Assembly (NCBI RefSeq): GCF_003945765.1
Contig: NZ_CP027712.1
Span: forward strand, 4,092,001-4,156,000
DNA from: Pseudomonas chlororaphis subsp. chlororaphis
GTDB taxonomy: Bacteria > Pseudomonadota > Gammaproteobacteria > Pseudomonadales > Pseudomonadaceae
Reading direction: 5' to 3'
DNA length: 64,000 nt
Both the position numbers and the translations under genes were made by a program. The notes under the pieces were generated by a model. That model did no database searches. It saw nothing but the letters and a program-made list of their open reading frames with translations, and was not told the DNA's origin. Shown piece by piece: positions 1 through 64,000 of this stretch. Position 1 is the stretch's first letter; the number at the start of each line of letters is the position of its first letter.

Positions 1-1
1 G

Positions 2-838
2 ACCCTGGCCAGCATCGAGACCGGCCCCGAGGGCGCCGCGCCGCGCATCGAGCAGTTGTTCTTCGGCCTCACCGGGCCCAACGGCCCGCTGCCGCTGCAC
101 CTGACCGAATACGCCCGCGATCGCCAGCGCAACAACGACGACGCCAGCTTCACGCGCTTTCTCGACGTGTTCAATCACCGCTTGCTGTGCCTGTTCTACC
201 GCGCCTGGGCCGAAGCGCGGCCGACCGTCAGCCATGACCGCCCCGCCCACGACTACTGGTCGATGCGCCTGGCCGCGCTGTCCGGGCGGGGCATGACCAG
301 CCTGCTCGGCCAGGGCCCGATCGCCGACTCGGCGCGCTACCACTTCACCGGCCACCTGGCGGCGCAAACCCGTTACCCGGACGGCTTGCGCGCCATCCTG
401 GAAGACTATTTCGGCGTGCCGGTGAGCATCGAGGAATACGTCGGCCAGTGGTTGGAGCTGCCGCAGCGCAGCCAGCTGGGCGTGGCGCTCTGCTCGCTCG
501 GCAGCGACCTGAGCCTGGGCACCCACGTCTGGGATCGCCAGCATAAATTCCGCATCCGCCTGGGGCCTTTGAGCCTGGAGCAATACCGCCGCCTGCTGCC
601 TGGCCAGGAAAGCTTCGGCGAACTGGCCGCCTGGGTCGCCGAGTACCAGGGCGAGGAGCTGGATTGGGAAGTCAATCTGCTGCTGCGGCACCAGGAAGTG
701 CCGCGCATCGATCTCGACGGCCAGACCCGCCTGGGCTTCGACACCTGGCTCGGCAGCCCGTCGACGGATGCCGGCGACCTGCTGCTGGCCCGCGAATACG
801 CCAGCCATACCACCCTCCTCAAGGAGCCGCGATCATGA
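2..838 (+). CDS. tssG: T6SS baseplate protein TssG (5' end cut by window)
   Basis: TssG is a subunit of the T6SS baseplate wedge, in the cytoplasm, working with TssE, TssF and TssK. The frame is open from base 2, so the N-terminus lies outside the window; about 278 residues are visible against roughly 330 for the family. The visible start holds the family hallmark FGLTGPNGPLPLHLTEY. The stop overlaps the ATG of the ClpV gene (ATGA), as expected in one operon. An internal TTG at 56 is not a credible start because the reading frame and the conserved sequence continue upstream of it. Identification is confident from the motif and the clpV/vgrG context. Confidence 0.93.
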   Translation, partial: TLASIETGPEGAAPRIEQLFFGLTGPNGPLPLHLTEYARDRQRNNDDASFTRFLDVFNHRLLCLFYRAWAEARPTVSHDRPAHDYWSMRLAALSGRGMTSLLGQGPIADSARYHFTGHLAAQTRYPDGLRAILEDYFGVPVSIEEYVGQWLELPQRSQLGVALCSLGSDLSLGTHVWDRQHKFRIRLGPLSLEQYRRLLPGQESFGELAAWVAEYQGEELDWEVNLLLRHQEVPRIDLDGQTRLGFDTWLGSPSTDAGDLLLAREYASHTTLLKEPRS

Positions 839-3558
839 GTGAGATCAGCCGCGCCGCGCTGTTCGGCAAGTTGAACAGCCCGGCCTACAAGGCCATCGAA
901 GCCGCCACCGTGTTCTGCAAACTGCGCGGCAACCCCTATGTGGAACTGGTGCATTGGCTGCATCAGCTCCTGCAATTGCAGGACTCTGACCTGCACCGCC
1001 TGGTCCGCCAGTTCAGCCTCGACCCGGCGCGCCTGTCCAGGGATATCACCGACGCCCTGGACCGCCTGCCGCGCGGCTCGACCTCGATCACCGACTTGTC
1101 CTTGCAGGTCGAGGAAGCCGCGGAGCGCGGCTGGGTCTATGGCAGTTTGCTGTTCGGCGAGAGCCAGGTGCGCAGCGCCTACCTGGTCGTCGGCATGCTC
1201 AAGACACCGAGCCTGCGCCACGCCCTCTCGGCCATCTCCCGCGAGTTCGAGAAGATCAAGGTGGAGCACCTGATCGAGCGCTTCGACGAATACCTCGGCG
1301 ACTCGCCGGAAAACGGCCTGGCCGCCAGCGACGGTTTCAACGCCACCGCCGCGCCGGGCGAAGCGAGCGGCGCCCTGGCGCCCAGCGCGCTGGGCAAGCA
1401 GGAGGCGCTCAAGCGCTTTACTGTCGACCTCACCGAACAGGCCCGCAGCGGCAAACTCGACCCCATAGTCGGGCGCGACGAGGAGATTCGCCAACTGGTC
1501 GACATCCTCATGCGCCGCCGGCAGAACAACCCCATCCTCACCGGCGAAGCCGGGGTCGGCAAGACCGCGGTGGTCGAGGGCTTCGCCCTGCGTATCGTCG
1601 CCGGCGACGTGCCGCCGAGCCTCAAGGACGTCGAACTGCGCACCCTGGACGTCGGCCTGCTGCAAGCCGGCGCGAGCATGAAGGGCGAATTCGAACAGCG
1701 CCTGCGCCAGGTCATCGAGGATGTGCAGGCCTCGCCCAAGCCGATCATTCTGTTTATCGACGAGGCCCATACCCTGGTCGGCGCCGGCGGCGCGGCCGGT
1801 ACCGGCGATGCCGCCAACCTGCTCAAGCCGGCCCTGGCCCGTGGCACCCTGCGCACCGTGGCGGCAACCACCTGGGCCGAATACAAAAAGCACATCGAGA
1901 AGGACCCGGCCCTGACCCGGCGCTTCCAGGTGGTGCAGGTCGACGAGCCGTCCGAGGCCAAGGCGATCCTGATGATGCGCGGCGTCGCCTCGACCATGGA
2001 GCAGCACCACAAGGTGCAGATCCTCGACGAGGCGCTGGAGGCCTCGGTCAAGCTGTCGCACCGTTATATTCCGGCCCGGCAGCTGCCGGACAAATCGGTG
2101 AGCCTGCTCGACACCGCCTGCGCGCGGGTCGCCATCAGCCTGCATGCGGTACCGGCGCAAGTGGACGACAGCCGCCGACGCATCGAGGCGCTGAGCACCG
2201 AGCAGGCGATCATCGGCCGCGAGCAGGCCATTGGCATCGCCATCGGTACTCGCCAGCAGGAGGTCGAGGCGGCCCTCGCCGAGGAACGCCAACGCCTGGC
2301 GACCCTGGAAGGTCGCTGGAGCGAAGAGAAAGCCCTGGTCGATGAACTGCTGGCGACCCGCGCCACCCTGCGCGCCGCCGCCGAACCGCTGGACGACAGC
2401 GGTAGCGAGGCCGATACGCCATCGCCACAGCTGGCTGAAGCCGAACGCATGGCATTGCGCGACAAGCTCAACGACCTGCAGAGCCGCCTCGCCACCTTGC
2501 AGGGCGAAAGCCCGTTGATCCTGCCCACCGTGGATTACCAGGCGGTGGCCGCGGTGGTCGCCGACTGGACCGGCATCCCGGTCGGGCGCATGGCGCGCAA
2601 CGAAATCGACACCGTGCTCAGGCTCGACGAGCACATGAAAAAACGCATCATCGGCCAGGACCATGCCCTGGCGATGATCGCCAAGCGCATCCAGACCTCC
2701 CGCGCCGGGCTGGACAACCCCAGCAAACCGATTGGCGTGTTCCTCCTCGCCGGCACCTCGGGCGTGGGCAAGACCGAAACCGCCCTGGCCCTGGCCGAGG
2801 CCCTGTACGGCGGCGAGCAGAACATCATCACCATCAACATGAGCGAGTTCCAGGAGGCGCACACCGTCTCCACCCTCAAGGGCGCCCCGCCCGGCTATGT
2901 CGGTTACGGCGAAGGCGGCGTGCTGACCGAGGCGGTGCGGCGCAAACCCTACAGCGTGGTGTTGCTGGACGAGGTGGAAAAGGCCCACCCGGACGTGCAC
3001 GAAATCTTCTTCCAGGTGTTCGACAAGGGGGTGATGGAGGACGGCGAAGGCCGCCTGATCGACTTCAAGAACTGCCTGATCCTGCTCACCACCAATGCCG
3101 GCACCGAGATGATCGCCAGCCTGTGCCGTGACCCACAACGGCTGCCCGATCCCGATGCCATCGCCAAGGCGCTGCGCGAGCCGTTGCTCCAGGTATTCCC
3201 GCCGGCCCTGCTCGGGCGCCTGGTGACCGTCCCCTACTACCCGCTGAGCGACGAGATGCTCAAGGCCATCACCCGCCTGCAACTGGAACGGATCAAGCGG
3301 CGCGTGGAAAGCGGGCACAAGGTGCCCTTCGCCTACGACGACAGCGTGGTCGACCTGATCGTCTCGCGCTGCACCGAGATCGAGAGCGGCGGACGGATGA
3401 TCGACGCCATCCTGACCAATACCCTGTTGCCGGAGATGAGCCGGGAGTTTCTCACCCGCATGCTCGAGGGCAAGCCGCTGGCGGGCGTGCGCATCAGCCA
3501 ACGGGACAATGCGCTGCATTACGCATTCGACCCGCATGTTGGCGAGACGACCGACTGA
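835..3558 (+). CDS. clpV: T6SS AAA+ ATPase ClpV/TssH
   Basis: ClpV is a hexameric AAA+ unfoldase that disassembles the contracted TssB/TssC sheath so that it can be reused. The 907-residue length fits the family. It has an N-terminal Clp-N-like domain, a first ATPase domain with Walker A GEAGVGKTAV and Walker B ILFIDEAH, a middle coiled-coil region around residues 440-540, a second ATPase domain with Walker A GTSGVGKTET and Walker B VVLLDEVEKAH, and a C-terminal ClpB-D2 small domain. The ATG at 835 was chosen over longer in-frame starts because it overlaps the tssG stop and begins at the conserved N-terminus MSEISRAALFGKL. It is the second visible gene of the T6SS operon. Confidence 0.96.
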   Translation: MSEISRAALFGKLNSPAYKAIEAATVFCKLRGNPYVELVHWLHQLLQLQDSDLHRLVRQFSLDPARLSRDITDALDRLPRGSTSITDLSLQVEEAAERGWVYGSLLFGESQVRSAYLVVGMLKTPSLRHALSAISREFEKIKVEHLIERFDEYLGDSPENGLAASDGFNATAAPGEASGALAPSALGKQEALKRFTVDLTEQARSGKLDPIVGRDEEIRQLVDILMRRRQNNPILTGEAGVGKTAVVEGFALRIVAGDVPPSLKDVELRTLDVGLLQAGASMKGEFEQRLRQVIEDVQASPKPIILFIDEAHTLVGAGGAAGTGDAANLLKPALARGTLRTVAATTWAEYKKHIEKDPALTRRFQVVQVDEPSEAKAILMMRGVASTMEQHHKVQILDEALEASVKLSHRYIPARQLPDKSVSLLDTACARVAISLHAVPAQVDDSRRRIEALSTEQAIIGREQAIGIAIGTRQQEVEAALAEERQRLATLEGRWSEEKALVDELLATRATLRAAAEPLDDSGSEADTPSPQLAEAERMALRDKLNDLQSRLATLQGESPLILPTVDYQAVAAVVADWTGIPVGRMARNEIDTVLRLDEHMKKRIIGQDHALAMIAKRIQTSRAGLDNPSKPIGVFLLAGTSGVGKTETALALAEALYGGEQNIITINMSEFQEAHTVSTLKGAPPGYVGYGEGGVLTEAVRRKPYSVVLLDEVEKAHPDVHEIFFQVFDKGVMEDGEGRLIDFKNCLILLTTNAGTEMIASLCRDPQRLPDPDAIAKALREPLLQVFPPALLGRLVTVPYYPLSDEMLKAITRLQLERIKRRVESGHKVPFAYDDSVVDLIVSRCTEIESGGRMIDAILTNTLLPEMSREFLTRMLEGKPLAGVRISQRDNALHYAFDPHVGETTD

Positions 3559-3588
3559 CGCCCGAACGCGAGCCGGAGGAAGCCGTTT

Positions 3589-5814
3589 ATGGCAATCACG
3601 CAAAGCACCCGCCTGGTGCAGGTCGACAGCCCCCTCGGCGGCGAGGTCCTGCTGTTGCAGAGCATGGAAGGCAGCGAGGAGCTGGGGCGATTGTTCCATT
3701 ACGAACTGGACCTCACGTCCGAAGACCGGGCGATCAAGTTCGACCAGTTGCTGGGCAAGCCGATGGGCCTGACCCTGGAGCTGCACGGCGGCGGCAAACG
3801 CTATTTCCACGGGATTGCCTGCGGCTGCCGGCAACTGACCGGCCACGGCCAGTTCGCCGGTTATCGGGTCAGCCTGCGGCCCTGGTTCTGGCTGCTCACG
3901 CGCACCTCGGACTGCCGGATTTTCCAGAACAAGACGGTGCCGGACATCATCAAGCAGGTGTTCCGCGACCTCGGTTTCTCCGATTTCGAAGACAACCTGA
4001 GCGGCAGTTACCGCGAGTGGGAATACTGCGTGCAATACCGCGAAACCAGCTTCGACTTCATCAGCCGGCTGATGGAGCAGGAAGGCATCTACTACTACTT
4101 CCGCCATGAGAAAGCGCGGCATGTCCTGGTGCTGGCCGACGCCTACGGCGCCCACTCGACGGTGGCCGACTACGCTTCGGTGCCCTTCTACCCGCCCGAT
4201 CAGCAGATGCGCGAGCGCGACCACTTCTACGACTGGCAACTGGCGCGGGAAGTCCAGCCGGGCTCGCTGGCGTTGAACGACTACGACTTCCAGCGCCCCG
4301 GCGCCAGCCTCGAAGTGCGCTCCAGCGTGTCGCGCAGCCACAGCAACGGCGACCATCCGCTCTACGACTACCCGGGCGAATACGTCCAGAGCAAGGATGG
4401 CGAGCATTACGCACGCACCCGTATCCAGGCCATTCACAGCCAGTTCGAGCGCGTGCAGTTGCGCGGTCGCGCGCGTGGCCTGGGCTGCGGGCATCTGTTC
4501 AAGCTGACCGGCTACGAGCGCGCCGACCAGAATCGCGAATACCTGGTGGTGGTCGCACGCTATCAGATCCGCCAGGAGCTTTATGAAAGCGGGCAACTGG
4601 ACCTGGCCGAGCAGTTCACCAGCGAACTGGACTGCATGGATGCCAGCCAGGCCTTCCGCCCCCTGCCCCTGACGCCCCTGCCGATTGTCCGCGGGCCGCA
4701 GACCGCCAGGGTGGTAGGCCCCGCTGGCGAGGAGATCTGGACCGACCAGTATGGCCGGGTCAAGGTGCATTTCTATTGGGATCGCCACGACCAGTCCAAC
4801 GAAAACAGCTCCTGCTGGATGCGCGTGTCACAGGCCTGGGCCGGCAAGAACTGGGGGTCGGTGCAGATCCCGCGGATCGGCCAGGAAGTGATCGTCAGTT
4901 TCCTCGAAGGCGACCCGGATCGCCCGATCATCACTGGCCGGGTCTATAACGCCGAACAGACCGTGCCCTACGAGCTGCCGGCCAATGCCACCCAGAGCGG
5001 GGTGAAAAGCCGCTCGAGCAAAGAGGGCTCGCCCGCCAACTTCAATGAAATCCGCATGGAGGACAAGAAAGGCGCGGAGCAGTTGTTCATTCACGCCGAG
5101 AAGAACCAGGACATCGAGGTCGAGAACGACGAGACCCACTGGGTCGGCCACGACCGCAGCAAGACCATCGACAACGACGAGACCGTGCACGTCAAACACG
5201 ACCGCACCGAAACCGTCGATAACAACGAAACCATCACCATCGGCGTGGATCGCAAGGAAAAGGTCGGCAATAACGAGACCATCTCCATCGGTGTGAACCG
5301 TACCGAGGATGTCGGCAGCGACGAGAAAATCACCATCGGCGCCAACCGCACCGAGAAGGTGGGCAACAACGAGACCATCACCATCGGCGCGGACCGCACG
5401 GAAAAGGTCGGTGCCAACGAAACCATCAGCATCGTCAGCAACCGCACCGAGGACGTGGGCGGCAACGAGACCATCGACATCACCGGCAACCGCAACGAAA
5501 CGGTCAAGGGCAACGAAGGTATCGAGATCAACGGCAACCAGAGCACCCAGATCGGCCAGAACGAATCCCGCGACGTATCCCAGAACCGCACCACCAACAT
5601 CCAGCAGAACGACAGCCTGGACGTCGGCAAGAACTTCTCCCTCACCGCCGGCGACTCCATCACCCTGACCACGGGCGCGGCCAGCATCACCATGAAGAAG
5701 GACGGCACCATCATGATTCGCGGCAAGGACATCACCATCGACGGCTCCGGCGCCATCAACATCAAGGCCAACCGGAACGTGGTGGTCAAGGGCCAGAAGA
5801 TCCTGCAGAACTAG
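3589..5814 (+). CDS. vgrG: T6SS spike protein VgrG (TssI)
   Basis: VgrG forms the trimeric puncturing tip on the Hcp tube and carries PAAR-type effectors. The 741-residue protein has the gp27/gp5-like phage-spike core, including the conserved YCVQYRETSFDFISRLMEQEGI segment (broken here as YCVQYRETSF then DFISRLMEQEGI) and WMRVSQ-WAG-NWG with IPRIGQEVIVSF in the OB-fold. Residues of about 500-690 are a long run of short repeats of the form NNET-I-IG-DRTE-VG, expected to build the triple-stranded beta-helix needle. No extra enzymatic domain follows, so it is a structural carrier. It starts 30 nt after clpV with a GGAGG-like site (gccggaggaagcc) and is followed at once by the DUF6484 gene, as in P. 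aeruginosa vgrG1b. Confidence 0.95.
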   Translation: MAITQSTRLVQVDSPLGGEVLLLQSMEGSEELGRLFHYELDLTSEDRAIKFDQLLGKPMGLTLELHGGGKRYFHGIACGCRQLTGHGQFAGYRVSLRPWFWLLTRTSDCRIFQNKTVPDIIKQVFRDLGFSDFEDNLSGSYREWEYCVQYRETSFDFISRLMEQEGIYYYFRHEKARHVLVLADAYGAHSTVADYASVPFYPPDQQMRERDHFYDWQLAREVQPGSLALNDYDFQRPGASLEVRSSVSRSHSNGDHPLYDYPGEYVQSKDGEHYARTRIQAIHSQFERVQLRGRARGLGCGHLFKLTGYERADQNREYLVVVARYQIRQELYESGQLDLAEQFTSELDCMDASQAFRPLPLTPLPIVRGPQTARVVGPAGEEIWTDQYGRVKVHFYWDRHDQSNENSSCWMRVSQAWAGKNWGSVQIPRIGQEVIVSFLEGDPDRPIITGRVYNAEQTVPYELPANATQSGVKSRSSKEGSPANFNEIRMEDKKGAEQLFIHAEKNQDIEVENDETHWVGHDRSKTIDNDETVHVKHDRTETVDNNETITIGVDRKEKVGNNETISIGVNRTEDVGSDEKITIGANRTEKVGNNETITIGADRTEKVGANETISIVSNRTEDVGGNETIDITGNRNETVKGNEGIEINGNQSTQIGQNESRDVSQNRTTNIQQNDSLDVGKNFSLTAGDSITLTTGAASITMKKDGTIMIRGKDITIDGSGAINIKANRNVVVKGQKILQN

Positions 5815-5832
5815 CACAGTGGAGGTGTGTAT

Positions 5833-6279
5833 ATGACGGTCCAGCACCCGCTACCCATACAGGCCCGCATCGACGCAGTGGTCATCGGCACCCTGCTCGA
5901 GCTGCCGCACGCCAGCGCGCCCAGGGTCGTTTACCCGGGTTGCCCGGATGCCAGCGGCGTCGTTGCCCGCTGCACCGCGCTGCTGGGGCCCGCGGATATC
6001 GGCGGCCAGGTGGCGCTGATGTTCGAAGGCGGCGACCCGGCTTGCCCCTTGGTGATCGGCCGCCTGCTCGGCGCGGACGCCCCGCCCGAGCCAGCCGCCA
6101 GCGTGCGGCTGGACGAGCAGTGCCTGGAACTGAGCGCCGAACGCGAAATCGTGCTGCGTTGCGGCAAGGCCAGCATCACCCTGACCCGCGCGGGCAAAGT
6201 GATCATCCAGGGCGCCTACCTGTCCAGCCGCTCCAGCGGGGTCAACCGCATCAAGGGCGGTTCGGTGCAGATCAACTAG
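5833..6279 (+). CDS. DUF6484 domain protein, VgrG-linked
   Basis: This small protein (148 residues) is encoded right behind vgrG and ahead of the DUF2169 gene, the place taken by DUF6484 proteins in vgrG1b-type loci. It has a beta-rich N-terminal OB-like part and a C-terminal stretch ASITLTRAGKVIIQGAY followed by LSSRSSGVNRIKGGSVQIN, which resembles the end of VgrG-like gp5 domains. The ATG at 5833 lies 7 nt after GGAGG; the upstream GTG at 5827 would be too close to that site. Its role is unknown; it probably helps assemble the effector on the spike. A degraded second copy exists at about 10.44-10.75 kb. Confidence 0.8.
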   Translation: MTVQHPLPIQARIDAVVIGTLLELPHASAPRVVYPGCPDASGVVARCTALLGPADIGGQVALMFEGGDPACPLVIGRLLGADAPPEPAASVRLDEQCLELSAEREIVLRCGKASITLTRAGKVIIQGAYLSSRSSGVNRIKGGSVQIN

Positions 6280-6294
6280 ACAGGTATCCGGCCT

Positions 6295-7407
6295 ATGGAA
6301 CTGCTCAACGCCAGCCAACTGCTTGCGGCCTATACCCAGGGCCTGGCGCCCGATGGCCGCGAATCCCTGGTGGTGGTGGCCAAGGGCACGTTCAACCTGC
6401 CCCTGGACGGCCGCGCGGCCACCCTCGCCGACACCCAGCAACCGCTGCTGATGGCCGACACCTTCCTCGGCGAGCCCGGCCTCAGCGCGCCGCTGCAGGA
6501 AATGGACTTCGCCCCGGTCAAGCCATGCTGCGATGTGCTGGTGCGCGGCAAGGCCTACGCGCCAGGCGGGCGTCCCGTGACGCAACTGACCGCGGGCATT
6601 CGCGTCGGGCGGATGAGCAAGGCCTTTTCCGTCCTCGGTCCACGGCAATGGCAATCGGGACTGTTGGGCGTTGCTCCCGGCTTGCCGCAGCCGTTTACCG
6701 AGCAGGACATCTCCTACGCCCGGGCGTTTGGCGGCAGCCATCCGATCGCCAACGACCCCCAATTGCGCCACTGCTACCTGGACAATCCGATCGGTTGCGG
6801 CTGGTACCCACGCAGCGCCGACAGTGCCGACATCGTCGGCATGCCGATGCCGAGCACCGAGGAGCTGGGCAAACCTATCGACAGTCCCTCTGGCGACTTC
6901 CGCCCCATGGCCCTCGGCCCCCTCGGCCGTGGCTGGCCGCAACGCGCCCGCTTCGCCGGCACCTACGACGAGGCCTGGCTGGCCGACTGCTTTCCCTTTC
7001 TGCCGGCGGATTTCGACCACCGCTACTTTCAGGCGGCCCCTGAGGATCAGCAGACCCACTACCTGCGCGGTGGCGAGGATGTGCTGTTGCTCAACCTCAC
7101 GCCCCAGGAGCGCGCGGGCTTTCGCATTCCCCAGATGGAGGTGCCGGTGACCTTCTTTCTGAAAAAAGGCGGCCATGAAACCGTGCAGGCGGTGATCGAC
7201 ACCCTGCTGATCGACACCGACACGCAACGCGTCGAGATCACCTGGCGCACCAGTCGCCCGCTCAAGCGCAACCTGTTCGAAATCGCCCAGGTACTGGTCG
7301 GCACCATGTCCACGGGCTGGTGGCGCGCCCGCGAACTGGGCAAGGATTACTACCCGTCGCTGTCGGCCCTGGTGAAAGCCAAACGCACGCCAGAGGAGAC
7401 GCCCTGA
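6295..7407 (+). CDS. DUF2169 family T6SS accessory protein (cassette 1)
   Basis: DUF2169 proteins accompany DUF4150 PAAR-like effectors and are thought to act as adaptors or chaperones that load them on VgrG. The 370-residue protein contains family patterns such as the GEPG turn near residue 60, YARAFGG around residues 140-146, GFRIPQMEVPV and the ending RRxxFE-type segment KRNLFEIAQVLVGT. It lies 15 nt after the DUF6484 gene, and its stop overlaps the ATG of the ketosynthase-like gene (TGATG), so the cassette is one translational unit. A second DUF2169 gene at 10.77 kb is clearly paralogous (the two start MELLNAS and MELLNTT). Confidence 0.85.
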   Translation: MELLNASQLLAAYTQGLAPDGRESLVVVAKGTFNLPLDGRAATLADTQQPLLMADTFLGEPGLSAPLQEMDFAPVKPCCDVLVRGKAYAPGGRPVTQLTAGIRVGRMSKAFSVLGPRQWQSGLLGVAPGLPQPFTEQDISYARAFGGSHPIANDPQLRHCYLDNPIGCGWYPRSADSADIVGMPMPSTEELGKPIDSPSGDFRPMALGPLGRGWPQRARFAGTYDEAWLADCFPFLPADFDHRYFQAAPEDQQTHYLRGGEDVLLLNLTPQERAGFRIPQMEVPVTFFLKKGGHETVQAVIDTLLIDTDTQRVEITWRTSRPLKRNLFEIAQVLVGTMSTGWWRARELGKDYYPSLSALVKAKRTPEETP

Positions 7408-8444
7408 TGGCCGAGCTGTGCATCATCGGTTCCGGCATGGTCAGCGCCGTCGGCCTGAGCGCCCCCGCGAGCTGCGCGGCGATCCGTTGCGCTATCGATA
7501 ACTTTCAGGAAACCCGCTTTATCGACCAGGGCGGCGAATGGCTGATCGCTGCCAGCGTGCCCCTGGAACAGCCCTGGCGCGGGCGCAGCAAGCTGATCAA
7601 GATGGCGGCGCGGGCCATCGCCGAGGCGCTGCAGGGCACGCCGGGCGTCGACCCGGAGCAAACCCCGCTGCTGCTCGGGGTGGCGGAGGCCGACCGCCCC
7701 GGCCGTCTCGACGGCCTGGACCTCAGCCTGCTGCACGACATTGAACATGAGTTGGGCCTGCGTTTTCATGGCAGCTCCAATGTCATTGCCCGTGGCCGGG
7801 TCAGCGGCGCGGTCGCCCTGCTCAATGCGCGCAAACTGATTTACCAGCAAGGCCATCGCCATGTGCTGATCGCCGGCGTCGACTCCTTCCTGAGCGGAGC
7901 GACCCTGGCCGCCTTCGAAGAGCGCGAACGCCTGCTCACCAGCCAGAACTCCAACGGTTTTATCCCCGGCGAAGGCGCCGCCGCCGTGGTGGTCAACGCC
8001 CCGACCGCCAGCGAAACGCCACAGCTGGCCTGCATCGGCCTGGGGTTCGGCGTGGAAAAGGCCACGGTGGAGGCCGAAGACATTCCGCTGCGCGCCGACG
8101 GCCTGACCCAGGCCGTGCGCGCGGCCCTGAGCGAAGCCGGCTGCGGGCTGGAGCAGATGGATTATCGGCTCACCGACCTCTCCGGCGAGCAGTACTACTT
8201 CAAGGAAGCCTCCCTGGCCCTGAGCCGCACCCTGCGGGTGCGCAAGGAATTCTTCCACCTCTGGCACCCCGCCGACTGCATCGGCGAAGTCGGCGCCGCC
8301 ATCGGCCCGGCGATGCTCGCCGTGGCCCTGGCCGCCAGCCGCAAGGGCTATGGCGAAGGCCCGAATATCTTCTGCCACCTCGGCAACGACGCCGGCCAAC
8401 GCGCCGCCGCGCTGCTCAGCTACCAGACTGTGAGGGCCGCCTGA
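7407..8444 (+). CDS. Ketosynthase-like (thiolase fold) T6SS accessory protein, cassette 1
   Basis: This 345-residue protein has a beta-ketoacyl-synthase-like fold: an N-terminal IIGSGMVSAVGLSAPAS and a central VLIAGVDSFL strand with IPGEGAAAVVV behind it. The segment where true ketosynthases carry the nucleophilic cysteine (ACSSS-like) here reads NVIARGRVSGAVALL, so no catalytic Cys is present. It is therefore probably a non-enzymatic, structural or adaptor relative, as in the PA0098 position of P. aeruginosa. The ATG overlaps the DUF2169 stop; the stop overlaps the ATG of the effector gene. The longer in-frame start at 7320 was rejected because it lies inside the DUF2169 gene. Confidence 0.82.
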   Translation: MAELCIIGSGMVSAVGLSAPASCAAIRCAIDNFQETRFIDQGGEWLIAASVPLEQPWRGRSKLIKMAARAIAEALQGTPGVDPEQTPLLLGVAEADRPGRLDGLDLSLLHDIEHELGLRFHGSSNVIARGRVSGAVALLNARKLIYQQGHRHVLIAGVDSFLSGATLAAFEERERLLTSQNSNGFIPGEGAAAVVVNAPTASETPQLACIGLGFGVEKATVEAEDIPLRADGLTQAVRAALSEAGCGLEQMDYRLTDLSGEQYYFKEASLALSRTLRVRKEFFHLWHPADCIGEVGAAIGPAMLAVALAASRKGYGEGPNIFCHLGNDAGQRAAALLSYQTVRAA

Positions 8445-9523
8445 TGGGCAACCAGGTCTTTGCCAACAATATGGAGGTCTCCTGCAAGGCGGCCGATGGC
8501 AAGTCGGTGGCCTGCTTTCCGGATGTCTGCTTCACCCCGCCCCAGGCTCCACCGACTCCAATGGGAGTGCCCATTCCCTACCCCAATACCGGCAGGGCCA
8601 AGGACACCACCAGGGGCAGTCGGACAGTGAAGATCACCCGTAAAGAGGTGATGCTGAAGAACAAGAGTTACTTCAAGACCAGCTATGGTGACGAAGCAGG
8701 CTGTGCCCCGAAGAAGGGGGTAGTCACTAGCAAAATCAAAGGCAAGGTCTACTTCACTTCCTGGTCCATGGATGTGAAGTTCGAAGGCGAAAACGTAGTT
8801 AGAAACCTGGATATGACCACCCACAATCATGCGTCGTATCCCGGCAACACACCCACTTGGCCGTATCTCGACGAGGTTGCCGGCGGTCCGCCCGGCAAGG
8901 GCTGCGAAGACGAACGCAAGGAAGTCGAAGACAAATGCTCTGGCGAGCATGACAAAGATTGCACGAACGACGATTGCCAGCGCGCCAAGAAATGCATGCT
9001 GGTTCCTCATACCCCACGTTCGACCGAAAACCAACAGGGCTGCTGCAAAGGTGAGACGCCTCACCACTTGATCGAAGTTCATTGTTTTACCGAGGCCTCG
9101 GGGCGTTCCTCGAAAAAACGCCTGGAGGAATTCAAGAGCTATGACGATACGCGTGCACCTTGTGTCTGCGTCACTGGCTCCCGCTACAAAGAGACACATG
9201 GTCAGATGCATGCCATTCAGAACACTGCCGAGAAGGGGGCCATGGATGCCGATGGCCCACGCTCTCAGATGGGGGGCAAGGACAATGCGTGGAACTATGG
9301 CGCGGCCAAGGAAAGCGCAGTATTTGCGCATCAAAAGACCTTCCCTGCTTCGGGTAAAGACGGCAAGCCCTGTAAAAAAGAATGCCTTGAAGCTCAAATG
9401 GACAATTATCACAAACAGGTCGGCGTCACCGATAACAAGACGCCGTTGCGTGCCGACAGGTCTCCCCTCAACGACGAGCAAAAGGAATATGGCGCAGAAC
9501 AATTGATGGACCTCGATGGCTGA
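8444..9523 (+). CDS. PAAR-like DUF4150 effector with C-terminal Tox-GHH2/HNH-type nuclease-like domain (Tse7-like)
   Basis: The N-terminal 130 residues are a DUF4150 PAAR-like tip (CKAADGKSVACFPDVCFTPP; SWSMDVKFEGENV; TTHNHAS) that would sit on VgrG. The rest is a variable toxic region, Cys-rich, with TPHHLIEVHCF (His207-His208) and a later HGQMHAIQNTAEKGAMD and DNYHKQVG. A His-His pair in this setting fits the GHH/HNH-EndoVII nuclease superfamily, and the gene order matches tse7 (PA0099), a DNase effector. The nuclease assignment is inferred from this motif and from synteny. A candidate immunity gene follows after 20 nt. The start overlaps the upstream stop by one base. Confidence 0.8.
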   Translation: MGNQVFANNMEVSCKAADGKSVACFPDVCFTPPQAPPTPMGVPIPYPNTGRAKDTTRGSRTVKITRKEVMLKNKSYFKTSYGDEAGCAPKKGVVTSKIKGKVYFTSWSMDVKFEGENVVRNLDMTTHNHASYPGNTPTWPYLDEVAGGPPGKGCEDERKEVEDKCSGEHDKDCTNDDCQRAKKCMLVPHTPRSTENQQGCCKGETPHHLIEVHCFTEASGRSSKKRLEEFKSYDDTRAPCVCVTGSRYKETHGQMHAIQNTAEKGAMDADGPRSQMGGKDNAWNYGAAKESAVFAHQKTFPASGKDGKPCKKECLEAQMDNYHKQVGVTDNKTPLRADRSPLNDEQKEYGAEQLMDLDG

Positions 9524-9543
9524 GAACCTTATGGAGTACTCAT

Positions 9544-10437
9544 ATGAATAACAGGGCAGTTACATTTTCGGAGTGCACCGTCATCAGGAAAGACTTGGTA
9601 TTTATCACCGCCCAGATAACCGATTTGAATAATCAGGATATCGGCCATACCAAGGTTATCCGTTGGAAAAACGGTGCGTTTGCGCATTTCATGATCGATT
9701 GGACGGCTACCGCCATCACTGCTTTCGCTAGCCCAATGACACTGTTCTGTATGGGCCTGGATGGCGACATTCATGTATTCCAGGGTGGCGCCAAGACCCA
9801 TGAGTCCATCACTGGCCCAAGGGAAACTGGCCCACTGCGTGACATGCGGGTTATCGCGGGTAGCAATTACGTCGCGGGTATGCAGCGACAGGTCTATCGG
9901 CGTAGCAGTTCCGGTGACTGGCTACCGCTCAGCGCCCCAATTCTCAACAGAGGGGGGATCAAGGGATTCAATTCCATTGATGGATACTCGGCGAATGAAA
10001 TCTATGCGGTAGGCTTGGATGGTGAAATATGGCTATTCAACGGCGCGCAATGGCAGCCCATAGACAGTCCGACCTCCGTTGCCCTGCAGCGTGTTCACTG
10101 CGCGCCCAATGGCAAGACCTATATCGTTGGGCAAGCCGGGGTGGTTCTTGCCGGAAGGGAAGACCGCTGGGAAGTCATCGATCTGGGCGACTTCAGCGAT
10201 GACCTGTGGGGAGTGGAAAGCTTGAATGACGATGTGTTCGTTTCCTCCTCCAAAGCAGTCTTCAAGCTAGCGGATGGACGCCTCGAGCAAGCCGCTATTG
10301 GATCTGACGGAATAGGGTCGGCGTCTTTTTTATCAGCAGGCGATGGCGTTCTCTGGTCGGTCGGCAATCGGCATCTGGCGTTTACCTCGGACGGCAAGAA
10401 CTGGACGCCGGTTGATTACAATGACCCCGCCTACTGA
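9544..10437 (+). CDS. Beta-propeller-like protein, probable immunity to the upstream effector
   Basis: The 297-residue protein has no signal peptide and no membrane segment, so it should act in the cytoplasm. It has repeated short beta-blade signatures: GLDGDIHVFQGGAK, GLDGEIWLFNGAQWQPI and SVGNRHLAFTSDGKNWTPV, which suggest a kelch/WD-like propeller. It starts 20 nt after the effector stop, behind a GGAG site (ttatggagtactcat), the usual place of a cognate immunity gene; tsi7 holds this position in P. aeruginosa. A cytoplasmic location would suit protection from a nuclease. The specific function is inferred from position only. Confidence 0.65.
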   Translation: MNNRAVTFSECTVIRKDLVFITAQITDLNNQDIGHTKVIRWKNGAFAHFMIDWTATAITAFASPMTLFCMGLDGDIHVFQGGAKTHESITGPRETGPLRDMRVIAGSNYVAGMQRQVYRRSSSGDWLPLSAPILNRGGIKGFNSIDGYSANEIYAVGLDGEIWLFNGAQWQPIDSPTSVALQRVHCAPNGKTYIVGQAGVVLAGREDRWEVIDLGDFSDDLWGVESLNDDVFVSSSKAVFKLADGRLEQAAIGSDGIGSASFLSAGDGVLWSVGNRHLAFTSDGKNWTPVDYNDPAY

Positions 10438-10440
10438 ATC

Positions 10441-10751
10441 CATGTCGACTACGCGCATCTCCTGCAGCCGCGCGGCGGCGACGGACACAGAATGGGCCTA
10501 CCCGTCACCTGCGCTGGGCTCGAACGAGTCAGGGAGCGCGCGTCCTGCCTCCCGCCCATGCGCCCCCCTGTCGGGCGTGCGCCTCGCGATGAACGCCAGC
10601 CACTCTCGACCCTGGACAACCAGCAGCGAAGCCCGCGCCGACGGCGACCAGCGGCGCGCCCAGCACAGGCCAGGCGATCACCCCGGATGCCCACCTGTCC
10701 AGCCGCTCCTGAGGGGCGAACCGCGTCAGCGGCGGTTCGCTGCAGATCAAC
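10441..10751 (+). pseudogene. Degenerate DUF6484 gene remnant at the junction of two effector cassettes
   Basis: No intact gene lies between the immunity gene and the second DUF2169 gene. Bases 10671-10751, read in frame, give QAITPDAHLSSRS-stop-GANRVSGGSLQIN, which aligns with the last 27 codons of the intact DUF6484 gene (GKVIIQGAYLSSRSSGVN...SVQIN); 16 of 27 codons are identical. There is an in-frame TGA, and the final stop is lost. Upstream, LPVTCAGLERV..RASCLPP in another frame resembles the central part of DUF6484 proteins, implying a frameshift. The remnant lies directly ahead of DUF2169, as the intact copy does. Confidence 0.7.
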
Positions 10752-10766
10752 CGAGGCACCACACGC

Positions 10767-11912
10767 ATGGAACTGCTCAACACCACTAGGCTGGTAGCCG
10801 GCTATACGACCTCCACCGACAAGGTCGGCCGCGAATGGCTCGTGGTCGTGGCGAAGGGAACCTATGCCATTCCCGACCGTCCAGAGCGGGAACCGCAACT
10901 GCTGGAAGATCAGCGTCCCTTGGTGATGACGGACATCTTCACTGGCGAGCCCGGTTCATCGGCGCCGCTGTACGAGAATGACTTCGCACCTGGCAAGCCT
11001 CGCTGTGACGTACTGCTTAATGGAAATTGCCATGCCCCGCACGGGGAGCCGGCAACCGCCGTTACCGTCGCGATCAAGGCGGGCTCCCTCATCAAAGCAT
11101 TCAAGGTGGTGGGGCCTCGCACGTACGAGGCTGGACTGCTATCAGCCTCGCCCGCCACACCTCAGCCGTTCACCACGTTGCCAATCAGCTACAACAACGC
11201 CTACGGGGGAGTCGACCGAACACATCAAGACCCAGCCAAGCATCGCTGGTACCCACTGAACCACGCTGGCGTCGGTTTTCACCCCAAGGCTGATGCGGCA
11301 CAACTGCATGGCAAGCCGCTACCCAACACCGAGGAACTGGACAATCCTGTAACCAAGCCGCAAGGCGGCTATAGACCCATGGCATTCGGTCCGATCGGTC
11401 GCGCTTGGCAACAACGCATACGGTGGGCGGGTACCTACGATCAGAAGTGGCAGGATCATCAATTCCCGTTTCTACCGGCAGACTTTGACACCCGCTACTT
11501 CCAAAGCGCCCCGGAGGACCAGCAGATCGACTATCCCCACGGAGGCGAGGATGTGGCGCTGATGAACCTGACCCGTCAAGGCAGGACAGCGTTCAGGCTT
11601 CCGGCCGATCTTCGTCTACCTGTCCTGTTCCTCTCCCGGGAAGATCGGATCACCGAGGTTCCGGCCGTCGTCGATACCGTGTTGCTGGAGCCGGACGAAG
11701 GACGGCTGACCCTGGTGTGGCGGGCATCTATACCGCTGCGACGCAACATCCATGAGATATCGCAAGTCAAGCTCGGGACAAGCAGCCGGCAAATGGCGCT
11801 TGATCGGGCCAGGGATGAACGCATGCGCGGGAAGCGCCGGTTCAAGTCACTGGCCGAAGTCGTCGAGTGGTCAAAAACAACGCGCCATCCGAACGACCTG
11901 GACGATGACTGA
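10767..11912 (+). CDS. DUF2169 family T6SS accessory protein (cassette 2)
   Basis: Paralogue of the DUF2169 protein at 6.3 kb; 381 residues. It shares the start MELLN, the FTGEPGSSAPLYENDF block, YNNAYGG, GYRPMAFGPIGRAWQQR, QFPFLPADFDTRYFQSAPED and the RRNIHEISQVKLGT end with its paralogue. It probably serves the second DUF4150 effector as adaptor or chaperone. Its stop precedes the next ATG by 2 nt. It has no intact DUF6484 partner of its own, so the second cassette would have to share the one behind vgrG. Confidence 0.85.
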   Translation: MELLNTTRLVAGYTTSTDKVGREWLVVVAKGTYAIPDRPEREPQLLEDQRPLVMTDIFTGEPGSSAPLYENDFAPGKPRCDVLLNGNCHAPHGEPATAVTVAIKAGSLIKAFKVVGPRTYEAGLLSASPATPQPFTTLPISYNNAYGGVDRTHQDPAKHRWYPLNHAGVGFHPKADAAQLHGKPLPNTEELDNPVTKPQGGYRPMAFGPIGRAWQQRIRWAGTYDQKWQDHQFPFLPADFDTRYFQSAPEDQQIDYPHGGEDVALMNLTRQGRTAFRLPADLRLPVLFLSREDRITEVPAVVDTVLLEPDEGRLTLVWRASIPLRRNIHEISQVKLGTSSRQMALDRARDERMRGKRRFKSLAEVVEWSKTTRHPNDLDDD

Positions 11913-11914
11913 TC

Positions 11915-13009
11915 ATGCAAAGAAATAACAACATATTCATAACGAGCAGCGGTATGGCCTGTCCTGTCGGCCTGAATGCCGCCAGCGCCTGCGCGGCCAA
12001 ACGCGCCGGTCTCTCGGCCTTGGAAAACCTGCCCTACCTCGACAACTCATGCGAACCCATCGTTGGCGCCATGGTGCCCGGCCTGGACTGGACGCTGCCA
12101 CGCGCCTCTCGCTTGATTGAATTGCTGAGCCAGGCGCTGGCGGATCTGCTGCGCGGGCCACCCGATATGCCCTGGGACCAGATACCGCTGCTCCTGTGCC
12201 TGGCCGAACCGGAACGCCCCGGAGGTGGGAGCCGTAACGCGGGCCTGGTCCAATCAATCGTGAACCACTTATACGACGCGTTCGACGTTCACTTCCATCC
12301 CTCCAGTTCACGGGTGTTTCCAACGGGCCACACCGCGGGGTTCTTGGCCCTGCATGAAGCACGACGGTTGATTCAGCAGGAGCAGGTCCCCGCGTGCCTG
12401 GTCTGCGGAGTCGATTCTCTGCTCAACGCGACGACGCTCCAGTGGCTGGATGAGCATCACCGGTTGAAGACACCAGCCAACCGGGACGGCGTGATTCCCG
12501 GCGAAGCCGCCGCCGCCGTGCTGGTCCAGACAGAGCCCTGGGGCGATAGGCACGCCGAGGTCATCGGGATCGGCTTCGGCCAGGAGCAAGCATCGATCCT
12601 TTCAGGCGAACCGTTGCTCGGGCTTGGCCTCACCGCCGCCGCACGCTCTGCGCTCGCCGAGGCAAAACTCGGCCTGCATGAGATCGATCTGCGCTTGTCG
12701 GATATTGCCGGCGAGTTGTATGGGTTCAAGGAACTCCCTCTCATGGAGGGCCGGCTCATGCGGGTTGTCCGAAAACAGGCGCAACCGCTGTGGCATTGGG
12801 CAGAGGCCATCGGCGACTCCGGGGCCGCTGCCGGCATTGCACAACTGGTGCTTGCCGATCAGGCATTTCGCAAGGGCTATGCTCCGGGGACGAAGGCGAT
12901 GGGCCTAACCAGCTCGGTCGCGGGCGACCGAGCGGCTACCATCCTGAGAGCATCAACCCTGAGCCGTTTCAGTCCACCAAAGGACAGAGGGACCAACCAT
13001 GGGCTGTGA
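11915..13009 (+). CDS. Ketosynthase-like T6SS accessory protein, cassette 2
   Basis: Paralogue of the protein at 7.4 kb; 364 residues with FITSSGMACPVGLNAASACA at the start, CLVCGVDSLLNATTL in the core and IPGEAAAAVLV after it. The nucleophile segment reads RVFPTGHTAGFLALHEA, again without the ketosynthase Cys, so catalysis as a ketosynthase is unlikely. The C-terminus has an extra tail compared with copy 1 (after SVAGDRAATIL), and its last 11 nt overlap the ATG of the second effector gene. It is expected to act with DUF2169 in delivery of the second effector. Confidence 0.82.
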   Translation: MQRNNNIFITSSGMACPVGLNAASACAAKRAGLSALENLPYLDNSCEPIVGAMVPGLDWTLPRASRLIELLSQALADLLRGPPDMPWDQIPLLLCLAEPERPGGGSRNAGLVQSIVNHLYDAFDVHFHPSSSRVFPTGHTAGFLALHEARRLIQQEQVPACLVCGVDSLLNATTLQWLDEHHRLKTPANRDGVIPGEAAAAVLVQTEPWGDRHAEVIGIGFGQEQASILSGEPLLGLGLTAAARSALAEAKLGLHEIDLRLSDIAGELYGFKELPLMEGRLMRVVRKQAQPLWHWAEAIGDSGAAAGIAQLVLADQAFRKGYAPGTKAMGLTSSVAGDRAATILRASTLSRFSPPKDRGTNHGL

Positions 13010-14081
13010 AGTCTATGCCAACGGGGACGAGATCGCCTGCAAGGCCGGCGATGGCAAGGTGATCGCCGCCTTTCCGGACGTTTGCCTCACCCCCCCTGCC
13101 CCACCAGCCGGCCCGATCCCGGTGCCGTACCCCGACACATCCTTCTCCAAGGACATGAAGAAGGGCAGCAAGACGGTGAAGATCAAGAGAAAGGAAGTCA
13201 TGTTAAAGGACCTCTCCTATTACAAGACCTCCCCTCTAGGTGACGAGGCGGCGACGAAAAGCCAGGGCGCAGGGGTTATCACCCACGTCATCACCGGCAA
13301 GACCTATTTTGTCTCCTGGTCCATGGACGTGCTGTTCGAAGGGAAGAACGTCGATCGGCATACAGACATCACGACGTCTAATCATGCCAGTCCGATAGCG
13401 AATGCCAGTACTCCAACAATAAACATTGCGTTTGCAGCCCCTCCTGATACCACACCGTTTCAGGGAGAATGCAAATGCTGTGGTGAGTTCCACGCTGGTC
13501 AGCAAGGGGGGGTCGAAGTCTCAGAGGACGTGTGGTACGGGCTTAATGAGGGCCAAGACATTGAGAGTGAATTTAATACTATGGATGACCCTCACCCTCA
13601 AAATAAAAATGAGCAAAGAAAAACAGCTCGGAACTTGAAAAAACTAATAGAGCGAGAGCCTAAGTTAGAACAGCGGAAAGCCGCAGTTAGTTTGGCCCGA
13701 GAACTTGAATGCAAAAGCCTACCTGAACATCCATGCAATACATATTATATCTTCCCACAGACGACCGAAGATACTGACAAGCACAAGACCATGCGTTCAA
13801 AAAGAACATCCGAAATAGATGACGCGTGGAACTCATACAGAAAGGAATATAAAGAAAAAAATGATTTACCTGAAACAGTTGAACACAGAGGAAAAGTTAA
13901 AGAAAACAAGATAAATCATCGGGTACCGAAGGCGGCTGGAGGTTGCCCAACCGGCGATAACAATCTTGTACCCGACAGCAAATTAAGCAGCGAGTGCCGG
14001 GATGCAGATGAGCAGCTGAGTTTTGCTCAGACTGATGCTGCCAATAGATGGGATGAAACATTTAAACCAAAGAACTCATGA
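12999..14081 (+). CDS. PAAR-like DUF4150 effector with unassigned AT-rich C-terminal toxin domain (cassette 2)
   Basis: The first 140 residues are a DUF4150 domain paralogous to that of the first effector (FPDVCLTPPAPPAGPIPVPYP, KRKEVMLKDLSYYKTS, VSWSMDVLFEGKNVDRHTD). From about residue 145 the protein is unrelated to effector 1, and the DNA turns visibly AT-rich. This end carries EFHAGQQGG, a charged middle and NHRVPKAAGGCPTGDNNL (His307), followed by CRDADEQLSFAQTD. The His with a Gly/Cys-rich turn suggests an HNH/His-Me-like nuclease, but I cannot assign the family. The sharp border fits exchange of the toxin end by recombination. Confidence 0.78.
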   Translation: MGCEVYANGDEIACKAGDGKVIAAFPDVCLTPPAPPAGPIPVPYPDTSFSKDMKKGSKTVKIKRKEVMLKDLSYYKTSPLGDEAATKSQGAGVITHVITGKTYFVSWSMDVLFEGKNVDRHTDITTSNHASPIANASTPTINIAFAAPPDTTPFQGECKCCGEFHAGQQGGVEVSEDVWYGLNEGQDIESEFNTMDDPHPQNKNEQRKTARNLKKLIEREPKLEQRKAAVSLARELECKSLPEHPCNTYYIFPQTTEDTDKHKTMRSKRTSEIDDAWNSYRKEYKEKNDLPETVEHRGKVKENKINHRVPKAAGGCPTGDNNLVPDSKLSSECRDADEQLSFAQTDAANRWDETFKPKNS

Positions 14082-14151
14082 CCCTGCAATCTTTGTCGTT
14101 AACTCGGCACCTCCATGCACATGTTAAGATTTATGATTCGAGGTATAAAAA

Positions 14152-15003
14152 ATGCGATATAAAAAACCAAAATTCATGAGCAATGGAACATTGCATTGGG
14201 ATAAGTTTGGATATGAGTTCTCCACCCCCCCAGACATAGACCTTCTCTCTGATTCTGCACTCTGCAATGATAATCCTTGGGTTGTGTTTTCTGCCGTCCT
14301 AGAGCATTTAAAACTTGGGCAGTTCAGTTCGATTTCAGTATTACATAATATCATTCAATCAACTGATGATGGTATTCTTAGAGAATGTTGCGCTGAGTTA
14401 ATAGGGGATGCAGGCTCTATAAGCGTCATCGAAAACTTCACCAAGGAATTTTCCGTAGAGATATTTGATACTAATCGCCCAATTCGTCAAATAGAGCTTT
14501 GTATTGCGTTTCGTCAGTCCATGCTGCTCTGCACTGTCCCTATCATGCTGAAAGCCTACTTGCTCTCTACAGACAGAAGGGAGACCAATATTCTGCGAGT
14601 TTATCTTTCTCACCTCCTAGAGCCTGAGTTTGGCGATATCGCCTGCTCATTGGTGCCGGACGAAACATATCAGGATATTGTCATGAGCAAATACCGTGAA
14701 TTAAAAGAAGCATTCCAGTCAGATAATATCCCAGTGTTATATGGGTCATTGTTTTCGGTCGGCAATCTAGCCAGGCGCATGCGCACTGAGCTTGCGACCT
14801 CCCCGGTAAATGAGACAAATATATTGCGAATGAGACATCACCTGGAGGCAAGCACTGCTTACAATTGCAGTTCATTTTACAAGCATGAAAGTTTTCAACC
14901 CCTTAATGCTGCCGCATTGATTGAAGATTTTATTGATAACCCCGAAAACATGAAGTACCAGGAGGGGCAGCGATACTTTTACGGGCACAACATTCCTGAA
15001 TAG
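14152..15003 (+). CDS. Probable immunity protein for the second effector
   Basis: The 283-residue protein is encoded 70 nt behind the second effector in the same AT-rich block. It has no signal peptide or membrane segment and is rich in short helices with a HEAT-like look (VFSAVLEHLKLGQFSSISVL; ILRECCAELIGDAGSISVI). Helical repeat folds are common in polymorphic-toxin immunity proteins. I do not recognise a named family with certainty. Co-transfer with the toxin end is inferred from the shared base composition and position. Confidence 0.6.
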   Translation: MRYKKPKFMSNGTLHWDKFGYEFSTPPDIDLLSDSALCNDNPWVVFSAVLEHLKLGQFSSISVLHNIIQSTDDGILRECCAELIGDAGSISVIENFTKEFSVEIFDTNRPIRQIELCIAFRQSMLLCTVPIMLKAYLLSTDRRETNILRVYLSHLLEPEFGDIACSLVPDETYQDIVMSKYRELKEAFQSDNIPVLYGSLFSVGNLARRMRTELATSPVNETNILRMRHHLEASTAYNCSSFYKHESFQPLNAAALIEDFIDNPENMKYQEGQRYFYGHNIPE

Positions 15004-15139
15004 TTTACCAAGTAGCCCCATTGCCACGGCCACCTTGTTCACGTTGCTCTATGCTCAGGATAAGAATGCTGGCGATGACTGCTGTTAGGATTCAAATAGT
15101 TAGGTAGTGCTTTTTGCGGCCATTCCCTGCGGGACTCTT

Positions 15140-16402
15140 ATGATGCCCCTGATAATGAACATGATTGACCAACACGCCGAAGAAGCCGGTTTCCTCGCCC
15201 TTCTGCGTGACCAGGCGATGCGTGCGCCGCATTACGACCTGGATGACGTGGGTAAGCTCGACGAGCGCATCGAAGCCCATCTGGACGGTCTGCGCATCGC
15301 CGGCCTACCCGGACTAGACGCCGTGCTGCAGCAACTCAGCCCCCACGCACAGGGCGAGGTATTTGCCGCCACGGTGCCGGCATTCGAAACCGGCAATATC
15401 GCTGCCATGGCCACTTTGGCCGAACAGGTGCGCACCCGCGAAGGCAGCGAGCGCTTTATGGCCGCGGCCTTGGGTTGGCTCGACTGGGAGCGGGTATCGC
15501 CCTGGATCGAGCGCATGCTCGCCTCCCCCGAGCCTCTGTTCCGCCGCCTGGGCCTGGCCGCCTGCGGCATGCACCGCCGCGATCCCGGCTCCGCCCTGCT
15601 GGCCGGGCTTTCCCATGCCGACCCCGGCGTGCTGGCGCGGGCCGCGCGTACTGCCGGCGAGTTGCGCCGTCGTGACCTGATGTCGGCTATTCGTGCCCAC
15701 CGCCAGCATCAGGATGCAGCCACCCGCTTCTGGGCCAACTGGGCCACCGCGCAGATGGGCGATGAAGAAGCGCTGGAGCCGCTGCGCCAGTTCGCCGAGC
15801 AACCGGGCGAGTTCCAGTACCGCGCGCTCTGCGTATGGCTGGCCTGGCAAAAGCGCGAGCACAGCATCGCCTGGATCCGCCAGTTGATGCAGAACCCCGG
15901 GCAGCGGCGCATCGGCATCCAGGCCGTCGGGCTGCTGGGCGATCCGGTCAGTGTGCCCTGGCTGATCCAGCAGATGAGCGACCTGCCTTATGCCCGCGTC
16001 GCTGGCGAGGCCTTCAGCCTGATGACTGGCGCCGACCTGGCGCTGCTCGATCTGGAATTGCAGGACCTGCCGGATTTCGATGCCGGCCCGAACGACGACC
16101 CTGAGGATGCCAATGTCGCCATGGACCCCGATGAGAACCTGCCCTGGCCCGACCCGAAGCTGATCGCAGCCTGGTGGCAAGCCCATGCAGGCGATTTCCA
16201 GGCGGGCGTGGGTTATGTGCTGGGGCTGCGACAGAACGAAAGCAGTTATTGGCAAGCGCTTATCCAAGGGCAGCAACGCCAGCGTATCGCCGCGGCCTGC
16301 GGCATCGCTCGCTTGCGGCCGACCGAAGTGCTGTTCCCCACCAGCGCACCCGCCTGGCGGCAAAAGGCATTGTTGGGAGAGCCGGCGGCGTTCGGGCGCT
16401 GA
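15140..16402 (+). CDS. TIGR02270-family HEAT-repeat protein at the end of the T6SS effector locus
   Basis: A 420-residue alanine/arginine-rich protein built of helical HEAT-like repeats (LFRRLGLAACGMHRRDPGSAL; PGVLARAARTAGELRRRDL; RRIGIQAVGLLGDPVSVPW). Proteins of this kind are linked to T6SS vgrG loci, including the PA0101 position of P. aeruginosa. There is no signal peptide. Several in-frame ATGs compete (15140, 15143, 15155, 15161); none has a strong ribosome site, so the exact start is open. GC content returns to the local norm here, which marks the right border of the AT-rich toxin/immunity insert. Function is unknown. Confidence 0.75.
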   Translation: MMPLIMNMIDQHAEEAGFLALLRDQAMRAPHYDLDDVGKLDERIEAHLDGLRIAGLPGLDAVLQQLSPHAQGEVFAATVPAFETGNIAAMATLAEQVRTREGSERFMAAALGWLDWERVSPWIERMLASPEPLFRRLGLAACGMHRRDPGSALLAGLSHADPGVLARAARTAGELRRRDLMSAIRAHRQHQDAATRFWANWATAQMGDEEALEPLRQFAEQPGEFQYRALCVWLAWQKREHSIAWIRQLMQNPGQRRIGIQAVGLLGDPVSVPWLIQQMSDLPYARVAGEAFSLMTGADLALLDLELQDLPDFDAGPNDDPEDANVAMDPDENLPWPDPKLIAAWWQAHAGDFQAGVGYVLGLRQNESSYWQALIQGQQRQRIAAACGIARLRPTEVLFPTSAPAWRQKALLGEPAAFGR

Positions 16403-16482
16403 ACAGGCAACCGCCCCGGATGGCACCGGGCTACACCGGACAGCCCCCGCCCCCGCCAACGCCAGCGCACTCTCCCCACGCC

Positions 16483-17388
16483 TTATCGCGCGACCGACGC
16501 CACGCCGCGATTCAACTGTTCGCGCAGGAACTCGATAAATACCTGCACCGGCCGCGAACCCTGGCGGTGCTGCGGGTAGACCGCCGACAAGGCCAGGGGC
16601 TCGGGCTCGAAGCCGTCCAGCAGCGACACCAGTCGCCCGTCCTTCAGCGCCGCCTCGACGATGAAGGTCGGCAGGTAAGTGATGCCCATGCCGGCGATGG
16701 CCGCGTCCTTGAGCAACTCGCCGTTGTTGACCCGCATCCTGCCGGTGACGTTGACCAGCAAGGGCTTGTTGCCCTGCCCTTCGAAACGCCACTGCACCTG
16801 GCGGCCGTGGCCGTAAGGCAGGCAGTCGTGGCCCTGCAGTTCCTCGGGCCTGAGCGGGGTGCCGCGCTCGGCCAGGTACGCCGGGCTGGCGCAATACACC
16901 CGCTGGATCAAGGCGATGCGCCGGGCGATCAGCGTCGAGTCTTCCAGCACGCCGATGCGCAAGGCCAGGTCGTAGCCCTCGCCGAGCAGGTCCACCGGGC
17001 GGTCGCTGAGATCGACCTCGACCGCGACATCGCGATAGCGCCGCAGGAACAGCGGCAACAGCTCCCCCAGATGGGCCATGGCGAACGACAGCGGCGCGCT
17101 CAGGCGAATGGTGCCCCGGGGGTCGACGGTCTGGCCGGCGATGCCCTGCTCCACCTGTTCGACTTCGCTGAGCAGGCGCAGGGCCGACTCGTAGTAGCTC
17201 TGGCCCAGGGGCGTCACGTCCAGGCGTCGGGTCGAGCGATTGAGCAGGCGCACACCCAGGCGTTCTTCCAACTGCATCAGGCGCCGGCTGACGAACTGCT
17301 TGGACAGGCCCAGTTGATCCGCCGCCGCGGTGAAGCTGCCGGCGTCCATGACCTGGCAAAAAATACGCATGTCTTCGAAGGGGTTCAT
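16483..17388 (-). CDS. LysR-family transcriptional regulator
   Basis: A 301-residue LysR regulator. The N-terminal winged helix reads MNPFEDMRIFCQVMDAGSF and TAAADQLGLSKQFVSRRLMQL, with the typical LNRSTRRLDVTPLG close; the C-terminal LysR substrate domain contains RRIALIQRVYCASPAYLAERG. It belongs to the subfamily with one regulatory domain of about 200 residues. The ATG at 17388, behind an AGAG site, was chosen because the conserved start lies there; the longer ORF runs into the repeat-containing spacer. It is the last gene of a minus-strand block and is separated from the YcaC-like gene by a terminator and REP elements, so it is probably an independent unit. Confidence 0.9.
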   Translation of the reverse strand: MNPFEDMRIFCQVMDAGSFTAAADQLGLSKQFVSRRLMQLEERLGVRLLNRSTRRLDVTPLGQSYYESALRLLSEVEQVEQGIAGQTVDPRGTIRLSAPLSFAMAHLGELLPLFLRRYRDVAVEVDLSDRPVDLLGEGYDLALRIGVLEDSTLIARRIALIQRVYCASPAYLAERGTPLRPEELQGHDCLPYGHGRQVQWRFEGQGNKPLLVNVTGRMRVNNGELLKDAAIAGMGITYLPTFIVEAALKDGRLVSLLDGFEPEPLALSAVYPQHRQGSRPVQVFIEFLREQLNRGVASVAR

Positions 17389-17454
17389 TGTCACTCTCTG
17401 GTTGACAGCTGAACGCTTTATAGCGGCTTTTTCGCGTTCCGGCACCTCATTCCA

Positions 17455-17527
17455 CCTGGAAAACCACATCGCCTGGTTTTACGACGGCTGCGCCGTCGAT
17501 CGCAGCCTGCGGCAGCGGCTACAGGGA
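17455..17527 (+). repeat. 73-bp direct repeat containing a REP element, copy 1
   Basis: This 73-bp segment starts with CCTGGAAAACCACATCGCC and recurs at 17611-17683 with one mismatch (GTCGAT versus GCCGAT). Its second half (17498-17525) is a typical Pseudomonas REP sequence (GATCGCAGCCTGCGGCAGCG then GCTACAGG). It lies in the non-coding spacer between LysR and the YcaC-like gene. Confidence 0.85.
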
Positions 17528-17538
17528 CCGCGATGCCT

Positions 17539-17575
17539 GTGTAGCCGCTGCCGAGCTTGCGAGGCTGCGAACGGC
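17539..17575 (-). repeat. Inverted REP-like partner between the two direct repeats
   Basis: GTAGCCGCTGCCGAGCTTGC followed by GAGGCTGCGAACGG is a diverged inverse of the neighbouring REP sequences. Together with copy 1 it forms a REP doublet (REPIN-like) able to fold into a long hairpin. Confidence 0.6.
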
Positions 17576-17610
17576 AACGCAGTTGCCGCAAAACCTGAGT
17601 CCGCGATCTG

Positions 17611-17683
17611 CCTGGAAAACCACATCGCCTGGTTTTACGACGGCTGCGCCGCCGATCGCAGCCTGCGGCAGCGGCTACAGGGA
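17611..17683 (+). repeat. 73-bp direct repeat containing a REP element, copy 2
   Basis: Second copy of the 73-bp unit of 17455-17527, in the same orientation, with the REP core at 17654-17681. The rest of the 17389-17756 spacer holds only the inverted REP-like element and a terminator; no gene is visible. Confidence 0.85.
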
Positions 17684-17708
17684 TCGCGCTGTCCGCGAGG
17701 CAAAAAAA

Positions 17709-17734
17709 TGCCCGCACAATGGCGGGCATTTTTT
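17709..17734 (-). terminator. Rho-independent terminator of the YcaC-like gene (bidirectional)
   Basis: Stem TGCCCGC (17709-17715) and GCGGGCA (17722-17728) with a 6-nt loop, flanked by A7 on one side and T6 on the other. It lies 22 nt past the stop of the minus-strand hydrolase gene and could also stop plus-strand transcripts. Confidence 0.9.
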
Positions 17735-17756
17735 CAGCTCAGCGATAACACGAGGC

Positions 17757-18383
17757 TTATTTGGCAGTGAACGCCGAGTAGCTGTTCATCAGGTTGCGAT
17801 AGTTCGGGATACGCTGCGACAGCAGGTTGGCCAGGCCTTCCATGTCGTTGCGCCAGTCGCGCTGCAACTCGCACGCCACGGAGAACCAGTTGACCAGCTG
17901 TGCGCCGGCGGCGGCCATGCGGGCCCAGGCAGCCTGCTGTACCACCTCGTTGAAGGTGCCGGAGGCGTCGGTCACGACGAACACGTCAAAACCTTCTTCC
18001 AGTGCGCACAGGGTCGGGAACGCCACGCAAACGTCGGTCACCACGCCGGCGATGATCAGTTGCTTGCGGCCGGTGGCCTTGATCGCCTTGACGAAGTCTT
18101 CGTTGTCCCAGGCATTGATCTGGCCTGGGCGAGCGATGTAGGGCGCGTCCGGGAACATCTGTTTCAGCTCGGGCACCAGCGGGCCGTTCGGGCCGGATTC
18201 GAAGCTGGTGGTGAGGATGGTCGGCAGCTTGAAGAACTTGGCGCAGTCGGCCAGGGCCAGCACGTTGTTCTTGAACTCGTTCGGCGAGAAATCCTGGACC
18301 AGCGAGATCAGGCCGGTCTGGTGGTCGACCAGCAGGACAACGGCGTCATTAATGTCCAGACGTTTGTAGGGTACGTTGCTCAT
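17757..18383 (-). CDS. ycaC: YcaC-like isochorismatase-family hydrolase
   Basis: A 208-residue cysteine hydrolase of the isochorismatase-like superfamily, closest in form to YcaC. The presumed triad is visible: Asp20 in VVLLVDHQTGL, a basic residue in the IARPGQINAW region (Arg85, as in YcaC instead of the usual Lys) and Cys119 in GVVTDVCVAFP. The natural substrate of YcaC proteins is not known. The ATG follows a GGAG site (ctaggagtttcac). It lies 68 nt downstream of the amidohydrolase gene on the same strand and ends at a strong terminator, so it is probably the last gene of the DoxX-ABM-amidohydrolase-ycaC operon. A second member lies at 35.5 kb. Confidence 0.85.
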   Translation of the reverse strand: MSNVPYKRLDINDAVVLLVDHQTGLISLVQDFSPNEFKNNVLALADCAKFFKLPTILTTSFESGPNGPLVPELKQMFPDAPYIARPGQINAWDNEDFVKAIKATGRKQLIIAGVVTDVCVAFPTLCALEEGFDVFVVTDASGTFNEVVQQAAWARMAAAGAQLVNWFSVACELQRDWRNDMEGLANLLSQRIPNYRNLMNSYSAFTAK

Positions 18384-18451
18384 GTGAAACTCCTAGGTGG
18401 ATGGATGTCGCTATGGGCGCCGGCCACTGCGGCCGGCACTGTTGTTGATCG

Positions 18452-20419
18452 TCAGAAGGCAAAGCACGAGCAGCCGAAGGCGCCCCAGAAACCCTGGAAG
18501 TCACTGACCGGCACATTCGACAGGCGCGCCCGCTCGTGGCTGTGGGCATGCACCGCGCACGGGCCGCTGCACTGGTGCACCTGGGCCACCAGCGGCGAGG
18601 TCGGACGCCAGTGCCCCGGCACCTTGACCACCGGCGACCAGTCCGGCAGCACCGGCACCATCGGTGGCGAGAGCTTGGAGAAGTCGCCGGCGGCGTACAC
18701 CACCTTGCCGTCGACCACGGTCAGCACCGACTCGATCCACTTGATGGCCTCTTCCTCGACGCTGAAGAAGTCCGCGGACAGCGCCGCCAGGTCCGCCAGT
18801 TGGCCGACCTTGATCTGGCCCTTCTTGCCCTGCTCCGAGGAGAACCAGGCGCTGCCATGGGTGAACAGTTCCAGCGCGGTCTGCCGCGGCAGGCCTTCGG
18901 CATGCAGCTCCATGCCGCCCACGGTCTTGCCGCTGACCATCCAGTACAGGGACGTCCAGGGGTTGTAGCTGGAGACCCGGGTGGCATCGGTGCCGGCGCC
19001 CACCGGCACGCCTTCGGCCAGCATGCGTTTGATCGGCGGGGTCTGTTCGGCGGCCTTGGCGCCGTAGCGATCGACGAAGTATTCGCCCTGGAACGCCATG
19101 CGATCCTGGATCGCGATGCCGCCGCCGAGGGCACGAACCCGCTCAATGTTTTTCGGCGTGATGGTTTCGGCGTGGTCGAAGAACCACGGCAGGCCATTGA
19201 ACGGAATGTCGCGGTTGACCTTCTCGAACACGTCGAGCATGCGCGAGATCGACTCGTCGTAGGTGGCGTGCAGGCGGAACGGCCAACGCTGTTCCACCAG
19301 ATGGCGCACCACCGGCTCCAGTTCCTGCTCCATGGTCTGCGGCAGGTCCGGACGCGGTTCGAGGAAGTCCTCGAAGTCGGCGGCGGAGAACACCAGCATT
19401 TCCCCGGCGCCGTTGTGGCGCAGGAAGTCGTCGCCCTGGTGCAGCTTGACGCTGCCGGTCCAGTTCTTGAAATCGGTGAGTTCTTCCTTGGGCTTCTGGG
19501 TGAACAGGTTGTAGGCGATGCGCACCGTCAACTGCTGCTCCCGGGCCAGTTGCTCGATCACCGCGTAGTCGTCCGGGTAGTTCTGGAAACCGCCGCCGGC
19601 ATCGATGGCGCTGGTCAGGCCGAGGCGATTGAGTTCGCGCATGAACTGGCGGGTCGAGTTGACCTGGTATTCCAACGGCAGCTTCGGCCCCTTGGCCAGG
19701 GTCGAATAGAGAATCATCGCGTTTGGCCGCGCCACCAGCATGCCGGTGGGCTCGCCGTTGCTGTCGCGGACGATCTCGCCGCCCGGCGGGTTCGGCGTGT
19801 TGCGGGTGTAGCCGGCGACCCGCAGGGCCGCGCGGTTGAGCAAGGCGCGGTCGTACAGGTGCAGGACGAACACCGGGGTGTCCGGCGCCGCCTGGTTGAG
19901 TTCTTCCAGGGTCGGCATGCGTTTTTCGGCGAACTGGAACTCGTTCCAGCCGCCCACCACCCGCACCCACTGCGGGGTTGGCGTGCGGTCGGCCTGGTCC
20001 TTGAGCATGCGCAGGGCGTCGGCCAGCGACGGCACGCCTTCCCAGCGCAGTTCCAGGTTGTAGTTCAGGCCGCCGCGGATCAGGTGCAGGTGCGAGTCGT
20101 TGAGGCCGGGGATCACCGTGCGGCCCTTGAGGTCGATGACCTGGGTGGCGCTGCCGCGCAGGGCCATGGCCTCGGCATCGGTGCCCACGGCGACGAAGCG
20201 CCCCTGACTGATGGCGACCGCGCTGGCGCGGGGCTTCTCGCGGTCGACGGTGTGGAATTGACCATTGAACAGAATCAGATCGGCGTTCATCGGATGTCCT
20301 TCTGAATGGGAAGAGGCAAGGGACAGCCGCGGCCAGAAAGCCGCCGCGGCGCTGAGCAAGGACCCGGCTGCGAGCAAGTGGCGGCGCAGCGGATCGGTCG
20401 GGTCATCGTTATTGGCCAT
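18452..20419 (-). CDS. YtcJ-type amidohydrolase with a Tat-like signal
   Basis: A 655-residue member of the amidohydrolase_3 / YtcJ branch of the metal-dependent hydrolases. Visible marks are VIPGLNDSHLHLIRGG (HxH metal ligands), FRLHATYDESISRMLDVF, FFDHAETI and GAGTDATRVSSYNPW. The long start gives PLRRHLLAAGSLLSAAAAF, a twin-arginine-like export signal, and overlaps the upstream gene by 11 nt, favouring it over the internal ATG at 20290. An unusual C-terminal tail of about 40 residues carries CSGPCAVHAHSHERA and GCSCFAF, which may bind metal. Substrate unknown. It sits in a cotranscribed group with DoxX, a monooxygenase-domain protein and YcaC. Confidence 0.85.
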   Translation of the reverse strand: MANNDDPTDPLRRHLLAAGSLLSAAAAFWPRLSLASSHSEGHPMNADLILFNGQFHTVDREKPRASAVAISQGRFVAVGTDAEAMALRGSATQVIDLKGRTVIPGLNDSHLHLIRGGLNYNLELRWEGVPSLADALRMLKDQADRTPTPQWVRVVGGWNEFQFAEKRMPTLEELNQAAPDTPVFVLHLYDRALLNRAALRVAGYTRNTPNPPGGEIVRDSNGEPTGMLVARPNAMILYSTLAKGPKLPLEYQVNSTRQFMRELNRLGLTSAIDAGGGFQNYPDDYAVIEQLAREQQLTVRIAYNLFTQKPKEELTDFKNWTGSVKLHQGDDFLRHNGAGEMLVFSAADFEDFLEPRPDLPQTMEQELEPVVRHLVEQRWPFRLHATYDESISRMLDVFEKVNRDIPFNGLPWFFDHAETITPKNIERVRALGGGIAIQDRMAFQGEYFVDRYGAKAAEQTPPIKRMLAEGVPVGAGTDATRVSSYNPWTSLYWMVSGKTVGGMELHAEGLPRQTALELFTHGSAWFSSEQGKKGQIKVGQLADLAALSADFFSVEEEAIKWIESVLTVVDGKVVYAAGDFSKLSPPMVPVLPDWSPVVKVPGHWRPTSPLVAQVHQCSGPCAVHAHSHERARLSNVPVSDFQGFWGAFGCSCFAF

Positions 20420-21038
20420 GGCCGGGCTCCAGGTGTCGATCGGTGGCAGAGGCTTGCAACCAGGGGGCGAACAGCCGGGTCGCCAGGGGCATGAACAGAT
20501 AGACCACCGACAGCACGATGGTCAGGGTGATCAGGAAAGTGGCGACCACGTAATTGCCAAGCCAGGCATTCAGTTGCAGCACAGGCCCCCAGATCAGCGG
20601 CACCAGCAGGGTGTGCGGCAGAATTACCAGCATAGTCAACAGCGCCTGCTTCCAGCGTGGCGGTGGCGAAGCGGCGTCGGTCTGGGTGGAAAACCAGAAT
20701 TCATGGACCGGGTGGACTTCGGTCTGGTCGCCGTCGGCCAGCATCGGCTCGGCTTCGTCCACCAGCGTCCGGCGTTGCGGCGAGTCGAGCCAGCGCTGCA
20801 TCGCCTCGGTGGAGCAAAAGCGCAGCACGCAGGTGAACAGGTCGAGGCCGCCGCTCTTGCCGCGAATCACGTCAACGCCCAGATGCCCCTCGTACTGCCC
20901 GGCCACCCCGACAATGCGCCGCAACCAGGCTTCATAGGGGGCTTCGAGACCAGCCTTGACCCGGTGCTTGACGATCAGCGTCACGACCTCATCGGAGTCT
21001 GGTCGCGCAGTGGCTTCGAGGCGATTGGAATCAGACAT
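20409..21038 (-). CDS. Antibiotic-biosynthesis-monooxygenase domain membrane protein
   Basis: A 209-residue protein with an N-terminal ABM-like ferredoxin-fold domain (VTLIVKHRVKAGLEAPYEAWL; GHLGVDVIRGKSGG; FCSTEAMQRWLDSPQR) and two C-terminal membrane helices (LLTMLVILPHTLLVPLIWGP; VVATFLITLTIVLSVVYLF). The start at 21038 (MSDSNRLEA) overlaps the DoxX stop by 8 nt, and its stop overlaps the amidohydrolase start by 11 nt, so three genes are translationally coupled. The ABM domain with a membrane anchor is a known arrangement in proteobacteria without a settled function. Confidence 0.82.
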   Translation of the reverse strand: MSDSNRLEATARPDSDEVVTLIVKHRVKAGLEAPYEAWLRRIVGVAGQYEGHLGVDVIRGKSGGLDLFTCVLRFCSTEAMQRWLDSPQRRTLVDEAEPMLADGDQTEVHPVHEFWFSTQTDAASPPPRWKQALLTMLVILPHTLLVPLIWGPVLQLNAWLGNYVVATFLITLTIVLSVVYLFMPLATRLFAPWLQASATDRHLEPGHGQ

Positions 21039-21447
21039 AACGCAAGGCTCCGGCGAAACGGTCATTGAGGGCCAGCCGTCCCGGGCCAGCGATAAAAATG
21101 CTGCTGAACAGGATCAACAGCAGCCAGGCGAACTGGCCTTCGGCCAGGCTCCATTGCGGGTGCACCACCAGCAGTGCCACCAGCAGCACCGCGAGGATCG
21201 GCAGGCACGCCAGGCGCACCGCCACCCCGGCGACAATCAGCAACGGGCACAGCACCTCGGCGAAAATCGCCAGCATCAGCGTCAGGTTGGCGCCCAGCCG
21301 GAACGGGTCTTCGATGCGTTGCAGTTCCGCGCTGTAGTCGAGCAGTTTCGGCAGGCCGTGCACCCACAGCAGAAACAGCCCGGCGCTGACCCGCAAAAAC
21401 AACAGCCCGAGATCCCGGGCTCGTTCATTCCATGGTGAAGCGTTCAT
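21031..21447 (-). CDS. DoxX-family membrane protein
   Basis: A 138-residue protein with four membrane helices in the DoxX pattern: LLFLRVSAGLFLLWVHGLPK, LMLAIFAEVLCPLLIVAGV, LACLPILAVLLVALLVV and FAWLLLILFSSIFIAG. DoxX proteins are small inner-membrane proteins often linked to redox or sulfur metabolism. It is the first gene of the four-gene minus-strand group that ends with the YcaC-like hydrolase. A promoter should lie in the 126-nt gap to the LysR gene upstream. Confidence 0.85.
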   Translation of the reverse strand: MNASPWNERARDLGLLFLRVSAGLFLLWVHGLPKLLDYSAELQRIEDPFRLGANLTLMLAIFAEVLCPLLIVAGVAVRLACLPILAVLLVALLVVHPQWSLAEGQFAWLLLILFSSIFIAGPGRLALNDRFAGALRYV

Positions 21448-21573
21448 TGGCGCACTCGCACAATTTGAAAGATCCCCGGCATCGCCGCCGAGATTGCATG
21501 GTGCCGTTGCGCGGTCCGGAAAAATTGAATGTATGTGCTCTCTTGCCGCAGGGGCCGGAGCGACCGCCCGCGC

Positions 21574-22497
21574 CTAGGCGCCGTGGATCCTCAAGGGCTC
21601 GGACATGAACTGGGCGATCCGCGAGCGCAACCAGCGCTCGGCCGGATCGTTGTCATGCACCCCGCTCCAGGCCATGGACAGCTGCGCCGCCTCGATGGCG
21701 AACGGCGGGTCCTCGGCGCGCAAGGCGCAGCCTTCGACCAGGGCACAGGCCGCGTAGTCGGGCACGGTGGCGATCATCTCGGTGCCGGCGAGCAAGGCCC
21801 GCAGACCGCTGAACTGCGGCACCCCCAACACCACCCGGCGGCTGCGCCCGACCTTGGCCAGGTCGAGGTCGATATTGCCGCTCAGGTCGCCGGAGAACGA
21901 CACCATGGCGTGGGGCCGCCGGCAGTATTCATCGAGGGTCAAGGGTTCGGGCCGGTTGTCGCCGCGCAGCACCTTGCAACCGATGTCCCGCAGCTTCTTG
22001 CGCTTGGCATTGGCCGGCAATTCGGTGGTGTAGCTGACCCCGACCGAGATCTCCCCGGAGGCCAGCAAGGCCGGCATCAACAGGTAGTTGGCCCGGCGCA
22101 CCACCACGACTATGCCCGGGGCCTCCTCGCGCAACCGGCTCAACAGCGGCGGAAACAGACCGAACTCGGCATCGTCCGAGAGGCCGATGCGAAACAGGTC
22201 GCAGCTGGTCGCCGGGTCGAATTCCTTGGCCCGGCTGACCGCGCCCGAGATCGCATCCATCGCCGGTTGCAGCTCCTTGAGGATCACCAGCGCCCGGGCC
22301 GTCGGCTCCATGCCGCGACCGTTGCGCAACAGCAGCGGATCGTCGAACAGGTCGCGCAGGCGGCCCAGCGCGGCGCTCACCGCGGGCTGGCCCATGAACA
22401 GCTTTTCGGCGACCCGGGTCAGGTTCTTTTCGAACATCAGGGCCTCGAAAATCACCAGCAGGTTCATGTCGATGCGGCGCAGATCGTTACGGTTCAT
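21574..22497 (-). CDS. LysR-family transcriptional regulator (NodD/PcaQ-like shape)
   Basis: A 307-residue LysR regulator with MNRNDLRRIDMNLLVIFEAL, the helix-turn-helix AEKLFMGQPAVSAALGRLRD and a LysR effector domain starting at about residue 95. It lies on the same strand as, and 36 nt behind, the metallo-beta-lactamase-fold gene and ahead of the DoxX group. It could control either; tandem rather than divergent placement makes the target uncertain. Confidence 0.9.
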   Translation of the reverse strand: MNRNDLRRIDMNLLVIFEALMFEKNLTRVAEKLFMGQPAVSAALGRLRDLFDDPLLLRNGRGMEPTARALVILKELQPAMDAISGAVSRAKEFDPATSCDLFRIGLSDDAEFGLFPPLLSRLREEAPGIVVVVRRANYLLMPALLASGEISVGVSYTTELPANAKRKKLRDIGCKVLRGDNRPEPLTLDEYCRRPHAMVSFSGDLSGNIDLDLAKVGRSRRVVLGVPQFSGLRALLAGTEMIATVPDYAACALVEGCALRAEDPPFAIEAAQLSMAWSGVHDNDPAERWLRSRIAQFMSEPLRIHGA

Positions 22498-22533
22498 CGG
22501 TACGGTCCCTTTGTGTGTTCAGCCAGGCGCTCA

Positions 22534-23523
22534 TCACTCGATCATCGGCACCCTGGCCGCCCGCTGGTAAGGCCCGTACTCGGCCGGCACCCACTGGAAG
22601 TGCCCGTCCACCGCGGCGATATGGCCCACGCCCGGGAACGGCAGGTGCGCCGCGGTCACCCAGGTCTTGCTGTTGGCCGCCTCGCTGAAGACCTTGGCCC
22701 GGGCCTTGATCGCCTGCTGGTTGTCGACGTCGAAACGGATCGATACTTGCGGGTGCTCGAACTGCACCGCCAGGTTATGCACCAGGTCGCCCATGAACAG
22801 GATGCTCTGGCCCTGGGAGGTAAAGCGGTAGGTGGTGCTGCCCGGGGTGTGCCCGGCCTCCAGCCGGGCCTCGACGCCCGGCACCGGCGACTGGCCGCTG
22901 GCGAAGGTCTTTAAGCGCCCGGCGGCGCGGTACGGGGCGGTGGAGTCCTGGGCGATCTTGAAGAATTCCCGGGCACCGGCGGGCGCCTTGGCCAGCGCCT
23001 GCGGATCGAGCCAGTAATCGGCTTCGGCCTGGGCGGCGTAGACCGTGGCATTGGTGAACAGCGGTTGCCGCTTGGCGTCCACCAGCCCGCACACATGGTC
23101 CAGGTGCAGGTGGGTGAGCAGGATGGTGTCGACCTGCTCCGGGCGATAACCGGCGGCCTGCATGTTCGCCGTGAGCATGCCGGCCGTGGCGCCAATGCAC
23201 TGGCCGGCGCCGGTGTCCACCAGGATCAGTTGCTTGCCGGTATTGACCAGGAAGGCGTTGAAGGCGGTCTGTACCCCCGGGGTCTCGATCGAGTGGCGGG
23301 CCAGCAAGGCGCGGATCTGGCCCTGGGTCATGCCCTGGAGCAGCTTCGGCGACAGGTCGTTGTAGCCATCGAACAGCGCCGTCACTTCGTAATCGCCTAC
23401 CGCCAGGCGGTAGTAACCGGGTACCTGGGTCGCCTGCACCGGCGCCTGCGCCTGGGCGCCAAGCGATGTCAGGGCCAATGCCAGGGCTGCCCCACGCAGC
23501 GTGCAAACCAGAGAATGCGTCAT
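22534..23523 (-). CDS. Exported metallo-beta-lactamase-fold hydrolase
   Basis: A 329-residue protein with a cleavable signal peptide (MTHSLVCTLRGAALALALTS then LGAQAQA) and a full MBL zinc motif THLHLDHVCGL. Further ligands are seen in LEAGHTPGSTTYRF and FMGDLVHN. It resembles periplasmic MBL-fold hydrolases of the quorum-quenching-lactonase/CphA-unlike branch; the substrate cannot be told. The start at 23523 has a strong AAGGTGAAGG site. An inverted shared motif lies 139 nt upstream (23662-23682), which suggests control in common with the WrbA-like gene or the regulator at 25.2 kb. Confidence 0.87.
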   Translation of the reverse strand: MTHSLVCTLRGAALALALTSLGAQAQAPVQATQVPGYYRLAVGDYEVTALFDGYNDLSPKLLQGMTQGQIRALLARHSIETPGVQTAFNAFLVNTGKQLILVDTGAGQCIGATAGMLTANMQAAGYRPEQVDTILLTHLHLDHVCGLVDAKRQPLFTNATVYAAQAEADYWLDPQALAKAPAGAREFFKIAQDSTAPYRAAGRLKTFASGQSPVPGVEARLEAGHTPGSTTYRFTSQGQSILFMGDLVHNLAVQFEHPQVSIRFDVDNQQAIKARAKVFSEAANSKTWVTAAHLPFPGVGHIAAVDGHFQWVPAEYGPYQRAARVPMIE

Positions 23524-23661
23524 GCCTTCACCTTTTGATCGAATCAGAAAAACGGCCACTGCCACGCCAGCCGCGCAAGGTCGATCATGCCCCGCCGGCA
23601 CCCCGCGAAAATTGCAGCCATGTGCTCAGTTGCCGCGAATACGCAACCTGCGGCTAAGCGG

Positions 23662-23682
23662 AATTAACAACGTTTAACTCGC
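23662..23682. promoter_or_regulatory. Putative operator, copy 1 of a shared 21-bp motif
   Basis: The 21-bp segment (core TTAACAACGTTTAACTCGC) recurs as its exact reverse complement at 24952-24972. The centre contains TTAA-6 nt-TTAA symmetry around AACGTT. It lies between the MBL-fold gene (139 nt from its start) and the AraC gene (119 nt from its start). Confidence 0.6.
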
Positions 23683-23800
23683 AAGCCCCCGCGCCGCCGC
23701 CAAGAATGAGGCCCTCTGCGCAGACCTGTTTTCTAAATCGGGAAGCGCCCGGCTCACCCCGCGGTGCGCCGGCGCATGCCCACCGACACGGAATTTCGTC

Positions 23801-24232
23801 ATGGCCCACGCTCAGCACAACGCCGTCAGGGCGTCCGTCCCGCAACCCCGAAAAACCACCCCTGGCGGCCTGTCTCCCTGGCGCGAAAGCCTGGTCAAGC
23901 AAATGATCCTCGACGGCCTGAGCGACACCCTGGAAGTCACCGAACTCGCCCGTGCCTGCGCCCTGTCCCGCAGCCATTTCTCCCGCGCCTTCAAGTGCAG
24001 CACCGGCCTGTCCCCCCAGGAATGGATTCGCTGCCAGCGCATCGCCCGGGCCAAGCAACTGATCCGCAACACCGACCTGACCCTGACGCAGATCAGCCTG
24101 GAATGCGGCTTCTGCGACCAGGCGCATTTCTGCCACATCTTCACCCACAGCGAAGGCATCAATCCGCTTGCCTGGCGTTGCGGGGTAGCACGCGTCCGCC
24201 CCTGCCTCGACCAGGCGGCCAGCCATGGCTGA
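23801..24232 (+). CDS. Short AraC-family regulator (DNA-binding domain only)
   Basis: A 143-residue protein made almost entirely of an AraC/XylS DNA-binding domain: SDTLEVTELARACALSRSHF, FKCSTGLSPQEWIRCQRI and LTLTQISLECGFCDQAHFCH. There is no room for an N-terminal ligand-binding domain, as in SoxS/MarA-like proteins, so its activity may depend on its amount. It lies alone on the plus strand between two minus-strand genes and between the two copies of the shared motif, and so is one candidate for the regulator that binds them. Confidence 0.85.
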   Translation: MAHAQHNAVRASVPQPRKTTPGGLSPWRESLVKQMILDGLSDTLEVTELARACALSRSHFSRAFKCSTGLSPQEWIRCQRIARAKQLIRNTDLTLTQISLECGFCDQAHFCHIFTHSEGINPLAWRCGVARVRPCLDQAASHG

Positions 24233-24262
24233 GGACCATGGGTTGGCCGTGGCTTGAGTGAC

Positions 24263-24838
24263 TCAAATCGATGAATGGCCCAGGCGCTCGGCCAGGCGCG
24301 CCACCCGCTCGCCCAGGTGCGCGGCGGTGCGGCGGTCTTCCAGGGGCGGCGCGTGTTCGGGGGACTGTTCGACATTCGACTGGGCCATGGCGCCCAGGGA
24401 ACTGCCGAGGCGATTCAACTGGCCATCGAACACCCCGCGACTGGAGCGCGCCGGCAGCAGGTCGAGGCCGACCCAGATCATCGAGTGCTGGGCCGCGAAG
24501 ACCGCCATCTGCAATAAGGTGTTGAGCTTGTCGCCACACAGGCAACCGGAATTGGTGAAGCCGGCGGCGAGCTTGTCGCGCCAGGGCTGGGCCAGGTAGA
24601 ACGCCGCGGTGGCCTCCATGAACCCCTTGAACGGCGCCGAGGCGCTGCCCATGTAGGTCGGCGCGCCGAAGATGATCGCGTCGGCCTGGTGCAGGCACTC
24701 CCACTGCTCGTGCACCTCCTCCACCGGAATCAGCCGGCAGGCGCTGCCCAGGTGACTCTCCACCCCCTGGGCCACGGCTTCGGCCATGACCCGGGTATGG
24801 CCATAGCCACTGTGATAGACCACCACCACCTTGCTCAT
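24263..24838 (-). CDS. WrbA-like flavodoxin-fold NAD(P)H oxidoreductase
   Basis: A 191-residue flavodoxin-fold protein with the FMN phosphate loop YHSGYGHTRVMAEAV, the IIFGAPTYMGSASAPFKGFME motif broken as FGAPTYMGS and APFKGFME, and FTNSGCLCGDKLNTL. Length and motifs fit flavodoxin-family NAD(P)H dehydrogenases related to WrbA. It probably reduces quinones or similar electrophiles in the cytoplasm. The start has a GGAGGATG site. The second copy of the 21-bp shared motif lies 114 nt upstream, suggesting co-regulation with the MBL-fold gene. Confidence 0.85.
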   Translation of the reverse strand: MSKVVVVYHSGYGHTRVMAEAVAQGVESHLGSACRLIPVEEVHEQWECLHQADAIIFGAPTYMGSASAPFKGFMEATAAFYLAQPWRDKLAAGFTNSGCLCGDKLNTLLQMAVFAAQHSMIWVGLDLLPARSSRGVFDGQLNRLGSSLGAMAQSNVEQSPEHAPPLEDRRTAAHLGERVARLAERLGHSSI

Positions 24839-24951
24839 TCCGGCATCCTCCAGAGGTGTTCATCCCTTTTCTCCCGCGCGCGGCACGCCCGACCGGCCCT
24901 GCGGTTGGCGACCGTGAAGGTCTGGAGTTTTGGGCGTAGGGCGGACCCAGG

Positions 24952-24972
24952 GCGAGTTAAACGTTGTTAATT
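24952..24972. promoter_or_regulatory. Putative operator, copy 2 of the shared 21-bp motif (inverted)
   Basis: Exact reverse complement of 23662-23682 (core GCGAGTTAAACGTTGTTAA). It lies 114 nt upstream of the WrbA-like start and about 255 nt ahead of the plus-strand regulator. The rest of the 24839-25226 spacer shows no further gene. Confidence 0.6.
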
Positions 24973-25226
24973 TTCAAGGGCCCAACCACTGCCCCTGCCC
25001 GCCCGTCGCCAACACCGTGGCCAATAAATACGGGGCCCATCGCTGGCAAGAAGATTGCTGCGGTTAGTGCACCCAAGGCACACCCGTCCGCGTCGCGTTG
25101 CGTTGTCCAGCAAACCTGAGGAACATGCTTGCAAACCGCGCGATAGAAGGCCGCGCCCTTCTCCGCCTCCCCGCACAGGTGCCACGGGGAGGACGAGAAA
25201 CAGATAACAGCAGCAGGAGTGAGCCG

Positions 25227-28043
25227 TTGACCCTACCCCCCGAACAGGCTGTGCATTTTGGCCCCTACCGGATCTACCCCGGGCAACGCCTGATCCTGGA
25301 AGCCGAGCGGCCCTTGCGCCTGGGCCGCCGCTCCATGGACATCCTGCTGATCCTGCTGGAACACGCCGGCGAAGTGGTCAGCAAGCAGCAACTGATCGCC
25401 CGGGTCTGGCCCAGGAGCGTGGTCGAAGACACCAACCTGCGGGTGCACATGGCGGCGCTGCGCAAGGCCCTGGGCGACGGCCAGGCCGGCCAGCGCTACA
25501 TCGTCACCGTGGCCCAGCGCGGCTACAGCTTCGTCGCGCCCTTTTCCCTGGAGCCGTTCGCCCCCGAGCGCTTCGAGCAAGGCCCCAAGGACCCTTCGGC
25601 CGAGCCGGGCGGGCATAACCTGCCGGTGCGCCGCACCCGCCTGATCGGGCGCCAGGCCCTGGTGGACAATGTGCTGACGCAACTGGCGCGCCAGCGCTTC
25701 ATCACCCTGGTCGGCCCCGGCGGCATCGGCAAGACCACCGTGGCCCTGCGGGTCGCCGAACAACTGATCGGCCAGTACCGGGACGGCATCCGCCTGCTGG
25801 ACCTGGCCCCGCTCAACGACCCGCGGATGATCACCAGCCACCTGGCGACCCTGCTCGACCTGGCGCTGCACGACGACGAACCGCTGGCCAGCCTGGCGAA
25901 CTTCCTGCGCGAGCGGCAGATGCTGCTGGTGATCGACAACTGCGAGCACCTGCTCGATGCCATCGCGCCGCTCTGCGAAAGCATCCTGCGCGCGGCGCCA
26001 CAGGTGCATGTCCTGGCCACCAGCCGCGAGAGCCTGCGCGCCGAGGGCGAATGCGTGCAACGCCTGGAATCCCTGGATTGCCCACCGCCCATCGCGGTGC
26101 TGGACCGCGCCCAAGCCCTGACCTTCTCGGCCCTGCAATTGTTCGTCGAGCGGGCGATGGCCAGCCACGACAGCTTCGAACTGAGCCAGGACGAACTGCC
26201 CCTGGCGATCGAGATCTGCCGGCGCCTGGACGGCATTCCCCTGGCCATCGAACTGGCCGCCGCCCAGGTCGGCAACCTGGGGCTCGCGGGCTTGCTCAGC
26301 CAGTTGCACGGCAGTTTTCGCCTGCTGACCCAGGGCTGCCAGGTCACCCCGGGCCGTCATCAGACCCTGCGCGCCACCCTGGACTGGAGCTTCGAACTGC
26401 TCAGCGCCTGCGAGCAGACCTGCCTGCGCCGACTGGGCGTGTTCAGGGGCGGCTTCACCCTGCCATCGGCCGCGGCGGTGATCGTCGACACGCACATCGA
26501 AGCCCGCGTGGTTTTTACCGCGATCACCCAGTTGGTGGCCAAGTCCCTGCTGAACGTGGAGGTCGGCGACGAGGAAGTGTTCTATCGCCTGCTGGACACC
26601 ACCCGCAGCTATGCCCTGGAAAAGCTCGAGCAGGCCGCCGAACTGCCGGCTACCCGCAGGCGCCACGCCGAACGTTGCCTGGCCTTGATGCATCAGGCCC
26701 GGGACGACTGGGAGCAGACGCCCTCGACGCTGTGGGTCGAGCGGCACGCCCGCAGCCTGGAAGACATCCGGGTGGCGCTCGACTGGGGCTTGAATGCCCA
26801 GGGTCCGCAACAGCTGGCGATCCACCTGGCCGCGGCCTCCGCACCGCTGTGGCAGGAACTGTCGCTGCTCAAGGAGCACGGTGGCTATGTGCGCCAGGCC
26901 CTGGCCCTGCTTCACGCGGCGGGCGAGACCTGCCCGCGCCTGACCCAGGCCCTCAAGCTGGCCCTCGGCAGCGCCTGCTACCACACCCAGGGCAGCAGCA
27001 CCGAGGCCATCGAGGCCTTCGTCGCGGCCAGGGCCCTGGCCGAAAGCACCGACGATGTGGCCGCCCAGCTCAAGGCGGTGTCCGGGCACATGGCGGTCAA
27101 CCTCAGTTGCGGTCACTACCGACTGGCCCTGGAGCAAAGCCGGCAGTTCGACCACCTGGCGCGGCGCGGCGCCGGCTCGACCGCGATGTCCCTCAGCACC
27201 CAGCGCCTGCAGGTGCTGGCCCTGCACTTCGCCGGCGACCAACCACGGGCCCGGGACCAGGCCGAGCAAGTCATCCAGCTGATGGCCCAGAGCGGCAATC
27301 TGAGCCGTTTCACCCGCGGCTTTGGCGTGCAGTACGACCAGAGCGTCGCCGCCCTGACGATCCTGGCGCGGATCCTCTGGCTGCAAGGCCATCCGGAACA
27401 GGCCTGGCGCACCGCGCGCCAGGCCCTGGACATTGCCCTGCAGATCAACCACGGCACCTCCATCTGCTACACCCTGGCCCTGGCCGGCTGCCTGATCGCC
27501 CACTACAACGGCGACACCGCGACCGCCCGCGAACTCCTGCGCCTGCTGCTGGAGCAGGCGCAGAAGCATTCGGTGCTGCTGTTCTACACCTGGGGCCGGC
27601 ACTATGCGCAGGTCATCGAAGGCGCCCCGGAGTTCTCGCCGCCACAATCCGGCACCGGGCTGATCGGCGAAATCATGGTGACCCTGGACGGCGCTTTCAT
27701 CGACAACGCCTTGCTGCAACGGGCCGAAAGCGGCACCGCAGGCTGGAGCACGGCGGAGATCCTGCGCACCCGGGCCGAGGCGCTGCTGACCGACAATGCG
27801 CCTGACGCCGCCGAAGCGGTGCTGCACCAGGCGTTGGCTGTGGCCAGGGCCCAGGGCGCGCTGACCTGGGAATTGCGCAGCGCCACCTCGCTGGCCCGGC
27901 TCTGGCAGCGCCAGGGCCAGGCCCGGCGCGCCCATGAGCTGCTCGAACCGCTCTACGCCCGCTTCACCGAAGGTTTTGCCACGCCGGACCTAACCCGCGT
28001 CCGGGAACTGCTCGATGAGCTGCAACGACAGGTGCCTGACTGA
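25227..28043 (+). CDS. Winged-helix regulator with ATPase (STAND-like) and helical C-terminal domain
   Basis: A protein of about 938 residues. The N-terminal OmpR/CadC-type winged helix contains LRLGRRSMDILLILLEHAGE, LIARVWPRSVVEDTNLRVHM and AQRGYSFVAPF. It is followed by a COG3903-type ATPase with Walker A GPGGIGKTTVALR, LLVIDNCEHLLDAI and VLATSRESLRAEGE, and a long alpha-helical, TPR-like C-terminal half. Such proteins sense a ligand and bind DNA. I chose TTG 25227 because GGAG lies 7 nt upstream and the paralogue starts there; ATG 25125 or TTG 25098 would add 34-43 residues. The 3' end overlaps the convergent paralogue by 54 nt. Confidence 0.85.
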   Translation: MTLPPEQAVHFGPYRIYPGQRLILEAERPLRLGRRSMDILLILLEHAGEVVSKQQLIARVWPRSVVEDTNLRVHMAALRKALGDGQAGQRYIVTVAQRGYSFVAPFSLEPFAPERFEQGPKDPSAEPGGHNLPVRRTRLIGRQALVDNVLTQLARQRFITLVGPGGIGKTTVALRVAEQLIGQYRDGIRLLDLAPLNDPRMITSHLATLLDLALHDDEPLASLANFLRERQMLLVIDNCEHLLDAIAPLCESILRAAPQVHVLATSRESLRAEGECVQRLESLDCPPPIAVLDRAQALTFSALQLFVERAMASHDSFELSQDELPLAIEICRRLDGIPLAIELAAAQVGNLGLAGLLSQLHGSFRLLTQGCQVTPGRHQTLRATLDWSFELLSACEQTCLRRLGVFRGGFTLPSAAAVIVDTHIEARVVFTAITQLVAKSLLNVEVGDEEVFYRLLDTTRSYALEKLEQAAELPATRRRHAERCLALMHQARDDWEQTPSTLWVERHARSLEDIRVALDWGLNAQGPQQLAIHLAAASAPLWQELSLLKEHGGYVRQALALLHAAGETCPRLTQALKLALGSACYHTQGSSTEAIEAFVAARALAESTDDVAAQLKAVSGHMAVNLSCGHYRLALEQSRQFDHLARRGAGSTAMSLSTQRLQVLALHFAGDQPRARDQAEQVIQLMAQSGNLSRFTRGFGVQYDQSVAALTILARILWLQGHPEQAWRTARQALDIALQINHGTSICYTLALAGCLIAHYNGDTATARELLRLLLEQAQKHSVLLFYTWGRHYAQVIEGAPEFSPPQSGTGLIGEIMVTLDGAFIDNALLQRAESGTAGWSTAEILRTRAEALLTDNAPDAAEAVLHQALAVARAQGALTWELRSATSLARLWQRQGQARRAHELLEPLYARFTEGFATPDLTRVRELLDELQRQVPD

Positions 28044-29537
28044 CAGCCAGCGGGCCTTGCCGATGGCGTGGGCATGCCGCCTTTCGAACACCCGCAGCTG
28101 CCCGCTGTGTTCCAGCTTCTGCAGCGCGTAGGCGCGGGTAGTGTTGAGAAAGCGGTAATGCGTCGTGCCCTGGCCGGGCTCCACCACCAGCAGCGATTTG
28201 CGCGCCAGTTGCGCCATCACCTCGGCCACGCACTCGGGCCGCAGCACCGCACAGCTGATGACGTCGGTGGCGGCCTGCACGGTGAAGGCCATGTCGAACA
28301 CCGCCAGGCGCTGCAACAGGCTTTGCTCCAGCGGGCTCAGCCGCTGATAGCTCCAGTCCAGGGCGGACTCGAGCGTCCTATGCCGGGCCACGGCGGTGCG
28401 CCGGCCCTGGGTCAGCAGTTGAAAGCAGTTGTCCAGCTGCGCTTGCAGCCCCACCAGCGCCAGCGCATCGATCTGCGCCGCCGCCAGCTCAATGGCCAAT
28501 GGCAAGCCATCGAGCCGCCGACAGATCTCGCGCACCGCTGCCAGGTCCTGCTCCCGCAAGGCAAAGCCTTGCTGGCGGGCCCGGGCACGGCTGACCAACA
28601 GCTGCACCGCCGAATGGCTCATGACTTCCGCCACGCTGTGCAACGACGAGGCCGGCGGCACCGACAGGGCCGCCAGGCCATGCACGGTTTCCCCCGAGGC
28701 GCGCAGCGGTTCGCGGCTGGTGGCCAGGATCGACAGCCGTGGCGCCGAGGCCAGTAACTGCTCGACCACGGCCCGGCAGCGTTCGAGCAGATGCTCGCAA
28801 TTGTCCAGCACCAGCAAGGCATGCCGGGTTGCCAGCGCCTCCAGGCCGGCGTCCAGCTCGAGGCTGTGCCTGAGGTGCTCGACCAATTGCGCCGGGTTGT
28901 CGATGCTCGCCAGGTCGATGAACCACACGCCGTCGCGGTAGTGCTGCAACAGCAACTCGGCGACCTGCAGCGCGACCGTGGTCTTGCCGATCCCCGCCGG
29001 ACCGACCAGGGTCATGAACCGGCGCACCGGCAACTGCCGGACCAGGCTGCCGACCACCGGGTCGCGACCGATGACCGGGGTCAGCCGTGCCGGCAGGTTG
29101 TGCTGGGGCTTGTGCAGGCTCGCCAGCGCGACCGGCTCCCCCTGCGCCTCACGCCGCACCGGGGCGGTGAAGCAATAACCGCGCTGCGGAATGTTGACGA
29201 TGTAGCCTTGCCCGTCCTGGCCGTCGCCGAGGGCGCGGCGCAGGGCGGCGATGTGCACGCGCAGGTTGATGTCCTCGACCACCGAGTTCGGCCAGACACG
29301 AGCGATCAATTCGTCCTTGCCCACCACCTGGCCGGCGCGCTCGACCAGCACCCGCAGGATGTCCAGGGCACGCCCGCCCATGCGCAACGGCCGGTCGCCG
29401 TCGAGGACCAGCCGCTGCCGCAGGTGGAAGGCGTAGGGGCCGAACCGCAGCAGCCCGTCGCCGTGCAAATCTCTGATGCTGTTCATGCCCATCCACATGC
29501 TGGAAACCTGGCCGGCGCCAGGCTCCCGCACCTCCAT
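27990..29537 (-). CDS. Winged-helix regulator with ATPase domain, shorter paralogue
   Basis: A 515-residue paralogue of the preceding protein, encoded convergently and overlapping it by 54 nt. It has the same winged helix (LRMGGRALDILRVLVERAG; LIARVWPNSVVEDINLRVHI; PQRGYCFTAP) and the same ATPase (GPAGIGKTTVALQ; LLVLDNCEHLLERC; ILATSREPLRASGE). The helical C-terminal half of the longer protein is missing, ending soon after the winged part LLQRLAVFDMAF. Starts at 29537, 29498, 29492 and 29486 are possible. It may be a naturally short form lacking a sensor part, or a truncated gene. Targets are unknown. Confidence 0.82.
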   Translation of the reverse strand: MEVREPGAGQVSSMWMGMNSIRDLHGDGLLRFGPYAFHLRQRLVLDGDRPLRMGGRALDILRVLVERAGQVVGKDELIARVWPNSVVEDINLRVHIAALRRALGDGQDGQGYIVNIPQRGYCFTAPVRREAQGEPVALASLHKPQHNLPARLTPVIGRDPVVGSLVRQLPVRRFMTLVGPAGIGKTTVALQVAELLLQHYRDGVWFIDLASIDNPAQLVEHLRHSLELDAGLEALATRHALLVLDNCEHLLERCRAVVEQLLASAPRLSILATSREPLRASGETVHGLAALSVPPASSLHSVAEVMSHSAVQLLVSRARARQQGFALREQDLAAVREICRRLDGLPLAIELAAAQIDALALVGLQAQLDNCFQLLTQGRRTAVARHRTLESALDWSYQRLSPLEQSLLQRLAVFDMAFTVQAATDVISCAVLRPECVAEVMAQLARKSLLVVEPGQGTTHYRFLNTTRAYALQKLEHSGQLRVFERRHAHAIGKARWLSVRHLSLQLIEQFPDAG

Positions 29538-29638
29538 ATCCAGGAACTCCCCGGTATCTTGGCAGGCACCGATGACGGTACAACCGCCCTGGAGGGAGCG
29601 TCACGGCCATCGCGGTGCGCCAGACGGACAAGCCGGCG

Positions 29639-30589
29639 CTAGCTGAACTGTTCGCGGTACTGGGTGGGGGTCAGGCCGAGCTTTTCGCTGAACAGGAAGC
29701 GCATGTGCCGCACACTGCCGAAGCCGCTTTTGTAGGCCACGGTCTTGAGCGGCAGGTCGCTGCTCTCCAGCAGGTTCCGCGCCCGGTCGATCCGTGCGCT
29801 TTGCAGGAACTCCATGGGCGTCATGTTCACTTCCCGGGCAAACACCCGGGCGAAATGCCGCGAACTCATGTTCGCCAGGCTGGCCATGCGCTCGATGCTG
29901 AAGGCTTCTTCCAGGTGTTCGAGCACATGGTTCTGCACCCGGGTCACCGGCGTCTCCTGCGGCGCCACCGTGGCCATCAACGGGCTGAACTGCGCCTGCC
30001 CGCCCTGGCGCTTCATCACCACCAGCAACACCTTGGCCACATCCTGGGCGACTTTCTTGCCGTGGTCCCGGGCGACCACCGCCAGCGCCAGGTCGATGCC
30101 GGCGGTGACCCCGCCCGAGGTGATCAGGTTGCGATCCTCGACAAAGATCTGGTCGGTCTCCACCGTCGCCTCGGGGAAGGCCCGGATCAGGCGTTCCGTG
30201 TAGTGCCAGTGGGTCGTCACCCGATACCCGTCGAGCAAACCGGCATGCCCGAGGATAAAGGCCCCGGTGCAGATCGAGCCATAGACCGCCGAGCGGCGCA
30301 CGGCCGCCGCCAGCCAGTCGAGCAAGGGTCGGTGCTTTTCGTTGTAGGCCCCCGGCCCGCCGGGCACCAGCAGCAGGTCATAGCTGCCGCGCGCCTGGTC
30401 GATATGCAGATCGGCCTGCACCTTGACGCCGTTGGAAGCGCGCAACGCGCCGTGCTCGGTGCCGATTGTCGAGAGCTGGTAATGATCCTTCGGCTCCAGA
30501 TAACGGTTGGCGATGGAAAACACCTCCATGGGCCCGGCCATGTCGAGCAGGAGAAAGTCTGGAAACAACACCATTGCCACGGTTTTCAT
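29639..30589 (-). CDS. GlxA-family transcriptional regulator (DJ-1/PfpI + AraC)
   Basis: A 316-residue protein with an N-terminal DJ-1/PfpI-like domain (MKTVAMVLFPDFLLLDMAGP; LLVPGGPGAYN; GSICTGAFILGHAGLLDG) and a C-terminal AraC DNA-binding domain (FSIERMASLANMSSRHFARV; LKTVAYKSGFGSVRHMRFLF). The Cys in SICTGAF occupies the DJ-1 nucleophile place. Regulators of this type often control catabolism of amines or other nitrogen compounds. The divergent pirin gene lies 222 nt away and may be a target. Confidence 0.9.
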   Translation of the reverse strand: MKTVAMVLFPDFLLLDMAGPMEVFSIANRYLEPKDHYQLSTIGTEHGALRASNGVKVQADLHIDQARGSYDLLLVPGGPGAYNEKHRPLLDWLAAAVRRSAVYGSICTGAFILGHAGLLDGYRVTTHWHYTERLIRAFPEATVETDQIFVEDRNLITSGGVTAGIDLALAVVARDHGKKVAQDVAKVLLVVMKRQGGQAQFSPLMATVAPQETPVTRVQNHVLEHLEEAFSIERMASLANMSSRHFARVFAREVNMTPMEFLQSARIDRARNLLESSDLPLKTVAYKSGFGSVRHMRFLFSEKLGLTPTQYREQFS

Positions 30590-30811
30590 GGGTAAATATC
30601 ACTGATATCAAAGGGTTGGAAGCATAACGCCGACCCTGGACATTATGCCCGGACGGCGCTCGCTCAGCGGACAAGAATACGTGATTCATCGCACAAAATT
30701 GTCAACCTGAAACGGACAGTATTTCAGCTTCCATCTACTTATTGCTCCGCAGGGTAAACATTAGCCTTCTCCTCAACCGGACGAATTCCCGTTCCGACAG
30801 GAGATTCCCTC

Positions 30812-31534
30812 ATGCTGACCCTTCGCAAAGCCTCTGATCGCGGCGCCGCCAACCACGGTTGGTTGAAGTCGTTCCACACCTTTTCCTTCGCCAACTATCG
30901 CAACCCGCGGGAACAGGGTTTTTCCGACCTGCTGGTGATCAACGACGACCGGGTCGCCGCCGGCAAAGGCTTCGGCCAACACCCGCACCGGGACATGGAG
31001 ATTTTCTCCTATGTGCTCGAAGGCGCCCTGGAACACAAGGACACCCTGGGCACCGGTTCGGTGATCCGTCCTGGCGACGTGCAACTGATGAGCGCGGGCA
31101 GCGGCGTGGCGCACAGCGAGTACAACCACTCGGCCACCCAGCCGGTGCACTTCCTGCAGATCTGGATCGTACCGAACGTCAGCGGCGCCAAGCCGCGTTA
31201 CCAGCAAGAGCATTTCCGCCCGCAGCAAAAACGCGGCCGCCTGCAACTGATCATCTCCCCCGAAGGGGCCGACGGTTCGCTGCAGGTGCGCCAGGATGCG
31301 CGGGCCTATGCCGGGCTGATCGACGGCCAGGAAAGCGCCACCCTCAAGCTCGACGCCAACCGCTACGCCTACGTGCATGTGGCCCGCGGCTCGGTCGACC
31401 TCAACGGCCTGCTCTTGCAGGAAGGCGATGGCGTGCGGGTCCGCGAGGAACAGGCGCTGACTTTGAGCAAGGGCGTGGATGCCGAAGTGCTGGTGTTCGA
31501 TCTGCGGGCGCAGGAACTGCCGGAAATGCCTTGA
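30812..31534 (+). CDS. Pirin-family protein (YhhW-like bicupin)
   Basis: A 240-residue pirin-like bicupin of the short YhhW type. The metal ligands are seen in GQHPHRDMEIFSYVLEG (two His) and SAGSGVAHSEYNHS (His and Glu). Family members include quercetin 2,3-dioxygenases and proteins without proven activity. The start has a GGAG site (gacaggagattccctc). A strong hairpin follows the stop. Confidence 0.9.
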   Translation: MLTLRKASDRGAANHGWLKSFHTFSFANYRNPREQGFSDLLVINDDRVAAGKGFGQHPHRDMEIFSYVLEGALEHKDTLGTGSVIRPGDVQLMSAGSGVAHSEYNHSATQPVHFLQIWIVPNVSGAKPRYQQEHFRPQQKRGRLQLIISPEGADGSLQVRQDARAYAGLIDGQESATLKLDANRYAYVHVARGSVDLNGLLLQEGDGVRVREEQALTLSKGVDAEVLVFDLRAQELPEMP

Positions 31535-31542
31535 CCGGCACC

Positions 31543-31568
31543 GGCCCGGGGGCTTGCGTCCCCGGGCC
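31543..31568 (+). terminator. Strong GC hairpin behind the pirin gene, terminator-like
   Basis: Perfect 9-bp stem GGCCCGGGG (31543-31551) and CCCCGGGCC (31560-31568) with an 8-nt loop, 9 nt after the stop. There is no T-run, so termination may need other factors. Confidence 0.5.
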
Positions 31569-31735
31569 TGACTGGCAGGCAAGCACCTCGACAGCCAGGG
31601 CCCGGCCAGCGCCCGGGACGATATCGGTGGGGCATGCCCACTATCGATACCGGTGATTTCCGCCACCCGGGCGGCGCCTTCCAGAATCCTCCCCAGCTTA
31701 TCCCTCTCCATCGCTCACTCATCGAGGACGCCCCC

Positions 31736-32938
31736 ATGTCAGCGCCTACCACCGCGACACTCCCCATGCGCAACGAAGTCTGGCTGCATATTTTCGCCGG
31801 CCTGTGCGCCAGCCTGGTCAGCATCGGGCTGGCGCGCTTTGCCTATACCCCGCTGATCCCGCAACTGATCCAGGCCCATTGGTTCGTGCAGGCCGACGTG
31901 GTCTACCTCGGTGCCGCCAACCTCGCCGGTTACCTGATCGGTGCACTGATCGGCCATCCCCTGGGCAAGCGCCTGACCAATCCGCTGGTGCTGCGACTGA
32001 TGCTGGTGGTCGCCACCCTGTCGTTCTTCGCCTGTGCCTGGGCCCTGTCCTTCAGCTGGTTCTTCGTCTGGCGCCTGCTCTCGGGGATCGCCGGCGGTGC
32101 CATCATGGTGCTGGTGGCGTCCACGGTGCTGCCCCACGTACCGGCGGCGCGCAGAGGCGCGGCCAGCGGCGCGATCTTCCTCGGCATCGGCCTGGGCATC
32201 GCCGGCTCCGGCACCCTGGTGCCGGCCCTGCTGGAATGGGGCCTGCGCGACACCTGGCTCGGCCTGGGGCTGGTGGCCGCGGTGCTGACCGCCGCCAGTT
32301 GGTTCTGCTGGCCGCAGAGCCAGCCCGAGCCCGCTGTCGCGGTGAAGGCCAGCGAGCCGGCCAGCCATGAGGACCCGGCGTCCGGCCGTGGCCTGCGCCT
32401 GCTGTTCGCCCAGTACGCCTTGATGGCCACCGGGCTGGTGCCGGCCATGGTGTTCCTGGTGGACTACGTGGCCCGCGGTCTCGATGCCGGCACCCATGTG
32501 GCGGCGCTGGTGTGGGTGATGTACGGCATCGGCGCGATCTTTGGCCCGATGGTCTACGGCCTGCTCGCCGATCACCTGGGGGCCCGCCGCAGCATCCGCT
32601 GGGTGCTGATCGTGCAGGCGCTGGCGGTGGGCGCGTTGAGCATCACCAGCCAGGCGTGGCTGCTGTGCGGGCTTGCGGTACTGATCGGCTCGTTCCCACC
32701 CGGCATCGTGCCCCTGGCCCTGGCCCGGGTCCACGAGCTGAAGAGGCACGCCCATGCCCAGCAGGTCGCCTGGAGCCGCGCGACCGTGGCCTTCGCCAGC
32801 TTCCAGGCGTTGGCGGGGGGCGCCTACTCGCTGATCTTCAACGCCAGCGGCGGGCATCATCAGCAGTTGTTCGTGATTGCCGGCCTGGCGTTGCTGCTGG
32901 CCATCGCGCTGGATCTCGCCGCCCGCCGGCTGCGCTAG
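31736..32938 (+). CDS. YbfB/YjiJ-family MFS transporter
   Basis: A 400-residue inner-membrane transporter with about 12 helices. The opening block FAGLCASLVSIGLARFAYTP and IPQLIQAHWF with AANLAGYLIGALIGHPLGKR is typical of the YbfB/YjiJ family. The start at 31736 follows GAGGACG and begins just ahead of the first helix; the longer frame reaches back over the hairpin spacer. Substrate unknown. Confidence 0.88.
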   Translation: MSAPTTATLPMRNEVWLHIFAGLCASLVSIGLARFAYTPLIPQLIQAHWFVQADVVYLGAANLAGYLIGALIGHPLGKRLTNPLVLRLMLVVATLSFFACAWALSFSWFFVWRLLSGIAGGAIMVLVASTVLPHVPAARRGAASGAIFLGIGLGIAGSGTLVPALLEWGLRDTWLGLGLVAAVLTAASWFCWPQSQPEPAVAVKASEPASHEDPASGRGLRLLFAQYALMATGLVPAMVFLVDYVARGLDAGTHVAALVWVMYGIGAIFGPMVYGLLADHLGARRSIRWVLIVQALAVGALSITSQAWLLCGLAVLIGSFPPGIVPLALARVHELKRHAHAQQVAWSRATVAFASFQALAGGAYSLIFNASGGHHQQLFVIAGLALLLAIALDLAARRLR

Positions 32939-33039
32939 GCCCCCTCGCCCACCGCTGCGACGGTGGACGAGCCTTATCAAAGACCATCATTGAGCATGCG
33001 GGTTCGACCGACAGACCTCGCTAACCCAGCGCGTAACGA

Positions 33040-33060
33040 AGCCCAGCCTGACGCTGGGCT
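33040..33060. terminator. Hairpin between MFS and small YHYH-type gene
   Basis: Perfect stem AGCCCAGC (33040-33047) and GCTGGGCT (33053-33060), loop CTGAC. It lies just past the stop of the minus-strand small gene and about 100 nt after the plus-strand MFS gene, so it could serve both. Only short T-stretches follow. Confidence 0.5.
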
Positions 33061-33067
33061 TTGGCTT

Positions 33068-33199
33068 TCAGTGGCAGTGGTAATCGTTGGTCTTGTGGTT
33101 GCGATGACAACCTTTTGCATCCGTGCCACCGCTATGGGCGAAGACAGCGACGGAAGTCATCGAGAGTACAGCGGCGATCAGAATAGCGGACAGTTTCAT
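33068..33199 (-). CDS. Small exported YHYH-domain-like protein
   Basis: A 43-residue protein: a signal peptide (MKLSAILIAAVLSMTSVAVF then A) and a mature part of about 22 residues ending HSGGTDAKGCHRNHKTNDY with CH. The His/Cys-rich pattern of HSGxTxxxGCHxNxKTxxYHCH is that of small YHYH-type proteins and could bind metal. The start at 33199 has GGAG 9 nt upstream; a longer frame from 33265 is possible but would spoil the signal peptide. Confidence 0.72.
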   Translation of the reverse strand: MKLSAILIAAVLSMTSVAVFAHSGGTDAKGCHRNHKTNDYHCH

Positions 33200-33446
33200 C
33201 AGGGCTTGCTCCATGCTCGTGTTGTTATAGACGTGAGACCTCTCACGCCCCACAAGTATGGCCAATTGCCTTTACCGAACAAGCAACTGTCTGAGCCGTT
33301 TCGCACTATTCGACGAAAGGCTGCGCGCCGTTTTATTGAGCTGCCACTGCCTGTGGGCTGGGATGCCTGATCCGGTGTTACCGCCCAAGGCGAAGCAGGC
33401 GCCATACCGTCGTGGATCAACGAGAAAATCGTTCACGTCGTGAGCT

Positions 33447-33475
33447 TTTTCGCGAGCAAACTCGCGCCTGCAGGG
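33447..33475 (+). repeat. REP-like element of a second family
   Basis: TTTTCGCGAGCAAACTCGCG followed by CCTGCAGGG matches the second common Pseudomonas REP type (CGCGAGCAAGCTCGC...). It lies in a spacer of about 570 nt (33200-33766) without a supported gene. Confidence 0.55.
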
Positions 33476-33546
33476 AATGCATAAGGCGCAAGACCGTTAG
33501 CGGTCCGAAGACTTGACGCCCGCTGCGTCGGAATGCCGCCCAGATC

Positions 33547-33574
33547 GATCGCAGCCTGCGGCAGCGGCTACAGG
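33547..33574 (+). repeat. REP element, same family as at 17.5 kb
   Basis: GATCGCAGCCTGCGGCAGCG followed by GCTACAGG, identical to the cores at 17498 and 17654. A further GC hairpin (CGCCCCGAC at 33686-33694, GTCGGGGCG at 33698-33706) lies downstream in the same gene-free spacer. Confidence 0.8.
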
Positions 33575-33766
33575 AAAGCCGTTCTGGCTGTTGAAAGTCG
33601 CCTGAAGCCAGGCTGGGAGAGTGCTCGCGGACCGCTCTTGAGTCGTTGTCGCCGAGTGGCCCATGTGGGGCGTTCAAACGGCGTGCGCCCCGACTTGGTC
33701 GGGGCGCTGCGTGCCGAGAATTTTGACGATCCGCCACCCTGAGAAGCAGGCTAGCGAGGCAGACCT

Positions 33767-35374
33767 TCAGCCCTGCCCCTTGAGCAAATGACGGATCCGG
33801 ATCTTCACCCCGTCGCTCTGGAAGCGGCGGGCGGCGGCCTCGATCTTCAGCTCGGCGCGGGTCACTCGCTCGTGGTGGCGCAGGTGGCCGACCCAGGATT
33901 CGTCGAAGAACATCTCGCACCACAGCCGCGGGTTTTCGCTGTCCTGCAGCAGGCACCAGGAAAACGAACCGTTGCGCTGGCGCATGCGCCGCACCGGGTT
34001 CATCGCCTGCTGGAAGGCCTGGGCGTGTTCGGGGGCAATGTCGTATTCCAGGCTGATCATCACCGGCCCGCGCTCCAGGTCCTGGTCGGCGCCGAGCAGC
34101 GGTTGCGGCCAATGCAACGACGGCGCCAGGTCTTCGGCGCTGCGCTGGGGCAAGCCGACCCGCCAGGTCAGCCCGACCCCGGCCAGCAGCACCGCTGCCG
34201 CCGCGCTCAGGGCAACGCTCATGGACAACAGGCTGGCCACCCAGCCCCAGAGCAACCCGCCCAGGGCCATGCTGCCGAAGAACATCAGGATATACACCGC
34301 CAGGGCTCGCGCCCGCACCCAGGCCGGCACCGAGGTCTGGGCCGCCACCTGGAAACTCGAGAGCACGGCGATCCAGGCGCCGCCGCTGATCAGCATCACC
34401 GGGATCAACAGATAGAAGTCGCGCAGCCAGGCCAGGGCGAACAACACCAGGGCGTAAGTCACGCTGGCCAGCGCCACCAGGCGATCCACCGCCAGGCGCT
34501 GGCGCAGCTTTGGCAACAGCATCGCCCCCAGCACCGCGCCAAGGCCGACGCTGCCGAGCAACACGCCGAACTGGGTCGCGCTGCCCTGCAACTCGCCGCG
34601 TACGATCAACGGCAGCAAGGACATGCCGGCGCTGGCGCCGAAGAAGAACCCCAGGGTACGAATCAGCACCCGTTGCAGAGGGTGGGAACTGCGAGCGTAG
34701 CGCCAGCCCACGCGGATCGCACTGAACAGCCGCTCCGCCGGCAACACCGCGACCTTCGGCTCGCGCCGCCAGCAGGCGAGCACGGCGATCACCGCAAAGA
34801 ACGACAGCGCATTCACCGCGAAGGTCGCCCAGGGACCGGCCAGGCTCACCAGGACCCCGGCGATGGCCGGGCCGACGGCGCGCGCCACGTTGGTCCCGAC
34901 GCTGCTCAAGGCGATGGCCGCGGGCAACTCGCCGGCGGGCACCAGTTCCGGGGTCAGGGCCGACCAGGCCGGCATCATCAGGGCCGTGCCGATGCCCATG
35001 GCCAGGGTCAACAGCAGCAACAAGGGCACCGTCATCAGGCCGCTGAGGGTCAGGAACGCCAGCAGCATGGCGACGCTGGCCATCCAGCCCTGCACCAGCA
35101 ACAGGTAGCGGCGCTTGTCGACGATATCGGCCAGCGCCCCCGCCGGCAGCGCGAGGAAAAACATCGGTGCCGCAGCGGCCACCTGCACCAGCGCCACCGT
35201 CATCGGGCTGGCCGACAGCGAGGTCATCAGCCAACCGGCGCCCACCTCGTGCATCCAGGTGCCGATGTTTGAGGCGATGCTGGCCAGCCACAGCCCGCGA
35301 AACAGGCCATGCTTGAGCGGGCTCCAGGGCGACAGGGAGGCCGCGCTACGGGAGGAATCGAGGGTCTGTTTCAT
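33767..35374 (-). CDS. MFS_3-type transporter with soluble C-terminal domain
   Basis: A 535-residue transporter of the MFS_3 (EntS-like) kind. The first helices include LFRGLWLASIASNIGTWMHE and AAPMFFLALPAGALADIVDK; about 12 membrane segments end near residue 405. The last 110 residues form a soluble ferredoxin-like domain (MISLEYDIAPEHAQAFQQAM; CEMFFDESWVGHLRHHERVT), normal for this subfamily of about 530 residues. The ATG at 35374 has an AAGGA site. It lies 109 nt behind the YcaC-like gene on the same strand, so cotranscription is possible. Substrate unknown. Confidence 0.87.
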   Translation of the reverse strand: MKQTLDSSRSAASLSPWSPLKHGLFRGLWLASIASNIGTWMHEVGAGWLMTSLSASPMTVALVQVAAAAPMFFLALPAGALADIVDKRRYLLLVQGWMASVAMLLAFLTLSGLMTVPLLLLLTLAMGIGTALMMPAWSALTPELVPAGELPAAIALSSVGTNVARAVGPAIAGVLVSLAGPWATFAVNALSFFAVIAVLACWRREPKVAVLPAERLFSAIRVGWRYARSSHPLQRVLIRTLGFFFGASAGMSLLPLIVRGELQGSATQFGVLLGSVGLGAVLGAMLLPKLRQRLAVDRLVALASVTYALVLFALAWLRDFYLLIPVMLISGGAWIAVLSSFQVAAQTSVPAWVRARALAVYILMFFGSMALGGLLWGWVASLLSMSVALSAAAAVLLAGVGLTWRVGLPQRSAEDLAPSLHWPQPLLGADQDLERGPVMISLEYDIAPEHAQAFQQAMNPVRRMRQRNGSFSWCLLQDSENPRLWCEMFFDESWVGHLRHHERVTRAELKIEAAARRFQSDGVKIRIRHLLKGQG

Positions 35375-35483
35375 GACGGTCCTTGAGTCGTGGGAACGGT
35401 TTGCAGTCCGGGCGTTTTTTATCGCCAACGGCCGCTGGCCGGCGCAAGCGGGTTGCGTCGGCCAGCGGTCGTTGGCGACAGGT

Positions 35484-36128
35484 TTACTTGACCTGACGCT
35501 GCGGCGCCTTGTGCACCATGGTGTAGGCGTAATCCACGCCCATGCCGTAGGCGCCGCTGTGCTCGCGAACCAGGTCCATCACCGCGTCGTAGGTGTCCTT
35601 GTGCGCCCAGTCGCGTTGGAACTCGAGCAGTACCTGCTGCCAGGTCACCGGCACCGCGCCGGCCTGGATCATGCGTTGTACCGACATGTCGTGGGCTTCC
35701 TGGCTGGTGCCGCCGGAAGCGTCGGTGACGATGTACACCTCGTAGCCTTCGGCCAGGGCTTCCAGGGCCGGGAAGTTCAGGCAGACCTCGGTCCACAGCG
35801 CGGCCATGATCAGTTTCTTGCGCCCGGTAGCCTTCACCGCGTCCACCAGTTTCTTGTCTTCCCAGGAGTTCATCGAGGTGCGCTCGATCGGCTGGTGATC
35901 CGGGAACACGCTGAGCAGCTCCGGCCAGATGTAGCCGCTGAAGCTCTCGGTTTCCACCGAAGTAAAAATGGTCGGCACGTTGAAGATCTTCGCCGCCTTG
36001 GCCAGGCCCACGGTGTTGTTCTTCAGGGTCTGGCGGTCGATCGACTGCACGCCGAAGGACATCTGCGGCTGGTGGTCGATCAGGATCAGGGCGGAATTGG
36101 TTGGGTTGAGCAGTTCACGGATAGACAT
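35484..36128 (-). CDS. Isochorismatase-family hydrolase (YcaC-like), second copy
   Basis: A 214-residue cysteine hydrolase with SALILIDHQPQMSFGVQSID (Asp), ERTSMNSW in the region of the basic residue, and the nucleophile in WTEVCLNFPALEALAEGYEV broken as WTEVCLNFPA. It is distinct from, but of the same family as, the enzyme at 17.8 kb. The start at 36128 follows AAGGAACGCG. The divergent OprD gene and two palindromes lie upstream. Confidence 0.85.
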   Translation of the reverse strand: MSIRELLNPTNSALILIDHQPQMSFGVQSIDRQTLKNNTVGLAKAAKIFNVPTIFTSVETESFSGYIWPELLSVFPDHQPIERTSMNSWEDKKLVDAVKATGRKKLIMAALWTEVCLNFPALEALAEGYEVYIVTDASGGTSQEAHDMSVQRMIQAGAVPVTWQQVLLEFQRDWAHKDTYDAVMDLVREHSGAYGMGVDYAYTMVHKAPQRQVK

Positions 36129-36254
36129 GGCGCGTTCCTTTTGCTGTCGAGTAGGTTCAAACGTTGAGTGGCACAATTCGGGAGCTCGGCGCGGGTTCCG
36201 CTGTGGGAGGCTGTGCGGCCGGCTTGGTGGCTAATTTAGGGGTTGATATAAAAA

Positions 36255-36289
36255 GGAACAATTCCCTAAAACCGAGAATCATTGATTCT
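36255..36289. promoter_or_regulatory. Two palindromes in the hydrolase/OprD divergent spacer
   Basis: GGAACAATTCC (36255-36265) and the perfect 15-mer AGAATCATTGATTCT (36275-36289) lie close together in an AT-rich stretch. The spacer 36129-36535 separates divergent genes and holds no gene. Regulator unknown; these look like operator sites. Confidence 0.45.
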
Positions 36290-36535
36290 AAAAAAGTGAC
36301 AATTCAAAAACTGCCGCAGCGCCCACTACGAACGGCACCTGTCGCCTGCCTGCTCGCGCAAACGGTCGAATACAGCACAGCCGTACAATCCCCGCGCGGT
36401 GCAATACGCAACCATGCTTCGCCTCGATCCGATGGCCACGCCGAGCGGACGCAGGCAGACCGAAGGCGTGCCGGCAGCTGCCGGACCCGCGGCCAGCCGC
36501 GTCCTGGGCCACCCACCTTGACGCGGGAAATCAGC

Positions 36536-37894
36536 ATGCTGCTTGCCTCCAAACACCTCACCGCCCCCGGGCCGATGTGCATCCGCCTGACGCCGCTGTG
36601 GCTGCTCGCCTTGCTCAGCGGCGGCGCCCCGGCGCTGGCGGCACAGAGCGCACAGGACACCCCCGGTTTCCTTGAGGGGGCGAGCCTTGAAGTGCTCAGC
36701 CGCAACTTCTACCTCAACAACGACTATCGCTCCCCGACCCCGGCCGGCAAGAGCTACAAGCAGGAATGGGCCCAGGGCTTCATCGCCTCGTTCGCGTCCG
36801 GCTTCACCCCCGGCGCCCTCGGCGTGGGGGTCGATGCCCACGGCTTCCTGGGCTTGAAACTGGACGGCGGCAAGGGGCATTCCGGGACGGGCCTGTTGCC
36901 GCTGGATCATGACGGGCGCAGCGAAGGCAGCTATTCCAGCGCCGGCGGCGCGCTGAAGTTCAAGGCCTCGCGGACCACCCTGGCGCTCGGTGAAATGACC
37001 GTGGCGACCCCGGTATTCGACACCGCCGACAAACGCCTGCAACCGGAATACGCCAGTGGCCTGCTGCTCTCCAGCCGGGAACTCGAAGGGCTCGACCTGC
37101 AGGCCGGTCACTTCAACGCCTTCAAGAACCAGGACGCCTCCACCGCCAAGGGCGACTTTTCCGGCTACGGGGCAACCACCCGCCACGCCAGCATCGACTT
37201 CATCGGCGCCGACCTGTTCGCCGGCCAGGCGCTGGGCGGCGCCCTCTACGCCTCGGAGCTGAGCGACACCTGGCGCCAGTACTACGCCAACCTGCATGCC
37301 AGCCTTGGCCAGTGGTTCCTCGACGGCAACCTGTACCGCACCCGCGACCAGGGCCAGGCCGCGGCCGGCGCCATCGACACCACGGCCTACAGCCTCTCCG
37401 GCAAGTACCGGATCGACGCCCAGGCATTCACCCTGGCCTATCAGAAAGTCCACGGCGACACGCCCTTCGACTTCGTCGGCGGCGACTCCATCTACCTCGC
37501 CAACTCGATCAAGTACGCCGACTTCAACGGCCCCGGCGAACGCTCCTGGCAAGCGCGCTACGACCTCGACCTGGGCGCCCTGGGCATTCCCGGCCTGAGC
37601 TTCATGGCGCGCTATGTGAGCGGCCGCGGCATCGACGGCAGCCACGCGCCCCAGGGCGGCGCCTACAACCCCTTCGACAGCGCCAGCGGCACCTACAGCC
37701 CGCAACAGGGCCGGGGCGGACACCATTGGGAACGCGACCTGGACCTGCACTACATCGTGCAATCGGGCCCGGCCAAGGACCTGTCGCTGCAACTGTCCCA
37801 CGTCAGCCACCGGGCCAACGCCGCCCAGGCCGGCGACGATATCGACCGGCTGTACCTCGTCATTCAGTACCCGCTCAAGCTCGGGCCGTTCTGA
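36536..37894 (+). CDS. OprD-family outer-membrane porin
   Basis: A 452-residue outer-membrane channel with a signal peptide (LTPLWLLALLSGGAPALAAQ) and OprD family marks: LEVLSRNFYLNNDYRS, KQEWAQGFIASFASGFTPG, GVGVDAHGFLGLKLDGG, RYVSGRGIDGS and the beta-strand C-terminus RLYLVIQYPLKLGPF. OprD porins take up small substrates such as amino acids or carboxylates. The ATG at 36536 follows GGGAA; ATG 36575 would also leave a signal peptide. Confidence 0.9.
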   Translation: MLLASKHLTAPGPMCIRLTPLWLLALLSGGAPALAAQSAQDTPGFLEGASLEVLSRNFYLNNDYRSPTPAGKSYKQEWAQGFIASFASGFTPGALGVGVDAHGFLGLKLDGGKGHSGTGLLPLDHDGRSEGSYSSAGGALKFKASRTTLALGEMTVATPVFDTADKRLQPEYASGLLLSSRELEGLDLQAGHFNAFKNQDASTAKGDFSGYGATTRHASIDFIGADLFAGQALGGALYASELSDTWRQYYANLHASLGQWFLDGNLYRTRDQGQAAAGAIDTTAYSLSGKYRIDAQAFTLAYQKVHGDTPFDFVGGDSIYLANSIKYADFNGPGERSWQARYDLDLGALGIPGLSFMARYVSGRGIDGSHAPQGGAYNPFDSASGTYSPQQGRGGHHWERDLDLHYIVQSGPAKDLSLQLSHVSHRANAAQAGDDIDRLYLVIQYPLKLGPF

Positions 37895-37964
37895 TCCTGC
37901 GCGGTGGGCCGAGCCTGCTCGGGCCGTGCGCCGGGGAGGCCCGTTGGCAGCGGCCAGATGACGG

Positions 37965-38630
37965 CTAACCCAAGGCATGGGCCACCTGCGCGTCTGGCAC
38001 CGTCACGTCCCGCAACACCCGCGCCAGCAAAGCACCGGGCTGGGCGCCCGAGACCCGGGTGTCGCCGATGCGAAAGGCTGGCAGCACCCCGCCCGACCAG
38101 TCCGCGGCATCGCGCTTGTGGCACTGCAACGCAGCCAGTCCTTCACCACTGCGCAGGTAGTCGAGCAGCCGCTCCTGCTCGCGCTTGCCGTCCCCGCCCA
38201 GCTCCGCGAGCACCCGCGCATCGCCAATATCGCGGCCCTCGCAGAAATAGGCACGGAAGATCCGCGCGAACAGCGCGGCGCAGTCGCCACCGCGGGCGGC
38301 ACGCTCGAGCATCAGGCTGTGCGCCGGGTCGCTGTCGACCAGGCGCTCGATTCGCTCGAAGGCAAAACGCAGCCCCAGCGCCTGGCCGGCCCGGGTGATC
38401 TGCGCTTCGAACAACCGGCTGCGCGCCAGGCTGCCGAACCGGCGCCGGGCGTACTCGCCCTGCTCGATGCGGCTGGCGGGAAGATCGAACGTGGAGCGGC
38501 TCGGCACATAGACGATCGGCCGTGGCCGGTGCGCCGCCGCCATGGCCTGGCGCAGGTTCAGCTCGCCGATCCAGCACCAGGGATTGATGAAGTCGTACGC
38601 CAGATGAATGACGTTACCCATAGCGACCAC
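37965..38630 (-). CDS. DsbA-like thioredoxin-fold protein (HCCA isomerase/FrnE type)
   Basis: A 221-residue cytoplasmic DsbA-family protein. The active-site-like start HLAYDFINPWCWIGELNLR has WCWIG with a single Cys in place of CxxC, followed by the helical insert and the cis-Pro loop GGVLPAFRIGDTRVSGAQ. Single-Cys forms are seen in 2-hydroxychromene-2-carboxylate isomerase-like proteins, which work with glutathione. Its true reaction is unknown. Confidence 0.75.
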   Translation of the reverse strand: MVAMGNVIHLAYDFINPWCWIGELNLRQAMAAAHRPRPIVYVPSRSTFDLPASRIEQGEYARRRFGSLARSRLFEAQITRAGQALGLRFAFERIERLVDSDPAHSLMLERAARGGDCAALFARIFRAYFCEGRDIGDARVLAELGGDGKREQERLLDYLRSGEGLAALQCHKRDAADWSGGVLPAFRIGDTRVSGAQPGALLARVLRDVTVPDAQVAHALG

Positions 38631-38728
38631 CTTGCTTCTACCAATGATGGCCAGACTCTAGGCGCACACCTGCCGGACGAGTAGCCACAGGGCGCGCAAC
38701 GCTGTCTTGCTCAAGACCCGAGCGAGGC

Positions 38729-39628
38729 TCAGGCGGCAAGGATTTCCTCGAGGAACTCGATAAACACATTGATGCGACTGGAGCCGCGATGGTTGGGCAG
38801 GTACAGCGCGTTGATGCAGGTGCTGGCGGTGCCGGGATTGACCTCGTACTGCTCCAGCACGCGGGTCAGGCGGCCCTGGCCGACATCGTCGCGCACCAGC
38901 CAGTCGGCCAGCAGCGCCACGCCGCCACCGGCCAGCGCCGCCTCGCGCAGGATGTCGGCGTTGTTGCTCTGCAAGCGCCCTTGCACCCCCAAGCGCTGGG
39001 GGTTTTCGTCACCCTGGAAGGTCCAGTCCTGGTGCACGCCGCCATAGTCGAAGCGCAGGCACTGGTGCTCCAGCAGGTCGCTCGGCTCGCGCGGCAGGCC
39101 GGTGCGTGCCAGGTAGTCGGGGCTGGCCACGACCCAACGCTGGAAGTCGCCGATCTTCTTGCTGACGATGTCATCGCTGACCACCGAGGAACCGAGGCGC
39201 ACCGAGACATCGATGCGCTCGCTGATCAGGTCGCTGACCCGGTCGCTCAACGACAGGCTGATCTCCAGCCCCGGATGGCGTTCGAGCAGGCGCCCCAGGT
39301 GCGGGGCGATGATGCGCCGGCCGAACTCCACCGGAACGCTGGCCCGCAGATGCCCCTGGGCTTCGCTGCCACGATCGGCGACGCTGGCGTCGGCTTCGTC
39401 GATGGCTTCGAGAATCGCCACGGCCTTGTCGAAATAGGCCTGCCCGGCGAGCGTGACACTGGTGTTGCGCGTGGTGCGATTGAGCAGGCTGGCGCCCAGC
39501 TCGCTTTCCAGTCCCGCCACCTGTCGCGTCACCGAAGACGTCGACAGGCCGAGCTTGCGCGCCGCCGATGAGTAGCCGCCACAGCGCACGGTTTCAACAA
39601 ACATCTTCAGCGCCAGCAACTTGTCCAT
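38729..39628 (-). CDS. LysR-family transcriptional regulator
   Basis: A 299-residue LysR regulator: MDKLLALKMFVETVRCGGYS, the helix-turn-helix AARKLGLSTSSVTRQVAGLE, and NRTTRNTSVTLAGQAYFDKA. The start at 39628 is set by the conserved N-terminus. It lies behind the MFS gene on the same strand (116 nt gap) and may control it. Confidence 0.9.
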   Translation of the reverse strand: MDKLLALKMFVETVRCGGYSSAARKLGLSTSSVTRQVAGLESELGASLLNRTTRNTSVTLAGQAYFDKAVAILEAIDEADASVADRGSEAQGHLRASVPVEFGRRIIAPHLGRLLERHPGLEISLSLSDRVSDLISERIDVSVRLGSSVVSDDIVSKKIGDFQRWVVASPDYLARTGLPREPSDLLEHQCLRFDYGGVHQDWTFQGDENPQRLGVQGRLQSNNADILREAALAGGGVALLADWLVRDDVGQGRLTRVLEQYEVNPGTASTCINALYLPNHRGSSRINVFIEFLEEILAA

Positions 39629-39743
39629 AAGCCGATTCCGCGAGCAAAAAATCAATCGAAGGACTATGCCTGAGGGTGCATGAAGTGTCTTGTATGGTTG
39701 TGCTCAAGCGCCGCGGCCCGCGCCCTGGGGCATTCAACGTGGC

Positions 39744-40958
39744 TCACCCCTGGCGGTACCGACGGCTGAGAAACAGCAGCAGCGCCAAGCCAGGAACCGC
39801 GGCAATCAAAGTCGCCGACAGGCTCCATCCCACCTGCTCATACAGCGGGCTGGCCACCAGCGAGCCCAGGGCGCCGCCGACGAAGATGCTGGTCATGTAC
39901 ACCGCATTCAGGCGCGCCCGGCTGTGCGGGTCGATGGCGTACACCTCACGCTGGCCAAGCACCATGTTCAACTGCACGGCAAAATCCAGCAGCACCGCGC
40001 ACACCACCAGCCACAGGTAGCCACTGCCCGGCAGCGCCCCTATCAGCAGGGACAGCGGCGCCAGCAACAAGGCCACGAGAGTACCGCGCTGGCCATGCCC
40101 GGCGTCGGCCAGCCGGCCGGCGATCGGCGCCGCGATCGCCCCCACCGCGCCCACCAGGGCGAACACCGCCACCTGTGCCTGGCTGAAGCCGTGCTGGCGA
40201 ATCAGCTCGATGGGCATGATGGTCCAGAACAGGCTGAAGCTGGCGAACAACAAGCCCTGGTACAAGGAGCGCTCACGCAGGCCGGCATGGCGGCGCGCAA
40301 GGGCGAAGACCGAGCCGATCAACTCGCCATAGGAAGACTGATGCGTCGGCATGCGCCGTGGCAGGGCAACGGCCATGACGCAGGCGATCACCGCCATCAG
40401 GCCCGCGGCGCTGAAGAACACCCCGCGCCAGCCGAACGCCTGGGCCAGCAGACTCGACAGCGGGCGCGACAACAGAATGCCCAGCAGCAGCCCGCTCATG
40501 ATGTTGCCGACCACCCGCCCGCGGCTTTCCTCGGGTGCCATGTGCGCAGCCAACGGCACCAGAATCTGCACCGCAACCGAAGTCAGGCCGATGAGCAACG
40601 ACAACGCCAGGAACAGCGAAGGTGACTCAGTAAAGCCCGCGGCGATCAGGCACAGGCTCACGGCCAGCGTGAACCCCACCACCAGGCGGCGGTTTTCCAT
40701 CAGGTCGGCCAGGGGCACCAACAGCAGCAGGCCTGCGGCGTAGCCGAGCTGAGTCAGCGAGACAATCAGGCTGGCATGGGCATTCGACAGGCCGATCTGC
40801 GGGGCGATCAGCTCGACGATCGGCTGGGCGTAGTAAAGGTTGGCGACGACCGCGCCACAACAGAAGGCCAGCAAGGCCACCAGGGCGCCAGAGAGGGTGG
40901 CGGGCCGTTCGCCCTTAACCGCCATGCTGGCCGTCGTTGCAAAGTTGCCGGTAGGCAT
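39744..40958 (-). CDS. MFS transporter (12 TM)
   Basis: A 404-residue transporter with ALLAFCCGAVVANLYYAQPI, which is typical of the YnfM/arabinose-efflux-like drug:H+ antiporter group, and GYAAGLLLLVPLADLMENRR for the loop 2-3 motif. About 12 membrane segments are visible. It is divergent from the molybdenum dehydrogenase operon (240 nt apart), which might share its promoter region. Substrate unknown. Confidence 0.88.
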   Translation of the reverse strand: MPTGNFATTASMAVKGERPATLSGALVALLAFCCGAVVANLYYAQPIVELIAPQIGLSNAHASLIVSLTQLGYAAGLLLLVPLADLMENRRLVVGFTLAVSLCLIAAGFTESPSLFLALSLLIGLTSVAVQILVPLAAHMAPEESRGRVVGNIMSGLLLGILLSRPLSSLLAQAFGWRGVFFSAAGLMAVIACVMAVALPRRMPTHQSSYGELIGSVFALARRHAGLRERSLYQGLLFASFSLFWTIMPIELIRQHGFSQAQVAVFALVGAVGAIAAPIAGRLADAGHGQRGTLVALLLAPLSLLIGALPGSGYLWLVVCAVLLDFAVQLNMVLGQREVYAIDPHSRARLNAVYMTSIFVGGALGSLVASPLYEQVGWSLSATLIAAVPGLALLLFLSRRYRQG

Positions 40959-41198
40959 GATGAAACCTCGTTCGCGTGGAGAAAAGTTTCGCCAAGGCTA
41001 GGCGCGACGCCCAATCGGGAGAATCCACCGCCGGGGCAATTGAGCAATGCGCATCACGCAACGATCCCGGCGTTGCCGATGGCGCAAAAGGCCTTTGCGC
41101 GGTTTGCCAATTCCGCCGTCCCCCCCCCTTCTCTACCCTTGGGCACTTGCCACCGGGCGGTCCGTCACCGCTCTCCTCAGCGGCTCAAGGAGACTTCC

Positions 41199-41249
41199 AT
41201 GACCCCGACTGCATCACTGTCCGCCCACGCGGATTCCACGGACCAATGA
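41199..41249 (+). CDS. Sixteen-codon upstream ORF with a perfect Shine-Dalgarno
   Basis: A tiny frame MTPTASLSAHADSTDQ begins 6 nt after AAGGAG (41187-41192) and ends at a TGA that overlaps an ATG (41246) in frame with the cytochrome gene. It is either a leader peptide coupled to the operon or the start of a lost gene. No homologue is known to me. Confidence 0.4.
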   Translation: MTPTASLSAHADSTDQ

Positions 41250-41260
41250 AGGGTGACCCG

Positions 41261-42526
41261 ATGAACGCCAGGCAGTTGTGGCTGGGCGCTGTGGTTCTCG
41301 CCACGGCAGGCGCAATAGGCGCCGCGCTGTTGATGTGGCGCCCGGCGATCGCGCCGGCCGAACCGCCACAACGCTTCGACGCCGCCCAGGTGCAACGCGG
41401 CGAGCGGGTCGCCGAAGCCGGCGATTGCGCGGTGTGCCACACCCGCCCCGGCGGCCGCTACCTGGCCGGCGGGCTGGCGCTGGTGACGCCCTTTGGCACG
41501 CTCTACAGCACCAACATCACCCCGGACGCCGAGACCGGGATTGGCCAATGGTCATTGCCGGCCTTCGAGCGGGCGATGCGCGAAGGGGTCGCCCGCGACG
41601 GGCACTTGCTGTATCCGGCCTTCCCTTACGCCTACTACCGACGCATGACGGACGGGGACATCACGGACCTTTACGCCTATCTGATGAGCGGCCCCGCCGA
41701 GCATTCGTCGGCCATGCAGAACCGGATGAATTTCCCGATGAACATCCGCCCGCTAGTGTCGTTCTGGAACCTGCTGTTCCTGCACGCGGAGCCCTTGGCG
41801 CCCGTGGCACAGCAGTCTGCAACCTGGAACCGTGGCCGCTATCTGGTCGAAGGCCCCGGCCATTGCGCCGGCTGCCATTCTCCGCTCAACCCGCTGGGCG
41901 CCGAGCAGTCCGCCCAGCATCTTGCCGGCGGCATAGTGGACGGCTGGCAGGCGCCGTCCCTGCTGGGCCTGGCCAACCGCGCCGCGCCCTGGAGCCGCGA
42001 GCAACTGGCGGGCTACCTGCGGGCTGAGGTGGTCGAGGGCCATGGCACCGCCGCCGGGCCGATGCGCCCGGTCAGCCTCAGCCTGGGCAACATGCCGACC
42101 AGCGACGCCGAGGCGATTGCCGACTACCTGCTGAGCCTCAAGGACCCCGCTCCCGCCGCACCCGCTTCAGCCACCGCGCGCCCCACTGAAGTGGTCGAGC
42201 AGGCGCCTGGCGCCCAGTTGTTCCAGAGCGCCTGTGCCGGTTGCCATGGCCCGGCCGCACCGATGCGCCAGATCGATGGGCGCCCGGCCCTGGAGCGGAC
42301 ATCGGCGCTGCATGCCTCAAGCGCGCGCAACTTTCTCAAGACCGTGCTCGAAGGCGTGCCCGCCACCCCGGGGTTGCCCGGCCCGGCCATGTCGCCCTTC
42401 GCCGCCAGCCTGGACAACCAGCAATTGGCGGCGCTGGCCTCGTTCCTGCGCGAACAGGCCAGCCCGGGCCAGCCGTGGGCCGACCTTGCTTCCACCCTTC
42501 ACGAATTACGCCAGGAGGCGCAATGA
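41261..42526 (+). CDS. Triheme cytochrome c subunit of the molybdenum dehydrogenase
   Basis: A 421-residue membrane-anchored or exported cytochrome with an N-terminal helix (QLWLGAVVLATAGAIGAALL) and three haem sites: CAVCH (C56-H60), CAGCH (C202) and CAGCH (C325). This layout matches the cytochrome subunit of membrane-associated alcohol or aldehyde dehydrogenases, which passes electrons to the quinone pool. The start at 41261 has AAGGG upstream; ATG 41246 overlapping the leader ORF is an alternative. It overlaps the 2Fe-2S gene by 4 nt (ATGA). Confidence 0.88.
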   Translation: MNARQLWLGAVVLATAGAIGAALLMWRPAIAPAEPPQRFDAAQVQRGERVAEAGDCAVCHTRPGGRYLAGGLALVTPFGTLYSTNITPDAETGIGQWSLPAFERAMREGVARDGHLLYPAFPYAYYRRMTDGDITDLYAYLMSGPAEHSSAMQNRMNFPMNIRPLVSFWNLLFLHAEPLAPVAQQSATWNRGRYLVEGPGHCAGCHSPLNPLGAEQSAQHLAGGIVDGWQAPSLLGLANRAAPWSREQLAGYLRAEVVEGHGTAAGPMRPVSLSLGNMPTSDAEAIADYLLSLKDPAPAAPASATARPTEVVEQAPGAQLFQSACAGCHGPAAPMRQIDGRPALERTSALHASSARNFLKTVLEGVPATPGLPGPAMSPFAASLDNQQLAALASFLREQASPGQPWADLASTLHELRQEAQ

Positions 42527-42996
42527 CCCACATGACCCTCAACGTCAACGGCTCGCCCCATGCGCTGGAGCTGGAGCCCGACATGCCGTTGCTGTATGCC
42601 CTGCGCAATCACCTGGGGCTCAATGGCGCCAAGTACGGTTGCGGCCTGGGCCAATGCGGAGCCTGCACGGTGCTGGTGGATGACCGGCCGGTATTTTCCT
42701 GCCTGACGCCCTGCAGCGGCCTGGAGGGCAAGGCCATCCGCACGGTGGAAAGCCTGGGTACGGCGGAGCGCCCGGGGCCTTTGCAAAAAGCCTTTATCGA
42801 GGCCCAGGCCGCCCAGTGCGGCTACTGCATCGCCGGCATGCTGATGCGCGCCCAGGCGCTGCTGGAGCGCGACCCTCATCCGGACGAAGCCACCATTGGC
42901 GAGCATATGGCGAGCAACCTGTGCCGCTGCGGCACCCACCTGCGGATCATCGACGCCATCGGCCGCGTGGCCAGGCAAGAGCGGAGCGCCCCATGA
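42523..42996 (+). CDS. 2Fe-2S subunit of a xanthine-oxidase-family dehydrogenase
   Basis: A 157-residue small subunit with both cluster sites: the plant-type ferredoxin set YGCGLGQCGACTVLVDD plus the later SC, and the helical set QCGYCIAGM with NLCRCGTH. It carries electrons from the molybdenum centre to the cytochrome. It has no signal peptide and is probably exported with the Tat-bearing large subunit. It overlaps both neighbours by ATGA. Confidence 0.93.
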   Translation: MTHMTLNVNGSPHALELEPDMPLLYALRNHLGLNGAKYGCGLGQCGACTVLVDDRPVFSCLTPCSGLEGKAIRTVESLGTAERPGPLQKAFIEAQAAQCGYCIAGMLMRAQALLERDPHPDEATIGEHMASNLCRCGTHLRIIDAIGRVARQERSAP

Positions 42997-45230
42997 CCCG
43001 GCACCATGAAGTCGACCAGGGGCGCCGCGCGTTCCTGCGTGGTGGCGCGCTGGTGCTGGCGTTCACCCTGGTCCCGGCGGCGCGCCAGGCGCTGGCCGAC
43101 AGCGAAGTCGATACCCTCGGCACGGTAGTACTGGCGCCCGATCTCCCGGGCAGCCTGCGCACCAACCCCTACCTCGATGCCTGGATCCGCGTCGCGGCCG
43201 AAGGCGTCACCGTCTACACCGGCAAGGCCGAATTGGGTACGGGGGTGAAAACCGCGCTGTTGCAGATTGCCGCCGAACGCCTGGACCTCGCGCCAGGCGC
43301 AATCACCCTGCTTACCGCGGACACCGCCCTGACGCCCAACGAAGGCTACACCGCCGGCAGCCACAGCATTTTCGACAGCGGCACGGCCCTGTTCAACGCC
43401 GCGGCCCAGGTCCGGCAATTGCTGCTGGATTCGGCCGCGCGCAGCTGGGCCGTCGACGCCGCGCTGCTGACGACGCACGAGGGCCAGATCCAGGGCCCGG
43501 CCGGGCAGCGCATGCCCTATGCCGAGGCGGTCAAGGGCGTGGACCTGCACCACTATGCGCAGGCGCAATCGCCCTCGATGCCGCCGTCCGCGTTCAAGCT
43601 GATCGGCCACTCGCTGCCTCGCCTGGATATCCCAGCCAAGGTCAGTGGCGGCGCCGCGTTCATCCAGGACCTGCGCCTGCCGGGCATGCTGCATGCCCGG
43701 GTGATCCGCCCGCCCCGCCCTGGCTGCCGCCTGGAAGCCTTCGATGCCGAGGCGCTAAAGGCCCTGCCCGGCGTGGTGCGGGTGGTGCAGGATGGTAACT
43801 ACCTGGCGGTGGTCGCCCGGGATGAGTGGCAAGCCATCAAGGCGATGCGCAGCGGCTATGAGCAGGCCCGCTGGAGCGCTGGAGAGGCGATCCCCGAAGC
43901 GCGGGACATCCACGCGCTACTGACCCGCCTGCCCGCGCGCCGCTACCCGATCAGCCATGAAGGCAACCCGGCGGTCGGCGCCAGCACCCGCTATCGCGCG
44001 CGGTTCAGCAAGCAGTACCTGATGCACGGTTCCATCGGCCCGTCCTGCGCCGTGGCCTGGCTCAAGGACGGCGTGCTCACGGTCTGGACCCACACCCAGG
44101 GGGTCTACCCGCTGCGCGCGGGGATTGCCGAGATGGTCGGGCTGGCACCGGAGCGGGTGCGCTGCATCCATACCGAGGGCTCCGGGTGCTACGGCCACAA
44201 CGGCGCGGACGACGCGGCGGCCGATGCCGCGCTGATCGCAATGCGGCTCGTCGGCACGCCGGTGCGCGTGCAGTGGATGCGCGAGCAGGAAAACCTCTGG
44301 GAGCCCTACAGCAGCGCCATGCTCACCGAGGTCCAGGCCAGCCTCGATGCCCAGGGCCGATTGCAGGACTGGGCCTATGAGCTGTGGACCACGCCGCACA
44401 ACGAACGCATCGTCAATGCCGGCCGCTTGATTCCCGCGCGGCTGTTGGCCCGGCCATTCGTTTCCGCGCCTTCGATCCCCATTGCCCAGCCCGAAGGGGA
44501 TGGCGATCGCAATGCCGTGCCGCTGTACACCCTGGCGTCCACCCGCATCGACATGAACTTCGTCACCCGCATGCCGTTTCGCACCTCCGCCATGCGCTCG
44601 CTGGGGGCCCACATCAATATCTTCGCCATCGAAGCCTGCATCGATGAACTGGCCACCCGGGCCGGCGCCGATCCGGTGGCCTTGCGCCTCGCCCACCTGA
44701 GCGACCCGCGGGCACGGGCGGTGGTCGAACGGGTGCAGGACGCCAGCGGCTGGCCGCACAAGGGCAAGGAGCCCGGCGCAGGCATCGGCTTCGCGTTTGC
44801 CCGCTACAAAAACATCATGGGCTACTGCGCCATCGCCGTCCTGCTGCGGGTGCATCCGCAGACCGGCGAGGTCCAGCTCGATCGAGTGGTCACAGCGGTG
44901 GACGTGGGCCAGATCGTCAACCCCGATGGCCTGCGCAACCAGGTGGAAGGCGGCATCGTGCAGTCCGCCAGCTGGACCCTGTTCGAAAAGGTCGGCTACG
45001 ACCCGGGCGGCGTGCGCAGCTACGACTGGAGCGGTTATCCGATCCTGCGTTTTCCGCAGTTGCCTCGGCAGGTCGAGGTGCATCTGCTCGACCAGCCGGG
45101 ACAGCCATTCCTCGGCGCCGCCGAGATCGTCCAGGGCCCCATGGCCGCCGCCATCGGCAATGCCGTGGCCAATGCCACCGGCCGGCGCTGGCTGAACCTG
45201 CCCCTGACCCGCTCCGAGCAACCGGCCTAG
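42993..45230 (+). CDS. Molybdopterin-binding subunit of a periplasmic aldehyde/isoquinoline-type dehydrogenase
   Basis: A 745-residue subunit of the xanthine oxidase family, IorB-like branch (single-chain Mo domain exported by Tat). The twin-arginine signal is QGRRAFLRGGALVLAFTLVP. Further marks are GKAELGTGVKTALLQIAAER, GCYGHNGADDAAADAALIAM, RTSAMRSLGAHINIF, VVTAVDVGQIVNPDG and the catalytic Glu region FLGAAEIVQGPMAAAIGN. It should oxidise aldehydes or N-heterocycles in the periplasm; the exact substrate cannot be told. It is the last gene of the three-gene operon, followed by a hairpin. Confidence 0.88.
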   Translation: MTRHHEVDQGRRAFLRGGALVLAFTLVPAARQALADSEVDTLGTVVLAPDLPGSLRTNPYLDAWIRVAAEGVTVYTGKAELGTGVKTALLQIAAERLDLAPGAITLLTADTALTPNEGYTAGSHSIFDSGTALFNAAAQVRQLLLDSAARSWAVDAALLTTHEGQIQGPAGQRMPYAEAVKGVDLHHYAQAQSPSMPPSAFKLIGHSLPRLDIPAKVSGGAAFIQDLRLPGMLHARVIRPPRPGCRLEAFDAEALKALPGVVRVVQDGNYLAVVARDEWQAIKAMRSGYEQARWSAGEAIPEARDIHALLTRLPARRYPISHEGNPAVGASTRYRARFSKQYLMHGSIGPSCAVAWLKDGVLTVWTHTQGVYPLRAGIAEMVGLAPERVRCIHTEGSGCYGHNGADDAAADAALIAMRLVGTPVRVQWMREQENLWEPYSSAMLTEVQASLDAQGRLQDWAYELWTTPHNERIVNAGRLIPARLLARPFVSAPSIPIAQPEGDGDRNAVPLYTLASTRIDMNFVTRMPFRTSAMRSLGAHINIFAIEACIDELATRAGADPVALRLAHLSDPRARAVVERVQDASGWPHKGKEPGAGIGFAFARYKNIMGYCAIAVLLRVHPQTGEVQLDRVVTAVDVGQIVNPDGLRNQVEGGIVQSASWTLFEKVGYDPGGVRSYDWSGYPILRFPQLPRQVEVHLLDQPGQPFLGAAEIVQGPMAAAIGNAVANATGRRWLNLPLTRSEQPA

Positions 45231-45251
45231 CCTGGAGTCCGGCGCAGGGCC

Positions 45252-45278
45252 GGGCCGCTGCTTCGGCGGCGGCCCTTT
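45252..45278 (+). terminator. Hairpin behind the molybdenum dehydrogenase operon
   Basis: Stem GGGCCGC (45252-45258) and GCGGCCC (45269-45275) followed by TTT, 22 nt past the stop. A separate inverted repeat TTGCGTTTCACGCAA lies at 45377-45391 in the 320-nt spacer before the reductase gene; the rest of that spacer shows nothing. Confidence 0.55.
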
Positions 45279-45550
45279 CGCAGTCTGCCAAGGCATCGAG
45301 GATCGAGCGGGCCAATCGCCGCGCCCGCCATCGACTGCCCGCCCGCCGCGCCATGCACCCGTCGCCCTTCAGGACGTTGCGTTTCACGCAATGCAGCGTA
45401 GAGCGGCGGCTGGATTATCAGCCACGGCCCGGCGGATTAGGTTAGAGCCCAACAAAGACACGCAAATCGGCAATCACCTGTTGTTCAACCAGGCACCGTC
45501 CGCCTGAGCACCCACGGCATCCCGATCGATGCCCTCATAAGGAAATACCC

Positions 45551-46663
45551 ATGACTCAGCACCTGTTCCAACCCCTTGCGGTCGGCCCCTACACCCTGGC
45601 TCACCGCGTGGCCATGGCCCCACTGACCCGCTCCCGCGCCGGCCAGCCGGGCGACCTGCCCACCGCCATGAACGCCGAGTATTACCGGCAACGCGCGAGT
45701 GCCGCGCTGATCGTTACCGAGGCCACGCAGATTTCCCGCCAGGGCCAGGGCTACGCCTGGACCCCGGGAATCTACAGCGATGCCCAGGTGGCGGCCTGGC
45801 GTCAAGTGAGCACCCAGGTGCACGAAGCCGGCGGGCTGATTTTCATGCAGCTGTGGCATGTGGGGCGTGTCTCTCACCCGAGCTTCCAGCCCGACAACGC
45901 CCTGCCGGTGGCGCCCAGCGCACTGCCGGTTCCAGGCAAGACCTTTATCGTCGACGACGAGGGCAACGGCGTCTGGGGCGATGTGCCGGTGCCGCGCGCC
46001 CTGCAAGTGGCGGAGATCGCGCAGATCGTCGACGACTATCGGCGCGCGGCGCGTAACGCCCTGAAGGCCGGCATGGACGGCGTGGAAATCCACGCAGGCA
46101 ACGGCTACCTGCTCGACCAGTTCATCAACAGCAACAGCAATCAGCGCGAGGACGCGTACGGCGGCAGCGTGGAAAATCGCGCCCGGCTGTTGCTGGAGGT
46201 CGTGGAGGCCGTCGCCGATGAGGTGGGCGCCGAACGAGTGGCGGTACGCCTCACTCCCATGGGTCGCTTCATGGGCATGGGCGACGCAACGCCCGAGGCC
46301 ACCTTCGGCCATATCGTCCGATCCCTGAACCGCTGGCCCCTGGCCTATCTGCACCTTGTGGAACCGGCCGTGGTCGGCACCGTCAAGGACGAGAACGTCG
46401 ACCCGCGCTGGGACGCGATCATCGGGCAACTGCGCTCAGAGTGGAACGGCGTGCTGATGCTCGCCGGCGGCTACGATCCGCAATCGGCGGAGCAGGCCCT
46501 GGCCGCCAACCGCGCCGACCTGATCGCCTTTGGCAGGCCCTTTTTAGCCAACCCCGACCTGCCCCGGCGGATCCGCGACGGGCTGGCGCTGAATGCCCCC
46601 GACCCAAGCACCTTCTTTGGTGGCGATCAGCGCGGATACATCGACTACCCCGTTCATCCATAA
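45551..46663 (+). CDS. Old yellow enzyme family alkene reductase (NemA/XenB-like)
   Basis: A 370-residue FMN enzyme of the OYE family: LFQPLAVGPYTLAHRVAMAP, APLTRSRA, QLWHVGRVSHPSFQ, the substrate His/Asn pair in VEIHAGNGYLLDQFI, YGGSVENRARLLLEVV and ADLIAFGRPFLANPDLPRR. It reduces activated C=C bonds or nitro compounds with NAD(P)H in the cytoplasm. The motif HAGN varies from the usual HGAN. The start has AAGGAAATACCC. No regulator lies next to it. Confidence 0.92.
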   Translation: MTQHLFQPLAVGPYTLAHRVAMAPLTRSRAGQPGDLPTAMNAEYYRQRASAALIVTEATQISRQGQGYAWTPGIYSDAQVAAWRQVSTQVHEAGGLIFMQLWHVGRVSHPSFQPDNALPVAPSALPVPGKTFIVDDEGNGVWGDVPVPRALQVAEIAQIVDDYRRAARNALKAGMDGVEIHAGNGYLLDQFINSNSNQREDAYGGSVENRARLLLEVVEAVADEVGAERVAVRLTPMGRFMGMGDATPEATFGHIVRSLNRWPLAYLHLVEPAVVGTVKDENVDPRWDAIIGQLRSEWNGVLMLAGGYDPQSAEQALAANRADLIAFGRPFLANPDLPRRIRDGLALNAPDPSTFFGGDQRGYIDYPVHP

Positions 46664-46755
46664 GGAGCGATCCCGGTGACCCTGCTCCCGGGGTCATCGA
46701 GTCGGCCACGCTTGCGAGGGTGGCCGATACCCAGCGTGCAAAGGGCCGCTTCGGC

Positions 46756-49641
<2,886 letters not shown>

Positions 49642-49915
49642 GGGGAACCTTCCTTGGGGTACTTGCGGGATTTGCGGCAGGTGGCGATTCGCAGGCGGTC
49701 ACTGCGGCGCGGTCGAAAATGTCGTGAACTCAATTGCAACTCTAGGTCTTGGCGGCTTTGCCGACGGCAAATAGCCCATCCTAGACCATCGAAGGCAGGG
49801 GCTGACAGACGAATACCGCACAATGAGTACGACTGTTTCTTGCCCCTCTATGATTTATCTGAATTGGTCAGCCCAATTAGCGTTGGCTTGACATCCCGAC
49901 GACTCGGTCACCAAC

Positions 49916-50467
49916 ATGCAGCCGACTACACAGCCATGCACAGATACCATGTTCGAACTGAAAGACCTGCCTTCGCGCGAAACCCTCGAGCACTTCGGCA
50001 AGCTCTATGACAACCCCGATGTCGAGGGGCTCTATACCTGGCTGGTATGGGCGTCGGCGACGGATGAAATGCTCTCGGCATTTAATGCCAACCTCGCGCA
50101 CGAGAATCTTGCCCAAACACCGTTCTTCGTCCTGCTGCTGCTCAAGCGTAACCCTGGGGGGCTCTCGATCGGCGCGCTGGCTGATGGGGTAGCCGTGGCT
50201 TCGCAGACGATGACGCGCGCCATCAAGCAGATGGAAGCTGCCGGTCTTTGTACGAAACATCCGGACCCGGACGATGGGCGCTACTGGATCGTCCGGCTGA
50301 CCCCGGAGGGCGACAGCACCCTTGGCCGGGTGCTGCCCAAACACTACGAGTGGGTCGCCAAGTTCATGAGCCACTTCAAAGACGATGAGCGCGAGCTTTT
50401 GGTGAAACTGATGATGAGGGTGGCCCCTGCCCTGCGGACAATGCGCCTGGAAACGGAACTCGGCTGA
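49916..50467 (+). CDS. MarR-family transcriptional regulator
   Basis: A 183-residue MarR protein with the winged helix GGLSIGALADGVAVASQTMT RAIKQMEAAG (given in two parts) and the wing HPDPDDGRYWIVRLTPEG. It is divergent from the hybrid kinase gene and directly ahead of the MFS gene. Perfect TGTAGC/GCTACA dyad symmetry downstream (50491) is a likely operator for it. ATG 49949 is an alternative start. It probably represses the MFS/AfsA/pump genes and responds to a small molecule. Confidence 0.9.
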   Translation: MQPTTQPCTDTMFELKDLPSRETLEHFGKLYDNPDVEGLYTWLVWASATDEMLSAFNANLAHENLAQTPFFVLLLLKRNPGGLSIGALADGVAVASQTMTRAIKQMEAAGLCTKHPDPDDGRYWIVRLTPEGDSTLGRVLPKHYEWVAKFMSHFKDDERELLVKLMMRVAPALRTMRLETELG

Positions 50468-50490
50468 TCGGCCGAGTCTTTTAAAAATCA

Positions 50491-50504
50491 TGTAGCACGC
50501 TACA
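50491..50504. promoter_or_regulatory. Perfect 14-bp dyad, putative MarR operator
   Basis: TGTAGCACGCTACA (6-bp arms, 2-bp spacer) lies in the 141-nt gap between marR and the MFS gene. A second, looser TGTAG...CTACA pair spans the MFS start (50602-50622). Both fit a repressor controlling the MFS gene. Confidence 0.55.
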
Positions 50505-50608
50505 CAGCAACCTACAGAAAATGAAACCTTGGGCGGCTCCCTCGCGTCGCGGCCAGTAACGCCGCGACTTCAATGCCCTGGCGCCTCTATTGATCGAGAT
50601 ATGTAGCA

Positions 50609-51808
50609 ATGCACACATCTACACAGGATATGGCTCAACAACCCACAGCGACTTTGCTGGTGCAGATGGTGTTCTGCGCACTCGCCGTGGTCTCTCTCTT
50701 GTATATCCCGGTGCCTATCCTGCCCCTTTTGGCACAGGCCTATCAGTTGCCGCAGGAACAGGCTGGCCTCGCACTGGGCGCCTTCGGGTTCGCATACGCC
50801 ACGGGTTTTCTGGTGTTCGGGCCTTTATCCGATCGCCTTGGCCGCAGGACGGTCATGGTCGGCGGCCTGGTGCTGCTGGCCATCATCACGCTGGGGCTCG
50901 CATGGGTGCAGACGCCGACCCTGTTCATCTGCGGCCGTGCATTGCAGGGATTCGCCGCCGCCTCCTTCCCGCCCGTGGCCCTCGCCTATTTGTCCGAGCG
51001 CGGTACCCCCAGGCAACGTGTGTGGGGAGTGGCCTGGATGAGTACGGCATTCCTGTCGGCAGGTTTGCTCGGGCAGATCTACGGCAGCCTCGTTGCGGGG
51101 CGTTGGGGCCTGGGTTACGCCCTCATGCCGCTGGTGGTGATCTATGCCGCGACCGCGTTGCGCCTGGCCACAGTCCCGGAAGGAGCCCGAGCGGTACGTC
51201 CGAAGGGCTCGATGTGGGAAGGATATCGGCCCATCTTCACCTTGCTCGGTAACCCGGCCCTGCGCCGGGTCTATCTGCCCGCGCTCCTGCTGCTGATGTC
51301 ATTCGTCGCCTTTTACATAGGACTGGATATGCACCTGGGCGAGGTCATAGAAAGCCAGGGCATCAGCAGAATGCAAGCACGTGGCGTGGCGTTGCCGGCG
51401 TTTCTCGCGCCACTGCTCGCTGCCAAATTGATTGGTCGCTGGGGAGCCAAGCGGGTCGCTACCACGGGGCTTGGCGTCGCGGCGTTTGGACTGGTGCTCT
51501 GTGCAAGCGCCGGTCAAGAACACATTTCCCTGCTGCTGGCAGCCAGTGTCGTCTATGTCGCGGGAGTGGCCATCAGTGTCCCCGGGCTGATCGCTCGAAT
51601 CGCCGCGGCGGCATCGCCCGATGTTCGCGGCCTGGCGGTGTCCTTCTACACCTTCGTGCTCTTTGTCGGGGCGAGCCTTGGACCGTGGCTGGCAAACATC
51701 AGTCGCGCCTGGCAGGTGGAATCTTTTCTTCTGGTACTCGCAGCGGGGCTCGGCGCTGCAGCGTTGTACAGCGCTGCACGGGTAGATGACAGCTCCCGTG
51801 TGCGCTAG
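50609..51808 (+). CDS. MFS drug-efflux-type transporter
   Basis: A 399-residue transporter with about 12 helices; GPLSDRLGRRTVMVGGLVLL is the loop 2-3 motif and GRALQGFAAASFPPVALAYL is typical of the YnfM/arabinose-efflux group. It is the first gene of the run that continues with the AfsA-like gene, 117 nt away on the same strand, and so may export the product of that pathway. Confidence 0.88.
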   Translation: MHTSTQDMAQQPTATLLVQMVFCALAVVSLLYIPVPILPLLAQAYQLPQEQAGLALGAFGFAYATGFLVFGPLSDRLGRRTVMVGGLVLLAIITLGLAWVQTPTLFICGRALQGFAAASFPPVALAYLSERGTPRQRVWGVAWMSTAFLSAGLLGQIYGSLVAGRWGLGYALMPLVVIYAATALRLATVPEGARAVRPKGSMWEGYRPIFTLLGNPALRRVYLPALLLLMSFVAFYIGLDMHLGEVIESQGISRMQARGVALPAFLAPLLAAKLIGRWGAKRVATTGLGVAAFGLVLCASAGQEHISLLLAASVVYVAGVAISVPGLIARIAAAASPDVRGLAVSFYTFVLFVGASLGPWLANISRAWQVESFLLVLAAGLGAAALYSAARVDDSSRVR

Positions 51809-51925
51809 TCGAGCGGCCCTGGTTTCCACGCAGGACGTCAGTGGGAAGCGGGTCTGTTTTTGTAGTAATCCGGTATCGGCCAAACGACCTGCCGAAGGCC
51901 CCGGGTATAGAAAGGGAATCCATTG

Positions 51926-52732
51926 ATGGGTATCTACGTTGTAGTTGCAAACCAGTTCGAAGACTTCGCAAGGCATGAAAACGTGATGTCCTACAGCACG
52001 CTGCTGCTGGTGCTAAAGACACCGGGACCATCCGTGCTGAGAGGTTGCAAGGTCGTTGCCGGGCAGGGGCTTGGCCGCAAGGAAATTCAGCATGCCTATC
52101 GCATGGCGATCGCCAGCGGGCATGCCGATGAATTCGATCATTGGGACCTGTGGACGGGCGCGGAGCTGGCGGGCCAGGAGCTCGCCCACAAGCGCCAGCG
52201 CAAGAACGTGCTGATCTCCGTTCCGGAGAGGAACGAGGAAGGCCTCTATACCGCCAGCCTCCTGCTCCATGCCGAAAACGAGTTGATGCTCGACCACCTC
52301 ACTGGACAGCATGTGCAAGGCATGGTGCTGCTCGAAGCGTGCCGCCAGATGTTCCTGGCGGTGACGGAGCGCTTCCATCTGGACGACTACAAACCGCATA
52401 AGCGCTACTTCGTCCTCAACGAGATGAATGTCCGCTACACCGCCTTCGCCTTCCCGCTGCCGGCGCAGATCCGCTATCGCTTGATCGACCTGAAGCAACC
52501 GCGCCCCGACCGCGTCGAAGTGCAGGCGACGATGGAGGTCTGGCAGGGCGAACAATCCGTCACTGGCGTGGATGTCAAGTTCTGCGTCATGGATGCCAAG
52601 CGCCTCGGTCTGCGCGAGGCCACGCTCGCCTCTCGCGCCCTGTCCTCACAAGTCGACACCTTGCGCCGCCGCTTGCGCATGACCCCGCACCCGCATGCGC
52701 AGTTGATGACCGAGCCGATTCCCACCCTTTGA
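51926..52732 (+). CDS. AfsA-like hotdog-fold enzyme, candidate butenolide/butyrolactone synthase
   Basis: A 268-residue protein. The centre, residues about 122-140, reads DHLTGQHVQGMVLLEACRQ, the hotdog signature of AfsA/ScbA (DHxxDHxxGMxLLEAxRQ). KRQRKNVLISVPERNEEG before it and NEMNVRYTAFAFPLPAQI with VTGVDVKFCVMDAK after it fit the hotdog strands. In Streptomyces, AfsA joins a beta-ketoacyl chain to dihydroxyacetone phosphate, giving a butenolide phosphate. The HAD phosphatase gene follows 49 nt on, which would suit removal of that phosphate. The ATG at 51926 follows AGGGAA. The first 80 residues are less familiar. The family is seen; the reaction here is inferred. Confidence 0.75.
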   Translation: MGIYVVVANQFEDFARHENVMSYSTLLLVLKTPGPSVLRGCKVVAGQGLGRKEIQHAYRMAIASGHADEFDHWDLWTGAELAGQELAHKRQRKNVLISVPERNEEGLYTASLLLHAENELMLDHLTGQHVQGMVLLEACRQMFLAVTERFHLDDYKPHKRYFVLNEMNVRYTAFAFPLPAQIRYRLIDLKQPRPDRVEVQATMEVWQGEQSVTGVDVKFCVMDAKRLGLREATLASRALSSQVDTLRRRLRMTPHPHAQLMTEPIPTL

Positions 52733-52743
52733 TCCCATCGCCC

Positions 52744-52763
52744 GCTTGCACCCAGGTGCAAGC
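52744..52763. promoter_or_regulatory. Perfect 20-bp inverted repeat between AfsA-like and HAD genes
   Basis: GCTTGCACC-CA-GGTGCAAGC, 9-bp arms, in the 49-nt intergenic gap. No T-run follows, so it is a transcript-processing hairpin, an attenuator or a protein-binding site rather than a clear terminator. Confidence 0.5.
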
Positions 52764-52781
52764 GCCTTTCGAGTAATCGTA

Positions 52782-53480
52782 ATGACAGCACGAAGAATCG
52801 CTTTCTTCGACGTCGATGAAACCCTCATCGACCTCAAGAGCATGTTCAGTTTCCAAGCGTTCTACTTTCGCTGGCTATGGGGAGAGGAACGTGGCGGTGA
52901 GGCGGAAGTTGCCGCTGCCAAACGTATTGATGAGTACATCAGGAAAGGTTTCGATCGCTCTGCCATCAACACGCTGTTCTACGAAGACTTCCGCGATCAC
53001 CAGCCCGACCTGGTGGCCGACGCGGCCCAGGCCTGGTACGTCCAGGAAAGGACGCGCTCGGAATTCTTCATCCGTCCAGTCCTGCAGGCACTTCAGGAGC
53101 ACCAGGGCAACGGAGACATCGTCGCCTTCGTTTCAGGTTCGGCCATGGAGTTTCTGGCTCCACTGGCAGCCGAGCTGGGTGTGCCCCATGTTCTGGCAAA
53201 CCGGCTGGAAACGCGCGATGGGCGCTTTACAGGCCAGCTCATCCCGCCGCAAACCATTGGCCTGGGCAAACAGCAAGCCGCCTTGCGCCTGATGGATACG
53301 CTCAGCGTCGATCCAGCCGACTGCTATGGGTACGGCGATCACCTGACGGACCTCCCCCTCTTGATGAGCGTCGGGAAACCTACGGTAGTGGCGGGCGACC
53401 CGGCCCTGGTCAGGCATGCGGAGCAACGTGACTGGCCCATCCTCTACCCCGACGCGTCCCTGCATCGAGGAGAACCATGA
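52782..53480 (+). CDS. HAD-IB (SerB-like) phosphatase
   Basis: A 232-residue HAD phosphatase: motif I RRIAFFDVDETLIDLKSM (Asp10, Asp12), motif II IVAFVSGSAMEFLAPLAAEL, and motif III/IV YGYGDHLTDLPLLMSVGKP. The pattern is that of the HAD-IB family. Next to the AfsA-like gene it may dephosphorylate the butenolide phosphate. The start at 52782 was chosen since it begins right before motif I; the frame is open further upstream across the inverted repeat. It overlaps the next gene by 4 nt. Confidence 0.87.
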   Translation: MTARRIAFFDVDETLIDLKSMFSFQAFYFRWLWGEERGGEAEVAAAKRIDEYIRKGFDRSAINTLFYEDFRDHQPDLVADAAQAWYVQERTRSEFFIRPVLQALQEHQGNGDIVAFVSGSAMEFLAPLAAELGVPHVLANRLETRDGRFTGQLIPPQTIGLGKQQAALRLMDTLSVDPADCYGYGDHLTDLPLLMSVGKPTVVAGDPALVRHAEQRDWPILYPDASLHRGEP

Positions 53481-54046
53481 TGTCGTTTCACCCGTTCTCC
53501 TTCAGCCGCCTGGCGGTGGTGGCCAGCCTTGCCCTCTGGTTGAGCATCGCCGTATTCAACAACCTCACCGACCCGGAAACCAACCGCTTCCATATCGGCA
53601 ACACGCTTTCCATGGCGTTGCTGGAAGAAGAGGAACTGCTGGGCGCGGCCCTACGCTGGCGCGCCTGGCCAGCGCACTGGGCCGAAACGGCGCTGTACGC
53701 GGTGGCAGGCATCCAGATCGTCGTTTCGATGCTGCTCTGGTATGCGGCATTCACCTACGCCAGGGCTTGGCGCCTGGGCAGTCGTACCGCGCTGGACGTC
53801 GCCCGCAACCGCGCCGTCGTCGCCCTGACCTGCTTCCTGTTGCTGTGGTTCGGCTTCATCTGCGGAGGCCTGTGGTTCGGCTACTGGCTGAAGCAGGGCG
53901 CCATTCAATCGGTGCACATGACGCTGGTTCTGATAGGCCTGGTGGCACTGCTCTTCGTTCAAGGCGAGCCCCAATCATGGCCAGCTGTACAGCCCGCAGC
54001 CCCTGCCACGCCTGGCAGTCAACCACTCGAAAGGAGCCTTCCATGA
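53477..54046 (+). CDS. DUF2165-family membrane protein
   Basis: A 189-residue inner-membrane protein with four helices (LAVVASLALWLSIAVFNNL; AETALYAVAGIQIVVSMLLW; VVALTCFLLLWFGFICGGLW; HMTLVLIGLVALLF). FNNLTDPETNRFHIGNTLSM is the DUF2165 signature. Function unknown. ATGA overlaps on both sides bind it into the AfsA/HAD operon. Confidence 0.78.
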   Translation: MMSFHPFSFSRLAVVASLALWLSIAVFNNLTDPETNRFHIGNTLSMALLEEEELLGAALRWRAWPAHWAETALYAVAGIQIVVSMLLWYAAFTYARAWRLGSRTALDVARNRAVVALTCFLLLWFGFICGGLWFGYWLKQGAIQSVHMTLVLIGLVALLFVQGEPQSWPAVQPAAPATPGSQPLERSLP

Positions 54047-54711
54047 ACTCGCCGGTTCGCACCGCAAGCATTGCCCTCGTCATGGCCCTGGCAGCGATCA
54101 CTGCCACCGCCAACACCGATTCGCCCAAGGAGAAACCTGCCATGCACCAGCCCGCCACCCGCCTGATCGCAGTGCCTTCCATCTACCAGGAGTCCGCTCG
54201 TCGCCAGGTAACTGTCGACGGCGAGCAAGCGCTACTCACCCGCTACGTGCGCAGCGATGGCCGCAACTCAGGACTGGATGGCGAACACTTCAGCACCCTG
54301 GTTTCGGACGCCGGCGTGCTCAAGGGCTTCGCCAATATGTCGCTGGACCTGGTCGGCAAGCCACTGCCGTCGCGCGAACGCTCCGAGGAAATTGCCAGGC
54401 TGTTTCTCGAGCAGCATGCCCCCGACCTGATCGAGCGTATGAAGATCAGTTGGATCGAACCCCACGATGAACCATTGAAGGTGACGCGCGACGGCCACGA
54501 AGAGGTCGTGACCTTGAGCGGCATGAAAGTGAAGGCACGCAATCTGGTCGACGGTCGCTGGTTCTGGATCATCGTCGGCAGCGACGCAAAGCCCATGGTG
54601 TTCGAACGCGACATCGTCTGGATCACCTTCCCCGGCAAGCGCCAGACCGAGAAATGGCTGCATGACAGCTGGCTGGCAACGCAACCAGGCGCTTGGGCCC
54701 AGTCACTCTGA
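54043..54711 (+). CDS. Exported protein of unknown function
   Basis: A 222-residue protein with a signal peptide (MNSPVRTASIALVMALAAIT then ATA). The mature part has TLVSDAGVLKGFANMSLDL, ARLFLEQHAPDLIERMKISW and NLVDGRWFWIIVGSDAKPMV, which suggests a beta-sandwich or PepSY-like fold, but I do not recognise a family. It starts behind AAGGAG and overlaps the DUF2165 stop. It is probably periplasmic and works with the operon products. Confidence 0.75.
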   Translation: MNSPVRTASIALVMALAAITATANTDSPKEKPAMHQPATRLIAVPSIYQESARRQVTVDGEQALLTRYVRSDGRNSGLDGEHFSTLVSDAGVLKGFANMSLDLVGKPLPSRERSEEIARLFLEQHAPDLIERMKISWIEPHDEPLKVTRDGHEEVVTLSGMKVKARNLVDGRWFWIIVGSDAKPMVFERDIVWITFPGKRQTEKWLHDSWLATQPGAWAQSL

Positions 54712-54753
54712 CGCCGCCGTCAGGGCCAGGTGAACCATCTTTGGGAGTCAATC

Positions 54754-55983
54754 ATGCGCACCTCCAGTTCCAACAGCCTCAAGCACGCCTTGGCGCTGGT
54801 CGCCGTCAGCACGCTGGGCGCTTGCGGCCAGCCCAACCAGGGAGCGAGTACGGAACACCCCCTCCCCGTCGTCAGCGTCGCGGAGGTCGTCGTCCAGTCT
54901 CTCGCCGATTGGGACGAGTTCTCGGGCAGGCTTCAAGCCCCGGAGTCAGTCGATCTACGGCCGAGGGTCTCCGGGCATATCGACCGCGTGCTGTTTCGAG
55001 ACGGCTCGCTCGTCAAGAAAGGCGAGCTGTTGTTCCAGATCGACCCCAGGCCCTTGCAGGCGGAGGTCAATCGCCTCGACGCACAACTTCAGCAGGCCCG
55101 CGCCAAACAGACCCGCGCCGCCAGTGAAGCCCAGCGCGGCGAGAAGCTGAGGGCCAACCAGGCGATTTCCGCCGAGCTGGCTGACGCGCGCAAGACGGCG
55201 TACCAGGAAGCCAGTTCCGCCGTTGCAGCGATCCGCGCCCAACTCGACGCCGCGCGCCTGAATCTGAGCTTCACTCGCATCACGGCGCCCATCGACGGCC
55301 GCATCGGTCGCGCGCAGGTGACCGCCGGGAATCTGGTCAATGAGGGGGCCACACTGCTCACCACGCTGGTGGGCACGAAGGAGCTCTATGCGTACTTCGA
55401 TATCGACGAAGCCACCTACCTGAAACAGATTCGCCGCATACGAAGCGAAAAGGCCTTCTCCCCTTCCCGTGTGCCGGTGCATTTGGCACTGAGTACCGAC
55501 GAACGACCCGCGTATGAAGGTCGCCTGGACTTCCTCGATAACCAAGTCAATCCGCGTACCGGTACCCTGCAGGCACGTGCTGTCATCGACAACGGCGAAA
55601 ACGAGCTGCCCCCCGGGCTCTACGTTCGCCTGCAATTACCCGCCAGCGACCGCTACCCCGCCACCCTGGTCCGAGACGAAGCGATTGGCACCGACCTGGG
55701 CAATCGCTTCGTACTGGTGCTGGGCAAAGATGCGGTGGTGAGCTATCGCGCCGTCCAGCTTGGCCCCAAGGTCGAAGGCCTGCGCGTGATCCGCAAGGGC
55801 CTGAAGGCAGGAGACCGCATCGTGGTCAATGGCCTGCAGCATGCCCGTCCCGGTGCCAGGGTTACACCGGAACCGGTGGCCATGGCGACCGCTGAGGTGC
55901 TGGCCCGTTTGACGCGGCTGAATGCCTCTACCGAACCGACGCCTGTCGCACAACAAGGCCCGGAGCGGAGGACATCGCCATGA
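54754..55983 (+). CDS. RND efflux periplasmic adaptor lipoprotein (MexE-like)
   Basis: A 409-residue membrane fusion protein with a lipoprotein signal ending LGAC. The lipoyl/hairpin regions include DEFSGRLQAPESVDLRPRVS, LFQIDPRPLQAEVNRLDAQL and SFTRITAPIDGRIGRAQVTA; the close resemblance is to MexE. The start at 54754 follows GGGAG and gives the proper lipobox. It overlaps the pump gene by 4 nt. Confidence 0.9.
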   Translation: MRTSSSNSLKHALALVAVSTLGACGQPNQGASTEHPLPVVSVAEVVVQSLADWDEFSGRLQAPESVDLRPRVSGHIDRVLFRDGSLVKKGELLFQIDPRPLQAEVNRLDAQLQQARAKQTRAASEAQRGEKLRANQAISAELADARKTAYQEASSAVAAIRAQLDAARLNLSFTRITAPIDGRIGRAQVTAGNLVNEGATLLTTLVGTKELYAYFDIDEATYLKQIRRIRSEKAFSPSRVPVHLALSTDERPAYEGRLDFLDNQVNPRTGTLQARAVIDNGENELPPGLYVRLQLPASDRYPATLVRDEAIGTDLGNRFVLVLGKDAVVSYRAVQLGPKVEGLRVIRKGLKAGDRIVVNGLQHARPGARVTPEPVAMATAEVLARLTRLNASTEPTPVAQQGPERRTSP

Positions 55984-58900
55984 ACATCTCGCAGTTCTTT
56001 GTGCGACGCCCGATCTTCGCCATCGTCCTGTCGCTGCTCATTCTGATCGGCGGAATCGTCTCTCTGTTCCAGTTGCCGGTCAGCGAGTATCCGGAAGTCG
56101 TGCCGCCCACTATTGTGGTGCGGGCACAATTTCCGGGCGCGAACCCCGACGTGCTCGGCAAGACCGTAGCCTCACCGCTGGAGCAGGCCATCACCGGCGT
56201 GGAAAACATGCTCTACATGTCCTCCCAGTCGACCTCGGACGGCTCGATGACCCTGACCCTGACCTTCGCACTGGGCACGGACCTCAATGCCGCGCTGGTC
56301 CAGGTGCAAAGCAGGGTCACCCGCGCGACCACCCAGCTGCCTCCCGATGTCCAGCGGCTGGGCGTGACGGTGGACAAGACGTCGCCGGCGCTGGCCCAGG
56401 TCGTTCACCTGTATTCGCCAAGCGGCCAGTACGACCCGACCTATCTTGCCAACTACCTGACCATTCACGTCATCGACGAGCTGTACAAGATCGAGGGTGT
56501 CAGCGACATCCGCCTGCTGGGGATGGGCGATTATGCCCTGCGGGTCTGGCTGGATCCGGACAAGGTGGCTTCCTACAACCTGGCCGCGACGGATGTGATA
56601 CGCGCTATCCGCGAGCAGAACCGGGAGGTCGCCGTCGGCTCGCTCGGCGCACCGCCAAACGCGAGCGACAACGCCTTCCAGTTGCTCATTAACGCCCGAG
56701 GCAGGCTGGTCGACGAGGACGAGTTCGAGCGCATCATCGTGCATGTCGGCGAGCGCGGCGAAATCGTCCGCCTGCGCGACGTCGCACGCATCGAACTGGG
56801 CTCGAGCCAGTACGCCCTGCGCGCGCACCTCGACGGTCGCCCCTCCACCGCCTTGCAGATTTTCCAGGACGCGGATGCTAACGCCATCGAGCTGTCCGAC
56901 CGGATTCGCAAGCGGATGAGCGAGCTCGCTCAAGACTTCCCACCGGGCGTCGAACACTCGATCGGCTACGACCCCACCATCTTCGTGCGCAGCTCCATCA
57001 CCGCGGTGGTGTATACGCTGCTGGAGGCCGTCGCGCTCGTCGTACTGGTGGTCATCCTCTTTCTGCAGACATGGCGCGCGTCGATCATTCCGCTAGCCGC
57101 AGTGCCAGTGTCCCTGATCGGCACGCTCGCGGTCATGCAACTGCTGGGCTTTTCCATCAACGCGCTATCGCTGTTCGGCCTGGTGCTGGCTATCGGTATC
57201 GTGGTCGACGACGCCATCGTCGTGGTGGAGAACGTCGAACGCAACATCGACATGGGCAAGTCGCCGGTAGAAGCGACCCGCCAGGCGATGAAGGAAGTGA
57301 CCGGCCCGGTCATCGCCACCGCCCTGGTTCTATGCGCGGTGTTCATTCCGAGCGCTTTCATCTCCGGCCTCACCGGGCAGTTCTACCGGCAATTCGCGCT
57401 CACCATCGCGATATCGACGGTGATCTCGGCGTTCAACTCGTTGACCTTGTCGCCCGCCCTGGCCGCGATACTGCTCAAAGGCAAGGACGCACCCAAGGAT
57501 CGTCTGTCGAAGCTGATCGACCGACTGTTCGGGGGCTGGCTGTTCGCTCCATTCAACCGACTGTTCCAACGGGCAAGTGCGGGTTATGTCAGCCTCGCCA
57601 CGCGACTGCTGCGAGCGGGCTCCATCGTCCTGATGTTGTATGTCGGCCTGGTGGGACTGGCCTATCTGGGGCTGGAGAAAACCCCCACAGGCTTCATCCC
57701 TCAGCAGGACAAACAGTACCTGGTCGCCTTTGCCCAGCTGCCCGAAGGCGCCAGCCTGGACCGTACCGAGGCCGTCATCCTGAAGATGTCCGAGCTTGCC
57801 CTGAAGCATCCGGGGGTGGCCAATACCGTGAGTTTCAGCGGCCTGTCCATCAACGGCTTCGTCAACAGCGCAAGCGCGGGGCTCATGTTCATCCCGCTCA
57901 AATCCTTCGATGAACGCAAGGACGCCTCGATGTCAGACACCGCCATCGCCCAGGCCTTGACCGCTGAATATGGCCGGATCCAGGAGGCCTTCGTGATGGT
58001 GGTTCCCCCACCGCCAGTGGAAAGCCTGGGCTCTATCGGGGGCTTCCGGGTGCAGATCGAGGACCGCAGCAGCCTGGGGCATGAAGCGCTCTACCAGCAG
58101 ATTCAGTCGCTGGTGGACAAAGCCAGGGCGCTACCCGAACTGGCCGGCGTATTCTCCAGCTACCAGGTGAACGTCCCGCAGATCGACGCGGATATCGATC
58201 GGGACAAGGCCAAGGTCCATGGGGTGGCGATCGACGAAATCTTCGACACCCTGCAGGTCTACCTGGGCTCGATGTACGCCAACGACTTCAACCGCTTCGG
58301 GCGGACCTACCACGTCAATGTCCAGGCCGAGCAGGCATACCGCGTGGCGCCGGAGCAGATCGGCAGGCTGAAAGTACGCAACCGGCAGGGCGACCTCATT
58401 GCGTTGTCATCCTTCGTCCGGATACGGGAGTCGTCCGGTCCCGACCGAGTGATGCATTACAACGGTTTCCTGTCCGCCGAGATCAACGGCAGCCCGGCTC
58501 CGGGGTACAGCTCCGGCCAGGCCCAGGCAGCCATGGAGCGGCTGTTGCAGCAGGAGCTGCCCAACGGCATGGCCTATGAGTGGACCGAGCTAACCTACCA
58601 ACAGATTCTCGCCGGCAATACCGCCCTGCTGGTTTTTCCCTTGTGCGTGCTGCTGGCGTTCCTGGTGCTGGCCGCGCAGTACGAGAGCTGGAGCCTGCCG
58701 CTGGCAGTGGTGCTGATCGTCCCCATGACCCTGCTGTCGGCCATTGCCGGGGTGCTGCTCACCGGCGGCGACAACAACATCTTCACCCAGATCAGCCTGA
58801 TCGTGCTGGCGGGGCTCGCGTGCAAGAACGCCATCCTGCTGGTGGAGTTTGCCCGGGAGAAACAGCAGCAGGGCCTGGACTGCGTCAACGCAGTGCTAAA

Positions 58901-59162
58901 GGCCTGCCATCTGCGCTTACGCCCGATTCTGATGACGTCCATCGCCTTCATCATGGGCGTGGTGCCTTTGGTGTTGTCCTCCGGTGCCGGCGCCGAGATG
59001 CGCCGGGCCATGGGCATCGCGGTGTTCTCGGGGATGGTCGGTGTCACCTTCTTCGGCCTGCTCCTGACCCCGGTCTTCTATGTATGGCTGCGTCGCCTGG
59101 TGGAAAGACGCGCCCAACGGCGCACCGCCATGAAGAAGGTGTTTTGGGAGGACAAAACATGA
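55980..59162 (+). CDS. RND efflux pump (MexF-like)
   Basis: A 1060-residue HAE1-type RND permease, very like MexF in sequence: SQFFVRRPIFAIVLSLLILI, FQLPVSEYPEVVPPTIVVRA, PGANPDVLGKTVASPLEQAI. The proton relay Asp pair is in GIVVDDAIVVVENVERNIDM. Twelve helices with two large periplasmic loops are seen. It exports amphiphilic compounds with the MexE-like adaptor. No outer-membrane channel gene follows, so it must borrow one. Confidence 0.95.
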   Translation: MNISQFFVRRPIFAIVLSLLILIGGIVSLFQLPVSEYPEVVPPTIVVRAQFPGANPDVLGKTVASPLEQAITGVENMLYMSSQSTSDGSMTLTLTFALGTDLNAALVQVQSRVTRATTQLPPDVQRLGVTVDKTSPALAQVVHLYSPSGQYDPTYLANYLTIHVIDELYKIEGVSDIRLLGMGDYALRVWLDPDKVASYNLAATDVIRAIREQNREVAVGSLGAPPNASDNAFQLLINARGRLVDEDEFERIIVHVGERGEIVRLRDVARIELGSSQYALRAHLDGRPSTALQIFQDADANAIELSDRIRKRMSELAQDFPPGVEHSIGYDPTIFVRSSITAVVYTLLEAVALVVLVVILFLQTWRASIIPLAAVPVSLIGTLAVMQLLGFSINALSLFGLVLAIGIVVDDAIVVVENVERNIDMGKSPVEATRQAMKEVTGPVIATALVLCAVFIPSAFISGLTGQFYRQFALTIAISTVISAFNSLTLSPALAAILLKGKDAPKDRLSKLIDRLFGGWLFAPFNRLFQRASAGYVSLATRLLRAGSIVLMLYVGLVGLAYLGLEKTPTGFIPQQDKQYLVAFAQLPEGASLDRTEAVILKMSELALKHPGVANTVSFSGLSINGFVNSASAGLMFIPLKSFDERKDASMSDTAIAQALTAEYGRIQEAFVMVVPPPPVESLGSIGGFRVQIEDRSSLGHEALYQQIQSLVDKARALPELAGVFSSYQVNVPQIDADIDRDKAKVHGVAIDEIFDTLQVYLGSMYANDFNRFGRTYHVNVQAEQAYRVAPEQIGRLKVRNRQGDLIALSSFVRIRESSGPDRVMHYNGFLSAEINGSPAPGYSSGQAQAAMERLLQQELPNGMAYEWTELTYQQILAGNTALLVFPLCVLLAFLVLAAQYESWSLPLAVVLIVPMTLLSAIAGVLLTGGDNNIFTQISLIVLAGLACKNAILLVEFAREKQQQGLDCVNAVLKACHLRLRPILMTSIAFIMGVVPLVLSSGAGAEMRRAMGIAVFSGMVGVTFFGLLLTPVFYVWLRRLVERRAQRRTAMKKVFWEDKT

Positions 59163-59240
59163 GTCGCCTGCTATCGGCTCTTGGCGGAGGCTGGCAGCCC
59201 GGTTGAAGCAGCATTTTTTTGTGGACGGAGAAGTCGCGTT

Positions 59241-59717
59241 ATGAAAGCTCTTGCAGTTGCCTGTGTACTGGCAGGCCTGATCAATGCTCTGCCCGCATCG
59301 GCGGCAGATAGCCCCATTTCCGCTAATGGAGAAACCTCAGTGGTCATCAGAAAGAACTATCCCACCCTGCCCGAACCGGCCGGCCCCTACTCCGTTTCGG
59401 TTCGTCACAACGGCACCCTGTACCTGTCCGGCATGACAGCCTTCGGTACGCCGGCCCAGGGCAAAGACATCGCCAGGCAGGCCGAAGCCATATTCGAACA
59501 GATCAAGCGCGTCACCCAGGCCGAGGGAATCGGCATGCGCGACCTCATCAAGGTGACCATCTTCGTGACCTCGATGGACGAAGTCGGCGCATTGCGTGAA
59601 GTCCTGTCGAAGAACTATGGCGGTGCCTACCCGGCCAGCTCACTGGTGAGGGTGGCCGGATTGTTCTCGCCAGAGGTCAATATCGAGATCGAGGCGGTAT
59701 TTGCAGTACCTGGCTGA
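59241..59717 (+). CDS. Exported RidA-family protein lacking the catalytic Arg
   Basis: A 158-residue Rid/YjgF-family protein with a signal peptide (MKALAVACVLAGLINALPAS then A), so it is periplasmic, unlike cytoplasmic RidA. Family marks are GPYSVSVRHNGTLYLSGM, DLIKVTIFVTSMDEVGALRE and the end VNIEIEAVF. At the RidA Arg105 position (YPARS in RidA) the sequence is YPASS, so imine deaminase activity is unlikely. It lies 78 nt behind the RND pump and is probably in the same operon. Confidence 0.85.
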   Translation: MKALAVACVLAGLINALPASAADSPISANGETSVVIRKNYPTLPEPAGPYSVSVRHNGTLYLSGMTAFGTPAQGKDIARQAEAIFEQIKRVTQAEGIGMRDLIKVTIFVTSMDEVGALREVLSKNYGGAYPASSLVRVAGLFSPEVNIEIEAVFAVPG

Positions 59718-59719
59718 GT

Positions 59720-60139
59720 TCGGCCATTGAACCTGTGGATGTCCCCTCATCGGAGAAGAGGCGCCATACCGATGCCGCCGTCCGCAGGAAGATCTTCGAC
59801 TTAAACTTGATAGCAATGACCGTATCTTCGTCATCAAACTGAGCCGTGGGGAACATCAAGGTTGGCTTAACAAATATGTTTGGGCCTGGATTGATACCCG
59901 ACTCTAACGTCGTTCCGCATCTCGTTGCGCCTTATCGTGCGCTAACTTTGACCCTCGGGTAGGCGCTCGATGATCCCTCGGGGAGAACCAGTTTTGCAGT
60001 GAGGCCGTATTTCAGCAGGCTTGGGGACTTGTCCGGAGCTTCCCAAGCCGTTCCCGGATGCGCGAATTGCAGTTGCACAGGCTTCCCGAAGCAATGCCGG
60101 CAACTGCAACTCGAACCTCTTGGCGACGAGACTATCGCA
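59720..60139 (-). pseudogene. Decayed ORF behind the lipase gene, one in-frame stop
   Basis: In one frame this stretch reads KPVQLQFAHPGTAWEAPDKS, SLLKYGLTAKLVLPEG, AYPRVKVSAR, a TAA at 59934-59932, then TLESGINPGPNIFVKPTLMF, QFDDEDTVIAIKFKSKIF and RTAASVWRLFSDEG. Both sides of the stop look coding and share the frame, which suggests one gene with a nonsense mutation. It follows the lipase stop directly. Family not recognised; a partner of the lipase is possible. Confidence 0.4.
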
Positions 60140-61132
60140 CTAGCTGCCAAACGGTGGCATCGGTATATCGCCAGGCTGCAACCCCAGCAGCGATATGTAC
60201 TCGTAGATGTGCTGATAGCCGGATTGGGCTTTATAGCTTGTGCAACTGGATTGCAGTTTCCCACACAGCCGCAGCTCCATTTGTGCGCTGCCCATGCCCC
60301 ATTGCGTATAGTTCAAATTATTGTTTGTAACGGTATCTATTCCACGGCAAACCGCTTTCTTCGTGTCTTCATCAATGACATTGGTTGGCTCATAGAGCGT
60401 CAAGGAGAAGTCGAGAGAAGTGGCGCACCACGCCATCGGTACAACATCCAGAGTGTTGTATATCCGTAGCGCATTACCGGCCATTTGCTTATTGAAATAG
60501 CTCGCAAAAAAACCATCGCCAGCCGTTGGTGCAGCAATCGTTTCGCAATAAAAGTTAAAGCCCGAGAATTTATCTTTCAGATAAAGCGCGACCACCGACA
60601 TGAGCGCACCGCCAAGGCTATGACCGACCAACCGGATCGTCGCCCCGCTTCGCTGCTTCCCTAGAAAATCGCACAGCGTGCCCTGAGAACCGATCTTGGA
60701 TGCCGTATGCAATATCGCGTGTACACCCCCCGCAGTTCCCTGAGATATGTTCGCCGGCACCGGGCAGCTCTTGATAAGTTTCTGCAACGGCACCATTGGA
60801 AAAATATCAAGATCATCCAGCTGGTCCAGGGGAGAATCGAGAAGGGTCCCGCTCGTCACTACTACGATGTCGTTCTCATTTCTCCCGCCGATCAGCACCA
60901 CCGTGATGTGAGCCGTGTACTCGCCATCCATCACCAGCGCGGGGCCCCAGGCTACGCCATAGCCGCCGCCTACCTTGGAGCCATTAAGACGCGAAAGAAT
61001 GTTGTCTTTAACCTGGCTTGGTGAAGGGTTCTTGATGTTTTTCCATGACGGCGAATACCTCGCCGCATTATTGACCACGAAAGCGTGTGTAAGACTGATT
61101 TGCCTTTGCTGAAGTGAGTCTAGCGAAGTCAT
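60140..61132 (-). CDS. Class 3 (alpha/beta-hydrolase) lipase
   Basis: A 330-residue lipase of the fungal-type class 3 fold: RLVGHSLGGALMSVVALYL with Ser172 in GHSLG, the acid in IYNTLDVVPMAW and a late His in SGYQHIYEYISL. There is no signal peptide, so export would need another route such as the T6SS; that is an inference. A strong AAGGAG precedes the ATG. GC is lower than in the core genes. The open frame behind it is decayed. Confidence 0.82.
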   Translation of the reverse strand: MTSLDSLQQRQISLTHAFVVNNAARYSPSWKNIKNPSPSQVKDNILSRLNGSKVGGGYGVAWGPALVMDGEYTAHITVVLIGGRNENDIVVVTSGTLLDSPLDQLDDLDIFPMVPLQKLIKSCPVPANISQGTAGGVHAILHTASKIGSQGTLCDFLGKQRSGATIRLVGHSLGGALMSVVALYLKDKFSGFNFYCETIAAPTAGDGFFASYFNKQMAGNALRIYNTLDVVPMAWCATSLDFSLTLYEPTNVIDEDTKKAVCRGIDTVTNNNLNYTQWGMGSAQMELRLCGKLQSSCTSYKAQSGYQHIYEYISLLGLQPGDIPMPPFGS

Positions 61133-61409
61133 GACTGCTCCTTGTCTCGAAGAAAGTTTTCAAGGGACCAACGAAAACTTATGGCTGCCGTCGATCCTTC
61201 CGGGCCAGCAAGACCGAGTGTAGTCGCAGTTTTGGAAGCGTGAGTACGGTGCACAGAACGAATGCATCGCCGCAATTCGCCCCGATGGCCAAGGATCAGA
61301 GGGCTGACCTGCGGCAGTGCCTATTCGCTAAGTTCTGTACGCAAAGCAACGTCGCAAACACCGCATGGCTCAAACTAACGAGGCCATCGCTGCATAGCTT
61401 CCTGCAAGT

Positions 61410-61760
61410 TTGTCGACGCGATGCGCTCAACCCTGCTTGTTCAACTTGATGGGCAGCCACTGGAGTAGCCATCGGTCGGCCACTTCATCGGGGCTGTTCG
61501 AAGAGATTCAGCAACCCGCTTCCAAGCCGCATCGGGGATTCGTACCGTTTTGCCATCGTGGCCTACTGCCGAACCCGGTGCTCAAGTGCGGCAGCGGCTT
61601 CAAAGAATTTCGTACAGAGCCTAAAACGGGAAACAACAGGGCAGAAAAATGACTTTCCAACTTGTGTCGCCATCACATCGCTCAACACATGGCTGACATA
61701 CTGCTGTTGGTAAGTGTAGGTGAGTTGTACCTTCTGGTACTCCATCAACTTGGGGTCGAT
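61410..61760 (-). pseudogene. Fragments of decayed coding sequence
   Basis: The 61133-61834 spacer has no intact gene. Read on the minus strand, 61643-61760 gives SIDPKLMEYQKVQLTYTYQQ followed by QYVSHVLSDVMATQVGKSFF, and further on GHDGKTVRIPDAAWKRVAES changes frame to PDEVADRWLLQWLPIKLNKQ. These look like ends of one or two genes with frameshifts. Families not recognised; low confidence. Confidence 0.3.
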
Positions 61761-61834
61761 TGAGGATCGATCTGACAGTCAGAACTGAAGAACCTGGCAA
61801 CTGTCAGATCAGACCCGCACTTCTACACAATGCG

Positions 61835-62848
61835 TTAAATCGTAAGCACCGAACGAAATTTCGCTTTGCTCATATTCAGGAAGACTTCCTCTGCGTCTTC
61901 AAGCGGATAGGTTTCAATCATTGCCCGCACCCCCTTGAGCGCCGCAAACGCCATAGTTTCCTCGCTGTCTTTGGCATTGCCACTATACCAACCAGCGATA
62001 CTACGCCGACCAAATACCAGTAAGTCAGGGGAAACACCCAGAGGCTGATGGTCGGTCGCTACAAACACAAGACGACCATTAGGCTTGAGACCCAAGGTCA
62101 GATCCACCTGTGCTGCGCCTGATCCTACCGTTGAGAGCACTACTGTCGCTCCACCTAAACGTGCGAGGGCCTCCCCTGCACTCCCCTCAGTACTGTCGAT
62201 GTATTCGTCAGCTCCAAGCTTGCGGGCCAGGGCTTCCTTGGCGCGACCACGGCTCACCGCTACCGTGCGGAACCCCATTTTATTCGCAAACTGAACGGCA
62301 AGATGGCCTAACCCTCCCACGCCATGAATCGCAACCGTATCGCCCGGACGAGCGCCAGAATGACGTAACGCGTTGAATGTTGTAATACCCGCACACATCA
62401 GCGGAGCAGCCTCCGCAAAAGACAGCACATTGGGAATCCGCGCTAGAGCATCTTGCGGTACCACCATATATTCGGCATACCCTCCATCGTAACTCGCCCC
62501 CACGATCATACGGTCGGTGCAGTTGGTGAAGTCGCCCTGACGGCAATACTCACAGTTAGAACAACTCCCCCCGTGCCAGCCAACTCCCACACGGTCTCCA
62601 GGTTTCCAGGTCGTCACCTCGGCGCCTACCGAGTCGATCTCACCGGCCACTTCATGCCCAGGTACTCGGGGATAAGTCACACCCAGCATGCCCATTCGAG
62701 CAATATTTTCCCCAGCACAGACGCCACACGCATGTACTTTGACCCTAACCTGTCGTGGACCAGGTACGGGTACGGGAACCTGGGACACGACGAAAGTTCC
62801 CCCTACCTCTACGGCCTGTACCGCCTTCATTAGCATTGTCTCAGTCAT
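61835..62848 (-). CDS. Zinc-dependent alcohol dehydrogenase (MDR family)
   Basis: A 337-residue medium-chain dehydrogenase, AdhP-like. The catalytic zinc site is formed by CGVCAGENI and GHEVAGEIDSVG; the structural zinc by SCSNCEYCRQGDFTNC; the NAD(P)-binding turn is GVGGLGHLAVQFA. The sequence GENI replaces the usual HTD/HSD after the first Cys. It reduces or oxidises alcohols/aldehydes. It sits 56 nt behind the SDR gene on the same strand and probably in its operon. Confidence 0.9.
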   Translation of the reverse strand: MTETMLMKAVQAVEVGGTFVVSQVPVPVPGPRQVRVKVHACGVCAGENIARMGMLGVTYPRVPGHEVAGEIDSVGAEVTTWKPGDRVGVGWHGGSCSNCEYCRQGDFTNCTDRMIVGASYDGGYAEYMVVPQDALARIPNVLSFAEAAPLMCAGITTFNALRHSGARPGDTVAIHGVGGLGHLAVQFANKMGFRTVAVSRGRAKEALARKLGADEYIDSTEGSAGEALARLGGATVVLSTVGSGAAQVDLTLGLKPNGRLVFVATDHQPLGVSPDLLVFGRRSIAGWYSGNAKDSEETMAFAALKGVRAMIETYPLEDAEEVFLNMSKAKFRSVLTI

Positions 62849-62904
62849 TACACACCTCCCAATTAGAGGGCAATAGAAACCGGATGCGGTTTCGTTTGCC
62901 CGAT

Positions 62905-63654
62905 TCAGTTGCTTGAGCCGCCATTCATCAGAATTTCTTCACCGGTAATGAAGAACGATTGGTCGCTGGCGAGAAATTCCGCGATATCAGCGACATCTTG
63001 TGCCTTTGCGAGCCTCCCAATCGGGATCGTCTCGAGCAAACTCTTTTTGTAAGGATCGTCGTCACCGACTCCGGTGAAGATGCCGGCGCCGTCGATCGGG
63101 CCAGGGACAAGTGAATTGACGGTGACTTTGCGATGACCGATTTCCTGGGCTAACACCCGCACGAGATATTTCGGCGCGGATTTGCTAGTCCCGTAAAGAC
63201 CAAGTCCTGGTTGCGGGCGCGATGTCGAGCTGGAGGCAATATTGATGATTCGGCCGCCATCAGCGATGTGGCGAGCTGCAGCCTGCATGACGAAGTAGGG
63301 ACCCTTGGTATTAACGCGAAAGAGTAGATCAAAGTCCTCCTCGGTCACGTCGACCACCTGAATGTTGACCTTTTCTATGCCCGCGTTGGCCACGACAATA
63401 TCGATTTTGCCGAATGTCCTGAGCCCGGCCTGAAACAACGCTTCAATTTCAACAACGTTGGACACATCTGCTTGTACGCTGATCGCCTTGACACCTTCAG
63501 CTATCGCCGCAGCCACTACTTCATCAGCAGGTGCTTTGTCTCTCGAGTAATTGATCACGACATTGGCACCGCGTTCGGCCAGGCGTAGCACAATGGCGCG
63601 CCCGAGCCCCTTGGACGATCCCGTGACTATTGCAACTTTTCCTTGCAAACTCAT
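62905..63654 (-). CDS. SDR-family oxidoreductase
   Basis: A 249-residue short-chain dehydrogenase: VAIVTGSSKGLGRA (NAD(P) site), VVANAGIEKV (NNAG equivalent), IINIASSSTSRPQPGLGLYG with TSK giving the YxxxK site. It belongs to the classical FabG-like group. The start has AGGAG upstream. It is the first gene of the pair with the zinc dehydrogenase and could feed or drain its substrate. Confidence 0.9.
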   Translation of the reverse strand: MSLQGKVAIVTGSSKGLGRAIVLRLAERGANVVINYSRDKAPADEVVAAAIAEGVKAISVQADVSNVVEIEALFQAGLRTFGKIDIVVANAGIEKVNIQVVDVTEEDFDLLFRVNTKGPYFVMQAAARHIADGGRIINIASSSTSRPQPGLGLYGTSKSAPKYLVRVLAQEIGHRKVTVNSLVPGPIDGAGIFTGVGDDDPYKKSLLETIPIGRLAKAQDVADIAEFLASDQSFFITGEEILMNGGSSN

Positions 63655-63791
63655 GACTGCATACTCCTGTTAATTAACTGCGTTGAATAAAACTGGAGGC
63701 GTGGGGTATGTGAGTGTATTCGACGAAGTCGTCGATCAAGGTCATCCTGTTTACAGCTAGATAGTCCTCTATGTCTGAAGATTAAGTGTAA

Positions 63792-64000
63792 TTAATCGGA
63801 CCTCAATGGAAAGCCCATAAAATCCAGACAAACAATCCAGGAAACACGTCCAATCCCTTGCGGATACTGCTTGTACAGCTTGGCAACCGTTTCTGGCTTC
63901 GAGGCGTCAAGTTCTATGACCTCAACTTGATAGGCTGGTTGATAGATCGCTTTATTCGAAGTGGCAAACCTCTCCGTGTTTGTTACTGTTCGTCTCTGAA
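63792..64000 (-). CDS. C-terminal end of a gene cut by the window end, unknown family
   Basis: The minus strand is open from 64000 to a TAA at 63794-63792, about 69 codons with no stop and no start inside the window: TNTERFATSNKAIYQPAYQV, VIELDASKPETVAKLYKQYP, GRVSWIVCLDFMGFPLRSD. The composition is coding-like. I do not recognise the family. It lies upstream of the SDR gene on the same strand (about 137 nt gap). Confidence 0.65.
   Translation of the reverse strand, partial: QRRTVTNTERFATSNKAIYQPAYQVEVIELDASKPETVAKLYKQYPQGIGRVSWIVCLDFMGFPLRSD

Follow-up and report, generated by a model that had tools for sequence, protein, structure and literature searches.

A possible butenolide biosynthesis and self-protection cluster around a single-hotdog AfsA-like enzyme in Pseudomonas chlororaphis

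Introduction

What does a pseudomonad make with a relative of AfsA and a phosphatase encoded side by side: a signal, or something else? Streptomyces systems of the A-factor and ScbA/BarX kind have two hotdogs, an ArpA-type TetR receptor and a BprA-type reductase. Genome papers that list "butyrolactone" clusters of proteobacteria do so against the background of the Streptomyces signal, and an earlier note on the present locus proposed a butenolide-type signal system. antiSMASH clusters of this name are already listed for P. chlororaphis ARS-38 and S1Bt23, in the available parts of these papers without genes or function (PMC6965584, PMC11372166). They are possibly the locus studied here, because its nearest named relatives are from P. 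chlororaphis. In the accessible part of PMC7415375, one table marks a butyrolactone cluster for Pseudomonas F113 but none for the two P. chlororaphis strains it includes.

We analyzed the locus in a stretch of 64,000 nucleotides (the window) from P. chlororaphis subsp. chlororaphis. Our main reading, to which we assign a probability of about 0.5, is a small biosynthesis and self-protection cluster, in which a butenolide-type antibacterial would be made and self-protection would be controlled by MarR.

Organization of the cluster

The features of the cluster are as follows.

49917..49930, + strand: putative MarR operator 1, TGCAGCCGACTACA; two mismatches to TGTAGCNNGCTACA; the likely marR start follows 32 bases downstream
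49949..50467, + strand: marR; PF01047 match, start placed by aligning L102 and L109
50491..50504, + strand: putative MarR operator 2, TGTAGCACGCTACA, a perfect palindrome; in the marR-MFS gap, +542 from the marR start
50609..51808, + strand: MFS exporter; PF07690, 122.8 bits
51926..52732, + strand: AfsA-like single-hotdog enzyme, predicted phosphorylated-butenolide synthase; PF03756
52782..53480, + strand: HAD-IB phosphatase; PF12710, 99.3 bits; TIGR01490, 106.9 bits (cut-off 98.3)
53477..54046, + strand: DUF2165 small membrane protein; PF09933, 81.3 bits
54043..54711, + strand: EXP, exported, predicted PepSY-like fold; leader read from the sequence
54730..55983, + strand: RND periplasmic adaptor, MexE-like; Pfam and NCBIfam; membership of the system uncertain
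55980..59162, + strand: RND permease, MexF/OqxB-like; Pfam and NCBIfam; membership uncertain
59241..59717, + strand: Rid-family protein, exported; PF01042, 78.3 bits; membership uncertain

All of the genes named in the earlier note (AfsA-like, HAD, DUF2165, EXP, RND pump and Rid) were present on the plus strand with short gaps or 4-base overlaps, and marR and the MFS gene preceded the AfsA-like gene as claimed. The start of marR is likely 49949 rather than 49916, because the orthologues in L102 and L109 begin with MFELKDLPS and putative operator 1 spans 49917-49930. The G+C content of the cluster genes (58.9-64.4%) was unremarkable compared with that of the window (63.6%).

The last three genes had been described as a MexEF-like pump and an exported RidA. 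The RND adaptor and permease were indeed present, with the adaptor scoring 564 bits against the MexE equivalog NF045904 (cut-off 714), and the Rid protein exceeded the Pfam cut-off, with 70.5 bits against a TIGR00004 cut-off of 106.25. The RND adaptor and permease lay beside AfsA in 1 of 58 related loci, and we do not regard the pump and Rid as conserved parts of the system.

The AfsA-like protein

The AfsA-like protein consists of 268 residues and carries the motif DHLTGQHVQGMVLLEACRQ. PF03756 matched it in a single stretch, residues 88-220, with 61.6 bits (gathering cut-off 24), which places it in the AfsA family as suspected; the gene was the sole PF03756 match in its own 6.81-Mb genome. 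The confident structure model revealed one hotdog behind a small N-terminal α/β part. This predicted fold is FabZ-like, and the top structural matches were FabZ and thioesterases. A profile alignment of FabZ to AfsA was not significant (probability 0.2%), and we therefore confine any active-site claim to the conserved D-H...G-M...E motif. The alignment of AfsA relatives comprised 44 of the 120 listed plus the window protein.

ScbA/BarX γ-butyrolactone synthases have two tandem hotdog domains, whereas the AfsA-like protein has one Pfam stretch and one hotdog in its model. The score against the synthase model NF041195 was 26.5 bits, compared with an equivalog cut-off of 200. The single-domain relatives L100, L042, L086 and L088 also fell below this cut-off, as did L044; the two-domain Pseudomonas proteins L004, L005 and L007, used as a positive control, reached 220.7-221.9 bits, and L004-L007 each contain two PF03756 stretches. 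On the basis of the single hotdog and the low model score, the protein is by sequence neither a classical A-factor synthase nor of the ScbA/BarX type.

Coupling of AfsA to the HAD phosphatase

The motifs DVDET and GDHLTD (DxDxT/GDxxxD) were read in the phosphatase, which passed the TIGR01490 cut-off, and both catalytic motifs were present in 50 of 51 HAD-containing ORFs. A HAD gene was located within 6 kb of AfsA in 49 of the 58 loci, several of which are close relatives of each other, and these loci came from alpha-, beta- and gammaproteobacteria and from actinobacteria; 402 kb of flank farther out contained one HAD. Three of the nine loci without a HAD gene within 6 kb are from Pseudomonas (L088-L090) and have full context. 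One collection of AfsA loci is a sample, of at least 46. The frequency of this coupling fits a phosphorylated intermediate. The earlier note had staked its proposal on the protein belonging to the AfsA family and on the AfsA and HAD genes being conserved together, and we found both.

The HAD profile was built from a set containing a joined X1-HAD ORF (L059), and a single-sequence search gave identical counts. An hhalign suggestion that the accessory protein X1 is a degenerate HAD was rejected, because the HAD set contained this joined ORF and the X1 rows had no HAD motifs (one chance DRDGT in 12).

EXP and free-standing marR-MFS-EXP modules

EXP had no Pfam or NCBIfam match. Foldseek alone gave no match under an E-value of 0.001, and VIA-align gave YpeB; a possible second in-frame start with a Shine-Dalgarno motif was found at 54142. 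The EXP alignment contained 29 of the 120 listed relatives plus the window protein. DUF2165 and EXP occurred together in 7/7 AfsA loci having either, and the pairing was not confined to a single branch of the AfsA tree. Loci whose copies were broken, partial or duplicated (L071, L073, L074 and L099 are examples) were left out of this tree, which has 64 rows, 27 of them unlabelled; P0002 and P0022 received their labels through same-sized contigs shared with EXP relatives. An MFS relative was near EXP in six of these seven AfsA loci. MFS relatives also adjoined EXP in L102, L109 and L117; in the window, the enzyme genes sit between MFS and EXP. The two accessory sets, X1/X3 and DUF2165 plus EXP, were never mixed, and no EXP locus had X1 or X3 nearby. 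The X1/X3 profiles were applied to fetched loci, and the nine window products fall in other families or EXP.

We also found marR-MFS-EXP in three stretches that contain no AfsA, HAD or DUF2165: one on a conjugative plasmid of Oligella that bears sul2, one in G1229 (EXP truncated) and one in G1338. The AfsA profile had no match in G1229 or on the Oligella plasmid, the plasmid being the part of Oligella covered; the same model matched in other searches, and this one lacked a positive control of its own. For G1338, the absence of AfsA covers the 19.9 kb fetched. Additionally, the MarR/AfsA, AfsA/EXP and MarR/EXP lists had 10, 12 and 12 same-sized contigs in common, compared with 0-2 for shifted lists (114/150 MarR, 56/152 AfsA and 120/487 EXP clusters); these counts speak to co-location and not to absence, because each protein cluster displays its longest contig only.

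MarR and its putative operators

MarR belongs to a discrete subfamily, in which Cys101 was kept in 35/35 aligned rows (33 of the 120 listed relatives, plus the window protein and L102). The palindrome TGTAGCNNGCTACA was present in the marR-MFS gap of all four modules, with 0 mismatches in the window and 0, 3 and 1 in the others; G1338 was fetched after the pattern had been fixed. Matches with three mismatches, as in the G1229 gap, arise readily by chance: 3.5 kb is expected to contain 1.48 of them. Upstream of marR, similar sites lay at -40 in one other module (0 mismatches) and at -44 in another (2 mismatches), and the Oligella module had no site with three or fewer mismatches there. The exact sequence of operator 2 occurs at two places in the 6.81-Mb genome, where chance alone would give about 0.4 (12 fixed bases). 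AfsA-linked rows were mixed with the free ones in the MarR tree, but with three free rows this was no better than shuffled labels. The occurrence of marR-MFS-EXP without AfsA nearby and the palindrome common to all four modules are new.

Comparison with known systems

The "GBL" killing cluster of Ruegeria pomeroyi DSS-3 (SPOA0342 region, NC_006569.1) shares with the window an AfsA relative (35% identity over 87%) that also fails the ScbA/BarX model (23.9 bits), a HAD-IB phosphatase and an MFS gene. It differs in having LysR, X3, X1, a tautomerase, an aldo/keto reductase and CMD, whereas the window has MarR, DUF2165 and EXP; furthermore, it lies on a megaplasmid and is the one of the two that has been studied genetically. 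According to the available text of PMC7426152, the DSS-3 cluster is needed for diffusible killing, SPOA0341 and SPOA0344 mutants lose immunity, and afsA is also required for transcription of the cluster, with signalling left open by its authors. The killing evidence stems from the other accessory type (X1/X3 and LysR, without EXP).

In Chromobacterium subtsugae ATCC 31532, the accessible part of PMC12114271 describes a hypothetical-AfsA-HAD-DUF2165-MarR-efflux operon (U6115_04630-04665) as the most strongly quorum-induced cluster. The AfsA, HAD-IB, DUF2165, MarR and efflux genes are as in the window and form one co-expressed set there; unlike in the window, MarR lies within the operon and the pump is OprM-HlyD-DHA2 MFS.

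Gladiostatin and gladiofungin from Burkholderia gladioli likewise place pfam03756 chemistry outside Streptomyces, in their case with a polyketide synthase that ends in the fused AfsA-like domain (PMC7756379 and PMC7756420, as excerpted). The gladiostatin cluster also has putative phosphatase genes, and as far as the excerpt of PMC7756379 goes, the AfsA-like PBS domain with DHAP and a phosphatase yields a 2-acyl-3-hydroxymethyl butenolide in vitro, with the phosphatase SabP required together with the AfsA-type SabA.

The window shares the PF03756 hotdog and the phosphatase step with the Streptomyces A-factor and ScbA/BarX systems. No ArpA-type TetR receptor and no BprA-type reductase were among the nine cluster products in a Pfam and NCBIfam scan, in agreement with the earlier remark that a reductase is lacking.

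Proposed function and alternatives

We infer the following chemical, toxic and regulatory steps. The AfsA-like enzyme would join a β-keto-acyl thioester from fatty-acid metabolism to dihydroxyacetone phosphate, giving a phosphorylated 2-acyl-3-hydroxymethyl-butenolide, from which the HAD enzyme would strip the phosphate. Because the nine gene products include no reductase, the alkene would stay, and the product would be an electrophilic, probably antibacterial butenolide. MarR may occupy the two palindromes, ahead of itself and ahead of MFS, and be released when its conserved cysteine or a ligand pocket meets the product, which would turn on the exporter, the enzymes and EXP together. The MFS protein and the exported EXP, with its predicted PepSY-like fold, would shield the producer, and marR-MFS-EXP may have spread to enzyme-free bacteria as a resistance module. 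A butenolide made by AfsA and HAD, as previously proposed, fits the PF03756 match, the FabZ-like hotdog, the coupling and the gladiostatin precedent (PMC7756379, available part); the ScbA/BarX type does not apply.

The alternatives differ in what they make of the same genes. A low-level diffusible butenolide or γ-butyrolactone signal, with MarR as the receptor and the pumps for export, would suit the kinship to AfsA, the AfsA-dependent transcription in DSS-3 (PMC7426152, excerpt) and the strong quorum induction in Chromobacterium (PMC12114271, excerpt). Without a TetR-type receptor or reductase among the nine products, with the module retained where AfsA is not nearby, once beside sul2 on a conjugative plasmid, and with a rare and patchy distribution in Pseudomonas (7/398), we consider it unlikely, if still worth keeping in mind. 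We favour an antibacterial with self-protection rather than a signal alone. Of the clusters with genetics, the nearest is required for killing and immunity (PMC7426152, available text), and marR-MFS-EXP is also found without AfsA nearby; the signal reading of the earlier note is for these reasons the less well supported.

One could also take marR-MFS-EXP for a general pump that detoxifies, for example, phenols or quinones, and the AfsA-HAD unit beside it for one of separate function. This appears improbable: two MarR relatives (P0243, P0267) carry the name MhqR in their sources, MFS and RND pumps are common and free modules exist, but EXP keeps company with DUF2165 and an MFS relative across AfsA loci, and the window has the enzyme genes flanked by MFS and EXP. 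Still less probable is an acyl-thioester dehydratase or thioesterase paired with a lipid or metabolite phosphatase and making no butenolide. The structural matches and the failure of the protein and its relatives in the ScbA/BarX model point that way; against it are the PF03756 score well above its cut-off, the frequent phosphatase coupling, which suits a phosphorylated intermediate, and the phosphobutenolide made in vitro by an AfsA-like domain outside Streptomyces (PMC7756379, excerpt).

Building on the antibacterial reading, we tentatively suggest, with the odds somewhat against it, that marR-MFS-EXP moves horizontally as a resistance module dedicated to protection from a class of AfsA-made electrophilic butenolide antibiotics. 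Producers would carry this module round or beside AfsA-HAD-DUF2165, and non-producers would carry it alone. MarR would sense the butenolide via its invariant cysteine and bind TGTAGCNNGCTACA. EXP would be a PepSY-like protein that is exported and gives protection, and its two starts may yield two forms of it. The free modules could instead guard against an unrelated compound. If the suggestion is true, a conjugative plasmid with sul2 already carries a resistance module for an unnamed antibiotic. If a single-hotdog AfsA and a HAD yield a toxic butenolide with portable protection, such clusters would be antibiotic factories, and the Ruegeria killing factor, the most quorum-induced Chromobacterium operon and the Pseudomonas cluster may share one chemistry. 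With its common putative operator and conserved cysteine, MarR is a candidate reporter for finding the product molecule.

Additional observations

A promoter and terminator scan performed no better than chance. Searches of viral contigs, of E. coli genomes for distant DNA matches, and of genome contigs with a single protein were of no help, and nothing helpful was found in the literature on MarR, efflux and butenolides. The second exact genome copy of the operator 2 sequence (L114) is located between MipA/OmpV-like and MtnX-like HAD genes, which were recognized by eye.

Gene content of the cluster

Gene reading, together with Pfam and NCBIfam scans, bore out the gene list of the earlier note. 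The genes were found in the following order:

49949-50467, plus strand, MarR regulator
50609-51808, plus strand, MFS transporter
51926-52732, plus strand, AfsA-like protein
52782-53480, plus strand, HAD-IB phosphatase
53477-54046, plus strand, DUF2165 protein
54043-54711, plus strand, exported protein (EXP)
54730-55983, plus strand, RND adaptor
55980-59162, plus strand, RND permease
59241-59717, plus strand, exported Rid protein

The AfsA-like protein matched the PF03756 profile (61.6 bits, residues 88-220), as expected for the proposed AfsA family member, and was the sole match in the window's 6.81-Mb genome. The nearest named relatives suggested Pseudomonas chlororaphis as the host. EXP was assigned to no family in Pfam or NCBIfam, and the same two collections revealed no reductase among the nine cluster products, in agreement with the earlier reading. 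Past its leader, the EXP frame contains a conserved methionine codon (ATG at 54142) that has a Shine-Dalgarno motif, as if the protein were made in two forms, exported and cytosolic.

Conservation of the AfsA-HAD pair

We compared 58 related loci (46 from named genomes, 11 further genomic stretches and the Ruegeria megaplasmid). AfsA and HAD were conserved together in other genomes: 49 of the 58 loci had a HAD no more than 6 kb from AfsA, as did 39 of the 45 with 6 kb present on both sides; beyond this distance, a single HAD was found in 402 kb of flank. A single-sequence search with the window HAD reproduced the 49 near and 1 far. The pairing spanned alpha-, beta- and gammaproteobacteria and actinobacteria. 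As for the HAD-less loci, the sequence stopped less than 2 kb from AfsA on at least one side in L032 and L099, AfsA was broken in L073, and L075 carried the far HAD; L052, L076, L088, L089 and L090 had no HAD within 6 kb. The motif DxDx[TV] was present in 51/51 HAD-containing ORFs and G[DN]xxxD in addition in 50/51, a set that includes copies of the window HAD gene as well as a joined ORF from Paracoccus binzhouensis. In the latter (L059 2598-4322), HAD and X1, an accessory protein of Ruegeria-type loci, read as a single ORF, which may be a natural fusion; elsewhere the two are separate genes lying side by side.

Two accessory sets

X1 and a second Ruegeria-type accessory protein, X3, flank AfsA in Ruegeria and were located within 6 kb of AfsA in 28 and 30 of the 58 loci, respectively; one example of each was tested and matched no Pfam family. 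DUF2165 and EXP occurred in seven of the 58 loci, both every time, and no EXP-bearing locus among the 58 contained X1 or X3. On the AfsA tree, the accessory labels required four changes, of which strongly supported branches impose three; shuffled labels required 8.9. The sets thus track descent yet have been exchanged. EXP was present in 5 of 13 genomes with AfsA loci, as a single copy each and at positions agreeing with the AfsA loci, and six of the seven DUF2165-EXP loci had an MFS relative close to EXP. The RND pump and Rid were not counted as conserved parts, since a window-like adaptor and permease were near AfsA in only 1/58 loci (L062); L074 had an RND permease relative approximately 6.6 kb from AfsA.

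In three loci of Endobugula-type gammaproteobacteria (L039, L045 and L055; Endobugula is a bryozoan symbiont), AfsA-HAD was followed by a common gene run (clusters 12, 27, 25, 26, 28 and 29), which is a third kind of neighbourhood.

Free marR-MFS-EXP modules and a putative operator

An EXP search of 72,556 plasmid records gave one match, on a 34-kb conjugative plasmid of Oligella ureolytica (NZ_CP065724.1), where marR-MFS-EXP was found with sul2 about 1.7 kb away; AfsA was not found on this plasmid, and HAD and DUF2165 were absent from the 18.6 kb examined. The one match among 399 Burkholderiales genomes, G1229, contained marR-MFS and an EXP without its N-terminal part, and showed no AfsA match in a search that lacked its own positive control and used a model that matched in other searches. 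A MarR search of 96 genomes of its family matched G1229, whose MarR is identical to one of Castellaniella defragrans, and G1338, which carried marR-MFS-EXP (EXP, 230 aa) with no AfsA in the 19.9 kb examined around the module.

The palindrome TGTAGCACGCTACA was recognised by eye in the window marR-MFS gap and then in the Oligella and G1229 modules; G1338 was a fresh test, made after the pattern had been seen in those three. Relative to the marR start, sites were located at -32 (2 mismatches) and +542 (0) in the window, +572 (0) in Oligella, with none upstream of marR, -40 (0) and +540 (3) in G1229, and -44 (2) and +542 (1) in G1338. Sites with 3 mismatches often arise by chance, so that only the position of the G1229 gap site carries weight. 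The exact palindrome occurred at two places in the window's genome. The second copy, TGTAGCNNGCTACA (C1:5458935-5458948, L114), has a MipA/OmpV-like gene on one side and an MtnX-like HAD phosphatase and an aminotransferase-like gene on the other (named by eye), and may be a chance occurrence.

The Oligella and G1229 proteins showed 66% and 61% identity to the window MarR. Scores of the best 120 of 150 MarR matches fell sharply after 115, which marks MarR as a member of a discrete subfamily. C101 was conserved in 35/35 aligned rows and was the sole cysteine in 21 of these. To our knowledge, cysteine is uncommon at this position, which follows the recognition helix; C101 is therefore a candidate electrophile sensor.

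Proposed product and function

AfsA-type enzymes couple beta-ketothioesters with DHAP. In vitro, the domain from gladiostatin biosynthesis yielded a 2-acyl-3-hydroxymethyl butenolide when combined with DHAP and a phosphatase, and the phosphatase SabP is required beside SabA for SAB biosynthesis (PMC7756379). The window pair fits this order of AfsA-type condensation followed by a phosphatase: the AfsA-like enzyme would join a beta-ketothioester and DHAP, and HAD would then take off the phosphate. Because no reductase was among the nine products, the simplest assumption is a product that is unsaturated and reacts with thiols.

For Ruegeria pomeroyi DSS-3, it is reported that a related cluster was required for killing and immunity, that afsA mutants were still immune and SPOA0341 and SPOA0344 mutants were not, that cluster transcription requires afsA, and that SPOA0341-0343 homologues co-occur; its authors allow either an antimicrobial or a signal (PMC7426152). 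The AfsA-HAD-DUF2165-MarR-efflux genes were the most strongly quorum-induced cluster of Chromobacterium subtsugae (PMC12114271). The AfsA-HAD pair fits the chemistry proposed in the earlier note, but the DSS-3 and C. subtsugae data and the free modules indirectly favour a toxic product plus self-protection rather than a signal alone.

Occurrence in Pseudomonas and relation to published clusters

'Butyrolactone' clusters are already listed for P. chlororaphis genomes (PMC6965584, PMC11372166), an AfsA ortholog is recorded on a Pantoea ICE (PMC4458695), and the similar Chromobacterium operon is likewise known. Among the matches listed in searches of the open-access literature, no account was found of the single-hotdog AfsA-HAD family as such, of its two mutually exclusive sets of accessory genes, or of the free marR-MFS-EXP module with its putative operator.

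A PF03756 match of any kind was present in 34 of 298 Pseudomonas genomes, window-type AfsA (E 1e-15) in just 7 of 398, one of them the window's genome, and EXP in 1 of 298, again the window's genome. Open frames of 1143-1184 aa accounted for 16 of the 34. In L016 (1-1917), a ketosynthase-like part was apparently joined, as judged by eye, to two AfsA hotdogs in one long Pseudomonas ORF; similar frames included L012, L014, L017-L020, L022 and L024-L030. The HAD-less L088-L090, from three Pseudomonas genomes (short loci L081-L083), contained divergent AfsA relatives and had other neighbours in common, with cluster 21 present in all three short loci and cluster 6 in L081 and L082; their context is a further, different AfsA neighbourhood.
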